This document shows, one piece after another, positions 1 through 64,000 of a stretch of 64,000 nt of DNA. Origin of the DNA: Bacteroidota bacterium (GTDB taxonomy: Bacteria > Bacteroidota > Bacteroidia > Chitinophagales > Chitinophagaceae); assembly GCA_030706605.1 (NCBI GenBank), contig JAUZOE010000005.1, positions 62,001 to 126,000 on the forward strand, read 5' to 3'. The first letter of the stretch is position 1, and each line of letters opens with the position of its first letter. Position numbers and translations under genes: made by a program. Below the pieces are notes generated by a model. The model ran no database searches. It was not told the origin of the DNA and saw nothing but the letters and a program-made list of their open reading frames with translations.

Positions 1-134
1 TTTAATTATAAATTTGGAACGGTACGAGCAGCATGAAATTCTATTTCCAGGCCTGCATAAATGCGTGGCCGTAAGCGGTAATTCAATGAGAATTTAGATG
101 TATTTATATAAAACAATGAAAAAATAACAAGATT

Positions 135-1004
135 TTGGTCTCCAGTATTCAAAAAGAAAAAGCTGAACTGTTCCTGAAATTTCATCAAGACAAAGAGATT
201 CTGGTTCTGTTAAACTCATGGGACATCGGAAGTTCTAAATTAATAGAAGCATGTGGCTATAAAGCCATCGCAACAACTAGTATGGGAATAGCTGCCTCTT
301 TAGGTTATCCTGACTGCCAAATAATACAATTGTCTGAAATGATTGAAGCTATAACGGGGATTGTAAAGGGAGTACAAGTTCCGGTAACTGTGGATATAGA
401 AGCCGGTTATGGAAATAATTTAAATGAAATAATTGAATCGGTCAAAAAGATAATTGCAACAGGAATTGTTGGAATAAACATTGAAGACAGTATTGATTTA
501 AACCCGGTGTTAATTGACGAGATGGAATTTTGTGAAAGAATATCGGCTATTCGTGCCTTATCCAATTCACTGGGTTTTCATTTAGTAATTAATGCAAGGA
601 CTGATTCATTTTATACTTCGCCAGGTTCGCCAAGGGAAAATTTATCTGAATCAATAAAGCGTGGCAATAAATACCGGGAAGCAGGTGCAGACTGCATATT
701 TATTCAGCCTTTATGGGAAAAAGAAACGATTGCAACACTGGTTAAGGAAATTAATGCTCCAATTAATATTCTTTCAAACCCTACGATTGGAGTAGGGTTA
801 CCCCTATCCGTTAGCGAACTACAGGATTTAGGTGTAGCCCGTTTAAGCCTGGGCTCAAGTTTGATGAAAGCTACTTTAGCTTTAATTAAAAAAGTGGCTG
901 ACGAATTATCAGAAAAAGGAACTTACAATATTTTATTAGATTCTATGACACCGCTTCCCGATGCTGCATTGGCCTATAAAATGGCAACAGGGTTAAATAA
1001 ATGA
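135..1004 (+). CDS. Isocitrate lyase/PEP mutase family protein
   Basis: A cytosolic TIM-barrel enzyme of the isocitrate lyase/phosphoenolpyruvate mutase superfamily, which makes or breaks C-C or P-C bonds next to a carboxylate using Mg2+. The metal and substrate loops are visible: DIEAGYG at residues 87-93, NIEDS at 115-119 and NARTD at 153-157. Length (289 aa) fits the PEP mutase-like subfamily rather than true isocitrate lyase, which is longer and has a KKCGH motif not seen here. The start is TTG at 135; the nearby ATG at 116 runs into TAA after two codons, and the next in-frame Met is inside the barrel. The exact substrate (oxaloacetate, methylisocitrate or a phosphonate) cannot be told from sequence. 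It stands alone, convergent with the fucosidase gene. Confidence 0.85.
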   Translation: MVSSIQKEKAELFLKFHQDKEILVLLNSWDIGSSKLIEACGYKAIATTSMGIAASLGYPDCQIIQLSEMIEAITGIVKGVQVPVTVDIEAGYGNNLNEIIESVKKIIATGIVGINIEDSIDLNPVLIDEMEFCERISAIRALSNSLGFHLVINARTDSFYTSPGSPRENLSESIKRGNKYREAGADCIFIQPLWEKETIATLVKEINAPINILSNPTIGVGLPLSVSELQDLGVARLSLGSSLMKATLALIKKVADELSEKGTYNILLDSMTPLPDAALAYKMATGLNK

Positions 1005-1095
1005 AGAACAGACACAACAGCGATGCTTACTTTTTCCCAGTCCATGTCCTGCAACTACACAAAGCCAGGAGTAGAGACTCGGCCGGGGTGAGACA

Positions 1096-2427
1096 TTAGT
1101 TTTTATTCATCGCAATCACCGGAATATTTTCAGCATTACTATCCAGGATTAATTCAATCACAGAATCATTTTCATCAGGAAGCTGCATTGGTAAACTGAT
1201 AAGCAGATCTCCATTTGCTTCATGCCGGAAAGAAACTTTAGCGCCTCCTATAAAATGTGCCTGGAGAACTTTTACCCCGGTTAATTCCGGCAATCTCAAA
1301 GCCCCTGGTTGGTTAGAGAATATATGAACAAAAAGTTTGTTGCCTTTTCGTGTTGTTGCAAATGTATCATTAGGTGCATAAGGCCCTCCTTTTGTGTTAT
1401 AAATGCTTTCTCCATAAATTTTTAACCAATCTCCCATTTCTTTCAATCGCTGTATTTGTCTTGCTTCCATACGGCCATCAAGCATAGGGCCCACATTAAA
1501 TAGCAGGTTTCCATTTCCTCCGGAAGTTTTCGATAAAGTTTGAATACACTCTTTGAGTGATTTCATTTTATCATTGGGCTTCCATGCCCATTGGTGGCAA
1601 ATGGTCATGCAGGTTTCCCACGGGTCTTTCATGTTTAATGCACCAATCTTTTGCTCGGGTGTAGCATAATCACCTACAGTTGTTGAAGTTATTTCTGTAT
1701 GCTCTCCTTTGCCTAGCCTGTTATTAATAATTACGTTAGGATCTGAATGTTTTAAATAATTATAGATCTCCACAGCATATTTTTGCGTCCAGGGGGTTTC
1801 CCAATTGCCATCAAACCATAGCATATAAGGATGATAACGAGTTACCAACTCTTTTAACTCCCCTTTCATAGTCGTGTTTACAAATTTATTCATATCGGCT
1901 TTCGGATCAATTTCTTTACTTCCTGGCAAATGAATGGGATAATTTGGATCGTACCAATCAAGTACTGTAAAATAAATACAAAACTTAATGCCTTGTTTTT
2001 TACATGCTTTGGCCAACTCTCCTACAATATCTTTTTTGTATGGAGAGTGCATTATATTATGATTGGTAAATGCAGTTGGCCACAGGCAAAACCCATCGTG
2101 GTGCTTGGCAATGATGGTTAAGTATTTCATACCTGCGTCCTTCGCAGTTTTCACCCATTTATCTGCATTAAATAATACCGGATCAAATTCTTTATATAAA
2201 TGATCATATTCGTCCACAGGCACCTGGTTTCCCCTTGACCAACCTATTTCTGTGCCTCTTAGTGTCACCGGTCCCCAATGGATAAACATTCCAAAACGCA
2301 GATCCATAAAGCCATCCATAATCTTTTTGCTTGTCTTAATATTGGCATCCACCTCCAGTGTTGATTGAGCCGGAAGCAAAACCGGAAAAAAGCAAAGACT
2401 AACAACCAGCAAAAAAAGCTTTTTCAT
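1096..2427 (-). CDS. Secreted alpha-L-fucosidase, GH29
   Basis: Retaining alpha-L-fucosidase that removes fucose from oligosaccharides or glycoproteins, probably in the periplasm. Residues 1-20 form a signal peptide ending LLPAQ. The GH29 barrel follows with RFGMFIHWG at 44-52, KHHDGFCLW at 108-116 and the nucleophile motif WFDGNWE at 204-210 (Asp206). At 443 aa it is a compact single-catalytic-domain enzyme with a short C-terminal beta domain. The gene is monocistronic on the minus strand; no SusC/SusD pair is adjacent, so it is not in a classical polysaccharide utilization locus. The family is secure; the natural substrate is inferred only from the family. Confidence 0.92.
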   Translation of the reverse strand: MKKLFLLVVSLCFFPVLLPAQSTLEVDANIKTSKKIMDGFMDLRFGMFIHWGPVTLRGTEIGWSRGNQVPVDEYDHLYKEFDPVLFNADKWVKTAKDAGMKYLTIIAKHHDGFCLWPTAFTNHNIMHSPYKKDIVGELAKACKKQGIKFCIYFTVLDWYDPNYPIHLPGSKEIDPKADMNKFVNTTMKGELKELVTRYHPYMLWFDGNWETPWTQKYAVEIYNYLKHSDPNVIINNRLGKGEHTEITSTTVGDYATPEQKIGALNMKDPWETCMTICHQWAWKPNDKMKSLKECIQTLSKTSGGNGNLLFNVGPMLDGRMEARQIQRLKEMGDWLKIYGESIYNTKGGPYAPNDTFATTRKGNKLFVHIFSNQPGALRLPELTGVKVLQAHFIGGAKVSFRHEANGDLLISLPMQLPDENDSVIELILDSNAENIPVIAMNKN

Positions 2428-2858
2428 ACTATCTTATTTATCGTTTTTGTTTTTCATATCCCTGACTTTTTCTCAACGTCGCCCCTTCAGGAACGTTGAG
2501 TTTATATATTTTTTTTTGAAAACTAATCAATCAACTTCAACATCATTAACCATTTACACTACCTCTTTTCTCAATTAAACACAGCCACTTTTAGCAAGTA
2601 AATGTAATAAAGAAAATTCGACTGTTATATGAAATGGTTTACTTAACCGGCATTCTTAAAAATAAAACAAAGTGATATACGCAACCGGGAGAGAAGTCGC
2701 TGCTATTAGTCTTGTAAATTGAAATAAAATAAAGATATGAGCATGGCTGACTTCTCAATAAGTGCAGGCGAGGCCCGCTTGTGCTTTTATTAAGTCCCAC
2801 ACAAGGGAGGCTTTACTGAGTAAAAAGTATTTGCAAAAATATATTATGGATGCTGACC
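2428..2858. other. Intergenic region with an inverted repeat
   Basis: This 431-base gap between two minus-strand genes has no convincing gene. It holds an 8-bp inverted repeat, CTCAACGT at 2472-2479 and ACGTTGAG at 2493-2500, followed on the plus strand by a T-rich run to about 2518. That looks like a terminator in the plus direction, yet no plus-strand gene precedes it, so it may instead be part of the fucosidase leader or a regulatory hairpin. Confidence 0.4.
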
Positions 2859-3293
2859 TCATTTCTGCGTTTCAACATCCCGATTCCCCGATCCGGAAAC
2901 TATATCCAGGGCCCATTTGCCAAAATCGTCCTTATAGAAGTAATACTCCTGCGTTATATCGTGAATGTCGAAGCTCGGTTGTATCTTGGGGTCATCCTGG
3001 ATTCGATCTGTGCTCGTAAACTTCACCAGAACGGGATAGATGGTTGTGCCACCGGCAAAACCGTAAAGTTCTTCTGTCTTCAAGGTCCTGGGTTTTGCGA
3101 TAGTGACATTATGAAACTCAAGAGTAGTTTTAGAAACATCAGAATTGTTTGATGCGGGATAGAGAGAGTTCTGTATGGTTTCTTCCACGATTTGTTTGGT
3201 GAGACTGGTATGATTACCCGTTTGAGCCAGGCAGGAGTTGAGATGCACAAATGCAATCAGAAGTACAAAATATAGAAGGAAAACTTTTTTCAT
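2859..3293 (-). CDS. Small secreted hypothetical protein
   Basis: A 144-aa protein with a signal peptide (residues 1-23, cleavage after CLAQ or nearby) and no recognised domain. The mature part is a mixed alpha/beta sequence with a central stretch rich in beta strands and ends in a polar tail. No catalytic motif is visible. A periplasmic location is inferred from the signal peptide. The gene is flanked by non-coding stretches on both sides, so neighbours give no clue to its function. Confidence 0.7.
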   Translation of the reverse strand: MKKVFLLYFVLLIAFVHLNSCLAQTGNHTSLTKQIVEETIQNSLYPASNNSDVSKTTLEFHNVTIAKPRTLKTEELYGFAGGTTIYPVLVKFTSTDRIQDDPKIQPSFDIHDITQEYYFYKDDFGKWALDIVSGSGNRDVETQK

Positions 3294-3622
3294 TTTAAAT
3301 GTTTTTAAAAGGATTTAAAAAAAGATTACACTATTTAATATAAAATATCTTGCTTATTTACTTCAAATGTAAGATTCTGTATAAAAAGCAAATTCGTGTT
3401 TAGTTAAATTAACTCAATCTTTAATTTTTTGCCGGTAGATATATCGCATACTTTTGTATGCTCAGGTGGTGTCTGTGCCTTTTAGTAATTGAGTACCTCT
3501 AGTTGCAGATGGCATATCTTTTATAATTTAATGTTTCTACAAATAGCGCAATAGGGTTTATCCTATTTTGAAAGTTACTAAGGATAGCCTGCTGCAAGAA
3601 AATTTTTTATTAGCAGTTGATC
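3294..3622. other. Intergenic region, nothing recognised
   Basis: AT-rich spacer between the small secreted protein and the decayed tail of the membrane protein gene. No long reading frame, RNA gene or convincing hairpin was seen. Confidence 0.4.
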
Positions 3623-3790
3623 CTATTGGGGCATTTCATTCAAAGGCGGTGGCAGCGTTTCATAAAAATAAGAACCATCATTATGTGTACCTATTGAGTC
3701 TTTGAATATCTTCACTACATCGCCATCTGTTGAAGTTCCAATGGGAGCCTTAAATAAGTAAAAAGTAAATTCAATATCTTTTGCCTGGCC
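3623..3790 (-). pseudogene. In-frame continuation after a premature UGA
   Basis: Directly after the TGA at 3791-3793 the same frame stays open for 55 more codons to TAG at 3623-3625. It reads as ordinary protein: it begins GQAKDIEFTFYLFKAPIGT and ends LPPPLNEMPQ. This suggests the membrane-protein gene originally ran from 4363 to 3623 (about 246 aa) and that one codon, perhaps TGG (Trp), became TGA. Readthrough, a sequencing error or a real nonsense mutation are all possible; nothing suggests selenocysteine insertion. Confidence 0.6.
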
Positions 3791-4363
3791 TCAATTAATA
3801 ATGGTTAAGGGGAACACGTAATGAATGGGTTCACCGGCTTTTACCAAATGCTGAACTTCACCATCTGATGAAAAAATATCCTTTCCATATTCTCCATTTT
3901 CTTTTCCCGTAGCAAGCGCTGTAAGCCTTCCTGCTGAAGTAACTTCCAGGTCAACGTGAATTTCTTTTGGTTTTTTGGCTGTTGGCACAAACCACCAACG
4001 TTTTACCTGGATATTATTGAATAGAGATTTACGCTGGTCTATTTTTGCATTGTATTTTTTGGCAGAGCTATTTTTACCAACCTTATCAAATAGCACCAGG
4101 CCGATACCAAGCATCGCAAGAGAAAGGATTGCAGAATAAAAATGAATTTTAAATATTGTAAAGTGGTGGGAGTAAATGACTGCCAAAGTGCTAAGCGAAA
4201 TGTAAATCCCGATGAAAACCAGGTATGGACCTATCAACAAACCCTTAAGATCAAGTGATATCCAATCTCCCCCACTGCTTTTTAGCGTATTATTATCCAC
4301 CAGATATACCGGTATAGCTAAAAGCACCAGGATGGAACAAATAAGTATATGGCTACGCAGCAT
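3791..4363 (-). CDS. Hypothetical membrane protein, probably truncated by UGA
   Basis: A 190-aa protein with three predicted membrane segments near residues 5-22, 45-67 and 73-92, followed by a soluble C-terminal domain of about 100 residues rich in beta strands. No family was recognised. The product ends at a TGA, but the downstream sequence remains open and protein-like in the same frame for 55 codons, so the protein may be missing its last fifth. The start at 4363 begins a hydrophobic segment directly, as expected for an N-terminal anchor. Function unknown. Confidence 0.65.
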   Translation of the reverse strand: MLRSHILICSILVLLAIPVYLVDNNTLKSSGGDWISLDLKGLLIGPYLVFIGIYISLSTLAVIYSHHFTIFKIHFYSAILSLAMLGIGLVLFDKVGKNSSAKKYNAKIDQRKSLFNNIQVKRWWFVPTAKKPKEIHVDLEVTSAGRLTALATGKENGEYGKDIFSSDGEVQHLVKAGEPIHYVFPLTIIN

Positions 4364-4525
4364 TATGATGTAATGTAGATATTTTAAATTACTGACAGCA
4401 ATTATCTATTGGATTTTATTAGCATTTAAAGGAACAAGCATAACCAACGTTCATAGCTAAATGACAAAGTTTGTGGTGCGAAACTTCTTTATATCTGGAC
4501 CAACAGAGAGAGTGGATGGAAATAT

Positions 4526-5314
4526 TTATTTTGCCTTAAAGCTATCCAAAAAAACCCTACATTCTTTCACTTTATCAGTATTGATAACATCAATACCCAT
4601 ATTCATTAACGTTTGCCAACATAGTTGTGTATCAGGTGCACCCCATAGCCTCATTTTTTTACCCTCTGCATGGGCTTCATGTATAACGTTTAATATCAGT
4701 AAACTATCTTCTACAGGTAATTTATTAATGCCACGCCATTTTGAATAAGTTTCAAAATTATCGCTTATCATAACAATCTTTTTAAGATCTGCTGGCGCAT
4801 ATTTTTTGCCGGGTAAACCATCGAACATAATATACGATGGAAAGGAATGAAACATGTTATCTGCCGGTCTTTCACCACTAATAAAAACCTGTACAGCTTT
4901 TGGATTTAGTTTCCTGTTAAAAGCATAAGGATGTTGTTGTAATAAATGCATCAGCAGCTTTAATACGGTGTCTTGATTTTCTTTAATATCTATCATAAGA
5001 TAAAAAGTATGAACACTATGCCCTTGGGTTTTGTGGCTGTTGTAAAGCTTTATAATAGGTTCAAGATACATCGCGGAGAGTGTATGTGATGGCTTAATAT
5101 CTTTTTTATTATGTGACACCATTAAATTTCCGTTTACTGCATATACATCTGCTTCAATTACGCCTGCATTATTATTATAAGCATCCCAAAAAGGTAAAGC
5201 ATGTGTATAATCATTATGAGAATGGATAATAGGCTGCGCAGTGCCGCACATACTCAATAAAAGAAAGAATAAGCAGTAATATGTACGCAGGTGTCTCTTT
5301 ATGCTCATGTTCAT
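4526..5314 (-). CDS. Secreted PI-PLC-like/glycerophosphodiester phosphodiesterase-family protein
   Basis: Predicted exported phosphodiesterase of the PLC-like TIM-barrel superfamily. After a signal peptide ending at about CGTAQ the protein shows IIHSHNDYTHALPFWDAY, then EADVYAVNG and MVSHNKKDI; the His/Asn and Glu/Asp pairs match the metal and catalytic residues of this superfamily. The C-terminal INTDKVKE matches the family's closing 'NTD' strand. The reading frame opens further upstream (5395), but the ATG at 5314, or the one at 5308, is chosen because the signal peptide follows directly. Substrate (glycerophosphodiester or inositol lipid) is not determined. Confidence 0.78.
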   Translation of the reverse strand: MNMSIKRHLRTYYCLFFLLLSMCGTAQPIIHSHNDYTHALPFWDAYNNNAGVIEADVYAVNGNLMVSHNKKDIKPSHTLSAMYLEPIIKLYNSHKTQGHSVHTFYLMIDIKENQDTVLKLLMHLLQQHPYAFNRKLNPKAVQVFISGERPADNMFHSFPSYIMFDGLPGKKYAPADLKKIVMISDNFETYSKWRGINKLPVEDSLLILNVIHEAHAEGKKMRLWGAPDTQLCWQTLMNMGIDVINTDKVKECRVFLDSFKAK

Positions 5315-5489
5315 TTTCAGAATATTTTTAAAAATTTTGATTGTTTGCAAATCGCCTGGTAACAGTATTTTTTGATTCGTAGCTGAGTCTTTCACTTAAG
5401 ACCCGATGCTAAGTTAAATAAATATTGGGGATTCTCATTCACAATACCCCCCCGAGAGGAGATATCTGGCTGCGGAGTAAAAATTCTTA

Positions 5490-5514
5490 TTTTTAAATAC
5501 GCCGTATTTAAAAA
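5490..5514 (-). terminator. Terminator hairpin after the TonB receptor gene
   Basis: A near-perfect palindrome, TTTTTAAATACG at 5490-5501 and CGTATTTAAAAA at 5503-5514, lies six bases past the stop of the minus-strand receptor gene. The AT-rich stem ends in a T-run in the minus direction, as expected for a Rho-independent terminator. Confidence 0.6.
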
Positions 5515-5519
5515 ATCCG

Positions 5520-8006
5520 TTATCCATTATCAACAGGAGGATTCAAATTATCATCCGGTTTTCCCTTATCTTTTTTGAATTCGAGCTTGCCAAATTTCCA
5601 GGTGAAATTAATTCCTATTGAACGGAAAGGGATGGTACGTGTTTGATCCATTGTAAAACCAGACCCAAAAACTTTTGTTTTCATTACAAGATTTTTATGA
5701 AATGGATTGGATGCTGTAAGTGCAAGGCTCCCTTTTTTATTCCAGAATTGTTTCCGTATTGCAAAGCTGTAAGAAGTAAAAGATGGATAGGTCCCCTGTG
5801 CTTCATGCCTTGCTGAACTGAAATTACCAAAAAATTCTGCCACCAGCGTATTGGAAAACTGATAATCTGCATTGAGGTTAAAGTAGTAATTAAAACTGTT
5901 GTAATTATATCCTTTATCTATCGTGTTAATAGTATGCCTTTCATAAAAAAACAAGTTAGTTCTCATATCCAACTTAGAAAAAAACTTTGCTGATGTAAAG
6001 AAATTTAGTCCGTAATTATTTTCTCTTCCAATATTTTGATTCGTACTTAAAGCTACATCTGTGTAGGTGGTGTCGCCCACCTGTAAAGAAGGATAATACA
6101 CGATGTATGGTTGAATATCATGATCATTTACACGATAAAAGAGGTTGACCATAAAGAAACCGACTTTATCAATATCCACGCTGTAACCCAATTCATATCT
6201 TCTGCCTATTTCCGGGGTCAGATTTGGATTCCCTGTTGAAAGATTTTTGGGATCGCTTGTATTAATAAAAGGATTTAAATCCCTGTAATTGGGTCTTTGA
6301 ATCCTTTTAGTATAGCTCAGTTTTAATTGTGAGTATTCAGTCAACTTTTTTGAAAAAAAGATGGAGGGTACAAAAGTATTATATCCGGGAATTTTGGCCT
6401 GGTTTTGTGCATCTGAAAAATAGGAGTTAATCTCCGTGCGTTCATATCGTTCCCCTATTTTGGCATTAAACCAATTAAATACTGGAAAAGTCATTTCCGC
6501 ATACAGTGCATATACTTTTTGATGGTAATCCAGGATGTTGGACAAATAATTATCCTTTATGTATCCACCAAGACCATTTAGTTTCGAAACATCAGAATTA
6601 CCGGCAATATCATTAAAGCTAAGTTTGCTGCCTACTCCTAAAAGAAAATCCTTTTTAAGCGGTTGAGTATAATCTAATCGTATTTGTGTTTCTTTTTCGG
6701 TACCGGGGTTTTTGCCCTTCGTGCTGTAAAAGAGTGAATCCTTTGGCATAGCATACTGGTAATTATTATCAATTACGCTGCGGTGGCCGGAACTAGTATT
6801 GACAGACAAATCCAATTCCTGGCCATCTTTTTTAAATGTTTTTTTATAATCAAGGCTTGCATCCACACTGTGAAAATTAAAAGTATGGTCTGAATTGATA
6901 GAGCTTTCAATATCAGAAAGAATGGCCCCATTGATGTCTTTCGTATTTTGTAACTGGTTATTTAAACCTGAACTTTTATGACCGAAATTATTAAATGAAA
7001 GTGCTCCGGTTATACCATTGTGATCATTTATATCATAATCAAAGCCTAGGCCCGTTTGGTAACCACTTCTCTGGTCATTTCCGGAACTTGCCTGTTGCAA
7101 TAAAACAGTGGTGTTTGCGGAGGTGTCGTTGGTAAGCCGGTCGGAAGAAGAAAGAGATTGTGCTTTCAATCGGGCATTCCCACTAATATATGCATTCATC
7201 CCAAATTTTCCTTTCCTGGCATTGAAGTTAAAAGAGCCATTCTCAGTTCGGGTCCCCCCGGTGAGTGATAAATTTCCATTAATCCCCCTTGAATTATTTT
7301 TCTTTAAAATAATATTGATGATCCCACCCAGTCCTTGTGCATCATATTTTGCGCCTGGGGTAGTAATTACCTCTACACTTTTTATCTGGCTGGCTGGGAT
7401 GGCTTGCAAAACTTCTGCAATGTCGCTTCCAAAAGCTGCTGAGGGTTTTCCGTTAATTAAAAAGCGTACGCTTGAACTACCTGCTAACTGTACATTTCCG
7501 TCAACATCTACAGAAACCTGTGGTATTTTTTTTAAAATATCAGTAGCGACACCCACCTGCGATGTAAGATCCCTTTCTGCATTAAAGACCAGTTTGTCAA
7601 TTTTGGTTTCCATTACTTTGGGCTGTCCCGAAATGGTAATGGCCTGCATAGTGGTAGCCTTTGGTTCAAGAGAAATATCTTTTATCTCAATAAGAGGATG
7701 TTCTTTGTTAATAGTAATGCTGTATAAAGTGTGAGGTTTATAGCCAATAAATTCTGCCACCAATTTATAAGTTCCGGCGGCTGCAATATTTACGGAAAAG
7801 CGGCCCTTGATATCCGAAATGGTTCCATTTACAGGTTTCTTTACCCCTTCAGGAAAAATAGAGATGGTAGCATATTCGAGGGGATGTTTGGTTAGTGAAT
7901 CTGTTAACCTTCCGGTTATTTTGTAACCGTCTTTTTCATTTTTGGACTTTTGGGCGAAAACTGAAAAACTTAAAAAACATAATAGGGTAAAAAAAGATAG
8001 CTTCAT
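5520..8006 (-). CDS. TonB-type outer-membrane receptor (OMP_b-brl_3 type)
   Basis: An 828-aa outer-membrane protein. After a signal peptide (residues 1-18, FSVFAQ) there is a carboxypeptidase-regulatory-like beta-sandwich at about 28-115, then a TonB plug at about 125-225 (SSSVRFLINGKPS, followed by EVITTPGAKYDAQGLGGIIN), then a beta-barrel to the C-terminus. The barrel carries RDLNPFINTSDP and STGNPNLTPE, typical of the 'outer membrane beta-barrel family protein' group of Bacteroidota. No SusD partner is adjacent, so the ligand is unknown. It is monocistronic and ends at a palindromic terminator. Upstream, TAACTTCG resembles a -7 box with one mismatch. Confidence 0.9.
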   Translation of the reverse strand: MKLSFFTLLCFLSFSVFAQKSKNEKDGYKITGRLTDSLTKHPLEYATISIFPEGVKKPVNGTISDIKGRFSVNIAAAGTYKLVAEFIGYKPHTLYSITINKEHPLIEIKDISLEPKATTMQAITISGQPKVMETKIDKLVFNAERDLTSQVGVATDILKKIPQVSVDVDGNVQLAGSSSVRFLINGKPSAAFGSDIAEVLQAIPASQIKSVEVITTPGAKYDAQGLGGIINIILKKNNSRGINGNLSLTGGTRTENGSFNFNARKGKFGMNAYISGNARLKAQSLSSSDRLTNDTSANTTVLLQQASSGNDQRSGYQTGLGFDYDINDHNGITGALSFNNFGHKSSGLNNQLQNTKDINGAILSDIESSINSDHTFNFHSVDASLDYKKTFKKDGQELDLSVNTSSGHRSVIDNNYQYAMPKDSLFYSTKGKNPGTEKETQIRLDYTQPLKKDFLLGVGSKLSFNDIAGNSDVSKLNGLGGYIKDNYLSNILDYHQKVYALYAEMTFPVFNWFNAKIGERYERTEINSYFSDAQNQAKIPGYNTFVPSIFFSKKLTEYSQLKLSYTKRIQRPNYRDLNPFINTSDPKNLSTGNPNLTPEIGRRYELGYSVDIDKVGFFMVNLFYRVNDHDIQPYIVYYPSLQVGDTTYTDVALSTNQNIGRENNYGLNFFTSAKFFSKLDMRTNLFFYERHTINTIDKGYNYNSFNYYFNLNADYQFSNTLVAEFFGNFSSARHEAQGTYPSFTSYSFAIRKQFWNKKGSLALTASNPFHKNLVMKTKVFGSGFTMDQTRTIPFRSIGINFTWKFGKLEFKKDKGKPDDNLNPPVDNG

Positions 8007-8292
8007 TATATTGCCGGATTTAATTCGGCCGCGAAGTTATTTTGAAATTCTGGAGAAACATTGAAGATTTGGTAAAATAACAGATTTTTGTGGTCAACGG
8101 TTTTATTACGAGGATAAACGGAGATGCACCTCTTTGATAAACATCCACTTACGTTATCATCTTTATGATTTCAGGAATGGTTTTGGAAAGACTTTTGGCA
8201 CGCATATCTAACTTAAATGACTATTCAGCAAAGCCGATCAACTCGCTATCGTCCGTCTGGCTATTACAACCCATATTATATTATCTACCAGG

Positions 8293-8673
8293 TTATTGTT
8301 CTGTCTCTGTCTTTATAGGTGTTAGCAAATTTTCTTCAATTATTTTTTTTAAGATATGTTTGGGATAAGCACCTGGTTGCATCATTGGTTCACCATCGGC
8401 ACCAATAAAAAGCATAGTTGGAATACTTTGTATACCAAATACAGAAGATAGTTCCTGCTCTTTATCTGTATTTACCTTATAAATAGCCAGCCTGCCTTCA
8501 TATTCGTTTGAAAGCTCTTCAAGTATGGGAGCTACCATTTTGCAGGGGCCGCACCAATCAGCATAAAAATCAATGATAGCTGGTAACTCTCCCTTGTATT
8601 TCCAGTCTTTTTCTGTTTCGTAGTTAAATACTTTCTCTTTAAAATCCTGTGTGGTAATTTGTATCGTTGCCAT
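8293..8673 (-). CDS. trxA: Thioredoxin
   Basis: Cytosolic thiol-disulfide reductant. The 126-aa sequence carries the classical WCGPCK active site (Cys41 and Cys44) after FYADW, and the cis-proline loop SIPTMLF. Length is slightly above the usual 105-110 aa because of extra residues at both ends. No signal peptide is present. It is transcribed alone, divergent from the ECF sigma factor gene; no thioredoxin reductase is adjacent. Confidence 0.93.
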   Translation of the reverse strand: MATIQITTQDFKEKVFNYETEKDWKYKGELPAIIDFYADWCGPCKMVAPILEELSNEYEGRLAIYKVNTDKEQELSSVFGIQSIPTMLFIGADGEPMMQPGAYPKHILKKIIEENLLTPIKTETEQ

Positions 8674-8939
8674 AGTTAGGTTTTATTTTCTGTAAAGGTA
8701 AAACCCGCAACTGAGCTTATCTGTAACTTTTGTTACTATTCTTTAAAGGCAATTCTTTGTAAAGATTTCTATAGCAATCAAAAAATAACAATTCCAGTTT
8801 TACATCTACATTCAATAACTGGTTCATTTTGGGAACTGACTATTGGTTCCATTTTAATTACAGTCCAACCCCTATTTCAATCAATCCAGTCATCCTAACG
8901 TATCCTGATAAAAGAAATTTATTTATTTTTCAGAATATA
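8674..8939. other. Divergent intergenic region before the sigma gene
   Basis: Spacer between thioredoxin (minus) and the sigma factor (plus). It holds a small palindrome GTAAC-TTTT-GTTAC near 8730-8745 but no gene. The strongest element, ATAGGGGTA-N12-GTTGTTAT, lies at its right end and is listed separately. Confidence 0.4.
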
Positions 8940-8968
8940 ATAGGGGTAAAAGGAACATGAGTTGTTAT
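8940..8968 (+). promoter_or_regulatory. Candidate ECF promoter, copy 1
   Basis: ATAGGGGTA at 8940-8948, twelve bases, then GTTGTTAT at 8961-8968. Exactly the same two boxes with the same 12-base spacing occur before the DUF2807 gene at 12463-12491. The position, 60 bases before the sigma gene start, suggests an autoregulated promoter read by the FecI-type sigma factor encoded next to it. The function is inferred; the repeat itself is seen directly. Confidence 0.6.
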
Positions 8969-9027
8969 CATAAAAAAGCAACTTGACAGGAGCAGCATAT
9001 TTTAAACCGGCATATCAATTTATCAGA

Positions 9028-9606
9028 ATGGAGTTGGACGAAGGCAGCATCATACCGTTGCTGGCAAAGCGAAATGAGAAAGCTTTTGAACAGGTTTTTA
9101 AAACTCATTTTAAAAGCCTGCATGCGTATGCCTTCACCATAGTCAGGGATGAGATGGCCGCGGAAGAACTGGTTCAGAATATTTTTTTTAAACTTTGGGA
9201 AAGGCCGGAAAGTTTGTCTATTTCAGGGTCTGTTGCTGCTTATCTCTATAAAGCCGTTCATAATGAAAGCCTCAATCATTTAAAGCATTTAAAAGTGCGC
9301 CAAAAGCATCAATCTCATGTATTGCATCAAATGAAAAACGAAACAGAAAGCGCTGCCAAAAAAATAGCGTTTAAAGAGTTGGAAGGCAAATTGCAGAAGG
9401 CTTTGCAGGAATTGCCCGAACAATGCAGAACTATATTTCAATTGAGCCGGTTTGAAGATTTGAAGTACCGGGAAATAGCTGACAGGCTGAAAATTTCACC
9501 TAAGACCGTAGAGAATCAAATGGGAAAAGCTTTGAAATTATTGCGATTGAAATTAATAGATTTTTTGCCACTTACCATTTTACTATTACTCACATTTAAA
9601 CAATAA
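9028..9606 (+). CDS. FecI-type ECF RNA polymerase sigma-70 factor
   Basis: ECF sigma factor of the Bacteroides-expansion type, about 192 aa. The sigma-2 region shows FEQVFKTHFKSLHAYAFTIV and EELVQNIFFKLWE; the sigma-4 region shows LPEQCRTIFQLSRFEDLKY and an HTH with EIADRLKISPKTVENQMGKA. The frame extends to a TTG at 8983, but the ATG at 9028 starting MELDEG fits the family and leaves the promoter element clear. The anti-sigma FecR gene begins two bases after its stop, so they are co-translated. Activity is expected to be released by a surface signal relayed through FecR. Confidence 0.92.
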   Translation: MELDEGSIIPLLAKRNEKAFEQVFKTHFKSLHAYAFTIVRDEMAAEELVQNIFFKLWERPESLSISGSVAAYLYKAVHNESLNHLKHLKVRQKHQSHVLHQMKNETESAAKKIAFKELEGKLQKALQELPEQCRTIFQLSRFEDLKYREIADRLKISPKTVENQMGKALKLLRLKLIDFLPLTILLLLTFKQ

Positions 9607-9608
9607 GA

Positions 9609-10589
9609 GTGAAAGAAAAATTTGACCATATTGATGATGAGCTCCTGGTGAAATACTTGCTGGATGAAACAACGACGGATGAAAATGCAGCGGTAGAACA
9701 ATGGCTAAGTGTCGATACAACGAACCAAAAATATTTTGATGATTTCAAATTAATATGGGAAGGAAGCAAACAGTTTGCTGCAACAAGCACAGTAGACGAA
9801 GAAGCATCATGGGAAAAATTTCGCGATCGCATTCATACTACTTCAGCAGGAAAGGCAACGGTAAAGCCGATCGGTTCATTCTATTGGCTAAGAATTGCTG
9901 CCATGGTTGTAATAATTGCGGGAGCGGCGCTGCTTGCGTATAAAATTTTTGATAATAAAGAAATTAAAACACTCGCCGTACTGTCTTCAAATAAAGTGAT
10001 TACAGATACATTGCCTGATGAGTCGGTCATTACCTTAAATAAAAACTCAGAACTTTCTTACCCTGAAAAATTTAAAGGAAATACAAGAAAAGTTGCCTTA
10101 AAAGGAGAAGCATTTTTTTCAATACATCCTGATAAATCGAAGCCATTTATTATTACTGTAAATGACATTACTGTAAGAGTGGTGGGTACTTCTTTCAATA
10201 TAAAAAGCAGCAATGGCAATACAGAGATCATTGTAGCAACAGGAATTGTGCAGGTAATAAAAAATAATAAAGAGATTGATTTGCATCCCGATGAAAAGAT
10301 CCTTGTAAAAAAGGATGATAATATTCTGGTAAAAGAAAAAGAAAAGGGTACGCTCTACGATTATTATCGTACCAAACAATTTGAATGCGATAATACACCT
10401 TTATGGAAGTTGGTGGATGTGCTCAACCAGGCATACGGCACTGATATTATTATTGAAGGAAAAGAGCTGCGCAACCTTCCGCTCACTACCACCTTCAACG
10501 ACCAATCTCTCGATACCATTCTGGAGATCATCCGGCAAACCTTTAATATTTCTGTTACCAAAACAGGAAATGAAATTATTTTAAAATAG
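9609..10589 (+). CDS. FecR-family anti-sigma factor, DUF4974 C-terminus
   Basis: Inner-membrane sigma regulator of 326 aa. The N-terminal cytosolic part (about 1-90) holds the sigma-binding region, a single membrane helix lies near residues 95-114 (IAAMVVIIAGAALLAYKIF), and the periplasmic FecR domain follows with LPDESVITLNKNSELSYPE and VRVVGTSFNIKS. The last 70 residues are the DUF4974 fold (NLPLTTTFNDQSLDTILEII). The start is GTG at 9609, two bases after the sigma stop. It presumably contacts the STN domain of the next protein, as FecR contacts FecA. Confidence 0.92.
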   Translation: MKEKFDHIDDELLVKYLLDETTTDENAAVEQWLSVDTTNQKYFDDFKLIWEGSKQFAATSTVDEEASWEKFRDRIHTTSAGKATVKPIGSFYWLRIAAMVVIIAGAALLAYKIFDNKEIKTLAVLSSNKVITDTLPDESVITLNKNSELSYPEKFKGNTRKVALKGEAFFSIHPDKSKPFIITVNDITVRVVGTSFNIKSSNGNTEIIVATGIVQVIKNNKEIDLHPDEKILVKKDDNILVKEKEKGTLYDYYRTKQFECDNTPLWKLVDVLNQAYGTDIIIEGKELRNLPLTTTFNDQSLDTILEIIRQTFNISVTKTGNEIILK

Positions 10590-10613
10590 GAACCAGATTA
10601 TAACACATTAGCT

Positions 10614-12446
10614 ATGATAGTTTTTAAAAGAACCATTGCTGTTTTTATATTGCTCGTGGTCATTAACCTTGAAAGCCAGGCACAAAGTATTTTGGATAAA
10701 AATATTTCTTTGGAAGTAAACAGGCAACGGCTTGATAATGTACTGGAAATAATAAGTAATAAAGGAGATTTCTATTTTTCTTACAATTCAAATATTATAA
10801 AAAGAGACAGCCTGGTTACACTCACCGTTTACAATAAAACAATAAAGAAGGTGCTGGATTTTTTATTCAGCAGTGATTATGAATTTAAAGAAAGCGGCAA
10901 CTACATTATCATACGAAGAGCGCCTTTAAATATTTCGCGTATCACTAACAAAGCCCTGACTGAAGATAAAATTTATACTGTTAGTGGTTATGTACTGGAT
11001 GATGAAACAGGACAAAAACTAAGTGATGCAAGCATTTATGATAAGCACTTACTCGCTTCGGCACTTACTGATGAAAATGGTTATTTTAAAATAAAACTGA
11101 AGAGTAAAAACAAAACGGTAGAGCTTACAGTAAGTAAAGAATTTTACCAGGATACTACCATCGTTATTGAGCCGCGTTACAACCAGCAGTTGACTATCAC
11201 CATTATGCCACAGGAAGAAAGCCAGGCACTCGTTACGGTTAGCCCCAATGATTATTATCTACCCGATTCTTTAAAAGTGAGAGTGGAAGACGATTCCACA
11301 TCGACTGAATATCTCTATGTAAAAAAAGATTCTTCAAAATTGGAGAAAACAGCAATAGGTAATTTTTTGCTTTCATCCAAACAGAAAATTCAAAGCCTTA
11401 ACCTGAAAAAGTTTTTTACTGAGAGGCCTTTCCAGGTTTCTGTTCTTCCGGGCATGAGTACGCATGGCAGGCTAAGCCCGCAAATTGTCAATAATTTTTC
11501 GCTGAACATTTTTGGCGGATATACCGGTGGCCTTAATGGTGTTGAATTTGGTGGCCTTTTCAATCTTGATAAAAGAGATGTCAGATTTTTCCAGGCGGCG
11601 GGCTTGTTTAACCTTACAGGCGGCAATGTAACGGGAGCACAGTTTGCAGGTATTAACAATACTGTCATCAACAATTTAAACGGATGGCAAACGGCGGGAA
11701 TATACAATTATACAAAAGGGAAAGTAAATGGTTGGCAGCTGGCGGGTATTCACAATCATGCAGCCGATACTGCAAGAGGTGTACAAATCGCTGGCATTAG
11801 TAATTATGCGAATAAAAATATGAAGGGTTTACAAATTGCCGGCATCGGAAACTTTAGCCGGAGAAAAATGAATGGGATGCAGGTGGCTGGTATATTTAAC
11901 TATGCCAAAAATTTACACGGTGTGCAAATAGGCCTCATTAATGTTTCGGATACTTCCAGTGGGTATAGCATTGGGTTATTAAACCTGGTTAACAAAGGCT
12001 ACCATAAAATTTCGTTGTATGCAAATGAAACTATGAATGCGAACCTGAATATTAAAACAGGCAATTCAAAATTATACAGTATGCTTATGGGAGGCATTAA
12101 TCTAAGTGATTCTGCAAAAATATATTCATTTGGTTTTGGCCTGGGACATGATTTTATTTTCTCAAACAGATTTTCTTTCTCAACGGAATTATCTTCTCAA
12201 TATTTATACCTTGGTAGCTGGAGCTATACCAATTTGCTGAATAAATTTTCTTTGAACCTCAACGTCCATTTAAATAAAAATTTCGCCCTTTTTGCCGGCC
12301 CGGCCTTTAATGTATATTATAGCAACCAGGCGGGAGGATTTAATGGATTCAATAAAAATATTCCGTCTGCAGGTTATCACCATTTTAATTTTAGTCCTCG
12401 TGTAAATGGATGGATAGGATGGAATGCTGGCATCACTCTTTTCTAA
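10614..12446 (+). CDS. STN plus carboxypeptidase-regulatory plus surface-repeat protein
   Basis: A 610-aa exported protein with an unusual composition. After a signal peptide (to about AQS, residue 25) comes an STN signalling domain (about 28-100), then a carboxypeptidase-regulatory beta-sandwich (about 120-200), a linker, and from about residue 300 a run of roughly ten repeats with consensus GxQxAGIxN, each 18-24 residues. The C-terminal 120 residues alternate hydrophobic strands and resemble a membrane barrel. The repeats resemble the LA_2272-type surface repeats. It occupies the place where a SusC/FecA receptor normally follows FecR, but has no TonB plug, so it is probably the signal sensor rather than a transporter. 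Confidence 0.75.
   Translation: MIVFKRTIAVFILLVVINLESQAQSILDKNISLEVNRQRLDNVLEIISNKGDFYFSYNSNIIKRDSLVTLTVYNKTIKKVLDFLFSSDYEFKESGNYIIIRRAPLNISRITNKALTEDKIYTVSGYVLDDETGQKLSDASIYDKHLLASALTDENGYFKIKLKSKNKTVELTVSKEFYQDTTIVIEPRYNQQLTITIMPQEESQALVTVSPNDYYLPDSLKVRVEDDSTSTEYLYVKKDSSKLEKTAIGNFLLSSKQKIQSLNLKKFFTERPFQVSVLPGMSTHGRLSPQIVNNFSLNIFGGYTGGLNGVEFGGLFNLDKRDVRFFQAAGLFNLTGGNVTGAQFAGINNTVINNLNGWQTAGIYNYTKGKVNGWQLAGIHNHAADTARGVQIAGISNYANKNMKGLQIAGIGNFSRRKMNGMQVAGIFNYAKNLHGVQIGLINVSDTSSGYSIGLLNLVNKGYHKISLYANETMNANLNIKTGNSKLYSMLMGGINLSDSAKIYSFGFGLGHDFIFSNRFSFSTELSSQYLYLGSWSYTNLLNKFSLNLNVHLNKNFALFAGPAFNVYYSNQAGGFNGFNKNIPSAGYHHFNFSPRVNGWIGWNAGITLF
11530..11991 (+). repeat. GxQxAGIxN protein repeats
   Basis: About ten tandem units inside the STN-domain protein. 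Successive cores are GVEFGGLFN, FFQAAGLFN, GAQFAGINN, GWQTAGIYN, GWQLAGIHN, GVQIAGISN, GLQIAGIGN, GMQVAGIFN, GVQIGLIN and GYSIGLLN. The period of about 20 residues with alternating hydrophobic positions suggests a beta-solenoid or repeated hairpins. The DNA of the units has diverged, so this is not a recent expansion. Confidence 0.75.
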
Positions 12447-12462
12447 AAAAAGTCAGGCACGC

Positions 12463-12491
12463 ATAGGGGTATTTCCTTTTCCGGTTGTTAT
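12463..12491 (+). promoter_or_regulatory. Candidate ECF promoter, copy 2
   Basis: ATAGGGGTA at 12463-12471, twelve bases, then GTTGTTAT at 12484-12491, identical in both boxes and in spacing to the element before the sigma gene. It lies about 75 bases before the DUF2807 gene, which suggests that gene is a regulon member transcribed by the same sigma factor. Confidence 0.55.
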
Positions 12492-12566
12492 TAAAATGAA
12501 CAGGGCAAATAGCCTTGTATCCTAAAACCTAATAATAAAATTTAAAAAATTGACAAATTCCCTAAC

Positions 12567-13280
12567 ATGAAAAAGTTAAGTATTCTATTTTTATCAATTG
12601 CGTTAATGGCAGGTTTTACATCTTGCAAAAAAGTGGTAGGCGAAGGCCCCGCAGTTACAGAAACCAGGGGCACTGGTAATTTCACTTCTGTCGCATCTTC
12701 AATCTCCGCCAATGTTTATTACAAGCAGGATCCCGTTTACAAAGTAGAAATAACAGCGCAGCAAAATATTCTCAATGTAATTGAAACCAATATAGTTGGC
12801 AATGAACTTTTAATCAAATTCAGGAATGGTGTGCGGGTAAAGTCTCACGAAAACATAGTGGTGAATGTAAGTTCTCCAATGATAAATGGTTTGCGATTGA
12901 GTGGTTCTGGAAATTTGATAGCTTCTGATTCCATAAGTTCAGGTAGTATGAGCCTTACTTTAAGTGGCTCGGGAAATATAAATCTGCACAGTTTAGTGGC
13001 AACATCTCTTGATGCTAACATAAGCGGTTCAGGGAATATAACAATTTCAAATGGCTCACTTAATACCGGTAGTTTCAGGATTAGCGGAAGTGGAAATATA
13101 GATGCTATGAATGTGCCTGCATCTTCTATAACCACTACCACGAGTGGCTCCGGGGAAATGCGTGTCAATGCTTCTCAAAATCTGGATGTTACTATTTCAG
13201 GAAGTGGTTCCGTTTATTATAAAGGCACACCCGGAGTTAATACCCATATTTCGGGTTCCGGGAAAGTAATGCATCAGTAA
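12567..13280 (+). CDS. Head GIN domain (DUF2807) lipoprotein
   Basis: A 237-aa lipoprotein: the lipobox is FTSC with Cys20, after a short hydrophobic signal. The rest is a DUF2807 beta-helix-like domain with repeated GSGN turns (LSGSGN, ISGSGN and variants) roughly every 18-22 residues. Members are envelope proteins of unknown function, often next to sensory or stress regulators. Its own promoter carries the same bipartite element as the sigma gene, so it is probably an output of the sigma/FecR circuit. Confidence 0.85.
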   Translation: MKKLSILFLSIALMAGFTSCKKVVGEGPAVTETRGTGNFTSVASSISANVYYKQDPVYKVEITAQQNILNVIETNIVGNELLIKFRNGVRVKSHENIVVNVSSPMINGLRLSGSGNLIASDSISSGSMSLTLSGSGNINLHSLVATSLDANISGSGNITISNGSLNTGSFRISGSGNIDAMNVPASSITTTTSGSGEMRVNASQNLDVTISGSGSVYYKGTPGVNTHISGSGKVMHQ

Positions 13281-13353
13281 GAAAAATTGATTGATCAGAA
13301 TTCTTGCAAAAAAAACAATTGTAAAAGATTTTAATCAGCCAGGTTTTGCGGGT

Positions 13354-14862
13354 CTATTTTGTAGGAATTTTGTCATACAGTTTGGCATGAAGCTGTTTTC
13401 CTTGCCGAACTATGATTTCAATAATTTCTTCAATGTCTTTTTGGGAAGTTCTGAAGTTTACAATACAAGCTCTTAAACAATATTTATCCCCAACAACAGC
13501 ATTAGATAAAAACACTTCTCCTTCACCCTGCAATTCATTCAATAATGTTTCATTTAAAGTGTTCAGATAGGTTTCATTCATTTTTTCATCTTGCAAATAA
13601 CCAGGAGGTACATAACGCAAAGTGGTAATACTTAGATTTTGTGTTACTGCTTCCAGTTCAGGATGCTTTTTTGCTTCTTCAAATAACATTTGGGATAAGG
13701 CAATGTCATCACCAATCATTTTTATATAACCGCTTTTCCCCACCTGCTGCAAAGCCATCCATACTTTTAATGATCTGAAGCCTCTTGAATTTTGGAAGCC
13801 ATATTCGTAATAATTGAGTGAAGGCTCATCATCATTATTATCGAAATTATAATAAACAGGATGCGAACTATAAGTATCAACCAGGTGCTGGGGATTTTTA
13901 ACCAGGGTGCAACCTGCTTCAAGTGGTGCATAAAGCCATTTGTGAGGGTCAAGTGCAATAGAGTCAGCCTCCTTTATTCCACCAAATAAATCTTTGTATT
14001 GTGGAATTACCGCAGCAGGAATTCCATACGCACCATCTATGTGAAACCATAAATCATGTGCTTTGCAAATACTGGCTATTGCCGAAAGATTATCTACCAC
14101 ACCTGTGCTTACATCACCTGCATTTCCAATTACCAGAAAGGGTTTTTTGCCATCCGTTAAATCATTACGAATTGTTTGCGACAAAATATCTGTATTCATT
14201 TTATTGTCAGCATTGGTAGGTATCCATCGTATGGCTTTTAACCCATGACCAAATAATACAGCCGCTTTTTCAATCCAGGTATGAGTTCCTTTTGAACAAT
14301 ACAAAACCATTTCGTAATGAATGTTTGCCAGTCCACTTTCCTTTAAACTCTTTGGAGCTTTTGCTGTTCTTGCTGCTAAAAATGCAGTTAAGTTTGCCAT
14401 GTTTCCCCCGCTAACCAATATTCCACCATAGGAAGGAGAAACACCGATAAATTCAGCAAGCCATTTCACAGTTTGCTTTTCAATGGCGGTTGCCATTGGG
14501 CTCAATATATTCGCACCCACATTGGGGTTAACAGCCGCCGCTAATAAATCTGCCAAAGCACCTATTGGTGTAGGCGACGAGGTGATGTATCCAAAAAATT
14601 TAGGGTGCCCATTGAGCAATGAATGGTTGAGCAATAAATCAGTGGCTTTGGAAAACAATTCTGAAGCAGAAGTTCCGTGTTCAGGTAAAGAATCATTCCC
14701 CAGTATCTCTTGTATTTGGGTAGGAGTTTCTCCGGTAGTAACGGGCTTTCTATCAATTGTTTCAATAAAATCAGCAATGGTATCTATTAATTGATAACCA
14801 ATTTTTTTGAACTCGTCCTGACTAATTTCTATTGGTGATATACGTTGAATTGTGTTGCTCAT
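13354..14862 (-). CDS. PLP-dependent group II amino-acid decarboxylase
   Basis: A 502-aa pyridoxal-phosphate decarboxylase of the aromatic-L-amino-acid/glutamate decarboxylase family. PLP contacts are visible: HIDGAYG at 274-280 (Asp276 to the pyridine nitrogen) and DPHKW at 305-309 with the Schiff-base Lys308. The sequence HPKFFGYITSSPTPIGALAD near 86-105 is the substrate-side motif of the aromatic amino-acid decarboxylase group. The protein is cytosolic and full length. It ends about 70 bases from the convergent DUF2807 gene. Substrate choice among Tyr, Trp, Dopa or others is not resolved. Confidence 0.88.
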   Translation of the reverse strand: MSNTIQRISPIEISQDEFKKIGYQLIDTIADFIETIDRKPVTTGETPTQIQEILGNDSLPEHGTSASELFSKATDLLLNHSLLNGHPKFFGYITSSPTPIGALADLLAAAVNPNVGANILSPMATAIEKQTVKWLAEFIGVSPSYGGILVSGGNMANLTAFLAARTAKAPKSLKESGLANIHYEMVLYCSKGTHTWIEKAAVLFGHGLKAIRWIPTNADNKMNTDILSQTIRNDLTDGKKPFLVIGNAGDVSTGVVDNLSAIASICKAHDLWFHIDGAYGIPAAVIPQYKDLFGGIKEADSIALDPHKWLYAPLEAGCTLVKNPQHLVDTYSSHPVYYNFDNNDDEPSLNYYEYGFQNSRGFRSLKVWMALQQVGKSGYIKMIGDDIALSQMLFEEAKKHPELEAVTQNLSITTLRYVPPGYLQDEKMNETYLNTLNETLLNELQGEGEVFLSNAVVGDKYCLRACIVNFRTSQKDIEEIIEIIVRQGKQLHAKLYDKIPTK

Positions 14863-14998
14863 GTTTTACAAATGTTCTATCTGTCAAAGTTAACTTCTTG
14901 CACAAAATTCTCCTCATACATATTTCTTTTTCTACCTTTCATTAACAGTTATCCACATTGGTTAATAACTATATCTTTTTAAAAAGCCCTTAGACGGT

Positions 14999-15006
14999 TA
15001 TTTTTG
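14999..15006 (+). promoter_or_regulatory. Promoter -7 box for the small RNA
   Basis: TATTTTTG fits the Bacteroidota -7 consensus TAnnTTTG. Nineteen bases upstream, TTTT at 14976-14979 is one change from the -33 box TTTG. Transcription would begin near 15013, at the left edge of the structured region. Confidence 0.45.
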
Positions 15007-15012
15007 TATCAC

Positions 15013-15160
15013 AAATAAAGATTAATAAGTTGTAACCTTCGGTGTAGGCTGGAACTTTCCGCCACCGTCAATCTGATTAACGCCTTTTTTTATGTAATTT
15101 TTGTTTTGTCTGGATATCGGATTAAAGTAAAGGCTGTATTTTATGCAGCCTTTACTTTTT
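15013..15160 (+). ncRNA. Candidate structured small RNA
   Basis: An apparent stand-alone transcript of about 150 bases with no reading frame. A core hairpin at 15039-15067 has arms CGGT, GGC and GGA paired with TCC, GCC and ACCG around an ACTT loop, with small bulges; AGATT near 15019 can pair with AATCT near 15070 to close it. A T7 run follows at about 15085, and a 13-bp terminator ends the unit. It does not match any riboswitch I recognise. It lies 280 bases before the sulfite reductase gene, whose own promoter is further right, so it is more likely a separate RNA than a leader. Confidence 0.45.
15124..15160 (+). terminator. Rho-independent terminator
   Basis: Perfect 13-bp stem, AAAGTAAAGGCTG at 15124-15136 with CAGCCTTTACTTT at 15146-15158, around a 9-base loop and ending in a T-run. 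It closes the candidate small RNA. Confidence 0.8.
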
Positions 15161-15375
15161 GATAACTATTTTGCTTCTACACCAGGATTTCTATCCGCAG
15201 AATTATTTTAGGAGGAAATAACTGTTTTTTCATCCTCAGCATACACTCCGCTTATTTAAATACCGCACACTACTGAGGCGAAGAAATATCCCTTCATGTA
15301 ATTTTGGTCTATTTGCCCAACTTTGTTGTGATAATAGCAATATAAAAAAAAATTGGACCGTTATTTCTCAAACCT

Positions 15376-15383
15376 TACATTTG
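15376..15383 (+). promoter_or_regulatory. Promoter -7 box of the sulfite reductase gene
   Basis: TACATTTG matches TAnnTTTG. A weak -33 (TTGG at 15353) sits 19 bases upstream. The predicted start near 15390 coincides with the palindrome at 15391-15403. Confidence 0.5.
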
Positions 15384-15390
15384 CATAGTA

Positions 15391-15403
15391 TACTAAATTA
15401 GTA
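15391..15403 (+). promoter_or_regulatory. Palindromic operator candidate
   Basis: TACTAAATTAGTA is a perfect 13-base palindrome just downstream of the -7 box, where a bound repressor would block initiation. Its place before a sulfite reductase suggests a sulfur-responsive regulator, possibly of the Rrf2/CymR kind; the regulator's identity is inferred. Confidence 0.5.
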
Positions 15404-15441
15404 GGGTAATAAAATTTTACATAATCATAATTAAATAAACA

Positions 15442-17547
15442 ATGCAGTCTTTTCGAACAGAATTAGAAAACCCACTGGTACAGAAGGATATTCTTGAACT
15501 GGAACAAAAAATCCGGGCTTTTAAAGAAGGCGCTGTTCCCGAAGAGAAATTCCGTAGTCTCAGGCTGGCAAGAGGCGTATATGGGCAACGACAACAAGGT
15601 GTTCAAATGGTGCGAATCAAGTTGCCTTATGGAAAAATGACATTAGCTCAATGGAAAAGAATTGCGGATGTATCGGACGAGTTTTCAACCGGGAATTTGC
15701 ACCTGACCACAAGGCAGGATATTCAAATTCATTTTGTAAGTCTTGACCGAACTCCCGAATTATGGAGTTTATTAGAAGAGGATAATATTACGATTCGTGA
15801 GGCCTGTGGCAATACAGTTAGAAATGTAACGGCTTCAGATATTGCAGGTATTGATGTTGATGAACCATTTGATGTAACTCCTTATGCTCATGCTATCTTC
15901 GAATATTTTTTGCGCAAACCAGTTTGCCAGGAAATGGGGCGCAAATTTAAAATTGCATTGTCAAGCAGTGAAAAAGATACGGCTCTGATTTTTATGCATG
16001 ACCTCGGTGTAATTCCCCGCATTAAAGAAATAGATGGTAACATTCAGAGAGGGTTTAAAGTTGTTGTTGGCGGAGGATTAGGCGCACAACCCCATCTCGC
16101 AATTACCACACACGAATTTTTGGAAGAATATCTATTGATTCCCTATATTGAATCCGTATTGCGTGTATTTGACCGTTATGGAGAACGCAACAGCAGGCAT
16201 AAAGCCAGGATTAAATTTTTAATTCAACAGATCGGGATAGATGCATTTAATGAATTGGTTGCTGGTGAACAAAAAGCATTAACAGATCAGTCTGTTGCTA
16301 TAGATTCAAACCGTTTTGATGAAATTATATTTCCTGGTGGAACATTGCCCGACGAAAAAACTGAAATCAAAAACCCCCTGAATTTTGAGATTTGGAAAAA
16401 GACCAATGTTAAGAATCAAAAACAGGAAGGGTATCATGTAGTATATGTAAGAGTGCCCAACGGTAACATCAGCTCAGATGTCAGCAGAAGATTAATTCAA
16501 AAATTGAAACCTGTTATCGCAGATGATATTCGTGTTACCATCAATCAGAATTTACTATTCCGCTATATAAAACCGGAACACCTGGAATATGTATATAGTG
16601 TACTGGAAGCTGAAAGCCTAGCTGCTGCTGGTTATGGAAGCACTGCAGATATCGTTTCCTGCCCCGGCACGGATACCTGTAACCTTGGCATTTCAAACAG
16701 CACAGAGTTAAGTACCGTTCTTGCACAATTAATTGAAGATGAATTTCCTGAATTTTTATTGAATGACGATGTGGCTATTCGCATTAGTGGGTGTATGAAT
16801 TCCTGCGGTCAGCATGGTATAGGCACTATCGGCTTTCATGGCAGTTCCATGAAGGTAAAAGGCAAAGTGGTACCTGCTGTACAGGTATTGATCGGTGGAG
16901 GTAATTTAGGCAGTGGTGAAGGCAGGGTTGCCAACAAAGTAATTAAGCTTCCCAGTAAGCGGGCTCCTGAAGCTATTCGCGTTTTATTAAATGATTTTAA
17001 AAGGAATCAGGAGAACAACGAATCATTCCTTGATTTCACATTCAGGAACGGCGAAAGATATTTTTATAATTTATTAAAACCGTTAGCAGATACTGAAACG
17101 CTGGCCGCTGAAGATTATATCGATTGGGGCCAGGAAGAAAAATTTGCAACTGCAATTGGAGTAGGTGAATGTGCCGGTGTAATGATCGATTTAGTGGCCA
17201 CTTTAATTTTTGAAGCAGACGAAAAAATAAATCTTGCCGAAGAAAGTATAACCAATGGAGCATTCGCAGATGGTATCTACCAGGCTTATGCTGCCTTCAT
17301 TAATGCAGCAAAAGCTTTGTTATTGAACCAGCAGGTGCAGTGCAATACACAGGTAGGAATTTTAAAAGATTTTGATGAACACTTTACAGCCAAAGGATTG
17401 TATAATGATCATTCAGGTTTCAGGGAGCTTGTTTTACAAATAAATCAAAACGAACCAACAGGACAATTTGCAAAAACATACCTGCAGGAAGCAAAAACAT
17501 TTATTGAGTTTGCTAACGCTTTTAAGGGATCTGCAATTTTAAATTAA
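15442..17547 (+). CDS. Ferredoxin-type sulfite/nitrite reductase with C-terminal helical extension
   Basis: Siroheme and [4Fe-4S] enzyme that reduces sulfite to sulfide or nitrite to ammonia with six electrons, in the cytosol. Two NIR_SIR repeats are present, with TGNLHLTTRQDIQIHF near residue 80 and the cluster ligands CPGTDTC (Cys407, Cys413) and CMNSC (Cys451, Cys455). After about residue 560 there is an extra helical region of some 140 residues that standard NirA/CysI lacks; similar tails are common in Bacteroidota homologues. No cysteine or nitrate genes are adjacent. Because of the operator-like palindrome and family distribution, sulfite is the likelier substrate, but nitrite cannot be excluded. 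Confidence 0.85.
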   Translation: MQSFRTELENPLVQKDILELEQKIRAFKEGAVPEEKFRSLRLARGVYGQRQQGVQMVRIKLPYGKMTLAQWKRIADVSDEFSTGNLHLTTRQDIQIHFVSLDRTPELWSLLEEDNITIREACGNTVRNVTASDIAGIDVDEPFDVTPYAHAIFEYFLRKPVCQEMGRKFKIALSSSEKDTALIFMHDLGVIPRIKEIDGNIQRGFKVVVGGGLGAQPHLAITTHEFLEEYLLIPYIESVLRVFDRYGERNSRHKARIKFLIQQIGIDAFNELVAGEQKALTDQSVAIDSNRFDEIIFPGGTLPDEKTEIKNPLNFEIWKKTNVKNQKQEGYHVVYVRVPNGNISSDVSRRLIQKLKPVIADDIRVTINQNLLFRYIKPEHLEYVYSVLEAESLAAAGYGSTADIVSCPGTDTCNLGISNSTELSTVLAQLIEDEFPEFLLNDDVAIRISGCMNSCGQHGIGTIGFHGSSMKVKGKVVPAVQVLIGGGNLGSGEGRVANKVIKLPSKRAPEAIRVLLNDFKRNQENNESFLDFTFRNGERYFYNLLKPLADTETLAAEDYIDWGQEEKFATAIGVGECAGVMIDLVATLIFEADEKINLAEESITNGAFADGIYQAYAAFINAAKALLLNQQVQCNTQVGILKDFDEHFTAKGLYNDHSGFRELVLQINQNEPTGQFAKTYLQEAKTFIEFANAFKGSAILN

Positions 17548-17879
17548 CAGGACTAGGTAGAATTAGCTTAAAGAGAACCTATTAAGGTATTGATACTGCC
17601 TCATAAAAAAATGTCCTGTTCTAAAATAGGCTTGCACAAATAAGAAAATCTCAGAATGAGATAAACAAAATATATTTCCGAACGAGTCAAAATTCCTTGC
17701 CAAGTTTTATTATCATTCAATAAACTATTCCTGATTTATTGAACAGCCCTATTCTTTTTTTAAATGTGTTAGGGCGGGCTGAATTGCAAATTCTTTATAA
17801 CCGCCTTTAAAAATGCTGGTATTATTTTAGCTTAAACTAAGATACGATAAGTTTGTATTCATCTCAATTAAGATTTCTT
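17548..17879. other. Intergenic region, nothing firm
   Basis: A 330-base spacer. CAGGAC at about 17548 and GTCCTG at about 17614 form a distant 6-bp inverted repeat that could end the reductase transcript; no gene or clear promoter was seen. Confidence 0.35.
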
Positions 17880-20558
17880 ATGAAAAAACTAAAAAAGATC
17901 CTTAAAATAACCCTCATTGTGTTGGTATGCCTCATTGGTTTGCTATTTGCCTCCGGCTTTATTTTCAAGGGTAAAATTGTTTCGCTTGTAAAAGCGGAGA
18001 TCAATAAAAACATCAATGCCAAAGTAGATTTTAAAGACGTGGATATTTCTTTCCTTCGCCATTTTCCAAGAGTAAGTTTAGGGTTGGACGAACTGCAGGT
18101 TACCGGTACCGGTTATTTTGCTGCTGATACGTTATTAGCTGCCAAAAGATTAGATGTAGCAATAGATATCATGAGTTTCTTCAGGGGGAGTGATATGAAT
18201 GTTTACAGTTTGGTATTGGATGCACCCCGCATACATGCATTGGTAAATAAAGAAGGGCTTGCCAATTGGGATATTGTAAAAAAGAGTGAAAGCCCTGCTG
18301 ATTCTACCTCAGAAAGCAAACCCTTCCATCTTGAATTAAAAAAATATGAAATTAAGAAGGGGTATGTTTTTTATGACGACCGGCAAAGCGATATGAGCGC
18401 CAAGATCATCAACCTCGATCACTCAGGCAGTGGCGATTTCAACGCCAATCTATTTACATTGGCTACCACTACTCATGCCGATGAGGTAACTTATATGTAC
18501 GGAGGTATTCCTTTTTTATATAGAGTAAATACCCACGTTGACGCAGATATAAAGATTGACAATACCAATAGTGTGTACAGTTTTGATAATCTTGCCATCT
18601 TAATAAATGATCTGAAAATAAATGGTAAAGGAGCTATTAAAAGCCTGGCCAATGGCTATGATATGGATATCAGCTTCAAATCTCCGGACAGCGATTTTAA
18701 AAACATCCTTTCCCTGGTACCGGCAGTTTACAAAAACGATTTTAATAAGGTGACCGCAAAGGGAACTGCCAATTTTGAAGGAATGGTGAAAGGTGTGTAC
18801 AGCGATTCCACCATGCCCGGTTATCATATAGCCATGGAAATAAAAGATGGCTTATTCAAATATACCGACCTGCCGAAGGACATAGAAAAAATCAATCTCA
18901 AAGTTGTGGTAGATAATCCCGATGGACAAACGGACAATACCATAGTAGATATTACCAACGGGCATCTGCAAATAGATAATGAACCTTTTGATTTCAGGCT
19001 ACTCGTCAGGAAGCCCGTCAGCACCATGTTTGTGGATGCCGCCGCCAAAGGCAAACTTGACTTATCGCAGGTAAGTAGTTTTGCCAAACTGGAAAAAGGA
19101 ACCACCCTCGCCGGGCTCCTGAATGCAGACGTGAGCATCAAAGGCAATGTAAAAGACTTGGAAAAAGAGCAGTATCAAAATTTTTATGCATCAGGTACCA
19201 TTGGGCTGAACCGTTTTAATTATACCTCTGCTGATTATCCCACAGGCATAAAAATAAATACCCTCAATACCCGCTTTACACCCAGTAAAATAGACGTAGC
19301 AGATTTGAGTGGGGAATATTTAAAAAGCAACTTTACCGGTAACGGCCAGGTCAATAACCTACTGAATTATTTATTCAGCGGAAAGCCGCTTAGCGCCAAC
19401 CTTACCTTGAATGCGGATAAAATAAACCTGGACGACTGGATGGGAGTAGAGACCGATACTACCAGCCCAAGCCCTGCCTCAGCGCCCTTTGTAGTGCCCG
19501 CCAACCTGGATGTAGTTTTGAATACCAAAGTGGATCAACTGCATTATGATAAGATCGACATCAGCAATTTAACCGGTTCGCTTAAAGTAGAAGACCAGGC
19601 TGTAAAGCTGACTAACGTGCATGGTAACGCGCTGGATGGCGACATCACGATCAATGGAACTTACAGTACCAAAGAAAATAAAGCAAAGCCCACCATAGCC
19701 ATGAGTTATGCCGTGGACAAAGCGGATATTCAAAAAACATTTTACGCTTTTAATAGCGTACAAAAGTTAATGCCTGTCGGCAAATTTTTAGCAGGAAAAT
19801 TAACCTCATCCTTATCTGCCAATGGCAAACTGGGCGAGGGGATGAATATAGATATGAGCACACTTTCAGGCAATGGCAATGTGCTTTTAATAGAAGGATT
19901 TTTAAGCAAGTTTGCCCCGCTCGATAAAATTGCGTCTACTTTAAATGTAACTCAACTTCAACAAATTTCTTTGAAAGATGTGAAAACGTATTTTGAGTTT
20001 TCCAATGGCAAGTTGTTGGTGAAACCCTTTACCGTAAAAGTAAAAGACATCGAAATGGAGATCGGTGGCTTACAGGGTTTTGATCAAAGCCTGGACTATA
20101 CCATCAACCTGAAATTGCCGAGAGCGCTGATGGGCACACAGGGCAACCAGTTGGTGAATAGTTTGGCATCGGCAGCAAATGCCAAAGGCATTCCGCTGAA
20201 TGTGGGCGAAACCGTAAACCTGAAACTGGCCATGGGTGGTACTATTAAAAGCCCTTCGATAAAAGTAGATCTGAAGCAAAGTGGCGAAACCCTTTCTACG
20301 GAAATGAAAGACCAGGTAAAAGAATTTGCACAGGCTAAAATAGACAGCGCCAAATCCGTCGCCAAAGACACGTTGAACTCCATTAAAAAACAATTGGGCG
20401 ATGCCGCTAAAGAAGAGCTAAGTAAGCAATTGTTTGGAAAAAAAGATAGTACCGCCGCGGACAGTACCCCTGCTCCCAAAAATGCCACAGAGAAAACCAA
20501 AGAATCGCTGAAAGGATTACTGAATAATTTGAAGAAGAAGAAGGATACCACGAAGTAA
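17880..20558 (+). CDS. AsmA-family envelope protein
   Basis: Large (892 aa) inner-membrane-anchored protein of the AsmA/YhdP-like superfamily, now linked to lipid movement between membranes. One N-terminal helix (about 8-28) precedes VSLVKAEINKNINAKVDFKDVDIS, the typical AsmA N-terminal strand-helix, and HFPRVSLGLDEL. The long middle is repetitive beta structure; the AsmA C-terminal core is near 600-800 (NVLLIEGFLSKFAPLDKIAS, LDYTINLKLPRALMG). The last 100 residues are Lys/Ala-rich and probably disordered. The ATG at 17880 is chosen over the frame's opening at 17853 because it starts MKKLKK directly before the membrane helix. Confidence 0.82.
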   Translation: MKKLKKILKITLIVLVCLIGLLFASGFIFKGKIVSLVKAEINKNINAKVDFKDVDISFLRHFPRVSLGLDELQVTGTGYFAADTLLAAKRLDVAIDIMSFFRGSDMNVYSLVLDAPRIHALVNKEGLANWDIVKKSESPADSTSESKPFHLELKKYEIKKGYVFYDDRQSDMSAKIINLDHSGSGDFNANLFTLATTTHADEVTYMYGGIPFLYRVNTHVDADIKIDNTNSVYSFDNLAILINDLKINGKGAIKSLANGYDMDISFKSPDSDFKNILSLVPAVYKNDFNKVTAKGTANFEGMVKGVYSDSTMPGYHIAMEIKDGLFKYTDLPKDIEKINLKVVVDNPDGQTDNTIVDITNGHLQIDNEPFDFRLLVRKPVSTMFVDAAAKGKLDLSQVSSFAKLEKGTTLAGLLNADVSIKGNVKDLEKEQYQNFYASGTIGLNRFNYTSADYPTGIKINTLNTRFTPSKIDVADLSGEYLKSNFTGNGQVNNLLNYLFSGKPLSANLTLNADKINLDDWMGVETDTTSPSPASAPFVVPANLDVVLNTKVDQLHYDKIDISNLTGSLKVEDQAVKLTNVHGNALDGDITINGTYSTKENKAKPTIAMSYAVDKADIQKTFYAFNSVQKLMPVGKFLAGKLTSSLSANGKLGEGMNIDMSTLSGNGNVLLIEGFLSKFAPLDKIASTLNVTQLQQISLKDVKTYFEFSNGKLLVKPFTVKVKDIEMEIGGLQGFDQSLDYTINLKLPRALMGTQGNQLVNSLASAANAKGIPLNVGETVNLKLAMGGTIKSPSIKVDLKQSGETLSTEMKDQVKEFAQAKIDSAKSVAKDTLNSIKKQLGDAAKEELSKQLFGKKDSTAADSTPAPKNATEKTKESLKGLLNNLKKKKDTTK

Positions 20559-20677
20559 GGATAAAAAAGAGAAGCACAAGGGATACCAGGTAAAGAAGAC
20601 TTGTAGATTTGGTAAAGTTCCGGGCTTTTTCTGTTATTTATGTAGCTATATTTACCCGTATAATTAAAAAAAATAAA

Positions 20678-21451
20678 ATGCCTGGAAAGATCATTTTATC
20701 CTCAGCAATTGCCCTGATGTGTCTTATTTTCTTGCAACAAAGTTCTTTTGCACAAACAAAATATCATAAACTTGCCTGGTCAGATGAGTTTAACCATAAC
20801 AGTGCGCCTGATAGTTCCAAATGGGATTATGATTTGGGAGCCGGAGGCTGGGGGAATAATGAGTTGGAATATTATACCAGCAGGCATCAAAATGTAATTG
20901 TAAAAGACGGCATGTTACATATTACTGCTTTAAAAGAAAATTATAAAGGCAGTGATTATACTTCTGCACGTATTATTACCAAGGGAAAATTTTCTTTTAC
21001 ATATGGAAGAGTGGAAGTAAGAGCAAAATTGCCATCAGGTGTGGGAACATGGCCTGCAATCTGGATGCTTGGAAGTAATATAGATTCTGCTAATTGGCCT
21101 GCCTGCGGTGAAATTGATATTATGGAACATTTGGGCAGACAATTAAACAAAATTTACGGCACCTTACATTATCCCGACCATTATGGAGGAAACGCTAATG
21201 GTAAGACGACTATGATCTCGAATGGAACCACACAATTTCACGTATACGGATTGGAATGGTCTCCTTCTGTTATAAAAATTTCTGTTGACGGAAAAGTGTA
21301 TCAAACTGTTCCAAATTCTCCGAACATTCCTTTCAATCATAATTTCTTTATCATCCTGAACATGGCCATGGGCGGAAATTTTGGAGGGCCTGTTGCCCCG
21401 AATGTTACCAGGGCTTCAATGGAAATAGATTATGTAAGGGTTTATCAATAA
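20678..21451 (+). CDS. Secreted GH16 beta-glucanase
   Basis: Endo-acting glycoside hydrolase of family 16 (laminarinase/lichenase-like), exported by a signal peptide ending SSFAQ. The catalytic motif GEIDIMEHLG carries nucleophile Glu145, Asp147 and acid/base Glu150, counted from the ATG at 20678. WSDEFNHNSAPDSSKWDYD near the N-terminus and MAMGGNFGGPV near the C-terminus are typical of GH16 laminarinase-like members. The frame is open from 20609 but the added residues do not resemble a signal sequence, so the later ATG is used. It stands alone with no carbohydrate-binding module. Confidence 0.9.
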   Translation: MPGKIILSSAIALMCLIFLQQSSFAQTKYHKLAWSDEFNHNSAPDSSKWDYDLGAGGWGNNELEYYTSRHQNVIVKDGMLHITALKENYKGSDYTSARIITKGKFSFTYGRVEVRAKLPSGVGTWPAIWMLGSNIDSANWPACGEIDIMEHLGRQLNKIYGTLHYPDHYGGNANGKTTMISNGTTQFHVYGLEWSPSVIKISVDGKVYQTVPNSPNIPFNHNFFIILNMAMGGNFGGPVAPNVTRASMEIDYVRVYQ

Positions 21452-21464
21452 ATGGGATGATAAA

Positions 21465-21757
21465 ATTCTGGCCTTGCCGGTGTTTCCAAAAACGCTTTAA
21501 CACCGCATGAAGCCATACTCCGTAGGTTCGGTGTTCATGCCGCAGACCTTGCAGCTTAGCAATCACCTACAACCCTTAAGGAGTTATGAACTGAACAAGC
21601 CCTAAACTTACATTACTTTAAATACCTTAGTGGGAATAAAATTTATTTATTATTGCAGAGCTGCAAAGCCATCTGCGCGACCACAACATCGGCTGCCTCT
21701 TTTTTGTCTTTGTAATGCTTTAAATTTGGAAGAGAAGGAAGACCAAGGAGGACTAAG
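21465..21757 (+). mobile_element. Internally deleted RAYT-type element (MITE-like)
   Basis: About 293 bases that match the two ends of the transposase-bearing element at 24863-25706 joined together, with the transposase region missing. The left 200 bases align with 24863-25060 and the right 100 with 25607-25706; the junction is at '...CAGAG/CTGCAAAGCC' near 21658. Its left end folds into CGGTGTT/AACACCG (21478-21505) and GCATGAA/TTCATGC (21505-21540). It is a non-autonomous derivative that could be mobilised by the neighbouring transposase. Confidence 0.8.
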
Positions 21758-21835
21758 AGATGCGATTACTTTTTCTTTTTGGTGCCTCCTGGTTGCAATC
21801 ACTACCTCCCTTCCTTCAAACATTGGTTTAATAAA

Positions 21836-22120
21836 TTAAGCATCCTCAATTAATGTTATCTTAATAAAGCTTTCAACTTCTAAATTAAGCCCTCTTTCAG
21901 AAGCATCATTGACAATATCTTCCAGGCGCCTTCGCACTTCTTTCAATTCTTCGATTCTTTTTTCAGAATAAGAAATATTTCCATTAAATCTTTCTTTGAT
22001 GCTAAACGCCTCAAGGTTGTGATAGTTTATTTTGCTGTTGATCAGATCGAAAATTACTTTACGGGCTTCTAATGGAGCAAACTGCCCTTCAATTAATTTG
22101 AGATTGTGTATTTGATCCAT
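21836..22120 (-). CDS. Small hypothetical protein, paralogue of the next gene
   Basis: A 94-aa soluble, charged, mostly helical protein with no recognised domain. Its N-terminus (LKLIEGQFAPLEARKVIFDL then INSKINYHN) aligns with the preceding 81-aa protein (IQLIQGNFNAKDALAIITQM then IHVKIKYHE), and both continue with R/K-E-rich helices. The start lies two bases after the stop of that gene, so the pair is translationally coupled and belongs to the isocitrate dehydrogenase transcript. Function unknown; a small oligomeric or adaptor role is only a guess. Confidence 0.75.
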   Translation of the reverse strand: MDQIHNLKLIEGQFAPLEARKVIFDLINSKINYHNLEAFSIKERFNGNISYSEKRIEELKEVRRRLEDIVNDASERGLNLEVESFIKITLIEDA

Positions 22121-22122
22121 AA

Positions 22123-22368
22123 TTAATGTGATAAGTGTATTTTACTTTGAATATTGATTTTACCTCCGCTGTCCTCAATAAAATTCCTTATATCAGATAA
22201 ATCTTTTTGCAACCTTATAATTTTTGCTTCACGAAATTTTATATCCTCCTCATTACTGTTGTTGCTGATTTTGCTTTCATGATATTTTATTTTTACGTGA
22301 ATCATTTGAGTGATAATTGCTAATGCATCCTTTGCATTGAAATTCCCTTGTATGAGTTGTATATTCAT
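22123..22368 (-). CDS. Small hypothetical protein downstream of icd
   Basis: An 81-aa soluble protein, first of a tandem pair of paralogues. The shared pattern is L-I-x-G-x-F at the start, then a D/E-A helix, K-I-x-Y-H near residue 30, and a Glu/Arg/Lys-rich helix. It begins 14 bases after the isocitrate dehydrogenase stop, so it is almost certainly co-transcribed with it. No signal peptide or membrane segment. Not recognised beyond this family resemblance. Confidence 0.75.
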   Translation of the reverse strand: MNIQLIQGNFNAKDALAIITQMIHVKIKYHESKISNNSNEEDIKFREAKIIRLQKDLSDIRNFIEDSGGKINIQSKIHLSH

Positions 22369-22382
22369 TGTTTGTTTTTTTT

Positions 22383-23819
22383 TTATTGTCCTTGTCCAAG
22401 TGAGAAAGCCTGTTTGCCATCAAAGGCGTAAAGATTTTCAGTTTTAATGGTGTCAATATTTTCTGTTATTGCATTTGACAGTAACTGAACAATGTCTGTT
22501 TTAGAAATATTATTTTCATCATTTGATTTAAATCGGCATCTCCAGTGGTCAGTGCAAAAAGTTTCGGGAAAACCATCGGGATACACTTTAATTCCCCGGT
22601 TAGTGATCATAGTAAGTTTAAGTTGCTTCAGTTCTATTTTCTTTAGCAAAGAAGCCAGCTCATCCGGGCTTGCTCCGTTCCAGTGTACAAAGACATCGAT
22701 GCCAATTAATTCTTTTTTTGCAGCAGCTTTGCGTTTATATTTTGGAAGGCTCAGTGCAGTTCCTTTTGCATAAGAAACAGCCTTCAGCATGTTGGGCTTA
22801 TTTCCCAAATTGTCAATTACGGCCTGTGCAAATTCTTTTGTTCCCACTTTTTGTTTACTGACTCCTTCTTTAAAAATATCGTAGGTATGAACACCATCTT
22901 CAATCGTTTTCAACCAGGCATTTTGCACTTTTTCTGCTATGTCTGTTTGCCCGATATGATTGAGCATCATTACAGCACCTTCCAATAATCCGGATGGATT
23001 TGCAGCATTTTGACCCGCTCTTTTTGGTGCTGAACCATGTATGGCTTCGAACATGGCACATTCTTCACCAATATTGGCTGACCCCGCAAGCCCTACTGAA
23101 CCTGTAATCTGTGCCGCTACATCTGATAAAACATCGCCGTATAAATTGGGCATTACAATCACATCAAATGCTTCCGGTGTGTCTGCCATTTTCGCTGCAC
23201 CAATATCAATGATCCAATGTTCGTTCTCTATTTGCGGATATTCTTTTGCAATCTCATCAAACACCTGGTGAAACAATCCGTCGGTCTGCTTCATAATATT
23301 ATCTTTTGTAAAGCAGGTTACTTTTTTTCTGTTATACTGCTTTGCATATTCAAATGCATACCTAACAATTTTTTCACATCCTGGCCTACTTATTAACTTA
23401 AGACATTGAACCACCTCGTCTGTTTGCTGGTGTTCAATCCCACCATACAAATCTTCCTCGTTTTCACGTATAATAACAATATCCATCACCGGATGTTTGG
23501 TACTTACAAATGGGTGAAGACTCATACAGGGCCTTACATTTGAGTATAAGCCAAGAAATTTTCGGGTAGTAACATTTAAACTCTTGTAACCACCTCCCTG
23601 TGGTGTTGTAATAGGAGCCTTTAGAAATATTTTATTCTTTCGGATGACATCCCACGATTCTTTGGCAATGCCTGAAGTGTTGCCGGCTAAGTATACTTTT
23701 TCGCCAACTTCAATTTCTTCAATTTCTATTTTAGCTCCTGCTGCCAAAATAATCTTAAGAGTGGCATCCATGATTTCAGGTCCTATACCATCTCCTTTTG
23801 CTACTGTTATTTTTGTCAT
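22383..23819 (-). CDS. icd: NADP-dependent isocitrate dehydrogenase, Thermus type
   Basis: Citric-acid-cycle enzyme converting isocitrate to 2-oxoglutarate. At 478 aa it has the C-terminal extension (about residues 340-478) of the Thermus thermophilus type rather than the 416-aa E. coli type. The dehydrogenase core shows KGDGIGPEIM at 8-17, IIRENEEDLYGG near 117-128, and the metal/cofactor segments NLYGDVLSDVAAQITGSVGL and FEAIHGSAPKRAGQNAANPS. It heads a minus-strand unit with two small paralogous genes and is divergent from a LysR regulator that shares its promoter region. Confidence 0.92.
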   Translation of the reverse strand: MTKITVAKGDGIGPEIMDATLKIILAAGAKIEIEEIEVGEKVYLAGNTSGIAKESWDVIRKNKIFLKAPITTPQGGGYKSLNVTTRKFLGLYSNVRPCMSLHPFVSTKHPVMDIVIIRENEEDLYGGIEHQQTDEVVQCLKLISRPGCEKIVRYAFEYAKQYNRKKVTCFTKDNIMKQTDGLFHQVFDEIAKEYPQIENEHWIIDIGAAKMADTPEAFDVIVMPNLYGDVLSDVAAQITGSVGLAGSANIGEECAMFEAIHGSAPKRAGQNAANPSGLLEGAVMMLNHIGQTDIAEKVQNAWLKTIEDGVHTYDIFKEGVSKQKVGTKEFAQAVIDNLGNKPNMLKAVSYAKGTALSLPKYKRKAAAKKELIGIDVFVHWNGASPDELASLLKKIELKQLKLTMITNRGIKVYPDGFPETFCTDHWRCRFKSNDENNISKTDIVQLLSNAITENIDTIKTENLYAFDGKQAFSLGQGQ

Positions 23820-23852
23820 ATGTTTATGTTTTTAATGCCGCAAAAGTCTATC

Positions 23853-23895
23853 ATGTTTATCATAAGTTTTCATTTATATTTGTAATGATAAGCAT
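23853..23895. promoter_or_regulatory. Inverted-repeat operator between icd and the LysR gene
   Basis: ATGTTTATCAT at 23853-23863 and ATGATAAGCAT at 23885-23895 form an 11-bp inverted repeat with one mismatch, 21 bases apart. It lies in the 87-base divergent promoter and brackets the -7 box of the LysR gene, the usual arrangement for LysR autoregulation and control of the divergent target. Confidence 0.55.
23875..23882 (+). promoter_or_regulatory. Promoter -7 box of the LysR gene
   Basis: TATATTTG matches TAnnTTTG; transcription would start near 23889, 18 bases before the ATG. No good -33 is visible, which fits a promoter controlled by an activator or autorepressor. Confidence 0.45.
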
Positions 23896-23906
23896 AAATA
23901 AAATTT

Positions 23907-24830
23907 ATGAATTTTACAATAAACCAACTTCGCATATTTTTAAAAATTACACAAACCCAAAGCATAACCAAGGCTTCGGAAGAATTACATTTAACTCAAC
24001 CGGCAGTTTCTATACAACTTAGAAATTTGCAGGAACAGTTTGACATTCCATTGACAGAAGTAGTTGGGAGAAAAATATTTATTACAGATTTCGGTAAAGA
24101 AATTGCCATTGCAGCAGAGAATATTCTGAATCAGGTTCACGCCATCAACTACAAAACCTTATCTCATAAAGGAAAATTGGCAGGCCGCTTAAAAATTTCT
24201 GTGGTATCAACCGGTAAATATGTAATGCCTTATTTTCTGGCCAATTTTCTGAAACAACACGAGGGAGTTGAATTGCTGCTGGATGTAACAAACAAATTAA
24301 AAGTACTTGAGAGCCTGGAAAAAAATGAAGTTGATTTTTCGTTAGTATCGGTTTTGCCCGAAAATTTACAAATTGAGAAAACCGAACTAATGCAAAATAA
24401 ATTATACGTTGTAAGTGACAACAAACAAAAATTTAAATCTAAACTGTATGATAAAAGCATTTTTGAAAAAATACATTTGATCTATCGTGAACAAGGGTCC
24501 GGGACACGTCAAACAATGGAAAAATTTATTCAGAAGAATAATTTGCCTGTAAGAAAAAAAATGGAACTTACTTCTAATGAAGCTGTAAAACAGGCCTTAA
24601 TTGCAGGGCTTGGATGCTCCATTATGCCATTGATTGGAATTAAAAACGAATTACAGAATGGCCAATTGCAAATTATCCCGGTTAAAGGGTTTCCTATTAA
24701 ATCAGTATGGAACCTAATTTGGCTCAAGGGAAAAAATCATTCCCCTGTTGCGTCAGCTTTTTTGAATTATGTAAAGAAAGAAAAAGCAAACATCATCAAA
24801 GAAAAGTTTGACTGGTTTGAGAAATATTAA
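23907..24830 (+). CDS. LysR-family transcriptional regulator
   Basis: A 307-aa LTTR. The N-terminal winged HTH covers residues 1-60 (INQLRIFLKITQTQSITKAS, then ELHLTQPAVSIQLRNLQEQF), followed by a linker helix and the periplasmic-binding-like effector domain from about 90 (GRLKISVVSTGKYVMPYFL, then IYREQGSGTR and AGLGCSIMPLIGI). The subgroup looks like CysB/CbbR-type. It is divergent from icd with an inverted repeat between them, so control of icd and the two small genes is the simplest inference. The effector is unknown. Confidence 0.9.
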   Translation: MNFTINQLRIFLKITQTQSITKASEELHLTQPAVSIQLRNLQEQFDIPLTEVVGRKIFITDFGKEIAIAAENILNQVHAINYKTLSHKGKLAGRLKISVVSTGKYVMPYFLANFLKQHEGVELLLDVTNKLKVLESLEKNEVDFSLVSVLPENLQIEKTELMQNKLYVVSDNKQKFKSKLYDKSIFEKIHLIYREQGSGTRQTMEKFIQKNNLPVRKKMELTSNEAVKQALIAGLGCSIMPLIGIKNELQNGQLQIIPVKGFPIKSVWNLIWLKGKNHSPVASAFLNYVKKEKANIIKEKFDWFEKY

Positions 24831-24862
24831 TAGCAAAGTTTTTTTTCAAATCAGTAAGAATT

Positions 24863-25706
24863 ATTCTGCCCTTTCTGGTGTTTCCAAAAACGCTTTCATT
24901 TCACATAAAGCCACACTCCGCCGTTGTTGCGTGTTCGTGGCGCAGGCCTTGTAGCTTAGCAATCACCAACAACTCTTAGAGAGTTATGAACTGAACAAGC
25001 CCTAAACTTGGGTTACTTTAAATACCTTAGCAGGAATAAAATTTCTTTATTATCACAGAGCATTATCCTCAATATTTTACGGCTACCATTTTAGAGTGGC
25101 AACATCTTTTAAAACCCGATAAATATAAAGATGTTATCAGAGGCAGTCTCCAAACCATAGTTACCAAAAAATGGGTGGAAGTAAACGCCTTTGTTATAAT
25201 GAGTAACCATATACATCTGATATGGCAAATTCAGAAGGGTTATGAGAGAGATGCTATTCAAAGAAATTTTCTAAAGTATGTATCGCAAACAATCCAGAGA
25301 GACTTGCAAAAAAATCATCCCAAAGTCTCAGAAAGATTTTATGTAGGGGCCAAAGACAGGAAGTATCAATTTTGGGAGCGTAATCCTTTAAGTATTGACT
25401 TATGGATAAAGGAAGTGTTTATACAAAAGATGGAATACATTCATTACAACCCTGTATCAGCAGGAATATGTAATTATCCTGAAGGCTATAAATATTCATC
25501 GGCAAAGTTTTATGAAAGCGGAGAGGATGAGTTTGGCTTTCTAACACATTGGATGGTTTAGGATAATCGTGTAATATGTTTTCAAACTGATGTTGGTGAT
25601 GCCATGCTGCAAAGCCATCTGCACGAAACACACAACATCGGCGGTCTTTCTTTGTCTTTGTAATGCTTTAAATTTGGAAGAGAAAGAAGACCAGCGAGGG
25701 CTAAAA
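24863..25706 (+). mobile_element. RAYT/IS200-IS605-like element with transposase
   Basis: About 844 bases: a 200-base structured left end, a Y1/REP-associated transposase, and a 100-base right end. Left-end hairpins are GCCAC/GTGGC near 24910-24940 and AACTCT-TAG-AGAGTT near 24970. The right end folds as an imperfect hairpin at 25643-25694 (GGTCTT...GAAGACC). There are no terminal inverted repeats between the ends, as expected for this single-strand transposition family. Ends were set by comparison with the deleted copy at 21465-21757 and the partial copy at 26419-26530. Confidence 0.75.
25040..25561 (+). CDS. REP-associated tyrosine transposase (Transposase_17), no canonical start
   Basis: Y1-family HUH transposase. 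NHIHLIWQ holds the metal-binding HUH pair, and YIHYNPVSAG carries the family's conserved Tyr region; RKYQFWERNPLSIDL is typical of the Bacteroidota group. Coding homology runs upstream to EHYPQYFTATILEWQHLLKP from about 25058, but the frame opens after a TAA at 25037 with no ATG, GTG or TTG before GTG at 25175. So either a rare start (ATT at 25049) is used or the N-terminus is decayed. It lies between the two ends of the element. Confidence 0.75.
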   Translation, partial: NFFIITEHYPQYFTATILEWQHLLKPDKYKDVIRGSLQTIVTKKWVEVNAFVIMSNHIHLIWQIQKGYERDAIQRNFLKYVSQTIQRDLQKNHPKVSERFYVGAKDRKYQFWERNPLSIDLWIKEVFIQKMEYIHYNPVSAGICNYPEGYKYSSAKFYESGEDEFGFLTHWMV

Positions 25707-25787
25707 AGTATTAGGAAAAATTATTGACGCTTTAAGATATAATTCAAGAACAGGAAAGGTTGACACATTTCACGTAAAATAAATTTT

Positions 25788-26294
25788 ATGAAATATTATT
25801 ATTGCCTATTCATTGGATTCTTTTTTGTAACCTTTTTTTCATGTCGCGAAAAATATCCAAAGAAGGCCGATTATTTAAATTCAAAAGTTATAGAAAAGGA
25901 AGTCCGTTCTGAAGATGGTTCAATTTTGTACACATTACAAGTCTCATTTTATAAAGATGGAGAAATAAAAGAAATTAAGCGTTATAAGGATAATGGTTTA
26001 GGGACTGGGGAACATTTATGGTTTTTCCCTAACGGTAAATTAGATAAAAAAATTCCCTTTAAAAATGGACTTGCACAAGGAAATGGATATTATTTTTATG
26101 ATTCAACTGGAACTTTTTCGGCTCATAGATATTTTAGGAATGACATCCCTGTTTATCAAGGTGAGGAATATTGGGAGGACTCAATTGGAATGATTAAATC
26201 AATACTATATATAAATGATAGCGGGAAAATTTATTATAAAAAGAATTTTGATAAAAATGGGAATTTTATTAATGAAGAGGGCAAGAAAAAATAA
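25788..26294 (+). CDS. MORN/YwqK-like repeat lipoprotein
   Basis: A 168-aa lipoprotein (hydrophobic signal, lipobox TFFSC with Cys19). The mature part has repeated short hairpins of the type Y-K-D-G-E-I-K-E, F-F-P-N-G-K-L-D-K and F-K-N-G-x-A-Q-G, which resemble the toxin_YwqK/MORN-like repeats. Such proteins are often annotated as antitoxin-like, but no toxin gene is adjacent, so that label has no support here. It sits between two RAYT elements and has lower GC than its neighbours. Confidence 0.65.
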   Translation: MKYYYCLFIGFFFVTFFSCREKYPKKADYLNSKVIEKEVRSEDGSILYTLQVSFYKDGEIKEIKRYKDNGLGTGEHLWFFPNGKLDKKIPFKNGLAQGNGYYFYDSTGTFSAHRYFRNDIPVYQGEEYWEDSIGMIKSILYINDSGKIYYKKNFDKNGNFINEEGKKK

Positions 26295-26342
26295 TTCTTT
26301 CCTCTGCTATCCGTAGTGTGTTCAAATAAAGAAAGTACTGCT

Positions 26343-26418
26343 GTCCTGATGTTTGTAACTCAGGACATTTACTTTGTATTTATAAAAACTAATTATGAGT
26401 AAAGGAGGTTATAAAATA
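26343..26418 (+). mobile_element. Left-end remnant of a second RAYT family
   Basis: A hairpin GTCCTGA/TCAGGAC (26343-26366) is followed by ATG at 26395 that begins MSKGGYKI, as transposases of another RAYT subgroup in Bacteroidota begin. The frame then breaks at the left boundary of the partial element at 26419. This is read as an older element interrupted by the other family. The subgroup identification rests on eight residues and is an inference. Confidence 0.45.
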
Positions 26419-26530
26419 ATTCTGCCCTTGCCGGTTTTCCAAAAATGCTTACACACCACATAAAGCTACTCTTGGGTTGTGTGCTTGTGCTCCGTGCCTT
26501 GTAGCTCAGCAATCACCAACAACACTTAGG
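26419..26530 (+). mobile_element. Partial left end of the first RAYT family
   Basis: About 112 bases starting ATTCTGCCCTTGCCGG that align with the left ends at 21465 and 24863, and stop matching after '...CAACAACACTTAG'. It has its own version of the left-end hairpin (CACAC/GTGTG). No right end or transposase follows. Confidence 0.7.
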
Positions 26531-26622
26531 ATTTTGCCGGGAAGTAATTTTTTGGTGTTATATACTTATATTACAAAACAAATTTCTACTGAGATATTTT
26601 TACCGAAATAAATATGCATAAA

Positions 26623-28368
26623 ATGAAAAAATATTTAGTTCTTTTTACGTTTCTGAGTTTCACACTTTCAATTTGCGCACAACAAAAACTTAGTTGGCAT
26701 GAACCTTCGTTTGTAGAAGGAGTATGCGTGTCAGACACCTCTAATATCTTTCATCGTATTCCCATAGAAATGAAAGATAAAGTAAGGGATGCTGTTTGGG
26801 GCTTATCTGAAAACACTGCAGGAGAATTTATTCATTTTAAAACATCGGCCGGCGAAATAAGCGTTCGCTACACATTGACTGGTAAAAATTTTTCTATGCC
26901 GCACATGCCTTCTACAGGTATGAGTGGTGTCGATCTTTTTGCAATGGACATCAACGGTAATTGGAATTGGGCCCCTGGGAAATATTCCTTTGGAGATACC
27001 TGCTCTTATATTTTTAAAAATCTTTTTCTGGCCAAGAACGCAAGTTCTGTATCTGATTTTTACCTGTACCTGCCTTTGTACAATTCGGTAAAATGGTTGT
27101 CCATTGGAGTAGATGAAGATGCTAAGTTTTCTTTTGCAGAAAAGCGAAAAGAGAAACCTATAGTTGCTTATGGAACGTCCATCATGCAGGGCGGAGTAGC
27201 ATCTAGGCCAGGGCTGGCATGGACAAATATTTTGGCAAGAAATATAGACAGAACTGTTATTAATCTTGGGTTTTCGGGGAATGGGAAATATGAGGAACCG
27301 ATTTTTAATTTAATGGCCGGAGTAGATGCCAAATTGTATATTCTGGATTGCATGCCTAATCTGACAGGTGGCATTTCTGCTTCTGAAATTAAAAACCGGA
27401 TTATTTATGGCATAAATAAATTGCGTGAACGGGATAGAACAGTGCCTCTTTTATTTGTGGAACATGCAGCTGGTTATTCACCGTTTTACATGGATACTGC
27501 CAGGCTGAATACCTATCATAGAAGTAGTTTGGTGATGGCAAAAATTTTTGATGAATTAAAATCATCGGGTATAAAAAATATTTATTTATTAACGGACAAA
27601 GAGATTGGTTTCGACATCAATTCTACCCCTGAGGGTTTGCATCCAAATGATATAGGAATGATGGAATATGCAGTTGCTTATGAGAAAATAATCAGGGAAA
27701 TTTTAAATGAACCGATAGGAAAAATTTCGACACAAATACCGGTTGAACAATATCGCGATGGATATGATTGGCTAAAACGCCATGAGGATGTAAAAGAGAA
27801 TATTGTAAAAACACATCCAAAAACTTTATTGATCGGCAATTCAATTATTAATTTCTGGGGAGGTATTCCACATGGAATGATTGCCCGTGGTGAAAAGGAA
27901 TGGGATAAATATATGGCGCCGCTGGAAGTTCAGAATGAGGGCTATGGCTGGGATAGAATCGAAAATGTTTTATGGCGCGTATATCACGGAGAGCTAAATA
28001 ATTTTACCGGTAAAAATATTGTGTTGATGATTGGTACCAATAATTTGGGGATTAATTCCGACGAGGAAATTGTGGATGGATTACAATTTTTAATTGGCGC
28101 GATAAAAACCAGGAAGCCATTGGCAAAAATTACAATGGTTGGGATCCTGCCCCGAAAAAATATGGAGAAAGAGGTGAAAAGTATTAACCTGAAAATTAAA
28201 AATATGGCACTTCAGAATCATATTGCATTTACGGATTTTGGAAAGAATTTCCTTATTGGAAATACTATTAATCCTAAATTATTTGTAGGTGATGGCTTGC
28301 ATCCAAATGCAGATGGATATAATGTTATGGGAAGGGCTTTAAGTAAATTATTAAAAGAGAATAATTAA
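26623..28368 (+). CDS. Secreted esterase with two SGNH/GDSL hydrolase domains
   Basis: A 581-aa exported protein (signal peptide ending SICAQ). An N-terminal beta-sandwich (about 25-165) precedes SGNH domain 1, with block I YGTSIMQGG and block V GLHPNDIG. A second SGNH domain starts near residue 400, with IGNSIINFWGG, GTNN (block III) and DGLHPNADGY. Both keep Ser and the Asp-x-x-His type C-terminal pair, so both could be active, probably removing acyl groups from polysaccharides. The Met at 26623 is preferred to 26614 because it starts the MKKYLV signal. It stands alone. Confidence 0.8.
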   Translation: MKKYLVLFTFLSFTLSICAQQKLSWHEPSFVEGVCVSDTSNIFHRIPIEMKDKVRDAVWGLSENTAGEFIHFKTSAGEISVRYTLTGKNFSMPHMPSTGMSGVDLFAMDINGNWNWAPGKYSFGDTCSYIFKNLFLAKNASSVSDFYLYLPLYNSVKWLSIGVDEDAKFSFAEKRKEKPIVAYGTSIMQGGVASRPGLAWTNILARNIDRTVINLGFSGNGKYEEPIFNLMAGVDAKLYILDCMPNLTGGISASEIKNRIIYGINKLRERDRTVPLLFVEHAAGYSPFYMDTARLNTYHRSSLVMAKIFDELKSSGIKNIYLLTDKEIGFDINSTPEGLHPNDIGMMEYAVAYEKIIREILNEPIGKISTQIPVEQYRDGYDWLKRHEDVKENIVKTHPKTLLIGNSIINFWGGIPHGMIARGEKEWDKYMAPLEVQNEGYGWDRIENVLWRVYHGELNNFTGKNIVLMIGTNNLGINSDEEIVDGLQFLIGAIKTRKPLAKITMVGILPRKNMEKEVKSINLKIKNMALQNHIAFTDFGKNFLIGNTINPKLFVGDGLHPNADGYNVMGRALSKLLKENN

Positions 28369-28430
28369 ATTATAGGCAATAAGAGTGGTTGGTGATCGCC
28401 AAAATAAGAATGACTTTATCCCTGAAAATT

Positions 28431-29681
28431 TCATAAGGTACTCATCATTTCCAGGTCTTCTTCTTCCACCGCATTTGTGCCTACCCGGTAAATGATCAGT
28501 TTGCGTCCAAAAAAGAAGATTGAAAATGCTGTGATGGCACAACAGGCCATAACAATGGTCATAGGTACCTGGGTGCCATTATGCAAAATGCTTACAAGGG
28601 CCGATACGCCTGCACCAATACCCATTTGAACAGCACCCATGAGTGCTGATGCACTACCGGCAGTATGCGGGAAGGGTGCTAAAGAAAGAGCTGATGCATT
28701 GGGAAAGATAAACCCCTGGCCACATAGAAAAAGAAAGATGAGAAAGATGGTACTGTATAGTTCGCTCCAGCCCAAAAGACTAATGACTACCAGCACAATC
28801 CCAATGAGGCTTTGCCAGCAGGTGGCTATTTTAATAATTTGCTCACTTGAATATTTTCTTAATGCAAAATTGTTGACCTGGCTGGAACCGATTACCCCCA
28901 TAGCTATCACTGAAAATATCCACCCATATTGTTTTTCATTTACCCGGAATATTTCCATAAACACATAGGGCGACCCGCTGATATAAGCATACAGACCGGC
29001 ATAAGCGACAGCGCCTGTTAAAGTATAGGTGTAAAACTGTGGATGCTTCATAATGCCTGCAAAGTTTTTGATAATAGAACCTGCCTTCAATGAAAAATCC
29101 GGATCAGGCTTTTTGCTTTCTGGCAGTAGAAAATAAACGCCGGCAATAGTGATAAGGTTGATCGCGATCAGTATAACAAAAACATAGCGCCATCCAAACA
29201 GGGAAGTAACATAACCACCAGCTGTAGGCGCAATGATGGGCGATACGGCTACCACCAGCATCAGCATGGAGAATATTTTGGCATTTTCTTTTACTTCAAA
29301 CAAATCCCGTACGATAGCCCGCGCTGCCACCAGGCCTGCGCAGCTGCCCAATGCCTGCAGGAGCCTGAATATAATTAATGAATTGACCGATGTTGCCATG
29401 GCACAACCTATAGAAGCCAACAGGTAGATGAAAAGCCCGGCATAAAGCGGCTTTTTTCTGCCAAACCGTTCCAGCAGCGGGCCATATATTAATTGCCCGG
29501 CAGAAAGACCAATAAAGAAACTGGATAATGACAGCATTACCTGCGCTACAGAGGTGTGCAGATTTTTGGCAATATCCGGGAATGCCGGCAAGTACATATC
29601 AATGGAAAAAGGCCCGATGGCTGTGAGCAAACCCAGCACTATGATGAGATAGAGATTCTTATTTTTTGGATTGGTATTCAT
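28431..29681 (-). CDS. Bcr/CflA-family multidrug efflux MFS transporter
   Basis: Drug:proton antiporter of the DHA1 type in the inner membrane, 416 aa with about 12 hydrophobic segments. SIDMYLPAFPDIAKNLHTS is the family's first-helix signature, QLIYGPLLERFGRKKPLYAG is MFS motif A, and RLLQALGSCAGLVAARAIVRD is the Bcr/CflA motif before helix 5. Substrates could include bicyclomycin, chloramphenicol or sulfonamides but cannot be set from sequence. It is convergent with the esterase gene and has no adjacent regulator. Confidence 0.9.
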   Translation of the reverse strand: MNTNPKNKNLYLIIVLGLLTAIGPFSIDMYLPAFPDIAKNLHTSVAQVMLSLSSFFIGLSAGQLIYGPLLERFGRKKPLYAGLFIYLLASIGCAMATSVNSLIIFRLLQALGSCAGLVAARAIVRDLFEVKENAKIFSMLMLVVAVSPIIAPTAGGYVTSLFGWRYVFVILIAINLITIAGVYFLLPESKKPDPDFSLKAGSIIKNFAGIMKHPQFYTYTLTGAVAYAGLYAYISGSPYVFMEIFRVNEKQYGWIFSVIAMGVIGSSQVNNFALRKYSSEQIIKIATCWQSLIGIVLVVISLLGWSELYSTIFLIFLFLCGQGFIFPNASALSLAPFPHTAGSASALMGAVQMGIGAGVSALVSILHNGTQVPMTIVMACCAITAFSIFFFGRKLIIYRVGTNAVEEEDLEMMSTL

Positions 29682-29891
29682 GTCGTGTAAATGCCGCGAA
29701 GATATTTCAGAAAATGCACTGCTGTTACAAATAACCTGAGTTCGGTTTAAGCAGCGATTAATTTTGGTTGGTTGAATTGGGCAATAAGGGTAGGATTAGA
29801 TTCTTCAATATCTTTTTTAAAAGAAGTTTTTTTAGGAAAGAAAGAGTAAGCAGCAATAGCACTCATGATGTTTAAAATAAATCCTGCTTAT

Positions 29892-29899
29892 TATCTTTG
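29892..29899 (+). promoter_or_regulatory. Promoter -7 box of the ECF41 gene
   Basis: TATCTTTG is a perfect TAnnTTTG match. The expected start is near 29906, the A of the ATG, so the mRNA would be leaderless or nearly so. Confidence 0.5.
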
Positions 29900-29905
29900 C
29901 CCCTT

Positions 29906-30736
29906 ATGGATCATATCAGGAAGTTGCTGGCCACATACGCCTATAACATTTTAGGCTCTTATGAAGAGGCTAAAGATGTAGTGCAGGATGCTTACCTGAA
30001 ATTTTCTCAAACAAGCCATGAAGCCATTGAAAATAAAAAAGCCTATCTTATCCGTACCGTCATCAACCTCTCCATCAACCAAAAGAAAAGACAGAAAAAG
30101 CTTGTGCAGCACTACCCCGGCCAATGGTTGCCCGAACCCATTGCAACCGAAAAGGCAGACACAGTCATCAACAGGAAAGAAATTCTTTCCTACTCTTTAA
30201 TGATCCTGCTCGAAAAACTCAATGCCAAACAAAGGGCTGTTTTTATTTTAAAAGAAGCATTTGACTACGATCACAAAGAAATAGCTGCCGTACTTAATAT
30301 TACAGAAGAGTATTCCCGAAAAATATTCAGCCGGGCCAAACAACAGTTGAAAGAAGCGGCAACTGCCGACAGCACCATAATTCCAAAAGACTATCTTGAC
30401 AAATACATAGACGTTATTTATAAAGCTGATACCCAACAACTGGAAAACCTGCTGCAAAAAGATATTACCATTATTTCAGACGGCGGAGGAAAAGTGACTG
30501 CGGCCATCAACCCCGTTTCGGGCAGAAAAGCCGTTATGAAATTCCTGCTGGGTGTTTATAAAAAATTCTATGACAGGAAGGATATACACATTAAAAAAAG
30601 CAACATCAACCATCAGCCTGCCATATTATATTACAAGGATAATAAGCCCGTCAACTGCCAGGTATTTGATCTTGAAATTGGCCATATTTCCCGCATCTGG
30701 TTTATTCGCAATCCTGATAAACTGCAATCATTGTAA
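29906..30736 (+). CDS. ECF41-type sigma factor with SnoaL-like C-terminal domain
   Basis: About 276 aa: sigma-2 (AYNILGSYEEAKDVVQDAYL), sigma-4 (LNAKQRAVFILKEAFDYDHK then EIAAVLNITEEYSRKIFSRA), and a C-terminal SnoaL-like domain (about 165-270) that serves as a built-in regulator in ECF41 proteins; it ends WFIRNPDKLQSL as this group does. The ATG at 29906 is used because the upstream TTG at 29897 overlaps the -7 box. The next gene is an AhpD-like carboxymuconolactone decarboxylase family protein, the known ECF41 partner and likely target. Confidence 0.88.
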   Translation: MDHIRKLLATYAYNILGSYEEAKDVVQDAYLKFSQTSHEAIENKKAYLIRTVINLSINQKKRQKKLVQHYPGQWLPEPIATEKADTVINRKEILSYSLMILLEKLNAKQRAVFILKEAFDYDHKEIAAVLNITEEYSRKIFSRAKQQLKEAATADSTIIPKDYLDKYIDVIYKADTQQLENLLQKDITIISDGGGKVTAAINPVSGRKAVMKFLLGVYKKFYDRKDIHIKKSNINHQPAILYYKDNKPVNCQVFDLEIGHISRIWFIRNPDKLQSL

Positions 30737-30810
30737 AAAAAATTTCAGAAACCTGTCACGTTTTCCATCCCTTGTTTGTTCTTATACTGAATCAAAAATT
30801 TTAAAAGATC

Positions 30811-31278
30811 ATGGAAAGAATTTCATTTAATGAAGCGCCGCATGATATGCTGCAGGTTATGAGAAATGTAGAGCAATATGTAAACAAAAGCAGCCTCGAC
30901 AAAAAGTTACTGGAGTTGTTGCGCTTCAGGGTATCACAGATCAACAGTTGCGCCTATTGCCTCGATATGCATTTCAAAGAAGCCATGCACGCAGGTGAAG
31001 ATGCAAAAAGGCTGTACTCACTATCCGCATGGCGGGAAACTCCTTATTATTCTCTCAAAGAACAGGCAGCATTGGCTTTTGCTGAAACTTTAACCAGGTT
31101 GCCTGCAGATGAAAAGAGTGATCATATTCATCATGAATTACTACAGTATTTTTCAAAAGAGGAAATTGCTTTCCTCACACTGGCCATTGCACAGATCAAT
31201 TCATGGAACCGGCTTACAAGATCATTTGGTACCATTCCCGGAAATTATAAGGTAAGAGAAGCAGAAATAATGCATTAA
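30811..31278 (+). CDS. AhpD-like carboxymuconolactone decarboxylase family protein
   Basis: A 155-aa all-helical protein of the CMD/AhpD fold with the redox pair in CAYCLDMH (Cys47, Cys50, His54). Members act as peroxidase-type thiol reductants rather than true decarboxylases. It follows the ECF41 sigma gene by 75 bases, the conserved gene pair for this regulator group, so it is probably transcribed by that sigma under oxidative stress. A strong bidirectional terminator follows. Confidence 0.88.
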   Translation: MERISFNEAPHDMLQVMRNVEQYVNKSSLDKKLLELLRFRVSQINSCAYCLDMHFKEAMHAGEDAKRLYSLSAWRETPYYSLKEQAALAFAETLTRLPADEKSDHIHHELLQYFSKEEIAFLTLAIAQINSWNRLTRSFGTIPGNYKVREAEIMH

Positions 31279-31293
31279 GCATCGATAAATGAT

Positions 31294-31326
31294 AAGGCAA
31301 CGTTCCCCGATCCGGAACGTTGCCTT
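31294..31326. terminator. Bidirectional terminator
   Basis: A 13-bp perfect stem, AAGGCAACGTTCC at 31294-31306 and GGAACGTTGCCTT at 31314-31326, with a 7-base loop. It lies between two convergent genes and can serve both. Confidence 0.85.
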
Positions 31327-31338
31327 TACTTTGATTGA

Positions 31339-32403
31339 TTAATTCACCGGGGAAACATAATTATTTACATTGATTGCAAAGTGCCGTGTGTCTGCATTAT
31401 TTTTCCGGAGTTTATCGGCCAGCATTGCTGCTGCCTGGTGCAGGAATTTACCGTCTCTTTCATCAAAATCGTTCATAGCAAGTGCATCCGCTTCCATCAT
31501 GGCTTTCTCTGGTTCGTCAAGATAAAGATAGATCTTGGCGAGGTTGTAGTAACTTGCATATCTCATTTTCCTATCCTCTTTATCGGAGGTGATGTATTCC
31601 TTTTTTACTTTTTCAAAATAATTAATCACCGACTGCATCTTCTGCTTTACTTTGTCCAAAGGTTCATTTGCATTCATCAGTACAATTGCATTTTTGAAAT
31701 CGTTCCATGCTTTCTGCTGGTCCCTGTAAGATTTATGACGTTTATTATTCAATATCCAAAAAATATCATTTACCTGCCTGACAGGAAACCCATATTGATT
31801 ATTCAGCCATTGATTGGCTTGAGCAACAACAGTTGCGGTAAGCTGCGCGGCAATAGAGGACCTGATATCATTGAACTTCTTGCTATAATAAGTTACTGCA
31901 TCTTCTGCTGAATTTAACTCTGGGGTTTTATAAGACCTTTTATTATCCCGGTCAAATAATATTTTATTACTAATAAGGGTATTGCCTTTATAATCATACA
32001 AAGACATCCTGGCACCAAAAGAATAGGTCAACTCCGTAGAGAAGAAAGATCTTTTTATTTCATGTCCCTGTTTGTCTTTTGAAGTTTTTATTCTTTCAAC
32101 TGTTTCCGGTTTTTCAAACTCAAGATCATCCATCATCAACAGGATGGTGATATGCCCGGTACCTTCTACTTTTTTCAATCCTTCTATCAGGATGTTATTC
32201 TCGAGATTTTGTACTGAATAACCAAGCCCGAGAGAAGGCGATGCTTCAAGGCGAACATTGTACGTTTTATAGGCTTCAGGCAAAGGATTCTCCGGAAAGT
32301 CACGATAAGACACCGTGAAATTAAAGCGGTCAAGATTGACCCGCTGAGCATAACCGGCTGAAATAAAGAGTATAAGGGTGAAAAGGGTGAACAGTTTTTT
32401 CAT
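31339..32403 (-). CDS. Secreted hypothetical protein with helical C-terminal half
   Basis: A 354-aa exported protein (signal peptide ending SAGYAQ). Residues 25-170 look like a beta-rich domain with YNVRLEASPSLGLGY and GHITILLMMDDLEFE. The second half is helical and includes a TPR-like stretch near 280-330 (YASYYNLAKIYLYLDEPEKA). No catalytic motif was found. It is convergent with the AhpD-like gene. Function unknown; a periplasmic or surface structural role is possible. Confidence 0.7.
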   Translation of the reverse strand: MKKLFTLFTLILFISAGYAQRVNLDRFNFTVSYRDFPENPLPEAYKTYNVRLEASPSLGLGYSVQNLENNILIEGLKKVEGTGHITILLMMDDLEFEKPETVERIKTSKDKQGHEIKRSFFSTELTYSFGARMSLYDYKGNTLISNKILFDRDNKRSYKTPELNSAEDAVTYYSKKFNDIRSSIAAQLTATVVAQANQWLNNQYGFPVRQVNDIFWILNNKRHKSYRDQQKAWNDFKNAIVLMNANEPLDKVKQKMQSVINYFEKVKKEYITSDKEDRKMRYASYYNLAKIYLYLDEPEKAMMEADALAMNDFDERDGKFLHQAAAMLADKLRKNNADTRHFAINVNNYVSPVN

Positions 32404-32711
32404 ATATAATCAGATTATTCAGTGTTTACAACGATCAAAACGGGGAAAAAGTATATAAGAAAAAAGGCAAGCGGTCACTAAAAGAGCCTATTGCCATTTC
32501 CCTGGCAGGAATGATAACAGGCAAAACTGATTGGGTATCCTGATCTCAAAGCTTACCTTTTTATTGGGTGTATTTGCACTACTGATGAGTCGGCACACTT
32601 TTTTTAACACATTTCATAGTGTATTTCCAACTTCGATGCAAATATCATAGATAACCAAAAACGAAATCCGTTTTCAATTATTGGCAATACCTTGTTGCTA
32701 TCTATATCATT
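32404..32711. other. Intergenic region, nothing firm
   Basis: A 308-base spacer between two minus-strand genes. A short inverted repeat (GGCAA near 32466, TTGCC near 32490) is the only structure seen. Confidence 0.35.
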
Positions 32712-33368
32712 TTACTTTTCTACCAAAATATGGGATAAATATTTTTCAAACCATTTACCTGCCAGTTCTGAAACAATTTCCATTTTTCCCGGCTCTTCAA
32801 ATAAATGGGTGGCTCCTTCTACAACTTCCAATTTTTTTTCACATTTTAATTTTTCAAAGGCAGCTTCATTTAATTGCAGCACATTATAATCAAGACTACC
32901 GACAATAAGCAAAGTAGGAGCTTCTACTTTCGGCAAATCGTTCATCGCTAAATCGGGCCTGCCTCCCCTGGAAACAACCACTTTAACCTGGGGAAGATAA
33001 GAAGCGGCTTTTAAGGCGGAAGCTGCACCGGTACTGGCACCAAAATAGCCGATACGACAATCTTTTGCAGCGGATAGCCTTTCCAGCCACTCAGTCGCAC
33101 CGGCCAATCTTTTAGTAAGTAAATCAATATTAAACCTGTTGGTGTATTCCTTATCTTCCTCAATAGTTAATAAATCAAAAAGTAAGGTTCCCATATTTTT
33201 TTTATGCAGATACTTCGCTACTTTCTGATTTCGGATACTAAACCTGCTACTACCACTACCGTGTGAAAATATGACAATACCCGATGCTTCCTTGGGAATA
33301 ATCAGTTCGCCTTGTACGGTTACATTACCTGCCTGTATATTTACTTCCTGGTGAAAACGTAAATCCAT
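32712..33368 (-). CDS. Dienelactone hydrolase-like alpha/beta hydrolase
   Basis: A cytosolic 218-aa alpha/beta hydrolase. Ser112 sits in the nucleophile elbow GASTGA; Asp is in VGSLDYNVL and His in EGATHLF near the C-terminus, completing the triad; FSHGSGSSR forms the oxyanion region. The gene starts 11 bases after the DUF892 gene, so they form a two-gene operon. This pairing with a stress-type ferritin-like protein suggests a stress role, but the substrate is unknown. Confidence 0.85.
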   Translation of the reverse strand: MDLRFHQEVNIQAGNVTVQGELIIPKEASGIVIFSHGSGSSRFSIRNQKVAKYLHKKNMGTLLFDLLTIEEDKEYTNRFNIDLLTKRLAGATEWLERLSAAKDCRIGYFGASTGAASALKAASYLPQVKVVVSRGGRPDLAMNDLPKVEAPTLLIVGSLDYNVLQLNEAAFEKLKCEKKLEVVEGATHLFEEPGKMEIVSELAGKWFEKYLSHILVEK

Positions 33369-33379
33369 TTTTTTAATTT

Positions 33380-33904
33380 TTATTCTCCTAAGGCAATAGG
33401 AGCTTTCGCTTTGATATTTATTTCATGTTCAGCTAATTGTGATAAACGATCATCTATTTGCTTTTCATTTACTTCTGCCTCATGAAAAATACCTGCCTGT
33501 TTTTCCATCTCCAGGGCTCGTGCAAATGCTGCCGAAGTTCCATAGGCACTTATTTTAAAATGATTGATGGCCTGGATGCAAGCTAACAGGCAGGCATCTT
33601 TTATTTGTATATCGGCACACTGAGAAAGCTTTTCTTCAGTTTCTTCAATAAATGCCTGGATTATCCGGTTGGTATAGCTTAGAGAATTTATATTTTCTTC
33701 CACATAAAAATCTTCCAATTTCTGCACATGTTTTTTTACAAAATCAAGGTACTTCTGTAATACAGACTTTAGTGGTACCGTACTGGCTTCGCTAATCCAT
33801 TTAGGCAAGTTTTTTTCAAGTATAATTTCAGCGCTGATAAACTTACGCGCATCATAATCCAGCAGTTCATGCAGGTTGGTAATTGGTATGTTATTTTCTG
33901 TCAT
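33380..33904 (-). CDS. DUF892 ferritin-like (YciE/YciF) protein
   Basis: A 174-aa four-helix-bundle protein of the YciE/YciF family. The pattern is seen in LLDYDARKFISAEIILEKNL, EEKLSQC, and ACIQAINHFKISAYGTSAAF with a Glu/His set spaced as in ferritin-like folds. Members are induced by osmotic or envelope stress in other bacteria. It is the first gene of an operon with the alpha/beta hydrolase. Upstream, TAATTTCG (minus strand, 33926-33933) is one change from a -7 box. Confidence 0.82.
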   Translation of the reverse strand: MTENNIPITNLHELLDYDARKFISAEIILEKNLPKWISEASTVPLKSVLQKYLDFVKKHVQKLEDFYVEENINSLSYTNRIIQAFIEETEEKLSQCADIQIKDACLLACIQAINHFKISAYGTSAAFARALEMEKQAGIFHEAEVNEKQIDDRLSQLAEHEINIKAKAPIALGE

Positions 33905-34371
33905 AATATTTTTATTTTATGCTAACGAAATTATCTGAATGTGTAGCGAAAATTAATGACTGCCATCAAGATAAACCTTGATTGTCGTCATTGATAGGAT
34001 TTCGATCAATGACGATATATTTTTTTAGAGAAGAAAAAAATAGAGAATCATGGATGCTTGAATAAGGATAAAGAATACCAACACATCCATATTACAATAT
34101 TGGAACTTCAATATGTTAATTGCATTGGATTGCAAAAGGTTAGTCTATGACAATTCTTTTATAAAAAAATACATTTTTTTAATTTAAAATACTGACCACA
34201 ATCATTGAATATATTGATGGATGACATTCTATAAACGCATTAAATAAACTTGCTTTGTCTTATCAATTAAAAAGGAATTAATTAAATTAAGTATATCTGT
34301 TTATAAATCATTTTTAAAATTTCCCAATGAATTATTATTAACGCTTAAAGACTTTAATTAAATAGTATAAT
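33905..34371. other. Divergent intergenic region with twin inverted repeats
   Basis: A 467-base gap with two adjacent hairpins: ATCAAG/CTTGAT (33965-33982) and CGTCATTGAT/ATCAATGACG (33986-34014, 10 bp perfect), the second followed by a T7 run. No gene lies upstream on the plus strand, so they may form a leader or small-RNA terminator, or operator sites for the divergent genes. Confidence 0.45.
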
Positions 34372-34869
34372 ATGATAAATATTATTACAAATCCGGATAT
34401 AACAAGCGCAATTGATTACAAAGAGTTATATATAAGCAGTATTGCATTTCAAAATAATGGAATGATTCCACTAAAATATACCTGCGACGGAAGTAATATC
34501 AATCCTCCATTGAATATCGAGAATATTCCCGAAGAAGCAAAAAGTCTTACTTTGATTGTTGATGATCCCGATGCTCCGATTGGCACATGGGTGCATTGGG
34601 TTGTTTGGAATATTCCTGTTACACATCAAATCAAAGAAAATGAAATTCATGGCACTGAAGGTCTTAATGATTTTCAGCAACATCATTATGCAGGCCCCTG
34701 CCCGCCTCCATCAGGCACACACCGTTATTTCTTTAAAGTTTACGCATTAAACGCCTTACTTGATTTGCCATCTGGCACAAAAAAGCCACAATTGGAAAAA
34801 GCCATGAGTGAGTATATTATCGCTTTTGGCGAATTAATTGGATTCTACAAAAGAAATAATTCAAAATGA
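34372..34869 (+). CDS. YbhB/YbcL-family Raf kinase inhibitor-like (PEBP) protein
   Basis: A 165-aa phosphatidylethanolamine-binding-protein-fold protein, cytosolic. The ligand pocket motif appears in LIVDDPDAPIGTWVHWVVWN, with GPCPPPSGTHRYFFKVYALN further on, both hallmark segments of the family. It overlaps the next membrane-protein gene by four bases (ATGA), so both are made together. The physiological role of bacterial members is not established. Confidence 0.9.
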   Translation: MINIITNPDITSAIDYKELYISSIAFQNNGMIPLKYTCDGSNINPPLNIENIPEEAKSLTLIVDDPDAPIGTWVHWVVWNIPVTHQIKENEIHGTEGLNDFQQHHYAGPCPPPSGTHRYFFKVYALNALLDLPSGTKKPQLEKAMSEYIIAFGELIGFYKRNNSK

Positions 34870-35252
34870 AATCACTCTTATTTATCCTGATTTCTTTTAT
34901 TGCTGTTACAGCGACTTCGTCTGGGATAATATTAATAAGCAACCCCGATGGTCGCATTTTAGACTTGCCTCTCAGCCTGCTGGATGACACGCCTTTTAAA
35001 AATTTTCTGATACCAGGAATCTTATTGACCCTGTTAGTGGGGGGCATAAACATACTGGCAGTATTTTATTATTTGAAACAACATCCCACCCGCTATAATT
35101 GGGCTATTGCCGGAGGCATTATGACAACTGGATGGATAATAGGCCAGATGATATTAATACATGCAGTACACTGGCTTCATGTATTATACCTGGGCATTGG
35201 TATTCTCATCATTTTACTGGCTTACCAGTTGAAGGGAAAATGGGTTGTATGA
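34866..35252 (+). CDS. Small four-helix membrane protein
   Basis: A 128-aa hydrophobic protein with predicted membrane helices near 4-24, 48-68, 78-98 and 103-122. No family was recognised. Its start overlaps the stop of the PEBP gene, so translation is coupled, and the two products may act at the membrane together, but this is only inferred from arrangement. Confidence 0.7.
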   Translation: MKSLLFILISFIAVTATSSGIILISNPDGRILDLPLSLLDDTPFKNFLIPGILLTLLVGGINILAVFYYLKQHPTRYNWAIAGGIMTTGWIIGQMILIHAVHWLHVLYLGIGILIILLAYQLKGKWVV

Positions 35253-35342
35253 GGATAATTTTAAGCATTAATAAAATCTCCAAATAAAAAAAGTCCTTTC
35301 TATTTTATATTTTATTCAATCAGCAAAGATGTTTCTTTTTTC

Positions 35343-35389
35343 TCTTTCTCAGGGAATATCTACCCTTTGGAGAGATTGCCTGAGAAAGA
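35343..35389. repeat. Inverted repeat after the PEBP operon
   Basis: An 11-bp perfect inverted repeat, TCTTTCTCAGG at 35343-35353 and CCTGAGAAAGA at 35379-35389, with a 25-base loop. It lacks a T-run, so a terminator role is uncertain. Confidence 0.5.
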
Positions 35390-35394
35390 TGGCT

Positions 35395-35460
35395 ATTATT
35401 CATAGTTTGTAAACTCAGGACAATTATCTTATTTTCATAAAATAATAATGATGAGTCCAT
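35395..35460 (+). mobile_element. Possible degenerate left end of the second RAYT family
   Basis: Sequence with AGTTTGTAAACTCAGGACA and, about 35 bases on, ATGATGAGT resembles the remnant at 26351-26400, including CTCAGGACA at a similar distance before an ATGAGT start. The frame is destroyed by a TGA two codons later. The similarity is short and could be partly chance. Confidence 0.3.
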
Positions 35461-35531
35461 GAAGTTATTATTTTGAAAATCAATTCAGGTTATTAAAAAC
35501 TGAATTTCTATTACAATTAAAATATCCTGAA

Positions 35532-37094
35532 ATGAAAAAATTTATGCAAAAGAAATTCTTTTTATCTTTTATTATCTGGATTTATTCTGCCACTCTTTTT
35601 TCTCAGGAATCAGTAATACCTACGCCCCAATGGCGACCTCTTTATCATTTTACTCCTTTAAAAAACTGGACTAACGATCCTAATGGTCTCATTTACATTA
35701 ATGGCGTTTATCACTTATACAACCAACAAAATCCTTTTGAAAATAAATGGGGACATATGAGTTGGGGACATGCCACAAGTTCTGATCTTGTGAATTGGAA
35801 ACATTTACCGATTGCAATGCCTGAAGCCATTACCAATAATGGCAAAAACACTACATGGAGGTTTTCCGGCTGTGCGGTACTGGATAAAAATAACACGAGT
35901 GGTTTATGTAAAAATGGCTCTTGCATCGTTGCTATTTATACTGCTGATCAGCCTGATTTGAAAAAGGAATCTCAGTTTATAGCTTATAGTAATGATGGAG
36001 GAATGCATTTTACCCAATATGCCGGCAATCCGGTTATTGACTTGCACATGAAGGATTTCAGAGACCCCAATGTTACCTGGAATAATCAGTTGAAAAAATG
36101 GTTGATGGTCGTGTCATTACCGCAAGAAAATAAAGTAAGATTTTATGCTTCCGGCAATCTTAAAAACTGGGATTTGTTAAGTGAATTTGGTAATGCAGGA
36201 TTGAAGGACGGAATCTGGGAATGTCCTTCATTTTTTCAGTTGCCGGTAGAGGGACATCCTGGGAAAAAGAAATGGGTTTTGATGACCTCTTTCGGAAGTT
36301 CCCGTGGAACGATGATGCAATATTTTGTAGGTAATTTTGATGGTAAGAATTTCACGAATGACAATCCCCCGGATTCAGCTTTTTTAGTGGATAACGGAGA
36401 TTGTTTTTATGCAGCCATTCCATGGAATAACCTCCCGGATAACCAGAACATATTTATCGGGTGGATGGTGCCCCCTTCCCGGGAAACCTTTCCATGGAGA
36501 GGACAGATGTCTATCCCCAGGGATTTAAGTTTAAGAGAAACGAAGAATGGAACCAGGCTTTTCCAGGAACCGGCTGCGGTCATTAAAAATAAGCTGTCAA
36601 AGTTGTCGGGCAATAGTGTAATTGAATTGAAAAGTATCCCCGTCAACAGCCTGGAAGAAAATATCTTTAAAGGAAAAAACATCCGGGGCAATTCCTATTG
36701 GCTGGAAGCGGAATTGAGTGTTCCCGTTAATGGCATTGCCGGTTTCAAAATAGCTCAAAAGAAGGACAAAAATAATAAGATCATTGCTGAAACAGTGATC
36801 GGTTATGATGCTTCAAAACATCAGCTATATGTGGACCGTACTAATGCCGGGAATGAAAAAATTAACCGGGATAAATTGATACAAACAGCCGGTGTTATGG
36901 ATTCGGAAGGGGAAATTAAACTGGAAATATTATTTGATAAATCATCACTTGAAGTATTTATCAATAACGGAGAAAAAGTCCTTACGACCTATGTGTATCC
37001 TGACAACGATGCTGGTTTAATATCCGCATTTTCAGTTGGAGGAAAGACTTCGATTCAGTCTTTAAAGTTTTGGAATTTGTCAAAAATTAAATAA
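35532..37094 (+). CDS. Secreted GH32 levanase/fructosidase
   Basis: Fructan- or sucrose-hydrolysing enzyme of 520 aa, exported (signal ending TLFSQ). The five-blade propeller carries WTNDPNG at 46-52 (nucleophile Asp49), RDP at 177-179 (Asp178, transition-state stabiliser) and WECP at 229-232 (acid/base Glu230). The C-terminal beta-sandwich of GH32 covers about 360-520 (SSLEVFINNGEKVLTTYVYP). No fructokinase or SusCD genes are adjacent, so it appears as a lone secreted enzyme. Inulinase, levanase or invertase activity cannot be separated by sequence alone. Confidence 0.93.
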   Translation: MKKFMQKKFFLSFIIWIYSATLFSQESVIPTPQWRPLYHFTPLKNWTNDPNGLIYINGVYHLYNQQNPFENKWGHMSWGHATSSDLVNWKHLPIAMPEAITNNGKNTTWRFSGCAVLDKNNTSGLCKNGSCIVAIYTADQPDLKKESQFIAYSNDGGMHFTQYAGNPVIDLHMKDFRDPNVTWNNQLKKWLMVVSLPQENKVRFYASGNLKNWDLLSEFGNAGLKDGIWECPSFFQLPVEGHPGKKKWVLMTSFGSSRGTMMQYFVGNFDGKNFTNDNPPDSAFLVDNGDCFYAAIPWNNLPDNQNIFIGWMVPPSRETFPWRGQMSIPRDLSLRETKNGTRLFQEPAAVIKNKLSKLSGNSVIELKSIPVNSLEENIFKGKNIRGNSYWLEAELSVPVNGIAGFKIAQKKDKNNKIIAETVIGYDASKHQLYVDRTNAGNEKINRDKLIQTAGVMDSEGEIKLEILFDKSSLEVFINNGEKVLTTYVYPDNDAGLISAFSVGGKTSIQSLKFWNLSKIK

Positions 37095-37098
37095 AAAT

Positions 37099-37191
37099 AA
37101 TGAAATGGCTGTTACTCATGTCTGGAATAGTATATTGCCGGTAAGTCGCACTAGAGCTAGTATATATTCCTTCGCCGGAACTCATTTCATT
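37099..37191. repeat. 93-base segment with 9-bp terminal inverted repeats
   Basis: AATGAAATG at 37099-37107 and CATTTCATT at 37183-37191 bracket nested partial repeats (GGAATA at 37124, TATTCC at 37165). It lies directly after the GH32 stop, so it may be a long hairpin terminator or a small mobile repeat. Other copies were not seen in the window. Confidence 0.4.
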
Positions 37192-37345
37192 TTAGACTAT
37201 CATACAAATTTTAAGCTTTTTTTATGCAGCCTTGATTTTTTTTGTTATCTTTTTTGCATCTAGGCAAAAAAGTAAATAGAGGCTAACTCATTACTAACAA
37301 GGATTTGAAATTAAAATACCTAATCCTATTAATTTAAAAACTAAA

Positions 37346-38227
37346 ATGGTTCGAACACATAGTATTTTTAAAAAACCAGGAGTATATCTTTTTTGTATCC
37401 TGTCCTCAGCTATTTTTGGATGTACCTCTAAATACATTGCCAATGATACAAAGACATCTTTTTTCTTTCAAATGGCTGATCCCCAATTTGGGATGTTTAC
37501 CAATGATACCAATTTTGTGCAGGAGACCATAAACTTCGAAAAGGCTATCAGTGCAGCCAACCGCCTGCATCCAACTTTTGTTATTGTTTGTGGCGATTTA
37601 GTAAATCAACTGGAACGAAGAGATGAAATTACAGAGTATAAACGAATAGCTGGTAAACTGGATCCATCCATACCTCTTTATAATGTTGCAGGAAATCACG
37701 ATGTAGGGCGAACCCAACCTACCCCGACAGGACTCGCCAACTATAGAAAAAATTTTGGCCCTGACTATTACACTTTCCGCTCAGGAAATATATACGGCAT
37801 CGTGCTTAATTCATCTTTATTTTTTGATCCGTCGTTAGTAGAGGAAGAGGCAGCCAGGCAGGACGCATGGCTACGTTCGACACTTAAAAAAGCTCATGAA
37901 ATAAAAAATATAAATATCGTTATATTTCAGCATATCCCATGGTTTGTCAGCCAACCCGATGAAAAGGACGGATACTTCAATATCCCATTAGAGCGTCGAA
38001 AAATTTACCTGGATTTGTTTCATCAGTATGGAGTAAAATATATATTTGCCGGACATCTTCACAGAAACTCTATAGGTCAGTACCAGGGTATAGAGATGGT
38101 GACAACCGGCCCCTTAGGCAAACCTTTAGGAAAAGATCCGTCAGGTTTCCGGATTGTGACCATAAAAAACAATCATCTTACTCATCAATATTTCAGTCTC
38201 GATTCAATTCCTATGGTTATTTTTTAG
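37346..38227 (+). CDS. Metallophosphoesterase lipoprotein, CPPED1-like
   Basis: A 293-aa calcineurin-like phosphoesterase with a lipobox ending FGC (Cys26), so an envelope lipoprotein. Metal ligands are in MADPQFGM (Asp45), CGDLVN (Asp84), AGNHDV (Asn117, His118), FQHIPWF and AGHLHRN. The arrangement matches the CPPED1 (serine/threonine phosphatase-like) group. It stands alone after GH32; the substrate is unknown. Confidence 0.87.
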   Translation: MVRTHSIFKKPGVYLFCILSSAIFGCTSKYIANDTKTSFFFQMADPQFGMFTNDTNFVQETINFEKAISAANRLHPTFVIVCGDLVNQLERRDEITEYKRIAGKLDPSIPLYNVAGNHDVGRTQPTPTGLANYRKNFGPDYYTFRSGNIYGIVLNSSLFFDPSLVEEEAARQDAWLRSTLKKAHEIKNINIVIFQHIPWFVSQPDEKDGYFNIPLERRKIYLDLFHQYGVKYIFAGHLHRNSIGQYQGIEMVTTGPLGKPLGKDPSGFRIVTIKNNHLTHQYFSLDSIPMVIF

Positions 38228-38324
38228 ATGACTAAATCTTTGTACATGCCACGTTTTCTATAATTCTACCAAGCCCTTTCTTGTTATTTTTTTTGTGTTA
38301 TGCATACTTTCTTACTTAGTTTTC

Positions 38325-38588
38325 CTAAAACTTTCTCTCATCTCTTAATATACCATAAACCCTGTGTATAAGTTTATTTCTTACTGTATTTATAACACTC
38401 ATTTTATTCTTTCCTCCCATCACTTTTCTTTCAAAATAGCTACGAAGTGATTTGTCATTTTTTATGGCGGAGAAGGTACAAGAAATATAAAGGCTATTAT
38501 TTTTACCGGCATCCTCGGAGCTATTTTCTTTTTTGCCCGAATCAGGCTTATTAAAAATACAAAAGATTAAGTTACCTGATATCCCCAA
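38325..38588 (-). pseudogene. C-terminal remnant of an IS110-family transposase
   Basis: An 87-codon frame whose second half (SAIKNDKSLRSYFERKVMGG then KNKMSVINTVRNKLIHRV) matches the conserved end of IS110 transposases, just after the Transposase_20 domain. The catalytic N-terminal DEDD domain and most of Transposase_20 are missing, so it is inactive. No IS ends could be set. Confidence 0.7.
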
Positions 38589-38879
38589 AAACAGTCTTTT
38601 TGAAATAACGCATTAAGTACATTGGTAAGTAAACGTTACTTTTTTTATTGGTATGTAATCCCGGCACAGCCTCACTATTGGTGCAGGAATCAAGAAAGTA
38701 TCGTCCCGGCTGAATTTTGTCACATAGCCTTGTAAATTAGCTATACATGTGCCCTACACAAATAAAAGTATTACTACATAACCAATGCATGTTTCCTTCA
38801 GCATCACCTGATAAATTACTACCTTTAAAAAACATTCTTATTTATATTTTTTATCAAATATTCAAATCAACGATTGCAT
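38589..38879. other. Intergenic region upstream of a lipoprotein gene
   Basis: About 290 bases between the IS110 remnant and the next gene. No further transposase coding or ends were found, and no promoter stands out. Confidence 0.35.
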
Positions 38880-39545
38880 ATGAAAGCTATTTTTTTGTTG
38901 CTGGCAGTGATTACTCTTAGTTTAGGATGTAATACCTCAGTCAAGACACCCCCTTCTAAAAACGAAGAATCCATTGTTAAAAAAGATACAACACCTCCTG
39001 CACAGGAAGCACTTCCTTTTAAAAAAGACGTACCTAATGCAGACATACAAATAAAACAGGCATTACTTGCTGCCCCTCCGGAGAAAAGAGATAGCTGCAC
39101 CGTGTATGGCTACGATGCCGGCAAACAACTCGCCATTATAAAAAAAGGTACCAATGAATTGATTTGCCTTGCTGACGATCCTAACGACTCCAACTTTTCA
39201 GTTGCCTGTTACGACAAGAGCCTGGAACCATTTATGCAAAGGGGACGTGAACTGAAAAAGCAGGGCATGAATTTTAAACAGGTATTTGATGAACGTGGGA
39301 AAGAGGTAGAAGCCGGCACTTTGAAAATGCCCGATGGCCCATCAGCGTTGTATGTTTATTCTGCCGATAAAAAAGATGTGAAACCTGCAACCGGCGAAGT
39401 GAAAAACGGTTATTTGCGTTATGTCATTTATATTCCTTTTGCTACTGCTGCCAGCACAGGTTTACCAGTAAAAGCAACTGCTCCCGGCATGCCCTGGATC
39501 ATGGATCCCGGAACCTACAGGGCCCATATTATGATCAATCCATAA
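38880..39545 (+). CDS. Hypothetical lipoprotein
   Basis: A 221-aa lipoprotein: the lipobox TLSLGC puts Cys17 (from the ATG at 38880) as the lipidated residue. A Lys/Thr/Pro-rich linker (to about 50) precedes a folded domain of about 160 residues with several Cys and a proline-rich C-terminus (APGMPWIMDPGTYRAHIM). No family was recognised. The TTG at 38874 is in frame but the ATG two codons on is better placed. No operon partner. Confidence 0.72.
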   Translation: MKAIFLLLAVITLSLGCNTSVKTPPSKNEESIVKKDTTPPAQEALPFKKDVPNADIQIKQALLAAPPEKRDSCTVYGYDAGKQLAIIKKGTNELICLADDPNDSNFSVACYDKSLEPFMQRGRELKKQGMNFKQVFDERGKEVEAGTLKMPDGPSALYVYSADKKDVKPATGEVKNGYLRYVIYIPFATAASTGLPVKATAPGMPWIMDPGTYRAHIMINP

Positions 39546-39792
39546 CAAACAGGTAAGACTGTTTTATCCTGAATAATGTCTATTTATCTCAGCTATACCT
39601 GATATTCAAAGGAACTATTTACAAAGTTCCGACCGGTTTACCGGTAGTATAGTGCTTTGCCAAAACCGGAAACAAAAGCATTTCAGGAAAAGGCAATACT
39701 CCGGACCTTTTTTGTATACAAAAAACAGGAGCCCAATTTTTTACGATTGCTGTAACTTTAATATGCAGACTTTTGTACCAAAAAATATAAAA

Positions 39793-40458
39793 ATGAACAG
39801 ACCGAAAGTTTATGATGTACCTCACAAAGCCTTGAGGAATGCATTATCTCAACTGTCGCTTTTAGCCGGCAAAACAAATTATTCAGACCAACAGGAAGTT
39901 AAACAGTTCTACAAATTGGGAGAGGATGTTTTTAAAATGCTCACCATTCATGCAAACGATGAAAATGAAGTAACACTTGCAGAATTAGAAGAACGCTGCC
40001 CCGGCAGTTCACAAAACGATCTTGACGACCATGTGCAAATTCATCTTGCACAAGATAAACTTGAAAAACTGCTTTCTAAAATTTACAACAATTCAAAATC
40101 AGGAATGGATACAACTGAAGACGGTGCTGAATTTTATTTAGCTTTCAGCGAGTTTCACGGTGAATATCTTGAACATAGCGCTGCAGAAGAACGAGTAACA
40201 CAACCCTTGCTTTGGAAATACTTTACTGACGAAGAACTGGCTGCACACAGGGGAAAGATCATGGCAAAAATTCCGCCACGATCTTTATTGACCTGGTTCC
40301 GTTTTATCGTCCCTGCACAAAGTAGCAATGAAAGAATCGGACTATTAACAGGTCTTAAAGCAATGGCACCCCCAACCTTCTTCAACGAGGCAATGGAAGT
40401 AATAAAACAAGTGCTGACGGAAAAAGAATTTGACCTGTTGAATCAATCATTATCATAG
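39793..40458 (+). CDS. Hemerythrin-like (HHE) domain protein
   Basis: A 221-aa cytosolic helical protein resembling HHE cation-binding proteins. Candidate iron ligands appear in MLTIHANDENEV, DDHVQIHLAQ, FSEFHGEYLEHSAAEE and QPLLWKYFTDEE, giving the spaced His/Glu pattern of a four-helix di-iron bundle. The frame is open from 39652 but the extra N-terminus is Cys/Arg-rich and unlike the family, so the ATG at 39793 is used. Role (oxygen, NO or iron sensing) unknown. Confidence 0.72.
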   Translation: MNRPKVYDVPHKALRNALSQLSLLAGKTNYSDQQEVKQFYKLGEDVFKMLTIHANDENEVTLAELEERCPGSSQNDLDDHVQIHLAQDKLEKLLSKIYNNSKSGMDTTEDGAEFYLAFSEFHGEYLEHSAAEERVTQPLLWKYFTDEELAAHRGKIMAKIPPRSLLTWFRFIVPAQSSNERIGLLTGLKAMAPPTFFNEAMEVIKQVLTEKEFDLLNQSLS

Positions 40459-40603
40459 CAGATTACAGATACAATCTTTGGTAGAAAGACCTATAGGCGA
40501 AGAAAAGCAGAAGATAACAGGAGGCTATCCGAAGTGATTATAAAAACGGAAGAAAATATATTTTTCTAGCCGAAGAAAGCAAATTAATCACGCAGTTTTT
40601 TAA

Positions 40604-41531
40604 TTAGTAGACCCTTTGAGAAAACATTTTAAAACGGAGACACACATCCTCCTCGATAATTGGAGTAAATAAGGCAATGATATACTGCACATTGCCATCA
40701 TTGACTATACACACATCATTAGTTTAGTAACTCCGCCATCCTGATTTGTGCTAAGCCTAGCATTGCGGTGCAATGCTGTAGATAGCTTTGTAGTGTCCAA
40801 TTGTCGGCCCAGTAAAATTTTTAATTGCTGGCTAACTCATGGATTCACAAGTTGTTTTTAAAAATCTTATATATCTAATCTGCAGCATATAAGGCACTTT
40901 TAAAGTACTTCGCACTGTGTCATATCCATGGTCTTCCAATTTTTTGCCAAGAAACTTTTGGGTCACCTCTCTTCCGTACCAGCCATTTTCGTGTAGCGTT
41001 TTATTAATACTATCTGCAAAATCAATCAGACAATTAGCAGCTGAATTATCACTTCGGGTAATCATCAGATCAAGTAAATGATCAATAGTCACTGTATCTT
41101 CCAGCTTAGCAAGGGTCGTGGATCCCAGTTTATCTTCGGACTTTGAGCCACAATCATTGGGAGATTTAACTACATAATTTTTATATAAAGAATAGTCACC
41201 GTTACTCACCTGTTTTAAAATTTCCATAACAACATACATTTTATAAACTGATGCCGGGTGAATAAAATGTAACATATTAATACCTCCTATTAATGGCGTA
41301 ACCCTATTAAGATCTATAACTGCAAAAGAAATCTTTTCTATCCAATCATCTCCGGCATCATAAGCCCCCCCCAATCCTATCTCCTGAATAATATTTTCGA
41401 GGAATCATTAAGCCATTTTTGTTGGATAATAATTTTTCTATTTCATTATAAGCTTCTATATAGAAATTGCAACCAAGTTGCAAAATCAATAAGATGAAAA
41501 GAATAATACCTCTTTTTACCACCCTCTTCAT
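40604..41531 (-). pseudogene. Decayed serine beta-lactamase-like hydrolase
   Basis: A broken class A beta-lactamase-like (Beta-lactamase2) lipoprotein gene. It starts at 41531 with MKRVVKRG and lipobox LQLGC, shifts frame at a G8 tract (41365-41372; seven Gs would restore the frame into AYDAGDDWIEKISF), keeps the catalytic PASVYK and RSDNSA motifs, then shifts again near 40891-40902 and meets in-frame stops at 40875, 40845 and 40821. The end is still readable in another frame: HKSGW, then a TAA at 40724, then TNDVCIVNDGNVQYIIALFT. The piece at 40832-41374 alone would lack the KTG-region box, so it is not functional. Confidence 0.8.
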
Positions 41532-41882
41532 TATTTTGTTTTTTGCCCAAGGTTCCGGCCCTTCTGTAATTGTAGTTAGAGAAACACCCGCTTGTCCTGC
41601 ATATGTGCACCACCAGATCATTTGCCTGACTATATCCAGGTTAAAAGGCAACTGGATAAAGCGAGGACATTGTTATGTGTATTGCAATGGACACTGAGTA
41701 ACTCCACAACATGGCCGAGATCATTATCTTCAAGTTGTTGGCAACATTAGACAAGACTGCCATGCTAATACTAACGATAAGTTCCCATATGTAATGAAAA
41801 TAAAAACAGTATTGATTTACCTGCAAAAGTAAGTAGGGCAATATATTCCTACACCCACAATACTAATTTAAAAATTACCATT
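41532..41882. other. Divergent intergenic region
   Basis: About 350 bases between the decayed hydrolase and the Kdo transferase gene. No gene supported. A -7-like box, TAGCTTTG, is at 41883-41890 just right of it. Confidence 0.35.
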
Positions 41883-41908
41883 TAGCTTTGTATCAAAATT
41901 TCTTTCTC

Positions 41909-43162
41909 TTGATTCTATTTTATAATCTTTTTTTAATTGTTTACAAAGCGGGCATCTACATCGTATCCTCCTGGAACCGGAAGGCAAAATTGTGGATTAC
42001 TGGCAGGAGAAATGTTTTTCAAAAGTTAAAACAATCGTTACCGGCTTCGGATCATCTTCATAAAACTATTTGGATGCACTGCGCCAGCCTTGGTGAATTT
42101 GAGCAAGGCCGACCAGTTTTACGAAAAATAAAAGAAGAAGATCCAGGGGTAATTATTATACTTACTTTCTTTTCTCCATCGGGTTATGAAATTGTAAAAA
42201 ATAATAAAGATTTTGAAAATGTCTTTTACCTGCCAATGGATTCCGTAGTGCATGCTAGAAAATGGATGAATATGGTAAACCCAGACTTGGTTCTCTGGGT
42301 AAAGTATGAATACTGGCATTATTATTTACAAGAAATAAAGAAAAGAAATATTCCTTTGCTGATGGTTTCGGGGGTCTACATGCACGACCAGGTTTTCTTT
42401 AAATGGTATGGAAGTTTTTACCGGAACATGCTGAATTCTTTTACTCATTTTTTTGTACAGAATGAAAATTCAAAAGAACAGTTGAAAAAAATAATTGCTG
42501 AAGAACGGATTACCGTGTCAGGTGACACCCGGTGCGACAGGGTTATTAATATTGCTGAAAATTTTATTGAAGTCCCGGGCATTGCAGATTTTTGTGGAGA
42601 TAGTAAAGTAGTGGTAGCAGGAAGCACATGGGAAGATGATGAGGCAGAATGGATTCATTATGTAAAACAACATTCTGAAATAAAATTCATTATTGCGCCA
42701 CATGAAATAGATCAAGAAAACCTGGCAGATGTAAAAAAAGAATTTCCCGGATCTGTTTTTTATTCAGAATATATGGCTTCTTCTTTTGTAAATGCAGGCG
42801 AAATCAATTGCCTTATTATTGATAATATCGGAACACTTTCCCGGCTTTATCATTATGCTACTATCGCCTATGTGGGAGGGGGCTATGGAGAAAACGGGCT
42901 ACATAATATATTAGAAGCTGCGGTATATGGCAAACCAGTAATTTTCGGCCCGGAATATGAAAAGAATTTTGAAGCAAGAGAATTAATTGACTGCACCGGA
43001 GCCATCAGTATTGAGAGTGCAATTGAGCTGGAAAAAGTAGCAGATAGTTTACTTAATAACCAGGCTGAACTATTATCCAGAAGCCATGCTGCTAAAAACT
43101 ATGTATATAAAAATGCAGGAGCCACGGACACAATCATCCAATTTATTAACAGCAAGGGGTGA
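41909..43162 (+). CDS. waaA: 3-deoxy-D-manno-octulosonic acid (Kdo) transferase
   Basis: GT30 glycosyltransferase adding Kdo to lipid IVA at the inner membrane face. An N-terminal helix (ILFYNLFLIVYKAGIYIVSS) precedes KAKLWITGRRN, then WMHCASLGEFEQGRPVL, the family's acid-residue motif, and GGGYGENGLHNILEAAVYG with GPEYEKNF near the C-terminus. The frame opens at TTG 41888, but that codon lies inside a TAGCTTTG promoter-like box, so TTG 41909 giving M-ILFYN is preferred. Length (about 418 aa) is normal. No other LPS genes are adjacent. Confidence 0.88.
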   Translation: MILFYNLFLIVYKAGIYIVSSWNRKAKLWITGRRNVFQKLKQSLPASDHLHKTIWMHCASLGEFEQGRPVLRKIKEEDPGVIIILTFFSPSGYEIVKNNKDFENVFYLPMDSVVHARKWMNMVNPDLVLWVKYEYWHYYLQEIKKRNIPLLMVSGVYMHDQVFFKWYGSFYRNMLNSFTHFFVQNENSKEQLKKIIAEERITVSGDTRCDRVINIAENFIEVPGIADFCGDSKVVVAGSTWEDDEAEWIHYVKQHSEIKFIIAPHEIDQENLADVKKEFPGSVFYSEYMASSFVNAGEINCLIIDNIGTLSRLYHYATIAYVGGGYGENGLHNILEAAVYGKPVIFGPEYEKNFEARELIDCTGAISIESAIELEKVADSLLNNQAELLSRSHAAKNYVYKNAGATDTIIQFINSKG

Positions 43163-43454
43163 GAGAAAATGTAAGCATTGAACCTGGATTTACTGACACG
43201 CATCCTATTGATTTAGATAGAAAGTTTTACGTAATAGCCACTTGCGTTTATTCTATATCCAGATACTCAACCAGACATACCTAATATTCATTACTACTTC
43301 CAAGAAGGAATAATTAAAAATAGGTTTGTAAAAGATTATTGCTTGAAATAAAAAATACTACATCCATCAGCCAGTAAGTATTATCATCACCTTTAAATAA
43401 CCCAAAAGATGGATGAATTGTTTTTCCTAAATTTAATTAAATAAAATAAGCATT

Positions 43455-45299
43455 CTGACACCACGTTTACGATACTATAAAATCATATTTATTTTCTCAA
43501 TATTATTTTATTGCCAAAAGAAAATTTCTGCCCAAAGCAATTATGTGGATAGTCTTAAAAACTGGATAAATACTCACCCAAAAATTGATTCTCAGTATAT
43601 AGTAAATCTTCACAAGATCAGCTACCGGCTCAGCGAAAAAGATGTACAACAATCATTTGAATACTATGAAAAGGTATCCCAGTTGAGTGATAGCCTTAAT
43701 TTTGTTTATGGCAAAGCATTAGCACAGATTAACCTGGGCATATTGCTTTTTAATTCGGCTAATTTTGACGAAAGCAACAGTGCATATTTTAAAGCTATAG
43801 ATGAAGCAGAAGCCTGTGACGCACTACGCCTCAAAGCAATATGTTTTAATAATATAGGAGAAAATTTCAGAACACTAAATGATCTTGATAAATGCAGGGA
43901 ATATACTACACAAGCTATTGCTATTAATTCAGAACTAGGCGCATGGCGCGGCGTGGCTATTAATTATGAATTATTGCATGAATGCGACCTTCAGGATCAA
44001 TTATATACCAGCGCTAAAAATAACCTGTTCATGGGGATGCCCTTTGCCTTAAAGGCCAATGAAAGTTACATCTTATCCCAATATTACTTAGGCTTCGGCA
44101 AATTACATGCTATTAATAATCAAACTGATTCAGCTCTTTTCTATTTTAAAAAAGCCATGGATCAGGCAATGCTCCAAAATGACCTGAGAAATAAGTATAA
44201 CGTGTATATGGCAAAAGCAAAATATTTGAAAAAAATTTCTTCCAATATAAAAATAAATTTTCTTGACAGTGCCTATTCTATAGCAACCCGAACTTCTTAT
44301 ATGGAAGGTATTGCCAAAACAGCAGAATTACTTTCTTCAGTATACGATGAAAAACAAAACAAAGATTCTTCCTGGGAATTTTATCATATTTATCGCTTGG
44401 CTTCCGATTCATTATTTTCTAAAAATAACCGGCGAAACGTGATTATCAAAGAATCTAACTGGATGCTAAACAGGAAAGAAATTGAAAACAATCATTTAAA
44501 AGAACTGTCACAAATACAAAAAAAAGACCTGGTTATTAAAAATGCCTTATTATGGGTAACCGGATTTTTATTAATCTTACTAATTATAATTGCATTATTT
44601 ATTTATAAAAATATCCAATCAAAAAAGAAAAGAGCAGAATCATCTTTCAAACAAAAGATTGCCGAAACTCAGATGCAATCTCTCCGGGCCCAGATGAATC
44701 CGCACTTTATATTCAACTGCCTCAATAGTATTGAAAACTTTATGATGCGCAATGAAAAGAGGACAGCGATTGAATACCTCAATAAATTTTCTGTGTTAAT
44801 AAGAATTATCCTTGACAGCAGCCGTACAGAATTAGTCCCTTTTGCCAAAGATTTGGAAGGCATCAGATTATATGTAGAACTGGAACAACTGCGCTTTAAT
44901 AACAAATTTTCTTTTGAAACACATATTGATCCCCTCATTTTGAATGAAGAATTCTATGTACCGTCGCTGCTGATACAGCCTTACATAGAAAATGCCATCC
45001 TGCATGGTTTATCACAAAGCGAATCGGATAATCTTAAATTACAATTATCAGCAACCCTGGAAAATGATTATATTATTTATGTCATTGAAGATAATGGCAT
45101 TGGTCGTGAACAATCTAAGAAATATAAGATACAAAATAAGCCATTTCACGAAAGCATTGGTTTGCAGTTATCACAGGAAAGAATTAACATTTTTAATCTA
45201 CAGCAAAAATCTAAGGGAGAAGTAAAGATTGAGGATATTTACAATCATTTGCACGAACCCTGCGGAACCAGGGTAGAGTTAAAAATAAAAGCAGTATAG
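43455..45299 (+). CDS. LytS-type sensor histidine kinase with TPR sensor domain
   Basis: Membrane sensor kinase. TPR-like helices fill the N-terminal periplasmic part (QINLGILLFNSANFDESNSA, LKAICFNNIGENFRTLNDL), then one membrane helix (LLWVTGFLLILLIIIALFIY), a coiled linker and the His_kinase domain: SLRAQMNPHFIFNCLNSIEN with the phospho-acceptor His, and an ATPase with IENAILHG and IEDNGIGRE. The first canonical start is GTG at 43545, yet the same frame upstream encodes a good signal peptide (RLRYYKIIFIFSILFYCQKK, then ISAQ) back to CTG at 43455 or ATT at 43452 with no ATG/GTG/TTG. A rare start codon is inferred. The cognate response regulator follows. Confidence 0.82.
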   Translation: MTPRLRYYKIIFIFSILFYCQKKISAQSNYVDSLKNWINTHPKIDSQYIVNLHKISYRLSEKDVQQSFEYYEKVSQLSDSLNFVYGKALAQINLGILLFNSANFDESNSAYFKAIDEAEACDALRLKAICFNNIGENFRTLNDLDKCREYTTQAIAINSELGAWRGVAINYELLHECDLQDQLYTSAKNNLFMGMPFALKANESYILSQYYLGFGKLHAINNQTDSALFYFKKAMDQAMLQNDLRNKYNVYMAKAKYLKKISSNIKINFLDSAYSIATRTSYMEGIAKTAELLSSVYDEKQNKDSSWEFYHIYRLASDSLFSKNNRRNVIIKESNWMLNRKEIENNHLKELSQIQKKDLVIKNALLWVTGFLLILLIIIALFIYKNIQSKKKRAESSFKQKIAETQMQSLRAQMNPHFIFNCLNSIENFMMRNEKRTAIEYLNKFSVLIRIILDSSRTELVPFAKDLEGIRLYVELEQLRFNNKFSFETHIDPLILNEEFYVPSLLIQPYIENAILHGLSQSESDNLKLQLSATLENDYIIYVIEDNGIGREQSKKYKIQNKPFHESIGLQLSQERINIFNLQQKSKGEVKIEDIYNHLHEPCGTRVELKIKAV

Positions 45300-45344
45300 C
45301 GGTTGGAAGAGGATAAGACATTTTTATAATCTTAAATAAAAACA

Positions 45345-46091
45345 ATGGGGAAATTAAAAGCAATATTAGTAGATGACGAACTTCCCAGTCTGCAAAATCT
45401 TGAACAAAAGTTGATAGAATTTTGCCCAGATATCAGCATTATTGCCGCCATCCAAAAACCGGAAGATGCCATCCTGGCAATTGAACAAAATCATCCTGAT
45501 GTATTGTTCCTGGATATTGAAATGCCCCGGATGAACGGGTTCAAAATGCTTGAAAAGATTAATGAAAAAGATTTTGAAATTGTATTTACTACTGCTTATA
45601 ACCATTATGCTATAGATGCATTACGCATCAGTGCTTTCGATTATTTGGTAAAACCCATAGCTGTGAAAGAACTTCAAAATTCTGTGAACCGGCTGTTGGA
45701 AACCCGAAGCAAACAAATACCTGAAAAGTTAGAAGTACTGCGGCAAAATCTTTCCGACTCCAGAACTCAAAATGACAAGATTACTATCTCCACCAGTGAA
45801 GGAGTTGAATTTTTTGAAATCAACCAGATTATCAGGATTGAATCCAGTTCCAATTACAGCAAGATTTATTTTAAAGACTACAAATCTATAGTAGTAACCA
45901 AACTTCTGAAAGATTTTGAAGAAATATTAGTGCCCTATCGTTTTTACCGGATACATAATTCGCATCTTATTAATCTCAGCTATATAAAAAGATATATTCG
46001 TGGCGATGGTGGCCAGGTTTTACTCCAAAACAATGATATTATCGACGTTTCGAGAAGAAAAAAAGAAGAATTTTTGCGATTGATTAGTTAA
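45345..46091 (+). CDS. LytTR response regulator
   Basis: A 248-aa LytR/AlgR-family regulator. The receiver has acidic residues VDDE at 9-12, phospho-acceptor Asp57 in FLDIEMPRMNG, and the conserved Lys in DYLVKPI. The LytTR DNA-binding domain covers about 140-248 (IIRIESSSNYSKIYF, FYRIHNSHLINLSYIKRY). It follows the LytS-type kinase by 45 bases, forming a two-component pair. Targets are unknown; LytTR proteins usually bind pairs of short direct repeats. Confidence 0.92.
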   Translation: MGKLKAILVDDELPSLQNLEQKLIEFCPDISIIAAIQKPEDAILAIEQNHPDVLFLDIEMPRMNGFKMLEKINEKDFEIVFTTAYNHYAIDALRISAFDYLVKPIAVKELQNSVNRLLETRSKQIPEKLEVLRQNLSDSRTQNDKITISTSEGVEFFEINQIIRIESSSNYSKIYFKDYKSIVVTKLLKDFEEILVPYRFYRIHNSHLINLSYIKRYIRGDGGQVLLQNNDIIDVSRRKKEEFLRLIS

Positions 46092-46104
46092 TGGACATCA
46101 TTCT

Positions 46105-46899
46105 TTAGTTCTTGGCAATTTTTTGATAGCTTACAGAGATACCCTTTATTAATGAAGAACTAAAACCCCAGTGTTCCATTTCATTCAATCCTGCTATGGT
46201 ACAGCCTTTTGGAGTAGTCACTTTATCAATTTCCTGTTCAGGATGAGTTCCTTTTTGCAATAATAATTCTGCCGCACCTTTTACAGTCTGGGCTGCAATG
46301 AGGCTGGCGGTAGCCGCATCAAAACCAATTTCTATACCTCCCTGTATATTCGCACGAATGTAACGCATAGCATAGGCAGTGCCACAGGCACCCAATACAG
46401 TAGCGGCTTCCATTAGCTTTTCATCAATCATGGCCACTTTCCCTAAAGCAGAAAATAATTTTTTTACATAATTAATTTGTCCCGCTGAGGCATTGGCAAA
46501 GCTTAAACAAGTAATGCTTTCCCGGATAGCAATAGCCGTATTGGGCATTGCCCTGAAGATGGGCATTTTCTTTTGAATTGTTTCTGCCATTTCAGCAATC
46601 AGCACACCCGTAACTACAGAAACCAAAACATGTTTTGAAGTAAGTTCTTTTTTAAATAAATTAATTACATCGCTTACCTGGTAGGGCTTTACCGCCAGTA
46701 TTACCAATTCACTTTTACTTACCGCTTCGCAATTGTCTAATGTTATATTCACTCCTTTCTCTTTCAGGTTTTTGAGTGTAGCGATATTTCTTTTGGTAAT
46801 AGTAATATCAGCAGGCCGGCAGAATTTACTTTTCAATAATCCGTCTGCTATAGCTGTGCCTAAGTTTCCTCCGCCAATAATGGCAATTTTTTTTATCAT
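46105..46899 (-). CDS. proC: Pyrroline-5-carboxylate reductase
   Basis: Final step of proline synthesis, reducing pyrroline-5-carboxylate with NADPH. Rossmann motif IIGGGNLGTAIADGLL at 7-22, then VILAVKPYQV, RAMPNTAIAIRESITCL, and the C-terminal dimer helices with GTHPEQEIDKVTTPKGCTIA. Length (264 aa) is typical. It converges with the LytTR gene, 13 bases apart. No other proline genes adjacent. Confidence 0.93.
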   Translation of the reverse strand: MIKKIAIIGGGNLGTAIADGLLKSKFCRPADITITKRNIATLKNLKEKGVNITLDNCEAVSKSELVILAVKPYQVSDVINLFKKELTSKHVLVSVVTGVLIAEMAETIQKKMPIFRAMPNTAIAIRESITCLSFANASAGQINYVKKLFSALGKVAMIDEKLMEAATVLGACGTAYAMRYIRANIQGGIEIGFDAATASLIAAQTVKGAAELLLQKGTHPEQEIDKVTTPKGCTIAGLNEMEHWGFSSSLIKGISVSYQKIAKN

Positions 46900-47140
46900 T
46901 TTGTTCCAAAGTTTAATGGCTGCAAAAATGCGTCAATATAAAATATAGATTATTGCAAAAATACATTTGCATTTATATAATTATGAATTTACATTTTTCA
47001 TTTTATTTTTTACAAGATAAAATTTAGAATCCCGACTTTTGCATGGAAAGTTAAACAAGTAATTTTTTTTAACAATCTTATTTTTACCAATTGGTTAAAT
47101 TTGATAAGAAACAAAACGATATATATTGGAAGCAAGCGCC

Positions 47141-48007
47141 ATGCACCATTCTTTTGAAGCAGAAAAAAACAGGAAAGCGCTGATGTACACTACTCTCATC
47201 TGTGGCCTGTTTTTGATTATTGCCATTTTTTATACCTGGCCTATGCAGGTACCCCCTATCCCTACTGTGCAGGACTTAATAGAAGTAAATCTGGGCAATG
47301 AACAGGAAGGAATGGGCGATGTACAACCACTGGTAAAAGGAGACAGGGCACCGGATAACCAAAGCGTTAGATCCCACACAAGCGCAAGGAAAGCAACGGA
47401 GAGCCCTTCGCAAAATATACAGGCAGATGAAAATAAAGATGAAACCGTGGCGCCTGTAGTAAAAACTGAAAAGAAAATTGAAACCGCTAAGGATCTCAAC
47501 AAAAATAGTTCTAAAAAATCTTCAAAAAATATTAATCCTTCGCCAGTGGTGAATCCCAACCCTGCTCCTCCCAAACCCAAAATCCCCCTATATAAAGGAG
47601 GAACCGGCAAAGGCGGTAATGGTGCTACAGAAGATAACAATTATAGAAACCAGGGTTACAAACCCGGCAATGGTGATGCAGGCAGCCCTGATGGAAAACC
47701 TGATTCTTACGGAGCCTCTCCGGGTGGAAGAAGTGGTGTAAGTGTAGTTCGCGGGCTTTCAGGCCGCAGGCCAATTCATTTCCCTAATATGCAGGACGAT
47801 TTTAATGAAAATGCTAAAGTATATGTAGATATAAAAGTAAATGCTGCAGGGAAAGTGACCAGTGCCGGAATTGCCAAGGGGACTACCACGTCAAATTCTA
47901 CACTCAGGAATATTGCGATAGAAAAAGCTCAACAATTAAAATTTCCGCCCAGCCAAAGTGATGTAGAAAGCGGTACCATTCTTTTTAATTTTGTACTCAA
48001 GAATTGA
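47141..48007 (+). CDS. TonB-type energy transducer
   Basis: Inner-membrane TonB-like protein of 288 aa. One N-terminal helix (TTLICGLFLIIAIFYTW), then a long Lys/Pro/Gly-rich spacer (residues about 60-200), and a short C-terminal TonB domain (VYVDIKVNAAGKVTSAGIA, LRNIAIEKAQQLKFPPS). The ATG at 47141 (MHHSFEAEKNRK) is preferred to the TTG at 47126. In relatives exbB and exbD often precede this gene and folC follows; here folC follows but exbBD are absent upstream, so they must lie elsewhere. Confidence 0.85.
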   Translation: MHHSFEAEKNRKALMYTTLICGLFLIIAIFYTWPMQVPPIPTVQDLIEVNLGNEQEGMGDVQPLVKGDRAPDNQSVRSHTSARKATESPSQNIQADENKDETVAPVVKTEKKIETAKDLNKNSSKKSSKNINPSPVVNPNPAPPKPKIPLYKGGTGKGGNGATEDNNYRNQGYKPGNGDAGSPDGKPDSYGASPGGRSGVSVVRGLSGRRPIHFPNMQDDFNENAKVYVDIKVNAAGKVTSAGIAKGTTTSNSTLRNIAIEKAQQLKFPPSQSDVESGTILFNFVLKN

Positions 48008-48157
48008 GGATATGAAATACTTCTTAAAGTAAGGGGCTAAAAATATTTTAATGAATCTCATTACAGGTAATCTATCCAATTCTCAATACCATTTTATTTA
48101 CTGCATTAGTATAAAGTGTGGAATAATTAACTGTTTACTTAATTAATTACCCGATCC

Positions 48158-49459
48158 TTGACCTACGAGCAATCTATAAATTACCTCTATACTAAACTTC
48201 CATTATTTAGCCGTACTGGTGCCAAAGCCTATAAAGCGGATTTAAAAAACACCCTTACTCTTTGTAATTATTTGGATAATCCGCAAAACAAAATCAAAAC
48301 GATTCATATAGCCGGCACCAATGGCAAAGGCTCGGTAAGTCATATGCTTGCGGCTGTTTTTCAACAATGTGGTTATAAAACCGGGCTATACACTTCTCCA
48401 CATTTAAAAGATTTCAGGGAAAGAATAAAAATAAACGGTGAAATAATTTCCGAATCTTTTGTAACCGGTTTTGTAGAAAAAACAATGACTGTTTCTGAGT
48501 CTGTGAGACCTTCTTTTTTTGAGCTCACATTCGTAATGGCGCTTGATTATTTCTCTAAAGAAAATGTGGAGATAGCCATCATTGAAACAGGCCTGGGTGG
48601 CAGGTTAGACAGCACCAATATCATCACACCGAAATTGTCAATCATTACTAATATTGGTCGTGATCACATGGATATATTAGGCGACTCATTGGAAAAAATC
48701 GCATTTGAAAAAGCAGGAATTATAAAACCCGACATCAATGCAGTTATTGGTGAATGGATTCCCGAAACCAAAAATGTTTTCCTAAACAAAGCGGCAGAAA
48801 CTAATTCTCCCTTGTTTTTTGCAGATGAAAAATATGAGATTCTTTCAAACCATTATGATGTAAAATACCTGGAAATAGAAACGCAGAATAAGGATACCAA
48901 AGAAGTTAATAAATACCATCTTGATCTAAACGGACTGTATCAGCAAAAAAATTTGCTCACGGTTCTTACAGCCATTGAGTTATTAAAACATCATTTTTCA
49001 TTACAGGAAGTAAACATTAAAGCGGCTTTATCAAAAGTAAAAGTACTTACCGGGCTTCATGGAAGATGGGAAGTAGTTCATGAAAAACCTTTAATAGTGC
49101 TTGATGTAGCGCATAATGAAGATGGCATAAGACAATTGGTTAATCAAATTAATCATTCTGAATTTAAAGAGCTTCATATCATCTTTGGAATGGTAAAAGA
49201 TAAAGATCCTGATAAAGTGCTGAACCAACTTCCTCAAAATGCGACCTATTATTTTACCAAAGCGAATATACCACGGGCATTACCAGAAGAAGAATTACGG
49301 CAAAAGGCTCTTCAATATCATCTTGCGGGACATGTGTTCCCCAATGTAAACAATGCACTGAAAGCAGCTCTCCGGCAGGCTTCTTTAGAAGATTTAATTA
49401 TAGTTTGCGGAAGTGTATTTATAGTAGGAGAAGTGAACTTCGCCAAAATTCCAATCTAA
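48158..49459 (+). CDS. folC: Folylpolyglutamate/dihydrofolate synthase
   Basis: Cytosolic Mur-ligase-fold enzyme that adds glutamate to folates and may also make dihydrofolate. IHIAGTNGKGSVSHMLA is the P-loop, YTSPHLKDFRERIKING the substrate loop, ETGLGGRLDSTN the omega-loop region, and VLDVAHNEDGI the C-terminal domain motif. Length (433 aa) is normal. The start is TTG at 48158; no in-frame ATG precedes the conserved N-terminus. It follows the TonB gene by 150 bases. Confidence 0.92.
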   Translation: MTYEQSINYLYTKLPLFSRTGAKAYKADLKNTLTLCNYLDNPQNKIKTIHIAGTNGKGSVSHMLAAVFQQCGYKTGLYTSPHLKDFRERIKINGEIISESFVTGFVEKTMTVSESVRPSFFELTFVMALDYFSKENVEIAIIETGLGGRLDSTNIITPKLSIITNIGRDHMDILGDSLEKIAFEKAGIIKPDINAVIGEWIPETKNVFLNKAAETNSPLFFADEKYEILSNHYDVKYLEIETQNKDTKEVNKYHLDLNGLYQQKNLLTVLTAIELLKHHFSLQEVNIKAALSKVKVLTGLHGRWEVVHEKPLIVLDVAHNEDGIRQLVNQINHSEFKELHIIFGMVKDKDPDKVLNQLPQNATYYFTKANIPRALPEEELRQKALQYHLAGHVFPNVNNALKAALRQASLEDLIIVCGSVFIVGEVNFAKIPI

Positions 49460-49562
49460 ATGAGTCAATTTTAAAGTCTGCAATTTGCCAACTCTTTTTG
49501 TACATATTATCGAAAGAAAAACAGGATGTGAGTAGAAATGAATTCGATGAGAAAAAAATACT

Positions 49563-50102
49563 TTACAATTCTCCCATTTCCTTCAGAGCATAAAAAATAC
49601 AATTGGCATGAAGTGATTGCACTATCTTATTTTCTAGGAAAAGCCTTTTTAATTCCTTCAAAGAAATCTTTTCCACTTCAATATGTTCGTTCTTATCCAA
49701 TTTCTGAACGCTGGTTTCTTTCCCTCCCTGTGCCAGGAACAAATAAGTAAAATTATCCAATACGCCAGGATTAGCCGCTATCTTCCCTACACTAATAACT
49801 GAGGAAAATTCATAGCCGGTTTCTTCTTTTAATTCCCTGAGAATAGCATCTTCGGGTGTTTCATTTTCATCTACAAACCCTCCCGGAATTTCCAAAATCA
49901 CTTCATTAATCGGGTGCCTGTATTGCTTTACCATAATCACTTCACCATCCTCGGTAATAGCCACGGCACAGGCAGTAGTTGGTAATTCTACTACAAAATA
50001 TTCATCAACAATTTCTCCTTCAGGTGTTTCACATTTATCTTTACGGGCAGTAAAATACTGATGATTGCTCAAATATTCGGATGATATAATTTTCCATTTC
50101 AT
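49563..50102 (-). CDS. Nudix hydrolase, ADP-ribose pyrophosphatase-like
   Basis: A 179-aa Nudix enzyme. The box GFVDENETPEDAILRELKEE, continuing TGYE, fits Gx5Ex7REUxEExGU, preceded by MVKQYRHPINEVILEIPGG as in ADP-ribose pyrophosphatases. MKWKIISSEY at 50102 matches the usual family start, so it is chosen over 50165, which adds 21 polar residues. It likely clears ADP-ribose or a related nucleoside diphosphate. It lies in a minus-strand run with yfiT and FKBP. Confidence 0.87.
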   Translation of the reverse strand: MKWKIISSEYLSNHQYFTARKDKCETPEGEIVDEYFVVELPTTACAVAITEDGEVIMVKQYRHPINEVILEIPGGFVDENETPEDAILRELKEETGYEFSSVISVGKIAANPGVLDNFTYLFLAQGGKETSVQKLDKNEHIEVEKISLKELKRLFLENKIVQSLHANCIFYALKEMGEL

Positions 50103-50183
50103 AATGCTGTCATTGTGTTTGTTTTTATCATTTCCTGATTGTTTGTCCACTTTTAAAGATTCCATTGCTGGATCACGAAAGCC

Positions 50184-50735
50184 TTAATACCAATTCATTC
50201 TCTCTCTCAATTTTATAATCTGCGCAGTATGATGCCTGCTATGCCATGCATAAGATTTTAAGAGGTGCCACAATGTGATAGTAGTTTTTGAGCCAGGATG
50301 ATAAATACTACGCTGCCATTGTTTTTCATCTAAATCAGACAATACCTGGTACCATATTGAATGTAAAGCATGAAGCAGTGTTAAAGAAATATTGATTGGC
50401 AATTTCTGAGTATCGGATAAATCAGCCCATGCATTTTGGTCATAGGGTTTTATTGCCGGAGTTTCTTCTGTTAACCCAAGCTTAAACCGCGTATACGCAT
50501 TTATGTGGCTGTCGGCAACATGATGCACTAATTGCTTAACAGTCCATCCACCCTGTCGGTAAGGAGTTTCCAGCTGATCTGCATCTAAATTCTGAATTGC
50601 ATTTTCCAAAGCGACAGGTAACATTTTAATATCAGCAAGCAATGTTATTTTCAATTGCTCATTAAAATCACTTTCATATTCCTCCTGCTCATTTTCTTTT
50701 CCTATGGGATACTGCAAATCTTCATCAGGTGCCAT
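50184..50735 (-). CDS. YfiT-like DinB-family bacillithiol transferase
   Basis: A 183-aa DinB-fold metal protein. The Zn-binding histidines are in VHHVADSHINAY and AWHSRHHTAQI; LQYPIGK at the N-terminus and WTVKQLVHHVADSH are typical of the YfiT group, which transfers bacillithiol or similar thiols to electrophiles. Many Bacteroidota make bacillithiol, so the role is plausible though unproven. It is 12 bases downstream of the FKBP gene and 80 bases upstream of the Nudix gene. Confidence 0.85.
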   Translation of the reverse strand: MAPDEDLQYPIGKENEQEEYESDFNEQLKITLLADIKMLPVALENAIQNLDADQLETPYRQGGWTVKQLVHHVADSHINAYTRFKLGLTEETPAIKPYDQNAWADLSDTQKLPINISLTLLHALHSIWYQVLSDLDEKQWQRSIYHPGSKTTITLWHLLKSYAWHSRHHTAQIIKLRERMNWY

Positions 50736-50747
50736 AAAAAATAAAAA

Positions 50748-51455
50748 TTATTTATTGACAATGTCCAAAAGTTCTATATCAAATATTAATGCAGCTCCAC
50801 CAGGGATAACTCCACCAGCACCCCTGTCCCCATATCCAAGGTCAGAAGGTATAAATAATTTCCATTTGCTGCCTACAGGCATCATTTGCAAAGCTTCTGT
50901 CCAGCCTTTTATAACACCGGTTACCGGAATGGTAATCGGTTCTCCTCTTTTGTAAGAATTATCAAATTCTTTTCCATCTATCAGCGATCCCATATAATTG
51001 GCTTTTACCGTATCAGTGGCTTTGGGTATAGGGCCGGTTCCTTTGGTAATAATTTCATATTGCAGTCCGCTGGGAAGTGTAATTACTCCCGGACGTTTTT
51101 TATTTTCTTCCAAAAATTTAATTCCTGCTTCTTTATCAGCACTTATTTTCCTGGCCATAAACTCTTGTAATTTATTTTGAATATTCATATTGCATTCTTC
51201 TTCTGAAATGGTTAAAGTTTTATTATTAAATACATCATTAAATGCTTTCTTTACATATTCAGCATTTACTTTTTCTACTCCCTGAGTTTTATAATACTCT
51301 GCCACCTGCACCCCTATTGCATAACTGAGGCTATCTGTAGAAGTCATTGCTGTAGCCACCTTTGGAGGGACAACTTTATGCTTTGTCACCGGTTTTTTTG
51401 TTTGTGCATATAAGACTGAAACCGGGAAAAGAAAAACAAGAAAAACTATTTTCAT
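50748..51455 (-). CDS. Exported FKBP-type peptidyl-prolyl isomerase
   Basis: A 235-aa foldase with a signal peptide (cleavage after VLYAQ), an FKBP_N dimerisation helix region (about 35-125, beginning SLSYAIGVQVAEYYKTQGV), and an FKBP domain with TGTGPIPKATDTVKANYMGS, DGKEFDNSYKRGEPITIPV and the C-terminal GGVIPGGAALIFDIELLDI. Arrangement matches FkpA/Mip-like periplasmic chaperones. It is followed by the YfiT gene on the same strand. Confidence 0.9.
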   Translation of the reverse strand: MKIVFLVFLFPVSVLYAQTKKPVTKHKVVPPKVATAMTSTDSLSYAIGVQVAEYYKTQGVEKVNAEYVKKAFNDVFNNKTLTISEEECNMNIQNKLQEFMARKISADKEAGIKFLEENKKRPGVITLPSGLQYEIITKGTGPIPKATDTVKANYMGSLIDGKEFDNSYKRGEPITIPVTGVIKGWTEALQMMPVGSKWKLFIPSDLGYGDRGAGGVIPGGAALIFDIELLDIVNK

Positions 51456-51506
51456 TAAATTGAATTTTATTGGAGTTTCTAAAAAAATGTCGGGCGCAAA
51501 TATAGT

Positions 51507-52265
51507 TTATTCTTCTCTGAAATCTTTTCCGGTAAGTTGTATAAAAACATCCTCAAGATTGGCAGATTTGGTAACTTTTGGGCGCTCAAAACCTGAAGCT
51601 ACGAGGTCGTCAATTAGCTTATCGGGAGATTCTATGGCTATAATCTTTCCTTCGTCCATAATGGCTACCCGTTCGCACAAATATTCGGCTTCATCCATAT
51701 AATGAGTGGTAATGATAACCGTAGTGCCTTCGGTTCGGATATTTTGTATCAAATCCCATAAATTGCGCCTGGCCTGAGGATCAAGGCCGGTGGTAGGCTC
51801 ATCAAGGAAAATAATTTTGGGTTTATTAATCAAAGTGGTAGCAATAGAAAATCTTTGCTTTTGCCCGCCACTCATTTCTTTAAATTTATTTTTTGCTTTG
51901 TCTTTCAGGTTTACCATCTCCAATAGTTCATAAGCATCAATTTTAGTATTATACAATCCGCAAAATAGCTCAATTAATTCCAGAAGATTGAGGCCCGGGT
52001 AAAATCCGGCAGCCTGCAATTGCACTCCGATGATTTTTTTTATTTTTTCGGCATCCGTATCAAGGTCATGTCCGTCAACAATAATTTTACCTGAAGACTT
52101 GTCCCGAAGCGTTTCAATAATTTCGAGTGTGGTAGATTTTCCGGCGCCATTAGGGCCCAGCAATCCAAATATTTCACCTTCATACACTTCAAAAGTGATG
52201 CCTTTCACTGCTTCAAATTTGCCATATTTTTTTTTGAGATCCTGTACCGAGATGATGGGTTTCAT
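51507..52265 (-). CDS. ABC transporter ATP-binding protein (ABC-2 type)
   Basis: A 252-aa ATPase: Walker A GPNGAGKST, Q-loop in IIGVQLQAAGFY, signature MSGGQKQRFSIA, Walker B KIIFLDEPTTGLD, H-loop TTHYMDEAEY, all typical of DrrA/CcmA-like exporters. The ATG at 52265 is used because the residues encoded upstream (to 52352) are unlike the family. No permease is next to it, which is unusual; the membrane partner must be encoded elsewhere. Substrate unknown. Confidence 0.9.
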   Translation of the reverse strand: MKPIISVQDLKKKYGKFEAVKGITFEVYEGEIFGLLGPNGAGKSTTLEIIETLRDKSSGKIIVDGHDLDTDAEKIKKIIGVQLQAAGFYPGLNLLELIELFCGLYNTKIDAYELLEMVNLKDKAKNKFKEMSGGQKQRFSIATTLINKPKIIFLDEPTTGLDPQARRNLWDLIQNIRTEGTTVIITTHYMDEAEYLCERVAIMDEGKIIAIESPDKLIDDLVASGFERPKVTKSANLEDVFIQLTGKDFREE

Positions 52266-52609
52266 TTTATTGATTATTATACTGGTTCTAAAAATGAGAA
52301 TTATACAAACTTCACTATTTCCTCCTTTCTTACGAAAGCAAAAACCCGGCAATGCTTTTTAATTCTATAAGTTTTGCCATAGTGGTCTGTTTTTTTAAGT
52401 GAGCAAAACTAAGCCAATAATTTAAAAATTATGTTCGCTGAAAGCAGGTATTAACAGATTCAATATAAACTATTTTCACCTTAGCCATATTTACTGATTA
52501 AGATTTTCCGATACGTTAAAAATTCCTTGCCATATCGTTTCTTATTTCCCCTTATACCTTTTATTAAAAATTTCCTTTTTACTTTGCCGCAATAATTGAA
52601 CTATTAAAA
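52266..52609. other. Divergent intergenic region
   Basis: About 340 bases between the ABC ATPase and aspartate kinase genes. Near its right end, TACTTTG at about 52580 is a shortened -7-like box for the kinase gene. No other gene or RNA was seen. Confidence 0.35.
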
Positions 52610-53878
52610 ATGAAGGTATTCAAATTCGGCGGGGCAAGTATCAATAGCATTGATCGCATAAAAAATTTGTCAGAAATTCTTCAAAATAATAAAGGTGAGA
52701 AAATCCTGGTGGTTATTTCTGCTATGGGCAAAATGACCAATGCACTGGAAAAAGTGGCTGAAGCATTTTTCGAAGAGAGAAAAGAAGATTCACTTCAATT
52801 GTTTCAAAAAATAAAAGAGTATCATTTAACCCAATTGAAATATTTGATTACTCTTCAATGGAAAAGAGCTACCAACGAATTACAAAACTTTTTTACTGAA
52901 GTAGAATGGATGTTGCATGACAAACCTGTAAGGGATTACAATTATTATTACGACCAGATTGTCTGCTCCGGAGAATTACTTTCTTCTACCCTCATTTCGT
53001 TTTATTTAAATGACGAAAAAATTGCCAATAAATGGATTGATGTAAGAGACCTTCTAAGAACAAATGACAATTTTCGGGACCCCATAGTAGATTGGAATTT
53101 TACTGAGAAAAATGCCATCGAAAAATTACTACCTCTTTTTGACAAAACCGATTTAGTAATCACCCAAGGCTTTATTGGCAGCACCGATGAAAATGAAAGC
53201 ACCACTCTTGGCAGAGAAGGAAGTGATTTTACTGGAGCTGTTTTTGCTAAAATTTTAAAAGCTGAAAGTATCACTATCTGGAAAGATGTAGAAGGTGTAA
53301 TGAATGCTGATCCAAAAGATTTTAAAGAGGCAGTACTCCTTGAAAACCTTAGCTATAAAGAAGCAATAGAAATGGCTTATTACGGAGCGCAGGTAATACA
53401 TCCTAAAACGATAAAACCATTACAGAATAAAAATATTCCTTTATATGTAAAATCCTTTTTGGATACTCACATCTCCGGCACGGCCATTACTCAAAAAATA
53501 CCCCATAACCTACCCCCGATAATCATTTACAAAAAAAACCAGGTGCTGATTACTTTACAATCTCTCGACTTTTCATTTGTAGAAGGACTGCCTGTAACCA
53601 GTTTACACCAAATATTAGATGAGGCAAAATTTAAACCCAATATTATCCAGAATACGGCCATCAGCTTATTGGTATGTGTTGATGATATCCCTGAAAAGAT
53701 TGAACAAATTGCTTTGCAGGCTTCTTCAATTTTTGATATACAAATTCAGCGAGATTTAACGCTATTGACCATAAGGCATTATACTCCTGAATTCTTAGAA
53801 AGACTCACAAAAAATAAAGAAATGGTACTGCAGCAGAAAACGAAAGAAACTATTCAAATGCTGCTTAAAGAAATTTAA
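52610..53878 (+). CDS. Aspartate kinase
   Basis: First enzyme of Lys/Thr/Met synthesis, phosphorylating aspartate. KFGGASINSIDRIKNL is the amino-acid-kinase N-terminus, VISAMGKMTNALEKVAEAF and LGREGSDFTGAVFAKIL the nucleotide and substrate loops, WKDVEGVMNADP the next. The C-terminal ACT region (about 300-420) is present but short. A monofunctional enzyme; no homoserine dehydrogenase domain. Its stop overlaps the convergent L,D-transpeptidase gene by four bases. Confidence 0.9.
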   Translation: MKVFKFGGASINSIDRIKNLSEILQNNKGEKILVVISAMGKMTNALEKVAEAFFEERKEDSLQLFQKIKEYHLTQLKYLITLQWKRATNELQNFFTEVEWMLHDKPVRDYNYYYDQIVCSGELLSSTLISFYLNDEKIANKWIDVRDLLRTNDNFRDPIVDWNFTEKNAIEKLLPLFDKTDLVITQGFIGSTDENESTTLGREGSDFTGAVFAKILKAESITIWKDVEGVMNADPKDFKEAVLLENLSYKEAIEMAYYGAQVIHPKTIKPLQNKNIPLYVKSFLDTHISGTAITQKIPHNLPPIIIYKKNQVLITLQSLDFSFVEGLPVTSLHQILDEAKFKPNIIQNTAISLLVCVDDIPEKIEQIALQASSIFDIQIQRDLTLLTIRHYTPEFLERLTKNKEMVLQQKTKETIQMLLKEI

Positions 53879-54642
53879 TCTATTACATAATCACCTTTAG
53901 TGTCTATCAGGATAGGTGGAACTTCTTTGGTTTGTTCAAATTCGTCGTAGGCTCTTTTCAATTGCATACCAAATTTCCGGACAGCTGGATTGTCTTTGGT
54001 AATATTCAAAAAATATTCCAATGATTTCTTTTGATTAAACCTCACGGGGAAAATGTGTACAGGAATATAATCTTCTCCATTGGCTTTTGCATAGCTTGCC
54101 AAAACATAAATTTCTTCTATATCTTTATCTGTAACAGGAATGCAACCAACTGATACGCAACTGCCATGTATAAATATGCCATTACCGGGGTGTAAAGAAT
54201 CACTCAATATTCTATCAGATGTGTTCGGATAATTGATGCCTAATGAGAGATGATAATTGCTGTTGGGGTTAAATTCGTTGATATAATAAAATCCTTCAGG
54301 TACCTGGTAATCTCCCTGCAATCTTTTGGGTCCCATAGTACCACTTTGCATACAAACTTTATAGGTTTTAAAAAGTTTATATTTTTCTTTTATATCATTT
54401 TTCAGCCAAACCTCAAGCTGTGAATCGTATTTAAAGCTACGGATCAACATATATTTTGCCGGCCATTTAAGCCCTTTTTCTTTAAATTCTTTTTGCAAAG
54501 TATCTTCATTATTCATAAATACATTGGCAACACGGAATGAAGCTTTTTGGGATTGCAAAAATGAATTTTGTGCTCCAGCCTTAACTATTAATAAAGCTGA
54601 TATAATAAAAAGAAATAAACACTTTGAAATTCGGCGCAACAT
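53875..54642 (-). CDS. Exported L,D-transpeptidase (YkuD)
   Basis: A 255-aa YkuD-fold protein with a signal peptide (ending KAGAQ). The catalytic motif HGSCVSVGCIPV holds His149 and Cys157, within the expected HGxxxxxGC(I/V). Such enzymes crosslink peptidoglycan stems or attach lipoproteins. The gene is convergent with aspartate kinase, sharing the last four bases. Monocistronic. Confidence 0.9.
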   Translation of the reverse strand: MLRRISKCLFLFIISALLIVKAGAQNSFLQSQKASFRVANVFMNNEDTLQKEFKEKGLKWPAKYMLIRSFKYDSQLEVWLKNDIKEKYKLFKTYKVCMQSGTMGPKRLQGDYQVPEGFYYINEFNPNSNYHLSLGINYPNTSDRILSDSLHPGNGIFIHGSCVSVGCIPVTDKDIEEIYVLASYAKANGEDYIPVHIFPVRFNQKKSLEYFLNITKDNPAVRKFGMQLKRAYDEFEQTKEVPPILIDTKGDYVID

Positions 54643-54971
54643 TTTTAATAAGTGGATTACAATTAAGGTAACGTAAAAATAATTTTTTTATTGAAAAAAA
54701 AATCAGAATAGGAATAACTTAACTTATTATTTGACAAATACCCGGGGCAATTACTAGAGTATTATTCGCCGCCCAGTGACATGCTTATTTTATGATATGA
54801 ATGTAAATAATGATAACATGGCCATTCATGTCATTTCCTTATACGCTTTACATTCGGGGACTACACCATTATCCATTTATGCTTATCTCCTACCCACTCA
54901 TTACAGGAAATTTCAACTTCCATTATTATTCCATAAAACTTCAATCAATTATCTTGCAGGAAATTTTTTAA
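54643..54971. other. Divergent intergenic region before purK
   Basis: A 329-base gap. TATCTTGC at about 54949 resembles a weak -7 box for purK. The frame that crosses from here into purK has no coding support. No riboswitch was recognised. Confidence 0.35.
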
Positions 54972-56093
54972 ATGAAAAAAATCGGTATTCTGGGTGGTGG
55001 CCAATTAGGGAGAATGTTATTACAGGCAGGTGCCAATTATCCAGTTGAAACATTTGTAATGGAAAATGATAGCGAATGCCCTTCCGCACACCTTTGCCAT
55101 CATTTTACGAAAGGAGATATTACCCAATATGAAGATGTGTATAATTTTGCCAAAAATCTTGATGCAGTTACTATTGAAATAGAATCGGTAAATATTGATG
55201 CCTTAAAAAGGCTGGAAGAAGAAGGCGTTACGGTTTATCCTACACCGGCAGCTCTGGAAATTATTAAAAATAAAATTTTGCAGAAACAATTTTATGCTGA
55301 AAATAATATACCTACTTCCGACTTTGTAATTACTCAATCCCAAAATGAAGTAAAAAATCACCTGGATTTTTTACCGGGTGCCCACAAACTTGCCATGGGA
55401 GGCTACGATGGTAAAGGCGTACAGATTTTGAAAAACGAAAATGATTTGCAAAAAGGGTTTGACAAAGACGCGGTTTTAGAAAAATTAGTAACTATTAAAA
55501 AAGAAATTTCCATAATTATAGGAATCAATGGAAAGGGTAATACGGCAATTTATCCTCCTGTAGAAATGGTTTTTAATAATGATTTAAATTTATTGGAATA
55601 TCAGTTAAGCCCCGCGAAGCTGGAAGAAAAAATAGTATGGAAGGCAGAAGCCATAGCATTAACGGTTGTTAAGAATCTAAAAAGCGCGGGTATCTTTGCT
55701 GTTGAATTGTTTGTTGATATGGATGATAATGTATTGGTGAATGAGACTGCTCCCAGGGTTCACAATAGCGGCCACCATACTATTGAGGCAAGTTTTTCTT
55801 CACAGTTTGATATGCTTTGGAGGATTATGCTGGATTATCCTTTGGGAAACACGAAACCAATTATGGATTCAGCTATTGTGAATTTAATCGGTGAAGAAAA
55901 TTATTCAGGCAAGGCAAAATATCTCCACCTGGATGACGTATTAAAAATTGATAATGTTTTTGTCCATATTTATGGCAAAAAAGAAACCAGGCCCGGAAGG
56001 AAGATGGGGCATGTTACCATCCTCAGCAACGAAAGGCAACATTTAATTCATATTGCCAATAAAATAAAACAAACTTTAAAAATAGTCTCGTAA
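54972..56093 (+). CDS. purK: N5-carboxyaminoimidazole ribonucleotide synthase
   Basis: ATP-grasp enzyme of purine synthesis joining bicarbonate to AIR. GILGGGQLGRMLLQAGANY at the N-terminus, VTIEIESVNIDAL, KLAMGGYDGKGVQIL (ATP loop) and VNETAPRVHNSGHHTIEA are PurK signatures. Length (373 aa) is normal. Its partner purE lies 5.5 kb further on with an RND efflux operon between them, all on the same strand. Confidence 0.93.
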   Translation: MKKIGILGGGQLGRMLLQAGANYPVETFVMENDSECPSAHLCHHFTKGDITQYEDVYNFAKNLDAVTIEIESVNIDALKRLEEEGVTVYPTPAALEIIKNKILQKQFYAENNIPTSDFVITQSQNEVKNHLDFLPGAHKLAMGGYDGKGVQILKNENDLQKGFDKDAVLEKLVTIKKEISIIIGINGKGNTAIYPPVEMVFNNDLNLLEYQLSPAKLEEKIVWKAEAIALTVVKNLKSAGIFAVELFVDMDDNVLVNETAPRVHNSGHHTIEASFSSQFDMLWRIMLDYPLGNTKPIMDSAIVNLIGEENYSGKAKYLHLDDVLKIDNVFVHIYGKKETRPGRKMGHVTILSNERQHLIHIANKIKQTLKIVS

Positions 56094-56169
56094 TTAATTT
56101 TTTTAGACGAAGGGTTTTAACATTTTAAACGTCTTATTGTTCTTAGAATAAAAATCAGAAATCAACAAA

Positions 56170-57222
56170 ATGAAATTGACGCACAGGACCTTATTGGCAG
56201 TAATCCTCTTATTTTTCTTCACTTCATGCGGCGACAAAACAGACGCCCCTAAACTTTCAAAAAAAATAGCGGGGTCATCTGTATTAGCAGTAGAGGGATT
56301 CCTGGTGCATCCTTCTATCTTAAATGCAAGTATAGAAGTTGCGGGTACATTATTACCTTTTGAAGAAACAGAAATTCACCCGGAGGTAGCAGGCAAAGTT
56401 GTGATGTTGTCTATTAAAGAAGGAGCAGTAGTAAAAAAAGGAACATTACTCGCCCGACTTTTTGATGGAGATCTCCAGGCTCAGCTCCAAAAACTGAATG
56501 TGCAATTGCAGATAGCCCAAAAAACACAGGAACGCCAGGATGAATTATTAAAAATAGGAGGTATCAGCCAGCAGGATTATGATTTGAGCTTGCTTAATGT
56601 AAGCACCATCAAAGCAGATATGCAAATTCTTCAGGCATCCATCAATAAAACAATTATCAGGGCACCTTTTGATGGCAAGATTGGTTTTAAAAATATAAGC
56701 ATCGGCGCTTTCATTACTCCGACCACAGTGATTACCACCATCCGGCAAATCAATAAATTAAAACTTGAATTTAGTGTTCCTGAAAAATATACCCCAAAAA
56801 TTACTATTGGTAATCTTATCACTTTTACCACCGAAGCAAGCAATAAAAAATATAATGCTAAAATAATTGCAACAGAATCAGGCATTACATTAGAAAACCG
56901 AAGTCTGAAAGTACATGCGATTGTTGAAAATACTGATAAAAATATTACCGCCGGATCATTTGCAAAAGTGATATTTGATATGGGTGATAATAATAGTGCT
57001 ATTATGATTCCAACACAGGCAATAATTCCGCAGGCCAGGGATAAAAAAGTAATCTTATACCGGAATGGAACTGCTCAATTTAATACAGTTGTAACCGGGA
57101 CAAGAGATTCATCAAAAGTAGAAATATTAAGCGGGCTCTCGATTGGTGATACGATTATTACAACAGGATTGTTATCTATTAAACCCGAAAGTAAAATCAA
57201 TCTTTCATCTTTAAAAAAGTAA
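56170..57222 (+). CDS. RND efflux periplasmic adaptor, lipoprotein
   Basis: Membrane fusion protein of 350 aa. Lipobox FFTSC (Cys19) anchors it. Then come the lipoyl half with EIHPEVAGKVVMLSIKEGAV, an alpha-hairpin (about 105-150), TIIRAPFDGKIGFKNISIGA, and the beta-barrel and membrane-proximal domains to LKK. It connects the inner-membrane pump and TolC. The pump gene starts 8 bases after its stop. No regulator is adjacent. Confidence 0.92.
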   Translation: MKLTHRTLLAVILLFFFTSCGDKTDAPKLSKKIAGSSVLAVEGFLVHPSILNASIEVAGTLLPFEETEIHPEVAGKVVMLSIKEGAVVKKGTLLARLFDGDLQAQLQKLNVQLQIAQKTQERQDELLKIGGISQQDYDLSLLNVSTIKADMQILQASINKTIIRAPFDGKIGFKNISIGAFITPTTVITTIRQINKLKLEFSVPEKYTPKITIGNLITFTTEASNKKYNAKIIATESGITLENRSLKVHAIVENTDKNITAGSFAKVIFDMGDNNSAIMIPTQAIIPQARDKKVILYRNGTAQFNTVVTGTRDSSKVEILSGLSIGDTIITTGLLSIKPESKINLSSLKK

Positions 57223-57229
57223 GAAAAAA

Positions 57230-60200
57230 TTGAATATTTCTCATTTAAGTTTACGCCGGCCAGTATTCGCGGTTGTGATGAACCTTGTAATCGTTTTATT
57301 TGGCATCATCGGTTTTAAATTTTTGGGTATAAGAGATTATCCCGCGATTGATCCTCCGAATATTTCGGTGCGCACTTCCTATTCCGGCGCCAACTCAGAT
57401 ATTGTTGAATCTCAAATAACAGAACCACTTGAAAAAGCCATCAATGGAATAGCTGGCGTAAAAAACATTACCTCTTCCAGTAATCAGGGAAGCAGTAATA
57501 TCAATGTAGAATTTGACTTAGGAATTGATCTTGAAACTGCAGCAAATGATGTTAGAGATAAAGTATCCCAGGCCTCCCGGAGCCTTCCTCAAGATGTAGA
57601 TGCTCCTCCAGTTGTTTCCAAAGCAGATGCAAGTGCCCAGCCTATCCTTGCATTAACTGTTCAAAGTAATTCCCGCAACCTTCTACAAGTAACTGAATAT
57701 GCCAATAATGATATTATTGAGCGTCTACAAACCATTCCGGGCGTAAGTTCTGTAACAATTTGGGGTGAAAAAAGATATGCTATGCGTATCTGGTTCAAGC
57801 CAGATAAATTGCAGGCCTATGGACTTACTACAGATGATATCCAAAAGGCATTGCTTTCTCAGAGTGTTGAACTCCCTGCCGGAAAAATTTCAGGAAATTA
57901 TACAGAACTATCTGTACGCACATTTGGAAAATTAAATACTGAAGATCAGTTCAATAATGTTGTCATTAAAAATGTAAACGGAGTCAATATCAAATTAAGT
58001 GATGTAGCAGATGCGGTTCTGGGACCAGAAAATGAAGAATCAGGATTAAAAGAAAGTGGAGTTCCAATGATTATGATGGCAATAATTCCACAACCCGGTT
58101 CCAATTATGTATCCATTTCAAATGAATTTTATAAAAGACTGGAACAAATAAAAAAAGATGTTCCCCCGGATATAAAACTCGGCATTGGGATGGATCAAAC
58201 TAAATTTATTAAACGTTCTATCTCGGAAGTCGAAGAAACGCTTTTGATTGCATTAGGGCTGGTAATACTGATCATTTATTTATTTTTCAGGGATTCACTT
58301 ATTGCGCTTCGTCCACTCCTTGACATTCCTGTATCCCTCATTGGTGCCTTCTTTATCATGTATATTTTTGGCTTTACCATCAATGTGCTCACTCTACTCG
58401 CTATTGTATTGGCCACCGGGCTGGTAGTGGATGACGGTATTGTGGTTACGGAAAACATTTATAAAAAAATTGAAGGTGGTATGAACAAATACCAGGCGGC
58501 AAGAGAAGGTTCCAAAGAGATCTATTTTGCCGTTATTTCCACTTCAATTACCCTTGCTATCGTTTTCTTACCGATAATATTCCTGGAAGGTTTTGTAGGA
58601 AGGTTATTTCGCGAATTTGGAATTGTAGTAGCAGGAGCGGTGCTAATTTCAGCATTTGTTTCATTAACATTGACACCGGTACTTAATGTAAAACTTACCA
58701 GAAAAAAAATTGGACATACATGGTTTTATTTGAAAACAGAACCTTTTTTCGCCGCCATGGAAAACGGTTATAAAAAAAGTTTAACTGCTTTCATGAAATT
58801 TAAATGGATAGCTTTTGCTATTGTAGCTACTTGCTTCGGTATTATTTATTTTATTTTTAAAGGTATTCCCTCTGAGTTAGCACCACTTGAAGACCGTAAT
58901 CAATTCCGGTTAAGTGTAACAGCTCCGGAAGGAACTTCATATGATTACATGGATTCTTATATGGACACCCTCAATCAATTTATTGAAGATTCCATACCCG
59001 AAAAAACCACTCAGATAAGCCTTACTGCTCCAGGTTTTTCCGGCTCTGTCAACAGTGGTTTTATCAATGTAAATCTTACCGATCCTAAAAACCGAAACAG
59101 AACGCAGCAGCAAATTGTAGATATGACCAACAGAAATCTTAAAAAATTTCCGCAAGGGAGAGCTTTTGCAAGCCAGCAGGAAACCATATCTACCAGCAGG
59201 CATGGGGGCCAGCCGGTTCAGTTTGTAATTCAGAATAATGATTTTGAAAAAATAAAAAAAATACTTCCGGAATTTTTAGATGAAGCACAAAAGAGTTCCA
59301 TTTTACAGGGTGTAGATGCAGATTTGAAATTTAATAAACCTGAATTAAGGGTAAATATTGATCGGCTCAGGGCCAGTGAATTAGGTGTAAGTGTGGATGA
59401 CATTTCCCATGCTATGGAACTTGCCTACAGTGATAGAAGGCTTGGTTATTTTCTAAAATCCGGAAAACAATACCAGGTACTGGGGCAAGTTGATCGTAGC
59501 GACAGGGATGACCCCAATGATTTGAGTAAAATCATGGTAAGAAATGACCGTGGTGAAAATATAAGTCTTGATAACCTGGTTAGTATGACAGAAGCGTCTG
59601 CCCCACCTACCTTATATCATTTCAACAGGTATAAATCAGCAACTATTTCTGCCGGGCTTGCACCCGGTAAAACTGTTGGTGACGGCGTTAAAGAAATGCA
59701 ACGGATAGCGAAAAAATTATTGGATGGGACTTTTACAACCGCCCTGAGCGGAACTTCCAGGGATTATGCTGAAAGCTCTGGCAATACATTATTTGCATTT
59801 GTCCTGGCGCTCATCCTGATTTATTTAGTACTATCCGCACAATTTGAAAGTTTTATAGATCCCTTTATAATTATGATAACGGTTCCGCTGGCATTAGCGG
59901 GCGCTTTGCTTTCTCTCTGGATTTTTGGACAGACTTTTAATATTTTTTCTCAAATAGGAATGATCATGCTTATCGGGCTGGTAACTAAAAATGGAATATT
60001 GATAGTTGAATTTGCAAATCAAAAAAGAAAGGCTGGCCTGAAGAAAGTTGATGCAGTAATTGAATCCGCTTATTCCAGATTACGCCCGATCTTAATGACA
60101 AGCCTTGCCATGTCCCTGGGCGCATTGCCACTCGCCTTGTCTATTGGTGATGCGTCTACCAGCCGTATTCCTTTAGGTATTGTAATTGTAGGAGGAATCA

Positions 60201-60292
60201 TGTTTTCCCTAATTCTTACACTATATGTAGTGCCGGCAATGTATGCTTATCTTTCATCCACAAAAAAACCAATGAATGAAGCATTTGAATAA
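57230..60292 (+). CDS. RND efflux permease (HAE1/AcrB type)
   Basis: A 1020-aa proton-driven exporter with 12 membrane helices and two large periplasmic loops. Signatures: GIRDYPAIDPPNISVRTSYS near the N-terminus, GLVVDDGIVVTENIYKKIEG in helix 4 with the Asp pair for proton relay, and MIMLIGLVTKNGILIVEFAN in helix 10. It starts at TTG 57230 (M-NISHLSLRRPVFAVVMN). It overlaps the TolC gene by 17 bases and follows the adaptor closely, so all three form one operon. Confidence 0.93.
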   Translation: MNISHLSLRRPVFAVVMNLVIVLFGIIGFKFLGIRDYPAIDPPNISVRTSYSGANSDIVESQITEPLEKAINGIAGVKNITSSSNQGSSNINVEFDLGIDLETAANDVRDKVSQASRSLPQDVDAPPVVSKADASAQPILALTVQSNSRNLLQVTEYANNDIIERLQTIPGVSSVTIWGEKRYAMRIWFKPDKLQAYGLTTDDIQKALLSQSVELPAGKISGNYTELSVRTFGKLNTEDQFNNVVIKNVNGVNIKLSDVADAVLGPENEESGLKESGVPMIMMAIIPQPGSNYVSISNEFYKRLEQIKKDVPPDIKLGIGMDQTKFIKRSISEVEETLLIALGLVILIIYLFFRDSLIALRPLLDIPVSLIGAFFIMYIFGFTINVLTLLAIVLATGLVVDDGIVVTENIYKKIEGGMNKYQAAREGSKEIYFAVISTSITLAIVFLPIIFLEGFVGRLFREFGIVVAGAVLISAFVSLTLTPVLNVKLTRKKIGHTWFYLKTEPFFAAMENGYKKSLTAFMKFKWIAFAIVATCFGIIYFIFKGIPSELAPLEDRNQFRLSVTAPEGTSYDYMDSYMDTLNQFIEDSIPEKTTQISLTAPGFSGSVNSGFINVNLTDPKNRNRTQQQIVDMTNRNLKKFPQGRAFASQQETISTSRHGGQPVQFVIQNNDFEKIKKILPEFLDEAQKSSILQGVDADLKFNKPELRVNIDRLRASELGVSVDDISHAMELAYSDRRLGYFLKSGKQYQVLGQVDRSDRDDPNDLSKIMVRNDRGENISLDNLVSMTEASAPPTLYHFNRYKSATISAGLAPGKTVGDGVKEMQRIAKKLLDGTFTTALSGTSRDYAESSGNTLFAFVLALILIYLVLSAQFESFIDPFIIMITVPLALAGALLSLWIFGQTFNIFSQIGMIMLIGLVTKNGILIVEFANQKRKAGLKKVDAVIESAYSRLRPILMTSLAMSLGALPLALSIGDASTSRIPLGIVIVGGIMFSLILTLYVVPAMYAYLSSTKKPMNEAFE

Positions 60293-61598
60293 ATTACTCT
60301 TTTTCTTTTTTATACAAATCCTGTTTTTTAATTCTATACTTTTTGCACAGGATTCTTTGCTTACACCACAGGATGCTGTGAAATATGCCATTGAAAATAA
60401 TTACGGAGTTACCATCAGTAAAAATAATATTGAAATCGGAAGTATTAATAATAATTGGGCAAACGCAGGCGCAATACCGCTTGTAAGTGCTACTGCCAAT
60501 AAAGTAATAGGCATTAATAACCTGCAACAAAGATTAAGCAATGGGACAGTAACCAATAAAAATGGAAATAAAACCCGGAATTTCAATGCAGGTGTAGCCG
60601 TTAACTGGCGTATTTTTGACGGCTTCAAAATGGTTGCCACAAAAAGAAGATTGGAAGAATTAGAAAGGAATGGTGAATATGCTTTCAGAAAAAATCTGAA
60701 TGAAACAGTTTATAATGTAATCACTTCATATTATAATATCGTAACACTCAATGAGCAATTAAAAGCTACACAGGAGCAGATTGTATTGTACACAGACCGG
60801 TATAACCTGGCACAACGCCGTTTTGAAATTGGCACAGGCGCTAAATATGAAGTACTGGAAGCGCAGGTTGATTTAAATGAACAACAATCTAATTTGCTTT
60901 CATTGCAAAATTCAATTGCCGTCGCCAAATCTTCACTCAATAATCTTATCGGCAAAAAACCAGATACTGCTTACAAAGTAATTGACACGATAATGATTCA
61001 GCAGCTTCCGCCATTTGCGGATGCACAAAATAAAATTGAAAAAGAAAATCCTGACATTCTTCTTGCCAACAGCAACCTGCTTATTTTAATGCAATCTAAA
61101 AAAGAAATCAACTCGGCAAGACTTCCTTCAGTAACCCTTAATGGTTTTTATAATTTTGTCAGAAGCAGTAACGGGGCCGGGTTTACATTATTAAACCAGA
61201 CATACGGTCCATCAGGATCTGTTGGCCTCACCGTCCCTTTATTTAGTGGAGTTTTGGTAAAAAAACAGTTGGCCGTTACAGATATACAGATCAAAAACCA
61301 GGGCCTTACGATTGCCCAAATTAAAAATGATCTTCAAACCACATTGACCAATGCTTATCTCAATTATAATAATTCGTTGAAAGCCATTGAACTGGAAAAA
61401 AATAATTTAGTTCTTGCTACCGAAAATATTTACATAGCCACAGAACGGTATAAAAAATTAAATATTACCTCAGTAGAGTTGCGCCAGATACAGATAAGCT
61501 ATAACGATGCAAAGAATCGTTTGTATAATGCATTATTCCAGGCAAAAGTAGCCGAAACAGGAATTGCTTTGCTAACAGGAGATATTGCCAATTTGTAG
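60276..61598 (+). CDS. TolC-family outer-membrane efflux channel
   Basis: A 440-aa outer-membrane factor with a signal peptide (SILFAQ) and two OEP repeats: AVKYAIENNYGVTISKNNIE and NLAQRRFEIGTGAKYEVLEA in the first, ILLANSNLLILMQSKKEINS and RYKKLNITSVELRQIQISYN in the second. Its start overlaps the permease stop. It completes the tripartite pump. The purE gene begins 33 bases after its stop. Confidence 0.92.
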   Translation: MKHLNKLLFFFFIQILFFNSILFAQDSLLTPQDAVKYAIENNYGVTISKNNIEIGSINNNWANAGAIPLVSATANKVIGINNLQQRLSNGTVTNKNGNKTRNFNAGVAVNWRIFDGFKMVATKRRLEELERNGEYAFRKNLNETVYNVITSYYNIVTLNEQLKATQEQIVLYTDRYNLAQRRFEIGTGAKYEVLEAQVDLNEQQSNLLSLQNSIAVAKSSLNNLIGKKPDTAYKVIDTIMIQQLPPFADAQNKIEKENPDILLANSNLLILMQSKKEINSARLPSVTLNGFYNFVRSSNGAGFTLLNQTYGPSGSVGLTVPLFSGVLVKKQLAVTDIQIKNQGLTIAQIKNDLQTTLTNAYLNYNNSLKAIELEKNNLVLATENIYIATERYKKLNITSVELRQIQISYNDAKNRLYNALFQAKVAETGIALLTGDIANL

Positions 61599-61631
61599 CC
61601 TTGCATTATCTTTAATCTTCAAACCAATTAA

Positions 61632-62144
61632 ATGGCAAAAGAAAATTCACCTTTGATAGGCATTATAATGGGCAGCGACAGCGATTTAAAAATTATGCAG
61701 GCCGCCGCGGATATTTTAAAAGAATTTGAGGTTCCCTACGAACTGACGATAGTTTCGGCACATCGCACACCGTTGCGAATGGTTGACTACGCTTCATCTG
61801 CAATTGAGCGCGGATTAAAAATAATTATCGCCGGCGCCGGAGGCGCCGCACATCTTCCCGGCATGATCGCTTCCTTAACGACACTTCCTGTTATCGGCGT
61901 TCCCATAAAATCTTCCAACTCAATTGATGGCTGGGATTCTGTACTTTCTATTTTACAAATGCCCAATGGCGTGCCTGTAGCCACAGTAGCCTTAAACGCC
62001 GCAAAGAATGCAGGAATATTAGCTACAGAAATTCTCGGCATCTCAGACAAAAATATATCCAAAAAATTAACCGCTTTTAAAAAGCAAATGAAGGACGAAG
62101 TAGAGAAAAAAGCAAAAGCTGTTGAAACAAAGAAGAATTCTTAG
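61632..62144 (+). CDS. purE: N5-carboxyaminoimidazole ribonucleotide mutase
   Basis: Class I PurE, which moves the carboxylate made by Pur[29 protein letters not shown] and [17 protein letters not shown] are its active-site loops; GVPIKSSN follows. Length (170 aa) is normal with a Lys-rich tail. It sits right after the RND operon rather than next to purK. TATCTTTA at 61607-61614 in the short gap may be its own promoter. Confidence 0.94.
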
Positions 62145-62318
62145 AGAGGCTATAGTAATCGAATAAATATTGAGGATTTTCGTTTTCGATAAAAATAGCA
62201 TTTGGCTTTACGAAAGTTATTTCTCTTTAATAGGCAATTCGCAAAAGCGATTTAAGTGAAATGATGATCAATGAAGGTATTTATTTAGGGAAACATTCGA
62301 AGGGTGAAAATTTTCGGC

Positions 62319-62326
62319 TATTTTTG
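62319..62326 (+). promoter_or_regulatory. Promoter -7 box of the restriction helicase gene
   Basis: TATTTTTG matches TAnnTTTG, and TTCG at 62296-62299, exactly 19-20 bases upstream, is one change from TTTG. Transcription would begin near 62333. Confidence 0.45.
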
Positions 62327-62402
62327 AGTTAGTGGTAATGCTATGACGACCATGCGGAACACAGACAGACAAACCATCACTTATCTTTCGACCTATCTCT
62401 TA

Positions 62403-64000
62403 ATGACCGAGAATGAAAAAATATTAGCTGGACTAATTAAAGGAGTACAATCTTGGGACGACCTGAAACCAAAACTTTCAGAGTATAACACTTCTATTAC
62501 AGACACTACAACCAAGACGACACTTGCAGGAAAACTCTTCGAAATTTTTGCAAAGTACTATTTCAAAGTAGACCCGACACAAAATCAACTTTATTCTGAT
62601 GTTTGGCTTTATGACGAAGTTGATTCATTAACTAAAGAGGAATTGGGATTGCCTGTAAAAGACAAAGGCGTTGACCTTGTTTTAAAAGACAGGCAAGGAC
62701 GCTTTTATGTTGTTCAATGTAAGTTTAAAAATAATGAAGAATCAATAGTCAATTTTGGAAAAGATAAAATTGCAAATACCTTTTTTTGGTCAAAGAAATG
62801 CTTTGGTGTTATATTGTTTACAAATGTTGCAGATTGCACTGATGATATAAAAAACGAAAAGAATTTTAATGCTATTAAAAGTGATACTTTATTAAATCTT
62901 GACTCATCATTTTTTAGTTCAGTTTCAAATTTCATTGAGCTAAACGTTCCAGCCCAAACAAAATGTCATGTCCGTAGAGAAGACCAGAAACTTGCAATTG
63001 AAAAAGTAGTAGAACACTTTAAAATAAATGATAGAGGACAATTAATTTTACCCTGTGGGGCTGGCAAAACAACAACCTCACTTTGGATTAAAGAAAAACT
63101 AAAAAGTCGGTCAACCTTAGTTCTATTTCCATCACTTGCTCTACTTAGACAATTTAAAACTGAATGGGCAGCACAAAGAAGCGATGATTATGTATACATA
63201 AATGTTTGCTCTGAAAAAGATATAGACAAGTCGAAAGATGATTCCCCCGTTACGCATACTTATGAAATATCTGGGGAGGTTACAACCTCTGCAGATAGAA
63301 TTAAAGAGTTTTTAGACTCTGAATTTGAAAATAAAATAGTTTTTTGCACCTATCAATCTTCCAAAGTAATTCAAGATGCCTTAGTTCAGTTAGTTAATTT
63401 TTCTTTTGACTTAATAATATGTGATGAAGCTCATCGAACAGCGGGTGGTGCAAAACAAAATACATTTGCAATTATACATGACGAAGCAAAAATAAGAGGG
63501 AGGAAACGCCTTTACATGACAGCTACGCCAAGAGTAGTTTCAGTTCAGCTCAAAGCAAAACTCGGACAAGACTATGCTTTGCTTTGCGATATGAGTAATT
63601 CAGATATTTATGGAACTGAAGCTTTCAGGATGAGTTTTGGAGAAGCTATCAATGATAATATTCTTGTAGACTACAAAATAATTGGCATTGGTGTTACTCA
63701 CAAACAAGTAAAACAATTTATTGAACAAAGACGTTTTGTAACGGAAGAATATGACTTAAAGGAAATTGCTGACAATTATGCATTGAATCTTGTAATGGAA
63801 AAATATTCCGCATTTCATGCTATTACATTTCATTCAAAGGTTGATTTTGCGAAAGAATTTTCAAAAAGACATAACAACTATTTCGGCCCAGATGTGTATT
63901 CAAATCATGTTTCCGGAAAAGATAAAACAAGCAAAAGAGCTGATATACTCAGAAGATTTAAAAATAATAACAAAGGGGTTGTAAGTAATGCAAGATGCTT
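62403..64000 (+). CDS. Nuclease-helicase of a type ISP-like restriction system, partial
   Basis: The gene runs off the right edge (533 codons seen). An N-terminal nuclease-like domain has KGVDLVLKD with Asp and VVQCKF with Gln-x-Lys, the PD-(D/E)xK pattern of Mrr-type enzymes. A superfamily 2 helicase follows: LPCGAGKTT (Walker A), CDEAHRTAGG (DEAH box), YMTATPR (motif III), then FHSKVDFAKEF and VVSNARC toward motif VI. Type ISP restriction enzymes and related phage-defence proteins have this order, then a methyltransferase, which would lie beyond the window. Start ATG 62403 is chosen; 62343 is in frame and possible. Confidence 0.8.
   Translation, partial: MTENEKILAGLIKGVQSWDDLKPKLSEYNTSITDTTTKTTLAGKLFEIFAKYYFKVDPTQNQLYSDVWLYDEVDSLTKEELGLPVKDKGVDLVLKDRQGRFYVVQCKFKNNEESIVNFGKDKIANTFFWSKKCFGVILFTNVADCTDDIKNEKNFNAIKSDTLLNLDSSFFSSVSNFIELNVPAQTKCHVRREDQKLAIEKVVEHFKINDRGQLILPCGAGKTTTSLWIKEKLKSRSTLVLFPSLALLRQFKTEWAAQRSDDYVYINVCSEKDIDKSKDDSPVTHTYEISGEVTTSADRIKEFLDSEFENKIVFCTYQSSKVIQDALVQLVNFSFDLIICDEAHRTAGGAKQNTFAIIHDEAKIRGRKRLYMTATPRVVSVQLKAKLGQDYALLCDMSNSDIYGTEAFRMSFGEAINDNILVDYKIIGIGVTHKQVKQFIEQRRFVTEEYDLKEIADNYALNLVMEKYSAFHAITFHSKVDFAKEFSKRHNNYFGPDVYSNHVSGKDKTSKRADILRRFKNNNKGVVSNARC

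Follow-up and report, generated by a model that had tools for sequence, protein, structure and literature searches.

A two-box element of fixed spacing as the probable promoter of a FecI-type ECF sigma factor and of a DUF2807 surface-protein gene in Bacteroidota

Why should the same pair of sequence boxes, at identical spacing, stand before an ECF sigma factor gene and again before a DUF2807 gene in the same cluster? A sequence-only reading of the window (the whole 64,000-nt stretch of DNA analysed here) had interpreted the element as a promoter of the FecI-type sigma factor, giving autoregulation and a defined output gene. Our comparisons make it very probable that the element is the promoter read by the ECF sigma factor encoded at 8983..9606 on the plus strand, both for its own gene and for the DUF2807 gene, because conservation, spacing, sigma-group specificity, co-occurrence and the kind of target all agree.

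The sigma gene lies beyond a thioredoxin gene on the minus strand (8293-8673), and its product matches TIGR02985 (Sig70_bacteroi1) at 178.1 bits, above the cut-off of 126.4, with Sigma70_r2 and Sigma70_r4_2 domains, placing it among the ECF sigma factors of that family. TTG at 8983 is the likely start codon, with ATG at 9028 as the alternative. All 27 sequences compared, namely the window and 26 hand-picked loci of the 80 described below, keep the 15-codon extension (45 bases 5' of the ATG) open. Codon-position differences in the extension are 2736, 2514 and 3074; the third-position excess is weak, so the TTG start is likely rather than proven. A TATATTTG-like stretch 3' of site 1 was considered as a second, primary promoter and rejected, since the same 45 bases are open in all of these sequences and many of them lack the box.

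Downstream on the plus strand follow a gene for a FecR-type anti-sigma factor (9609..10589), identified by FecR and FecR_C profile matches (PF04773, 60.1 bits, cut-off 24; PF16344, 48.7 bits, cut-off 24.4), and a gene for a probable outer-membrane signal transducer (10614..12446). By profiles and structural model, the transducer would comprise an STN domain, a CarboxypepD_reg/CnaB-like part, a beta-helix and an 8-strand barrel. Its STN match is weak (E 5e-5, 23.5 bits, below the cut-off of 28.4); the model places helices and strands at residues 30-102 and, after the CarboxypepD_reg part, a beta-helix followed by a roughly 150-residue barrel (462-610) that aligns with the 8-strand OprF/OmpA barrels. 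No Pfam match to Plug or TonB_dep_Rec is found in this protein at E 0.001, and in the model it ends in a small OmpA-like barrel and is not a TonB-dependent receptor. The putative output gene (12567..13280, +) encodes a DUF2807 protein (head GIN/Toastrack-type, by profiles) with a leader that, judged by eye, is lipoprotein-like.

A pattern search of the window locates ATAGGGGTA-N12-GTTGTTAT on the plus strand at 8940-8968 (site 1) and 12463-12491 (site 2), exactly two copies, as the sequence-only reading had stated. It had also placed both copies in intergenic DNA 5' of genes of the sigma/anti-sigma cluster, and the gene coordinates bear this out: site 1 lies between the thioredoxin and sigma genes, and site 2 between the end of the STN gene at 12446 and the start of the DUF2807 gene at 12567. 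At up to 3 mismatches the window holds no further copy of the 29-base pattern; at this threshold, shuffled windows averaged 0.24 matches, and 1 of the 100 shuffles held two or more. A short frame lies 3' of site 2 at 12496-12525.

We read the element as a -35-like box, a spacer and a -10-like region. At site 1 these are TAGGGGTA (8941..8948, +), among the strongly conserved columns of a scoring matrix, a 12-base spacer (8949..8960) of fixed length and little conserved sequence, and GTTGTTATC (8961..8969), found by pattern search and matrix; at site 2 they are TAGGGGTA (12464..12471, +), a spacer (12472..12483) and GTTGTTATT (12484..12492), found in the same ways. The two spacers agree at 0 of 12 positions. 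The matrix, derived from 121 sites at other loci with the own genome left out, scores the two window sites at 32.2 and 31.5 bits, the next best site in the window at 7.6 bits and the best site among 30 resampled windows at 16.2 bits. The downstream part of its consensus is GTTGTY(A/T)TA followed by an A-rich stretch. ECF promoters usually start transcription a short way downstream of the -10 box, and on the assumption of this geometry (8-12 bases 3' of GTTGTY) starts are predicted at about 8974-8978 for site 1 and about 12497-12501 for site 2.

Is the element tied to this sigma gene elsewhere? We compared 80 loci with sigma orthologs, using TAGGGGTA-N12-GTTGTY as the motif. Within 200 bp 5' of the sigma gene it occurs exactly in 30 of the 80, at up to 1 mismatch in 41 and at up to 2 in 57. 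Of the remaining 23 loci, 21 carry a site (at most 2 mismatches) further upstream on the sigma strand, mostly ahead of other genes, and 18 of these 21 distal sites precede an uninterrupted run of same-strand genes. In total, 78 of 80 loci thus have the motif 5' of the sigma ortholog on the same strand at this threshold, at which L081 and L083 have no upstream site. At loci with intervening genes, the gap in front of the sigma gene can be as long as several hundred bases (509 at most), and co-transcription with the sigma gene from the distal sites therefore stays presumed. The reversed motif is found at none of the 80 loci at up to 2 mismatches, and 200 letter-permuted motifs match a mean of 0 (exact), 0.015 (up to 1 mismatch) and 0.38 (up to 2) loci, single permuted motifs reaching as many as 30 loci at up to 2 mismatches. 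When spacers of 6-19 bases are allowed, exact copies show N12 in 30 loci, N15 in 1 and no other length; with mismatches allowed, a spacer of 15 also turns up, in 6 loci when one mismatch is permitted and in 21 when two are.

These data bear on an alternative that we regard as very unlikely, in which the two boxes form an operator and both genes are controlled by a transcription factor other than the sigma factor. Paired boxes at fixed spacing would also suit a factor site, and another constant regulator could lie nearby, the neighbouring genes being annotated in part. Against this, the downstream edge of the element is AT-rich and lies close to the start codon, at a distance that varies rather little, as a -10 region would; spacings of 10, 11, 13 or 14 are never seen in exact copies; and the sigma, FecR and STN genes are consecutive in 72 of 80 loci by our own ORF calls. 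A point against the sigma-promoter reading is that the motif occurs with FecR and STN genes to about the same extent as with the sigma gene.

Specificity for one sigma group further supports a sigma promoter. None of 60 regions upstream of other ECF sigma genes, drawn from nine genomes, carries the motif at up to 3 mismatches. A general ECF motif common to these paralogs was sought as 4+4-base dyads in the 200 bp upstream and rejected: only A/T-rich pairs emerged, with a top count of 9 in the 60 regions versus 6-8 in five shuffled sets. By eye, L185, L194 and L012 have related-looking TAAGGG...GTGT sequences. Among 147 genomes of the family, the exact pattern gives 49 sites in 29 genomes, against 8 sites for the reversed control, and 28 of the 29 genomes have a sigma ortholog (P = 1.7e-16, a value that ignores kinship). 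Orthologs, taken as sigma matches with E no higher than 1e-40, are present in 47 genomes, 19 of which have no exact site; the best E value within the same genus is 5.9e-29. The one genome with exact sites and no ortholog listed, G129, has two of them, one lying 93 bases from a contig end. The 78 of 80 loci, 0 of 60 paralogs and 28 of 29 genomes support the proposal of a promoter for the FecI-type sigma factor, and the enrichment upstream of genes that such a promoter should show is present.

Less probable still is that the element serves as a promoter for the primary sigma factor or a different ECF sigma factor of the genome, with only an indirect link to the adjoining sigma gene. The own genome holds 17 matches to the sigma protein, and overlapping ECF regulons have been suggested for Flavobacterium, in the part of that study available (PMC9723704). 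However, the primary promoter box of Bacteroidota, TAnnTTTG (TTTG) in the available portion of its description (PMC7366714), does not occur in the element, whose matrix consensus has GTTGTC-T at that place, and both the absence of the element from the paralog regions and its co-occurrence with the ortholog point to this sigma group. The least probable origin, chance or recent duplication of one promoter-bearing segment, is already contradicted by the comparative result, since the window spacers share no base, the element recurs in loci of Chitinophaga, Pedobacter, Mucilaginibacter, Dyadobacter and Flavobacterium, and a matrix without the own genome finds both sites far above background; the sequence-only reading had likewise argued from the differing spacers that no simple recent duplication was involved. 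The spacers of paired sites do resemble each other slightly more than spacers shuffled across loci (similarity 0.371 versus 0.309; 0 of 2000 shuffles), which leaves room for an old duplication in some lineages.

If the element is the promoter of this sigma factor, its regulon in the own genome would be very small. In the 4.27 Mb genome, AGGGGTA-N10..14-GTTGT occurs three times, with N12 only at sites 1 and 2 and N14 in the third copy. The motif TAGGGGTA-N12-GTTGTY has two exact copies (sites 1 and 2), none with one mismatch and 27 with two; these 27 look like background because the reversed control gives 96 sites at up to 2 mismatches. Sites 1 and 2 alone stand out as probable promoters of this type.

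Target genes are of a consistent kind. A further site close to a gene start is present in 40 of the 57 loci whose sigma gene has a proximal site; in the other 17, no second site was found in the stretch fetched. Second sites stand before genes of surface or outer-membrane families in 51 of 53 cases, at a median distance to the start codon, as called, of 24 nt (18 nt for sigma genes). These targets include DUF2807, barrel and CarboxypepD_reg/plug proteins, and some match the C-terminal half of the sensor only; no iron-transport set was seen among those examined. The counts support autoregulation together with a defined output, and autoregulation is suggested by the sigma gene carrying the same element as the targets. 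Two boxes at fixed spacing, upstream of sigma gene and targets and specific to one sigma group, form the pattern of an autoregulated ECF promoter. The gene for an 828-aa barrel protein (5520-8006, -) was left out of the regulon: the window has no further motif, and the protein is weakly similar (30% over 100 residues) to a 780-aa target of relatives.

In the mechanism that we infer, which takes in binding by the sigma factor, the points where transcription starts, joint transcription of the genes, the nature of the signal and the way it travels, the putative STN-domain outer-membrane protein would sense a cell-surface signal. Its periplasmic STN domain would relay this signal to FecR, which would then release or activate the sigma factor. 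Active sigma factor would recognise the -35 box TAGGGGTA, 12 bases, the -10 region GTTGTY(A/T)TA and the A-rich stretch. From site 1 it would transcribe its own gene and, presumably, the two genes that follow shortly after, for FecR and the transducer (positive autoregulation), and from site 2 the DUF2807 surface-protein gene. The output would then comprise the sigma operon itself and an envelope regulon of very small size, with two recognisable promoters in the genome.

In the dual membrane-spanning anti-sigma systems of B. thetaiotaomicron (Das1/Dma1), a single anti-sigma protein reportedly crosses both membranes; in the present locus, FecR and the outer-membrane-like protein are encoded by two genes. 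Like Das1/Dma1, in the account partly available, the present system would link an ECF sigma factor to envelope control (PMC12596196). As in E. coli FecI-FecR-FecA, an ECF sigma factor, a FecR/FecR_C anti-sigma factor and a putative STN-domain protein are encoded together. Unlike E. coli fecIR, reported in the accessible part of the source not to be autoregulated (PMC9249621), a trait of the prototype and not a strict definition of FecI/FecR/FecA-type signalling, the sigma gene here appears autoregulated. Further differences are the transducer, which, unlike a FecA-type receptor, has no Pfam TonB plug or barrel and is modelled as beta-helix plus 8-strand barrel, and the targets examined, among which no iron-transport set was seen. 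The output gene resembles the Toastrack partners of phage-shock systems: the DUF2807 model has been unified into the Toastrack domain, linked to membrane stress, and that domain is argued, in the text available, to be intracellular and tied to PspA/PspC (PMC11237479). In contrast, the protein here has the lipoprotein-like leader and is encoded beside an ECF/FecR operon.

The short -10-like element is shared with other Bacteroidota ECF promoters. TGTY here resembles the TGTT that lies close to -10 in two promoters of B. thetaiotaomicron (TGTT/promoter motif 2), a motif not significant there, in the excerpt available (PMC12596196). SM6 promoters of Flavobacterium psychrophilum, which include one ECF/anti-sigma operon, are described by a CGT box, unlike the element here (PMC9723704), and the SigP motif of Porphyromonas gingivalis has another consensus (PMC4800418); in the parts of these descriptions available, neither SM6, SigP nor B. 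thetaiotaomicron has a TAGGGGTA box at fixed 12-base spacing. An ECF promoter in Bacteroidota has also been reported for EcfO of B. fragilis. That no consensus of this form had been described holds for TAGGGGTA-N12-GTTGTY in the literature searched, the 2021 ECF reclassification being outside its scope.

Bacteroidota have many ECF sigma factors, few with a known promoter. A 2013 comparative study called the prediction of ECF-controlled promoters challenging (PMC3878776), and a 2020 start-site map gave a motif as known for no B. thetaiotaomicron ECF (PMC7366714), each in the part available. Here, a strict promoter code with targets can be tied by sequence to one sigma group in relatives that are in culture, Flavobacterium, Pedobacter and Chitinophaga among them. 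Because code and targets occur in these relatives, the regulon, the role of the DUF2807 surface protein and a possibly TonB-free FecR transducer can be tested, and the element might be useful as a genetic part in Bacteroidota.

More speculatively, and with low probability, the loci may represent an ECF/FecR family in several Bacteroidota orders, as we take them to be from genus names, with a non-TonB sensor (STN, CnaB-like part, beta-helix and small barrel). One strict promoter code might induce truncated beta-helix/barrel copies of the sensor as well as DUF2807 proteins, and such copies would compete with or shield the sensor, a homotypic feedback at the cell surface.

Several candidate sigma residues vary with the promoter variants of Dyadobacter, Chitinophaga and Flavobacterium; but they follow phylogeny and are given no weight here. 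Boxes of paired sites, like their spacers, are more alike within a locus, and since the spacers also exceed shuffled similarity, relatedness or composition explains part of the box agreement. In favour of the sigma-promoter reading, promoter variants match between the two sites of a locus: TTAGGGTA stands at both sites in 5 of 8 Dyadobacter loci, the second site not being seen in the other 3, and GTGTC stands at both sites in 6 of 6 Chitinophaga loci.

The two-box element, TAGGGGTA, a 12-base spacer and GTTGTY, occurs in exact copies at 8940-8968 (site 1) and 12463-12491 (site 2), the sole matches in the window at up to three mismatches, so that a sequence-only reading was right to describe one element twice at identical spacing; the differing spacers it claimed are also real, sites 1 and 2 sharing no spacer base. 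Downstream of site 1 lies an ECF sigma gene (8983-9606; subfamily TIGR02985), followed on the forward strand by a FecR gene (9609-10589), an STN/CarboxypepD_reg/LA_2272-repeat protein taken as the transducer (10614-12446), site 2 and a DUF2807 gene (12567-13280). Beyond these two sites, the genome (4.27 Mb) has no other N12 copy of AGGGGTA-GTTGT and no other match to TAGGGGTA-N12-GTTGTY at zero or one mismatch. When scored with a matrix from 121 sites of named loci, to which this genome contributed none, the two sites reach 32.2 and 31.5 bits, against 7.6 bits for the next place in the window and a maximum of 16.2 bits across 30 resampled windows.

Conservation was assessed at 80 sigma-ortholog loci, the best of at least 545 relatives confirmed in one scan of named genomes, with simple ORF calls; they cover Chitinophaga, Niastella, Pedobacter, Mucilaginibacter, Dyadobacter and Flavobacterium, among others. 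In the 200 bp ahead of the sigma match, 30 loci have the N12 motif exactly, 41 at up to one mismatch and 57 at up to two. Among the other spacers from 6 to 19, an exact copy appears at 15 alone, in one locus, consistent with L063, in which the box can slide along GTTGTTGTT; at up to two mismatches, spacer 15 gives 21 loci and the remainder 0-7. The reversed motif finds no locus at up to two mismatches in these upstream regions, and 200 letter-permuted motifs average 0 (exact), 0.015 (one mismatch) and 0.38 (two) loci, one single permutation reaching 30 loci at two. In 20 of the 23 loci without a site in the 200 bp, the best upstream match is again a site at up to two mismatches, which in 18 stands ahead of an unbroken gene run on the strand of the sigma gene. 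Locus L070 has its site 209 bp upstream with no intervening gene; in L095 the run between site and sigma gene holds one short opposite-strand ORF call. Gaps immediately before the sigma gene measure up to 509 bases in loci with gene runs, and co-transcription there is therefore a candidate only. L111 has a two-mismatch-or-better site at 5171, the best in L083 has three mismatches, and no upstream site was found in L081. The expected enrichment upstream of FecI genes in relatives is thus borne out, with 78/80 loci carrying a site at up to two mismatches.

The element appears specific to this sigma group. None of 60 regions upstream of other ECF sigma genes (361 bases each, hand-chosen among the matches listed in nine family genomes, this one included) has a site at up to three mismatches. 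In 147 genomes of the family, exact TAGGGGTA-N12-GTTGTYNT occurs at 49 sites in 29 genomes and its reversed control at 8 sites in 8. The same draw, equated by genome handles, holds 80 genomes that gave no match to the sigma and 47 whose sigma match reaches E 1e-40 or better; these 47 include 28 of the 29 exact-motif genomes (hypergeometric P 1.7e-16, kinship ignored) and none of the eight control genomes. Of the 19 among the 47 that lack an exact site, some hold approximate copies, for example genomes G022 (GGGGGTA...CTTGTC) and G028. Close orthologs of the sigma are present in other genera of the family, whereas none was found in 19 other genomes of the same genus (G001-G019; best match E 5.9e-29, G017), a distribution that is, as judged from these searches, patchy loss or gain.

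Sites before sigma genes (56) and before other genes (65) share one consensus, TAGGGGTA, 12 bases, GTTGTC/T, then (A/T)TA and an A-rich end, although all were preselected at up to two mismatches and the conservation of box columns is therefore partly by choice. At both sites, all six Chitinophaga loci of the sample read GTGTC where the consensus has GTTGTC. In Dyadobacter, the sigma site reads TTAGGGTA in all eight loci; five also show a second site built alike, three do not. Over 46 pairs in 35 loci, boxes of one locus resemble each other more than shuffled ones do (0.776 vs 0.725; 0/2000 shuffles), as do spacers (0.371 vs 0.309; 0/2000), so relatedness or composition contributes to the box agreement. 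In six Dyadobacter loci (L059, L085, L097, L098, L099, L103; ~5890-5960), a strong inverted repeat of approximately GCGCCCGAC...GTCGGGCGC has its left arm in the sigma-promoter spacer and a T run after its right arm, by eye a terminator-like hairpin overlapping the putative promoter.

The probable start codon of the sigma gene is TTG 8983, not ATG 9028: the 15-codon extension (8983-9027) is open in 27/27 hand-picked sequences, with TTG first in 23. Transcripts are predicted to start 5-9 bases before this TTG, which would make the sigma mRNA nearly leaderless, and ~66-70 bases before the DUF2807 ATG. By eye, a 9-codon ATG frame (12496-12525) directly follows site 2, upstream of DUF2807, at the predicted start.

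The comparative pattern supports the proposal of a FecI-type sigma promoter giving autoregulation and an output gene. Most likely, a surface signal would pass through the STN protein to FecR and release the sigma, steps modelled on the known FecI/FecR pathway as described in PMC9249621, and the released sigma would transcribe its own operon and surface genes. The same review states that prototype fecIR is not autoregulated, so autoregulation here would be a difference. The transducer, modelled as STN, CnaB-like, beta-helix and 8-strand barrel parts, is outer-membrane-like in that model; domain search and model revealed no recognised TonB plug.

In 40 of 57 loci with a sigma-proximal site (a criterion slightly unlike that of the 200-bp count), one or more further sites lie no farther than 130 bases from where an ORF begins, 53 sites in all, and the genes they precede are putative targets. 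Twenty-two precede genes matching a CarboxypepD_reg/TonB-plug-like protein of ~780 aa, and 22 a protein matching the transducer, aligning solely to its C-terminal half (residues 251-281 to 531-610), with no Pfam domain in the three scanned. Six stand directly before a DUF2807 gene, a member of the Toastrack group tied to membrane stress in PMC11237479, one before another CarboxypepD_reg protein and two before ORFs that were not recognised. Of all 53 sites, two fall within coding sequence (L058 at 11850, L091 at 11474), probably by chance. In runs that end with the sigma gene, the first genes are of these kinds as well or, in Flavobacterium, DUF6134 or fatty-acid-hydroxylase-like genes; the latter two hint at an envelope-lipid role. 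In five such Flavobacterium loci (L076, L079, L082, L096, L112), the promoter precedes genes that match those of L082 (DUF6134 or fatty-acid-hydroxylase-like) and run into the sigma gene. Genomes G084 and G173 have a motif copy before each of three adjacent genes. In L052 (~5768) and G028 (C2:1165351), a divergent copy adjoins the sigma promoter back to back, in L052 ahead of a transducer-like gene. In L144 (G060, C1:1971169), an exact motif precedes a FecR-type gene, the sigma ortholog of that genome lying elsewhere.
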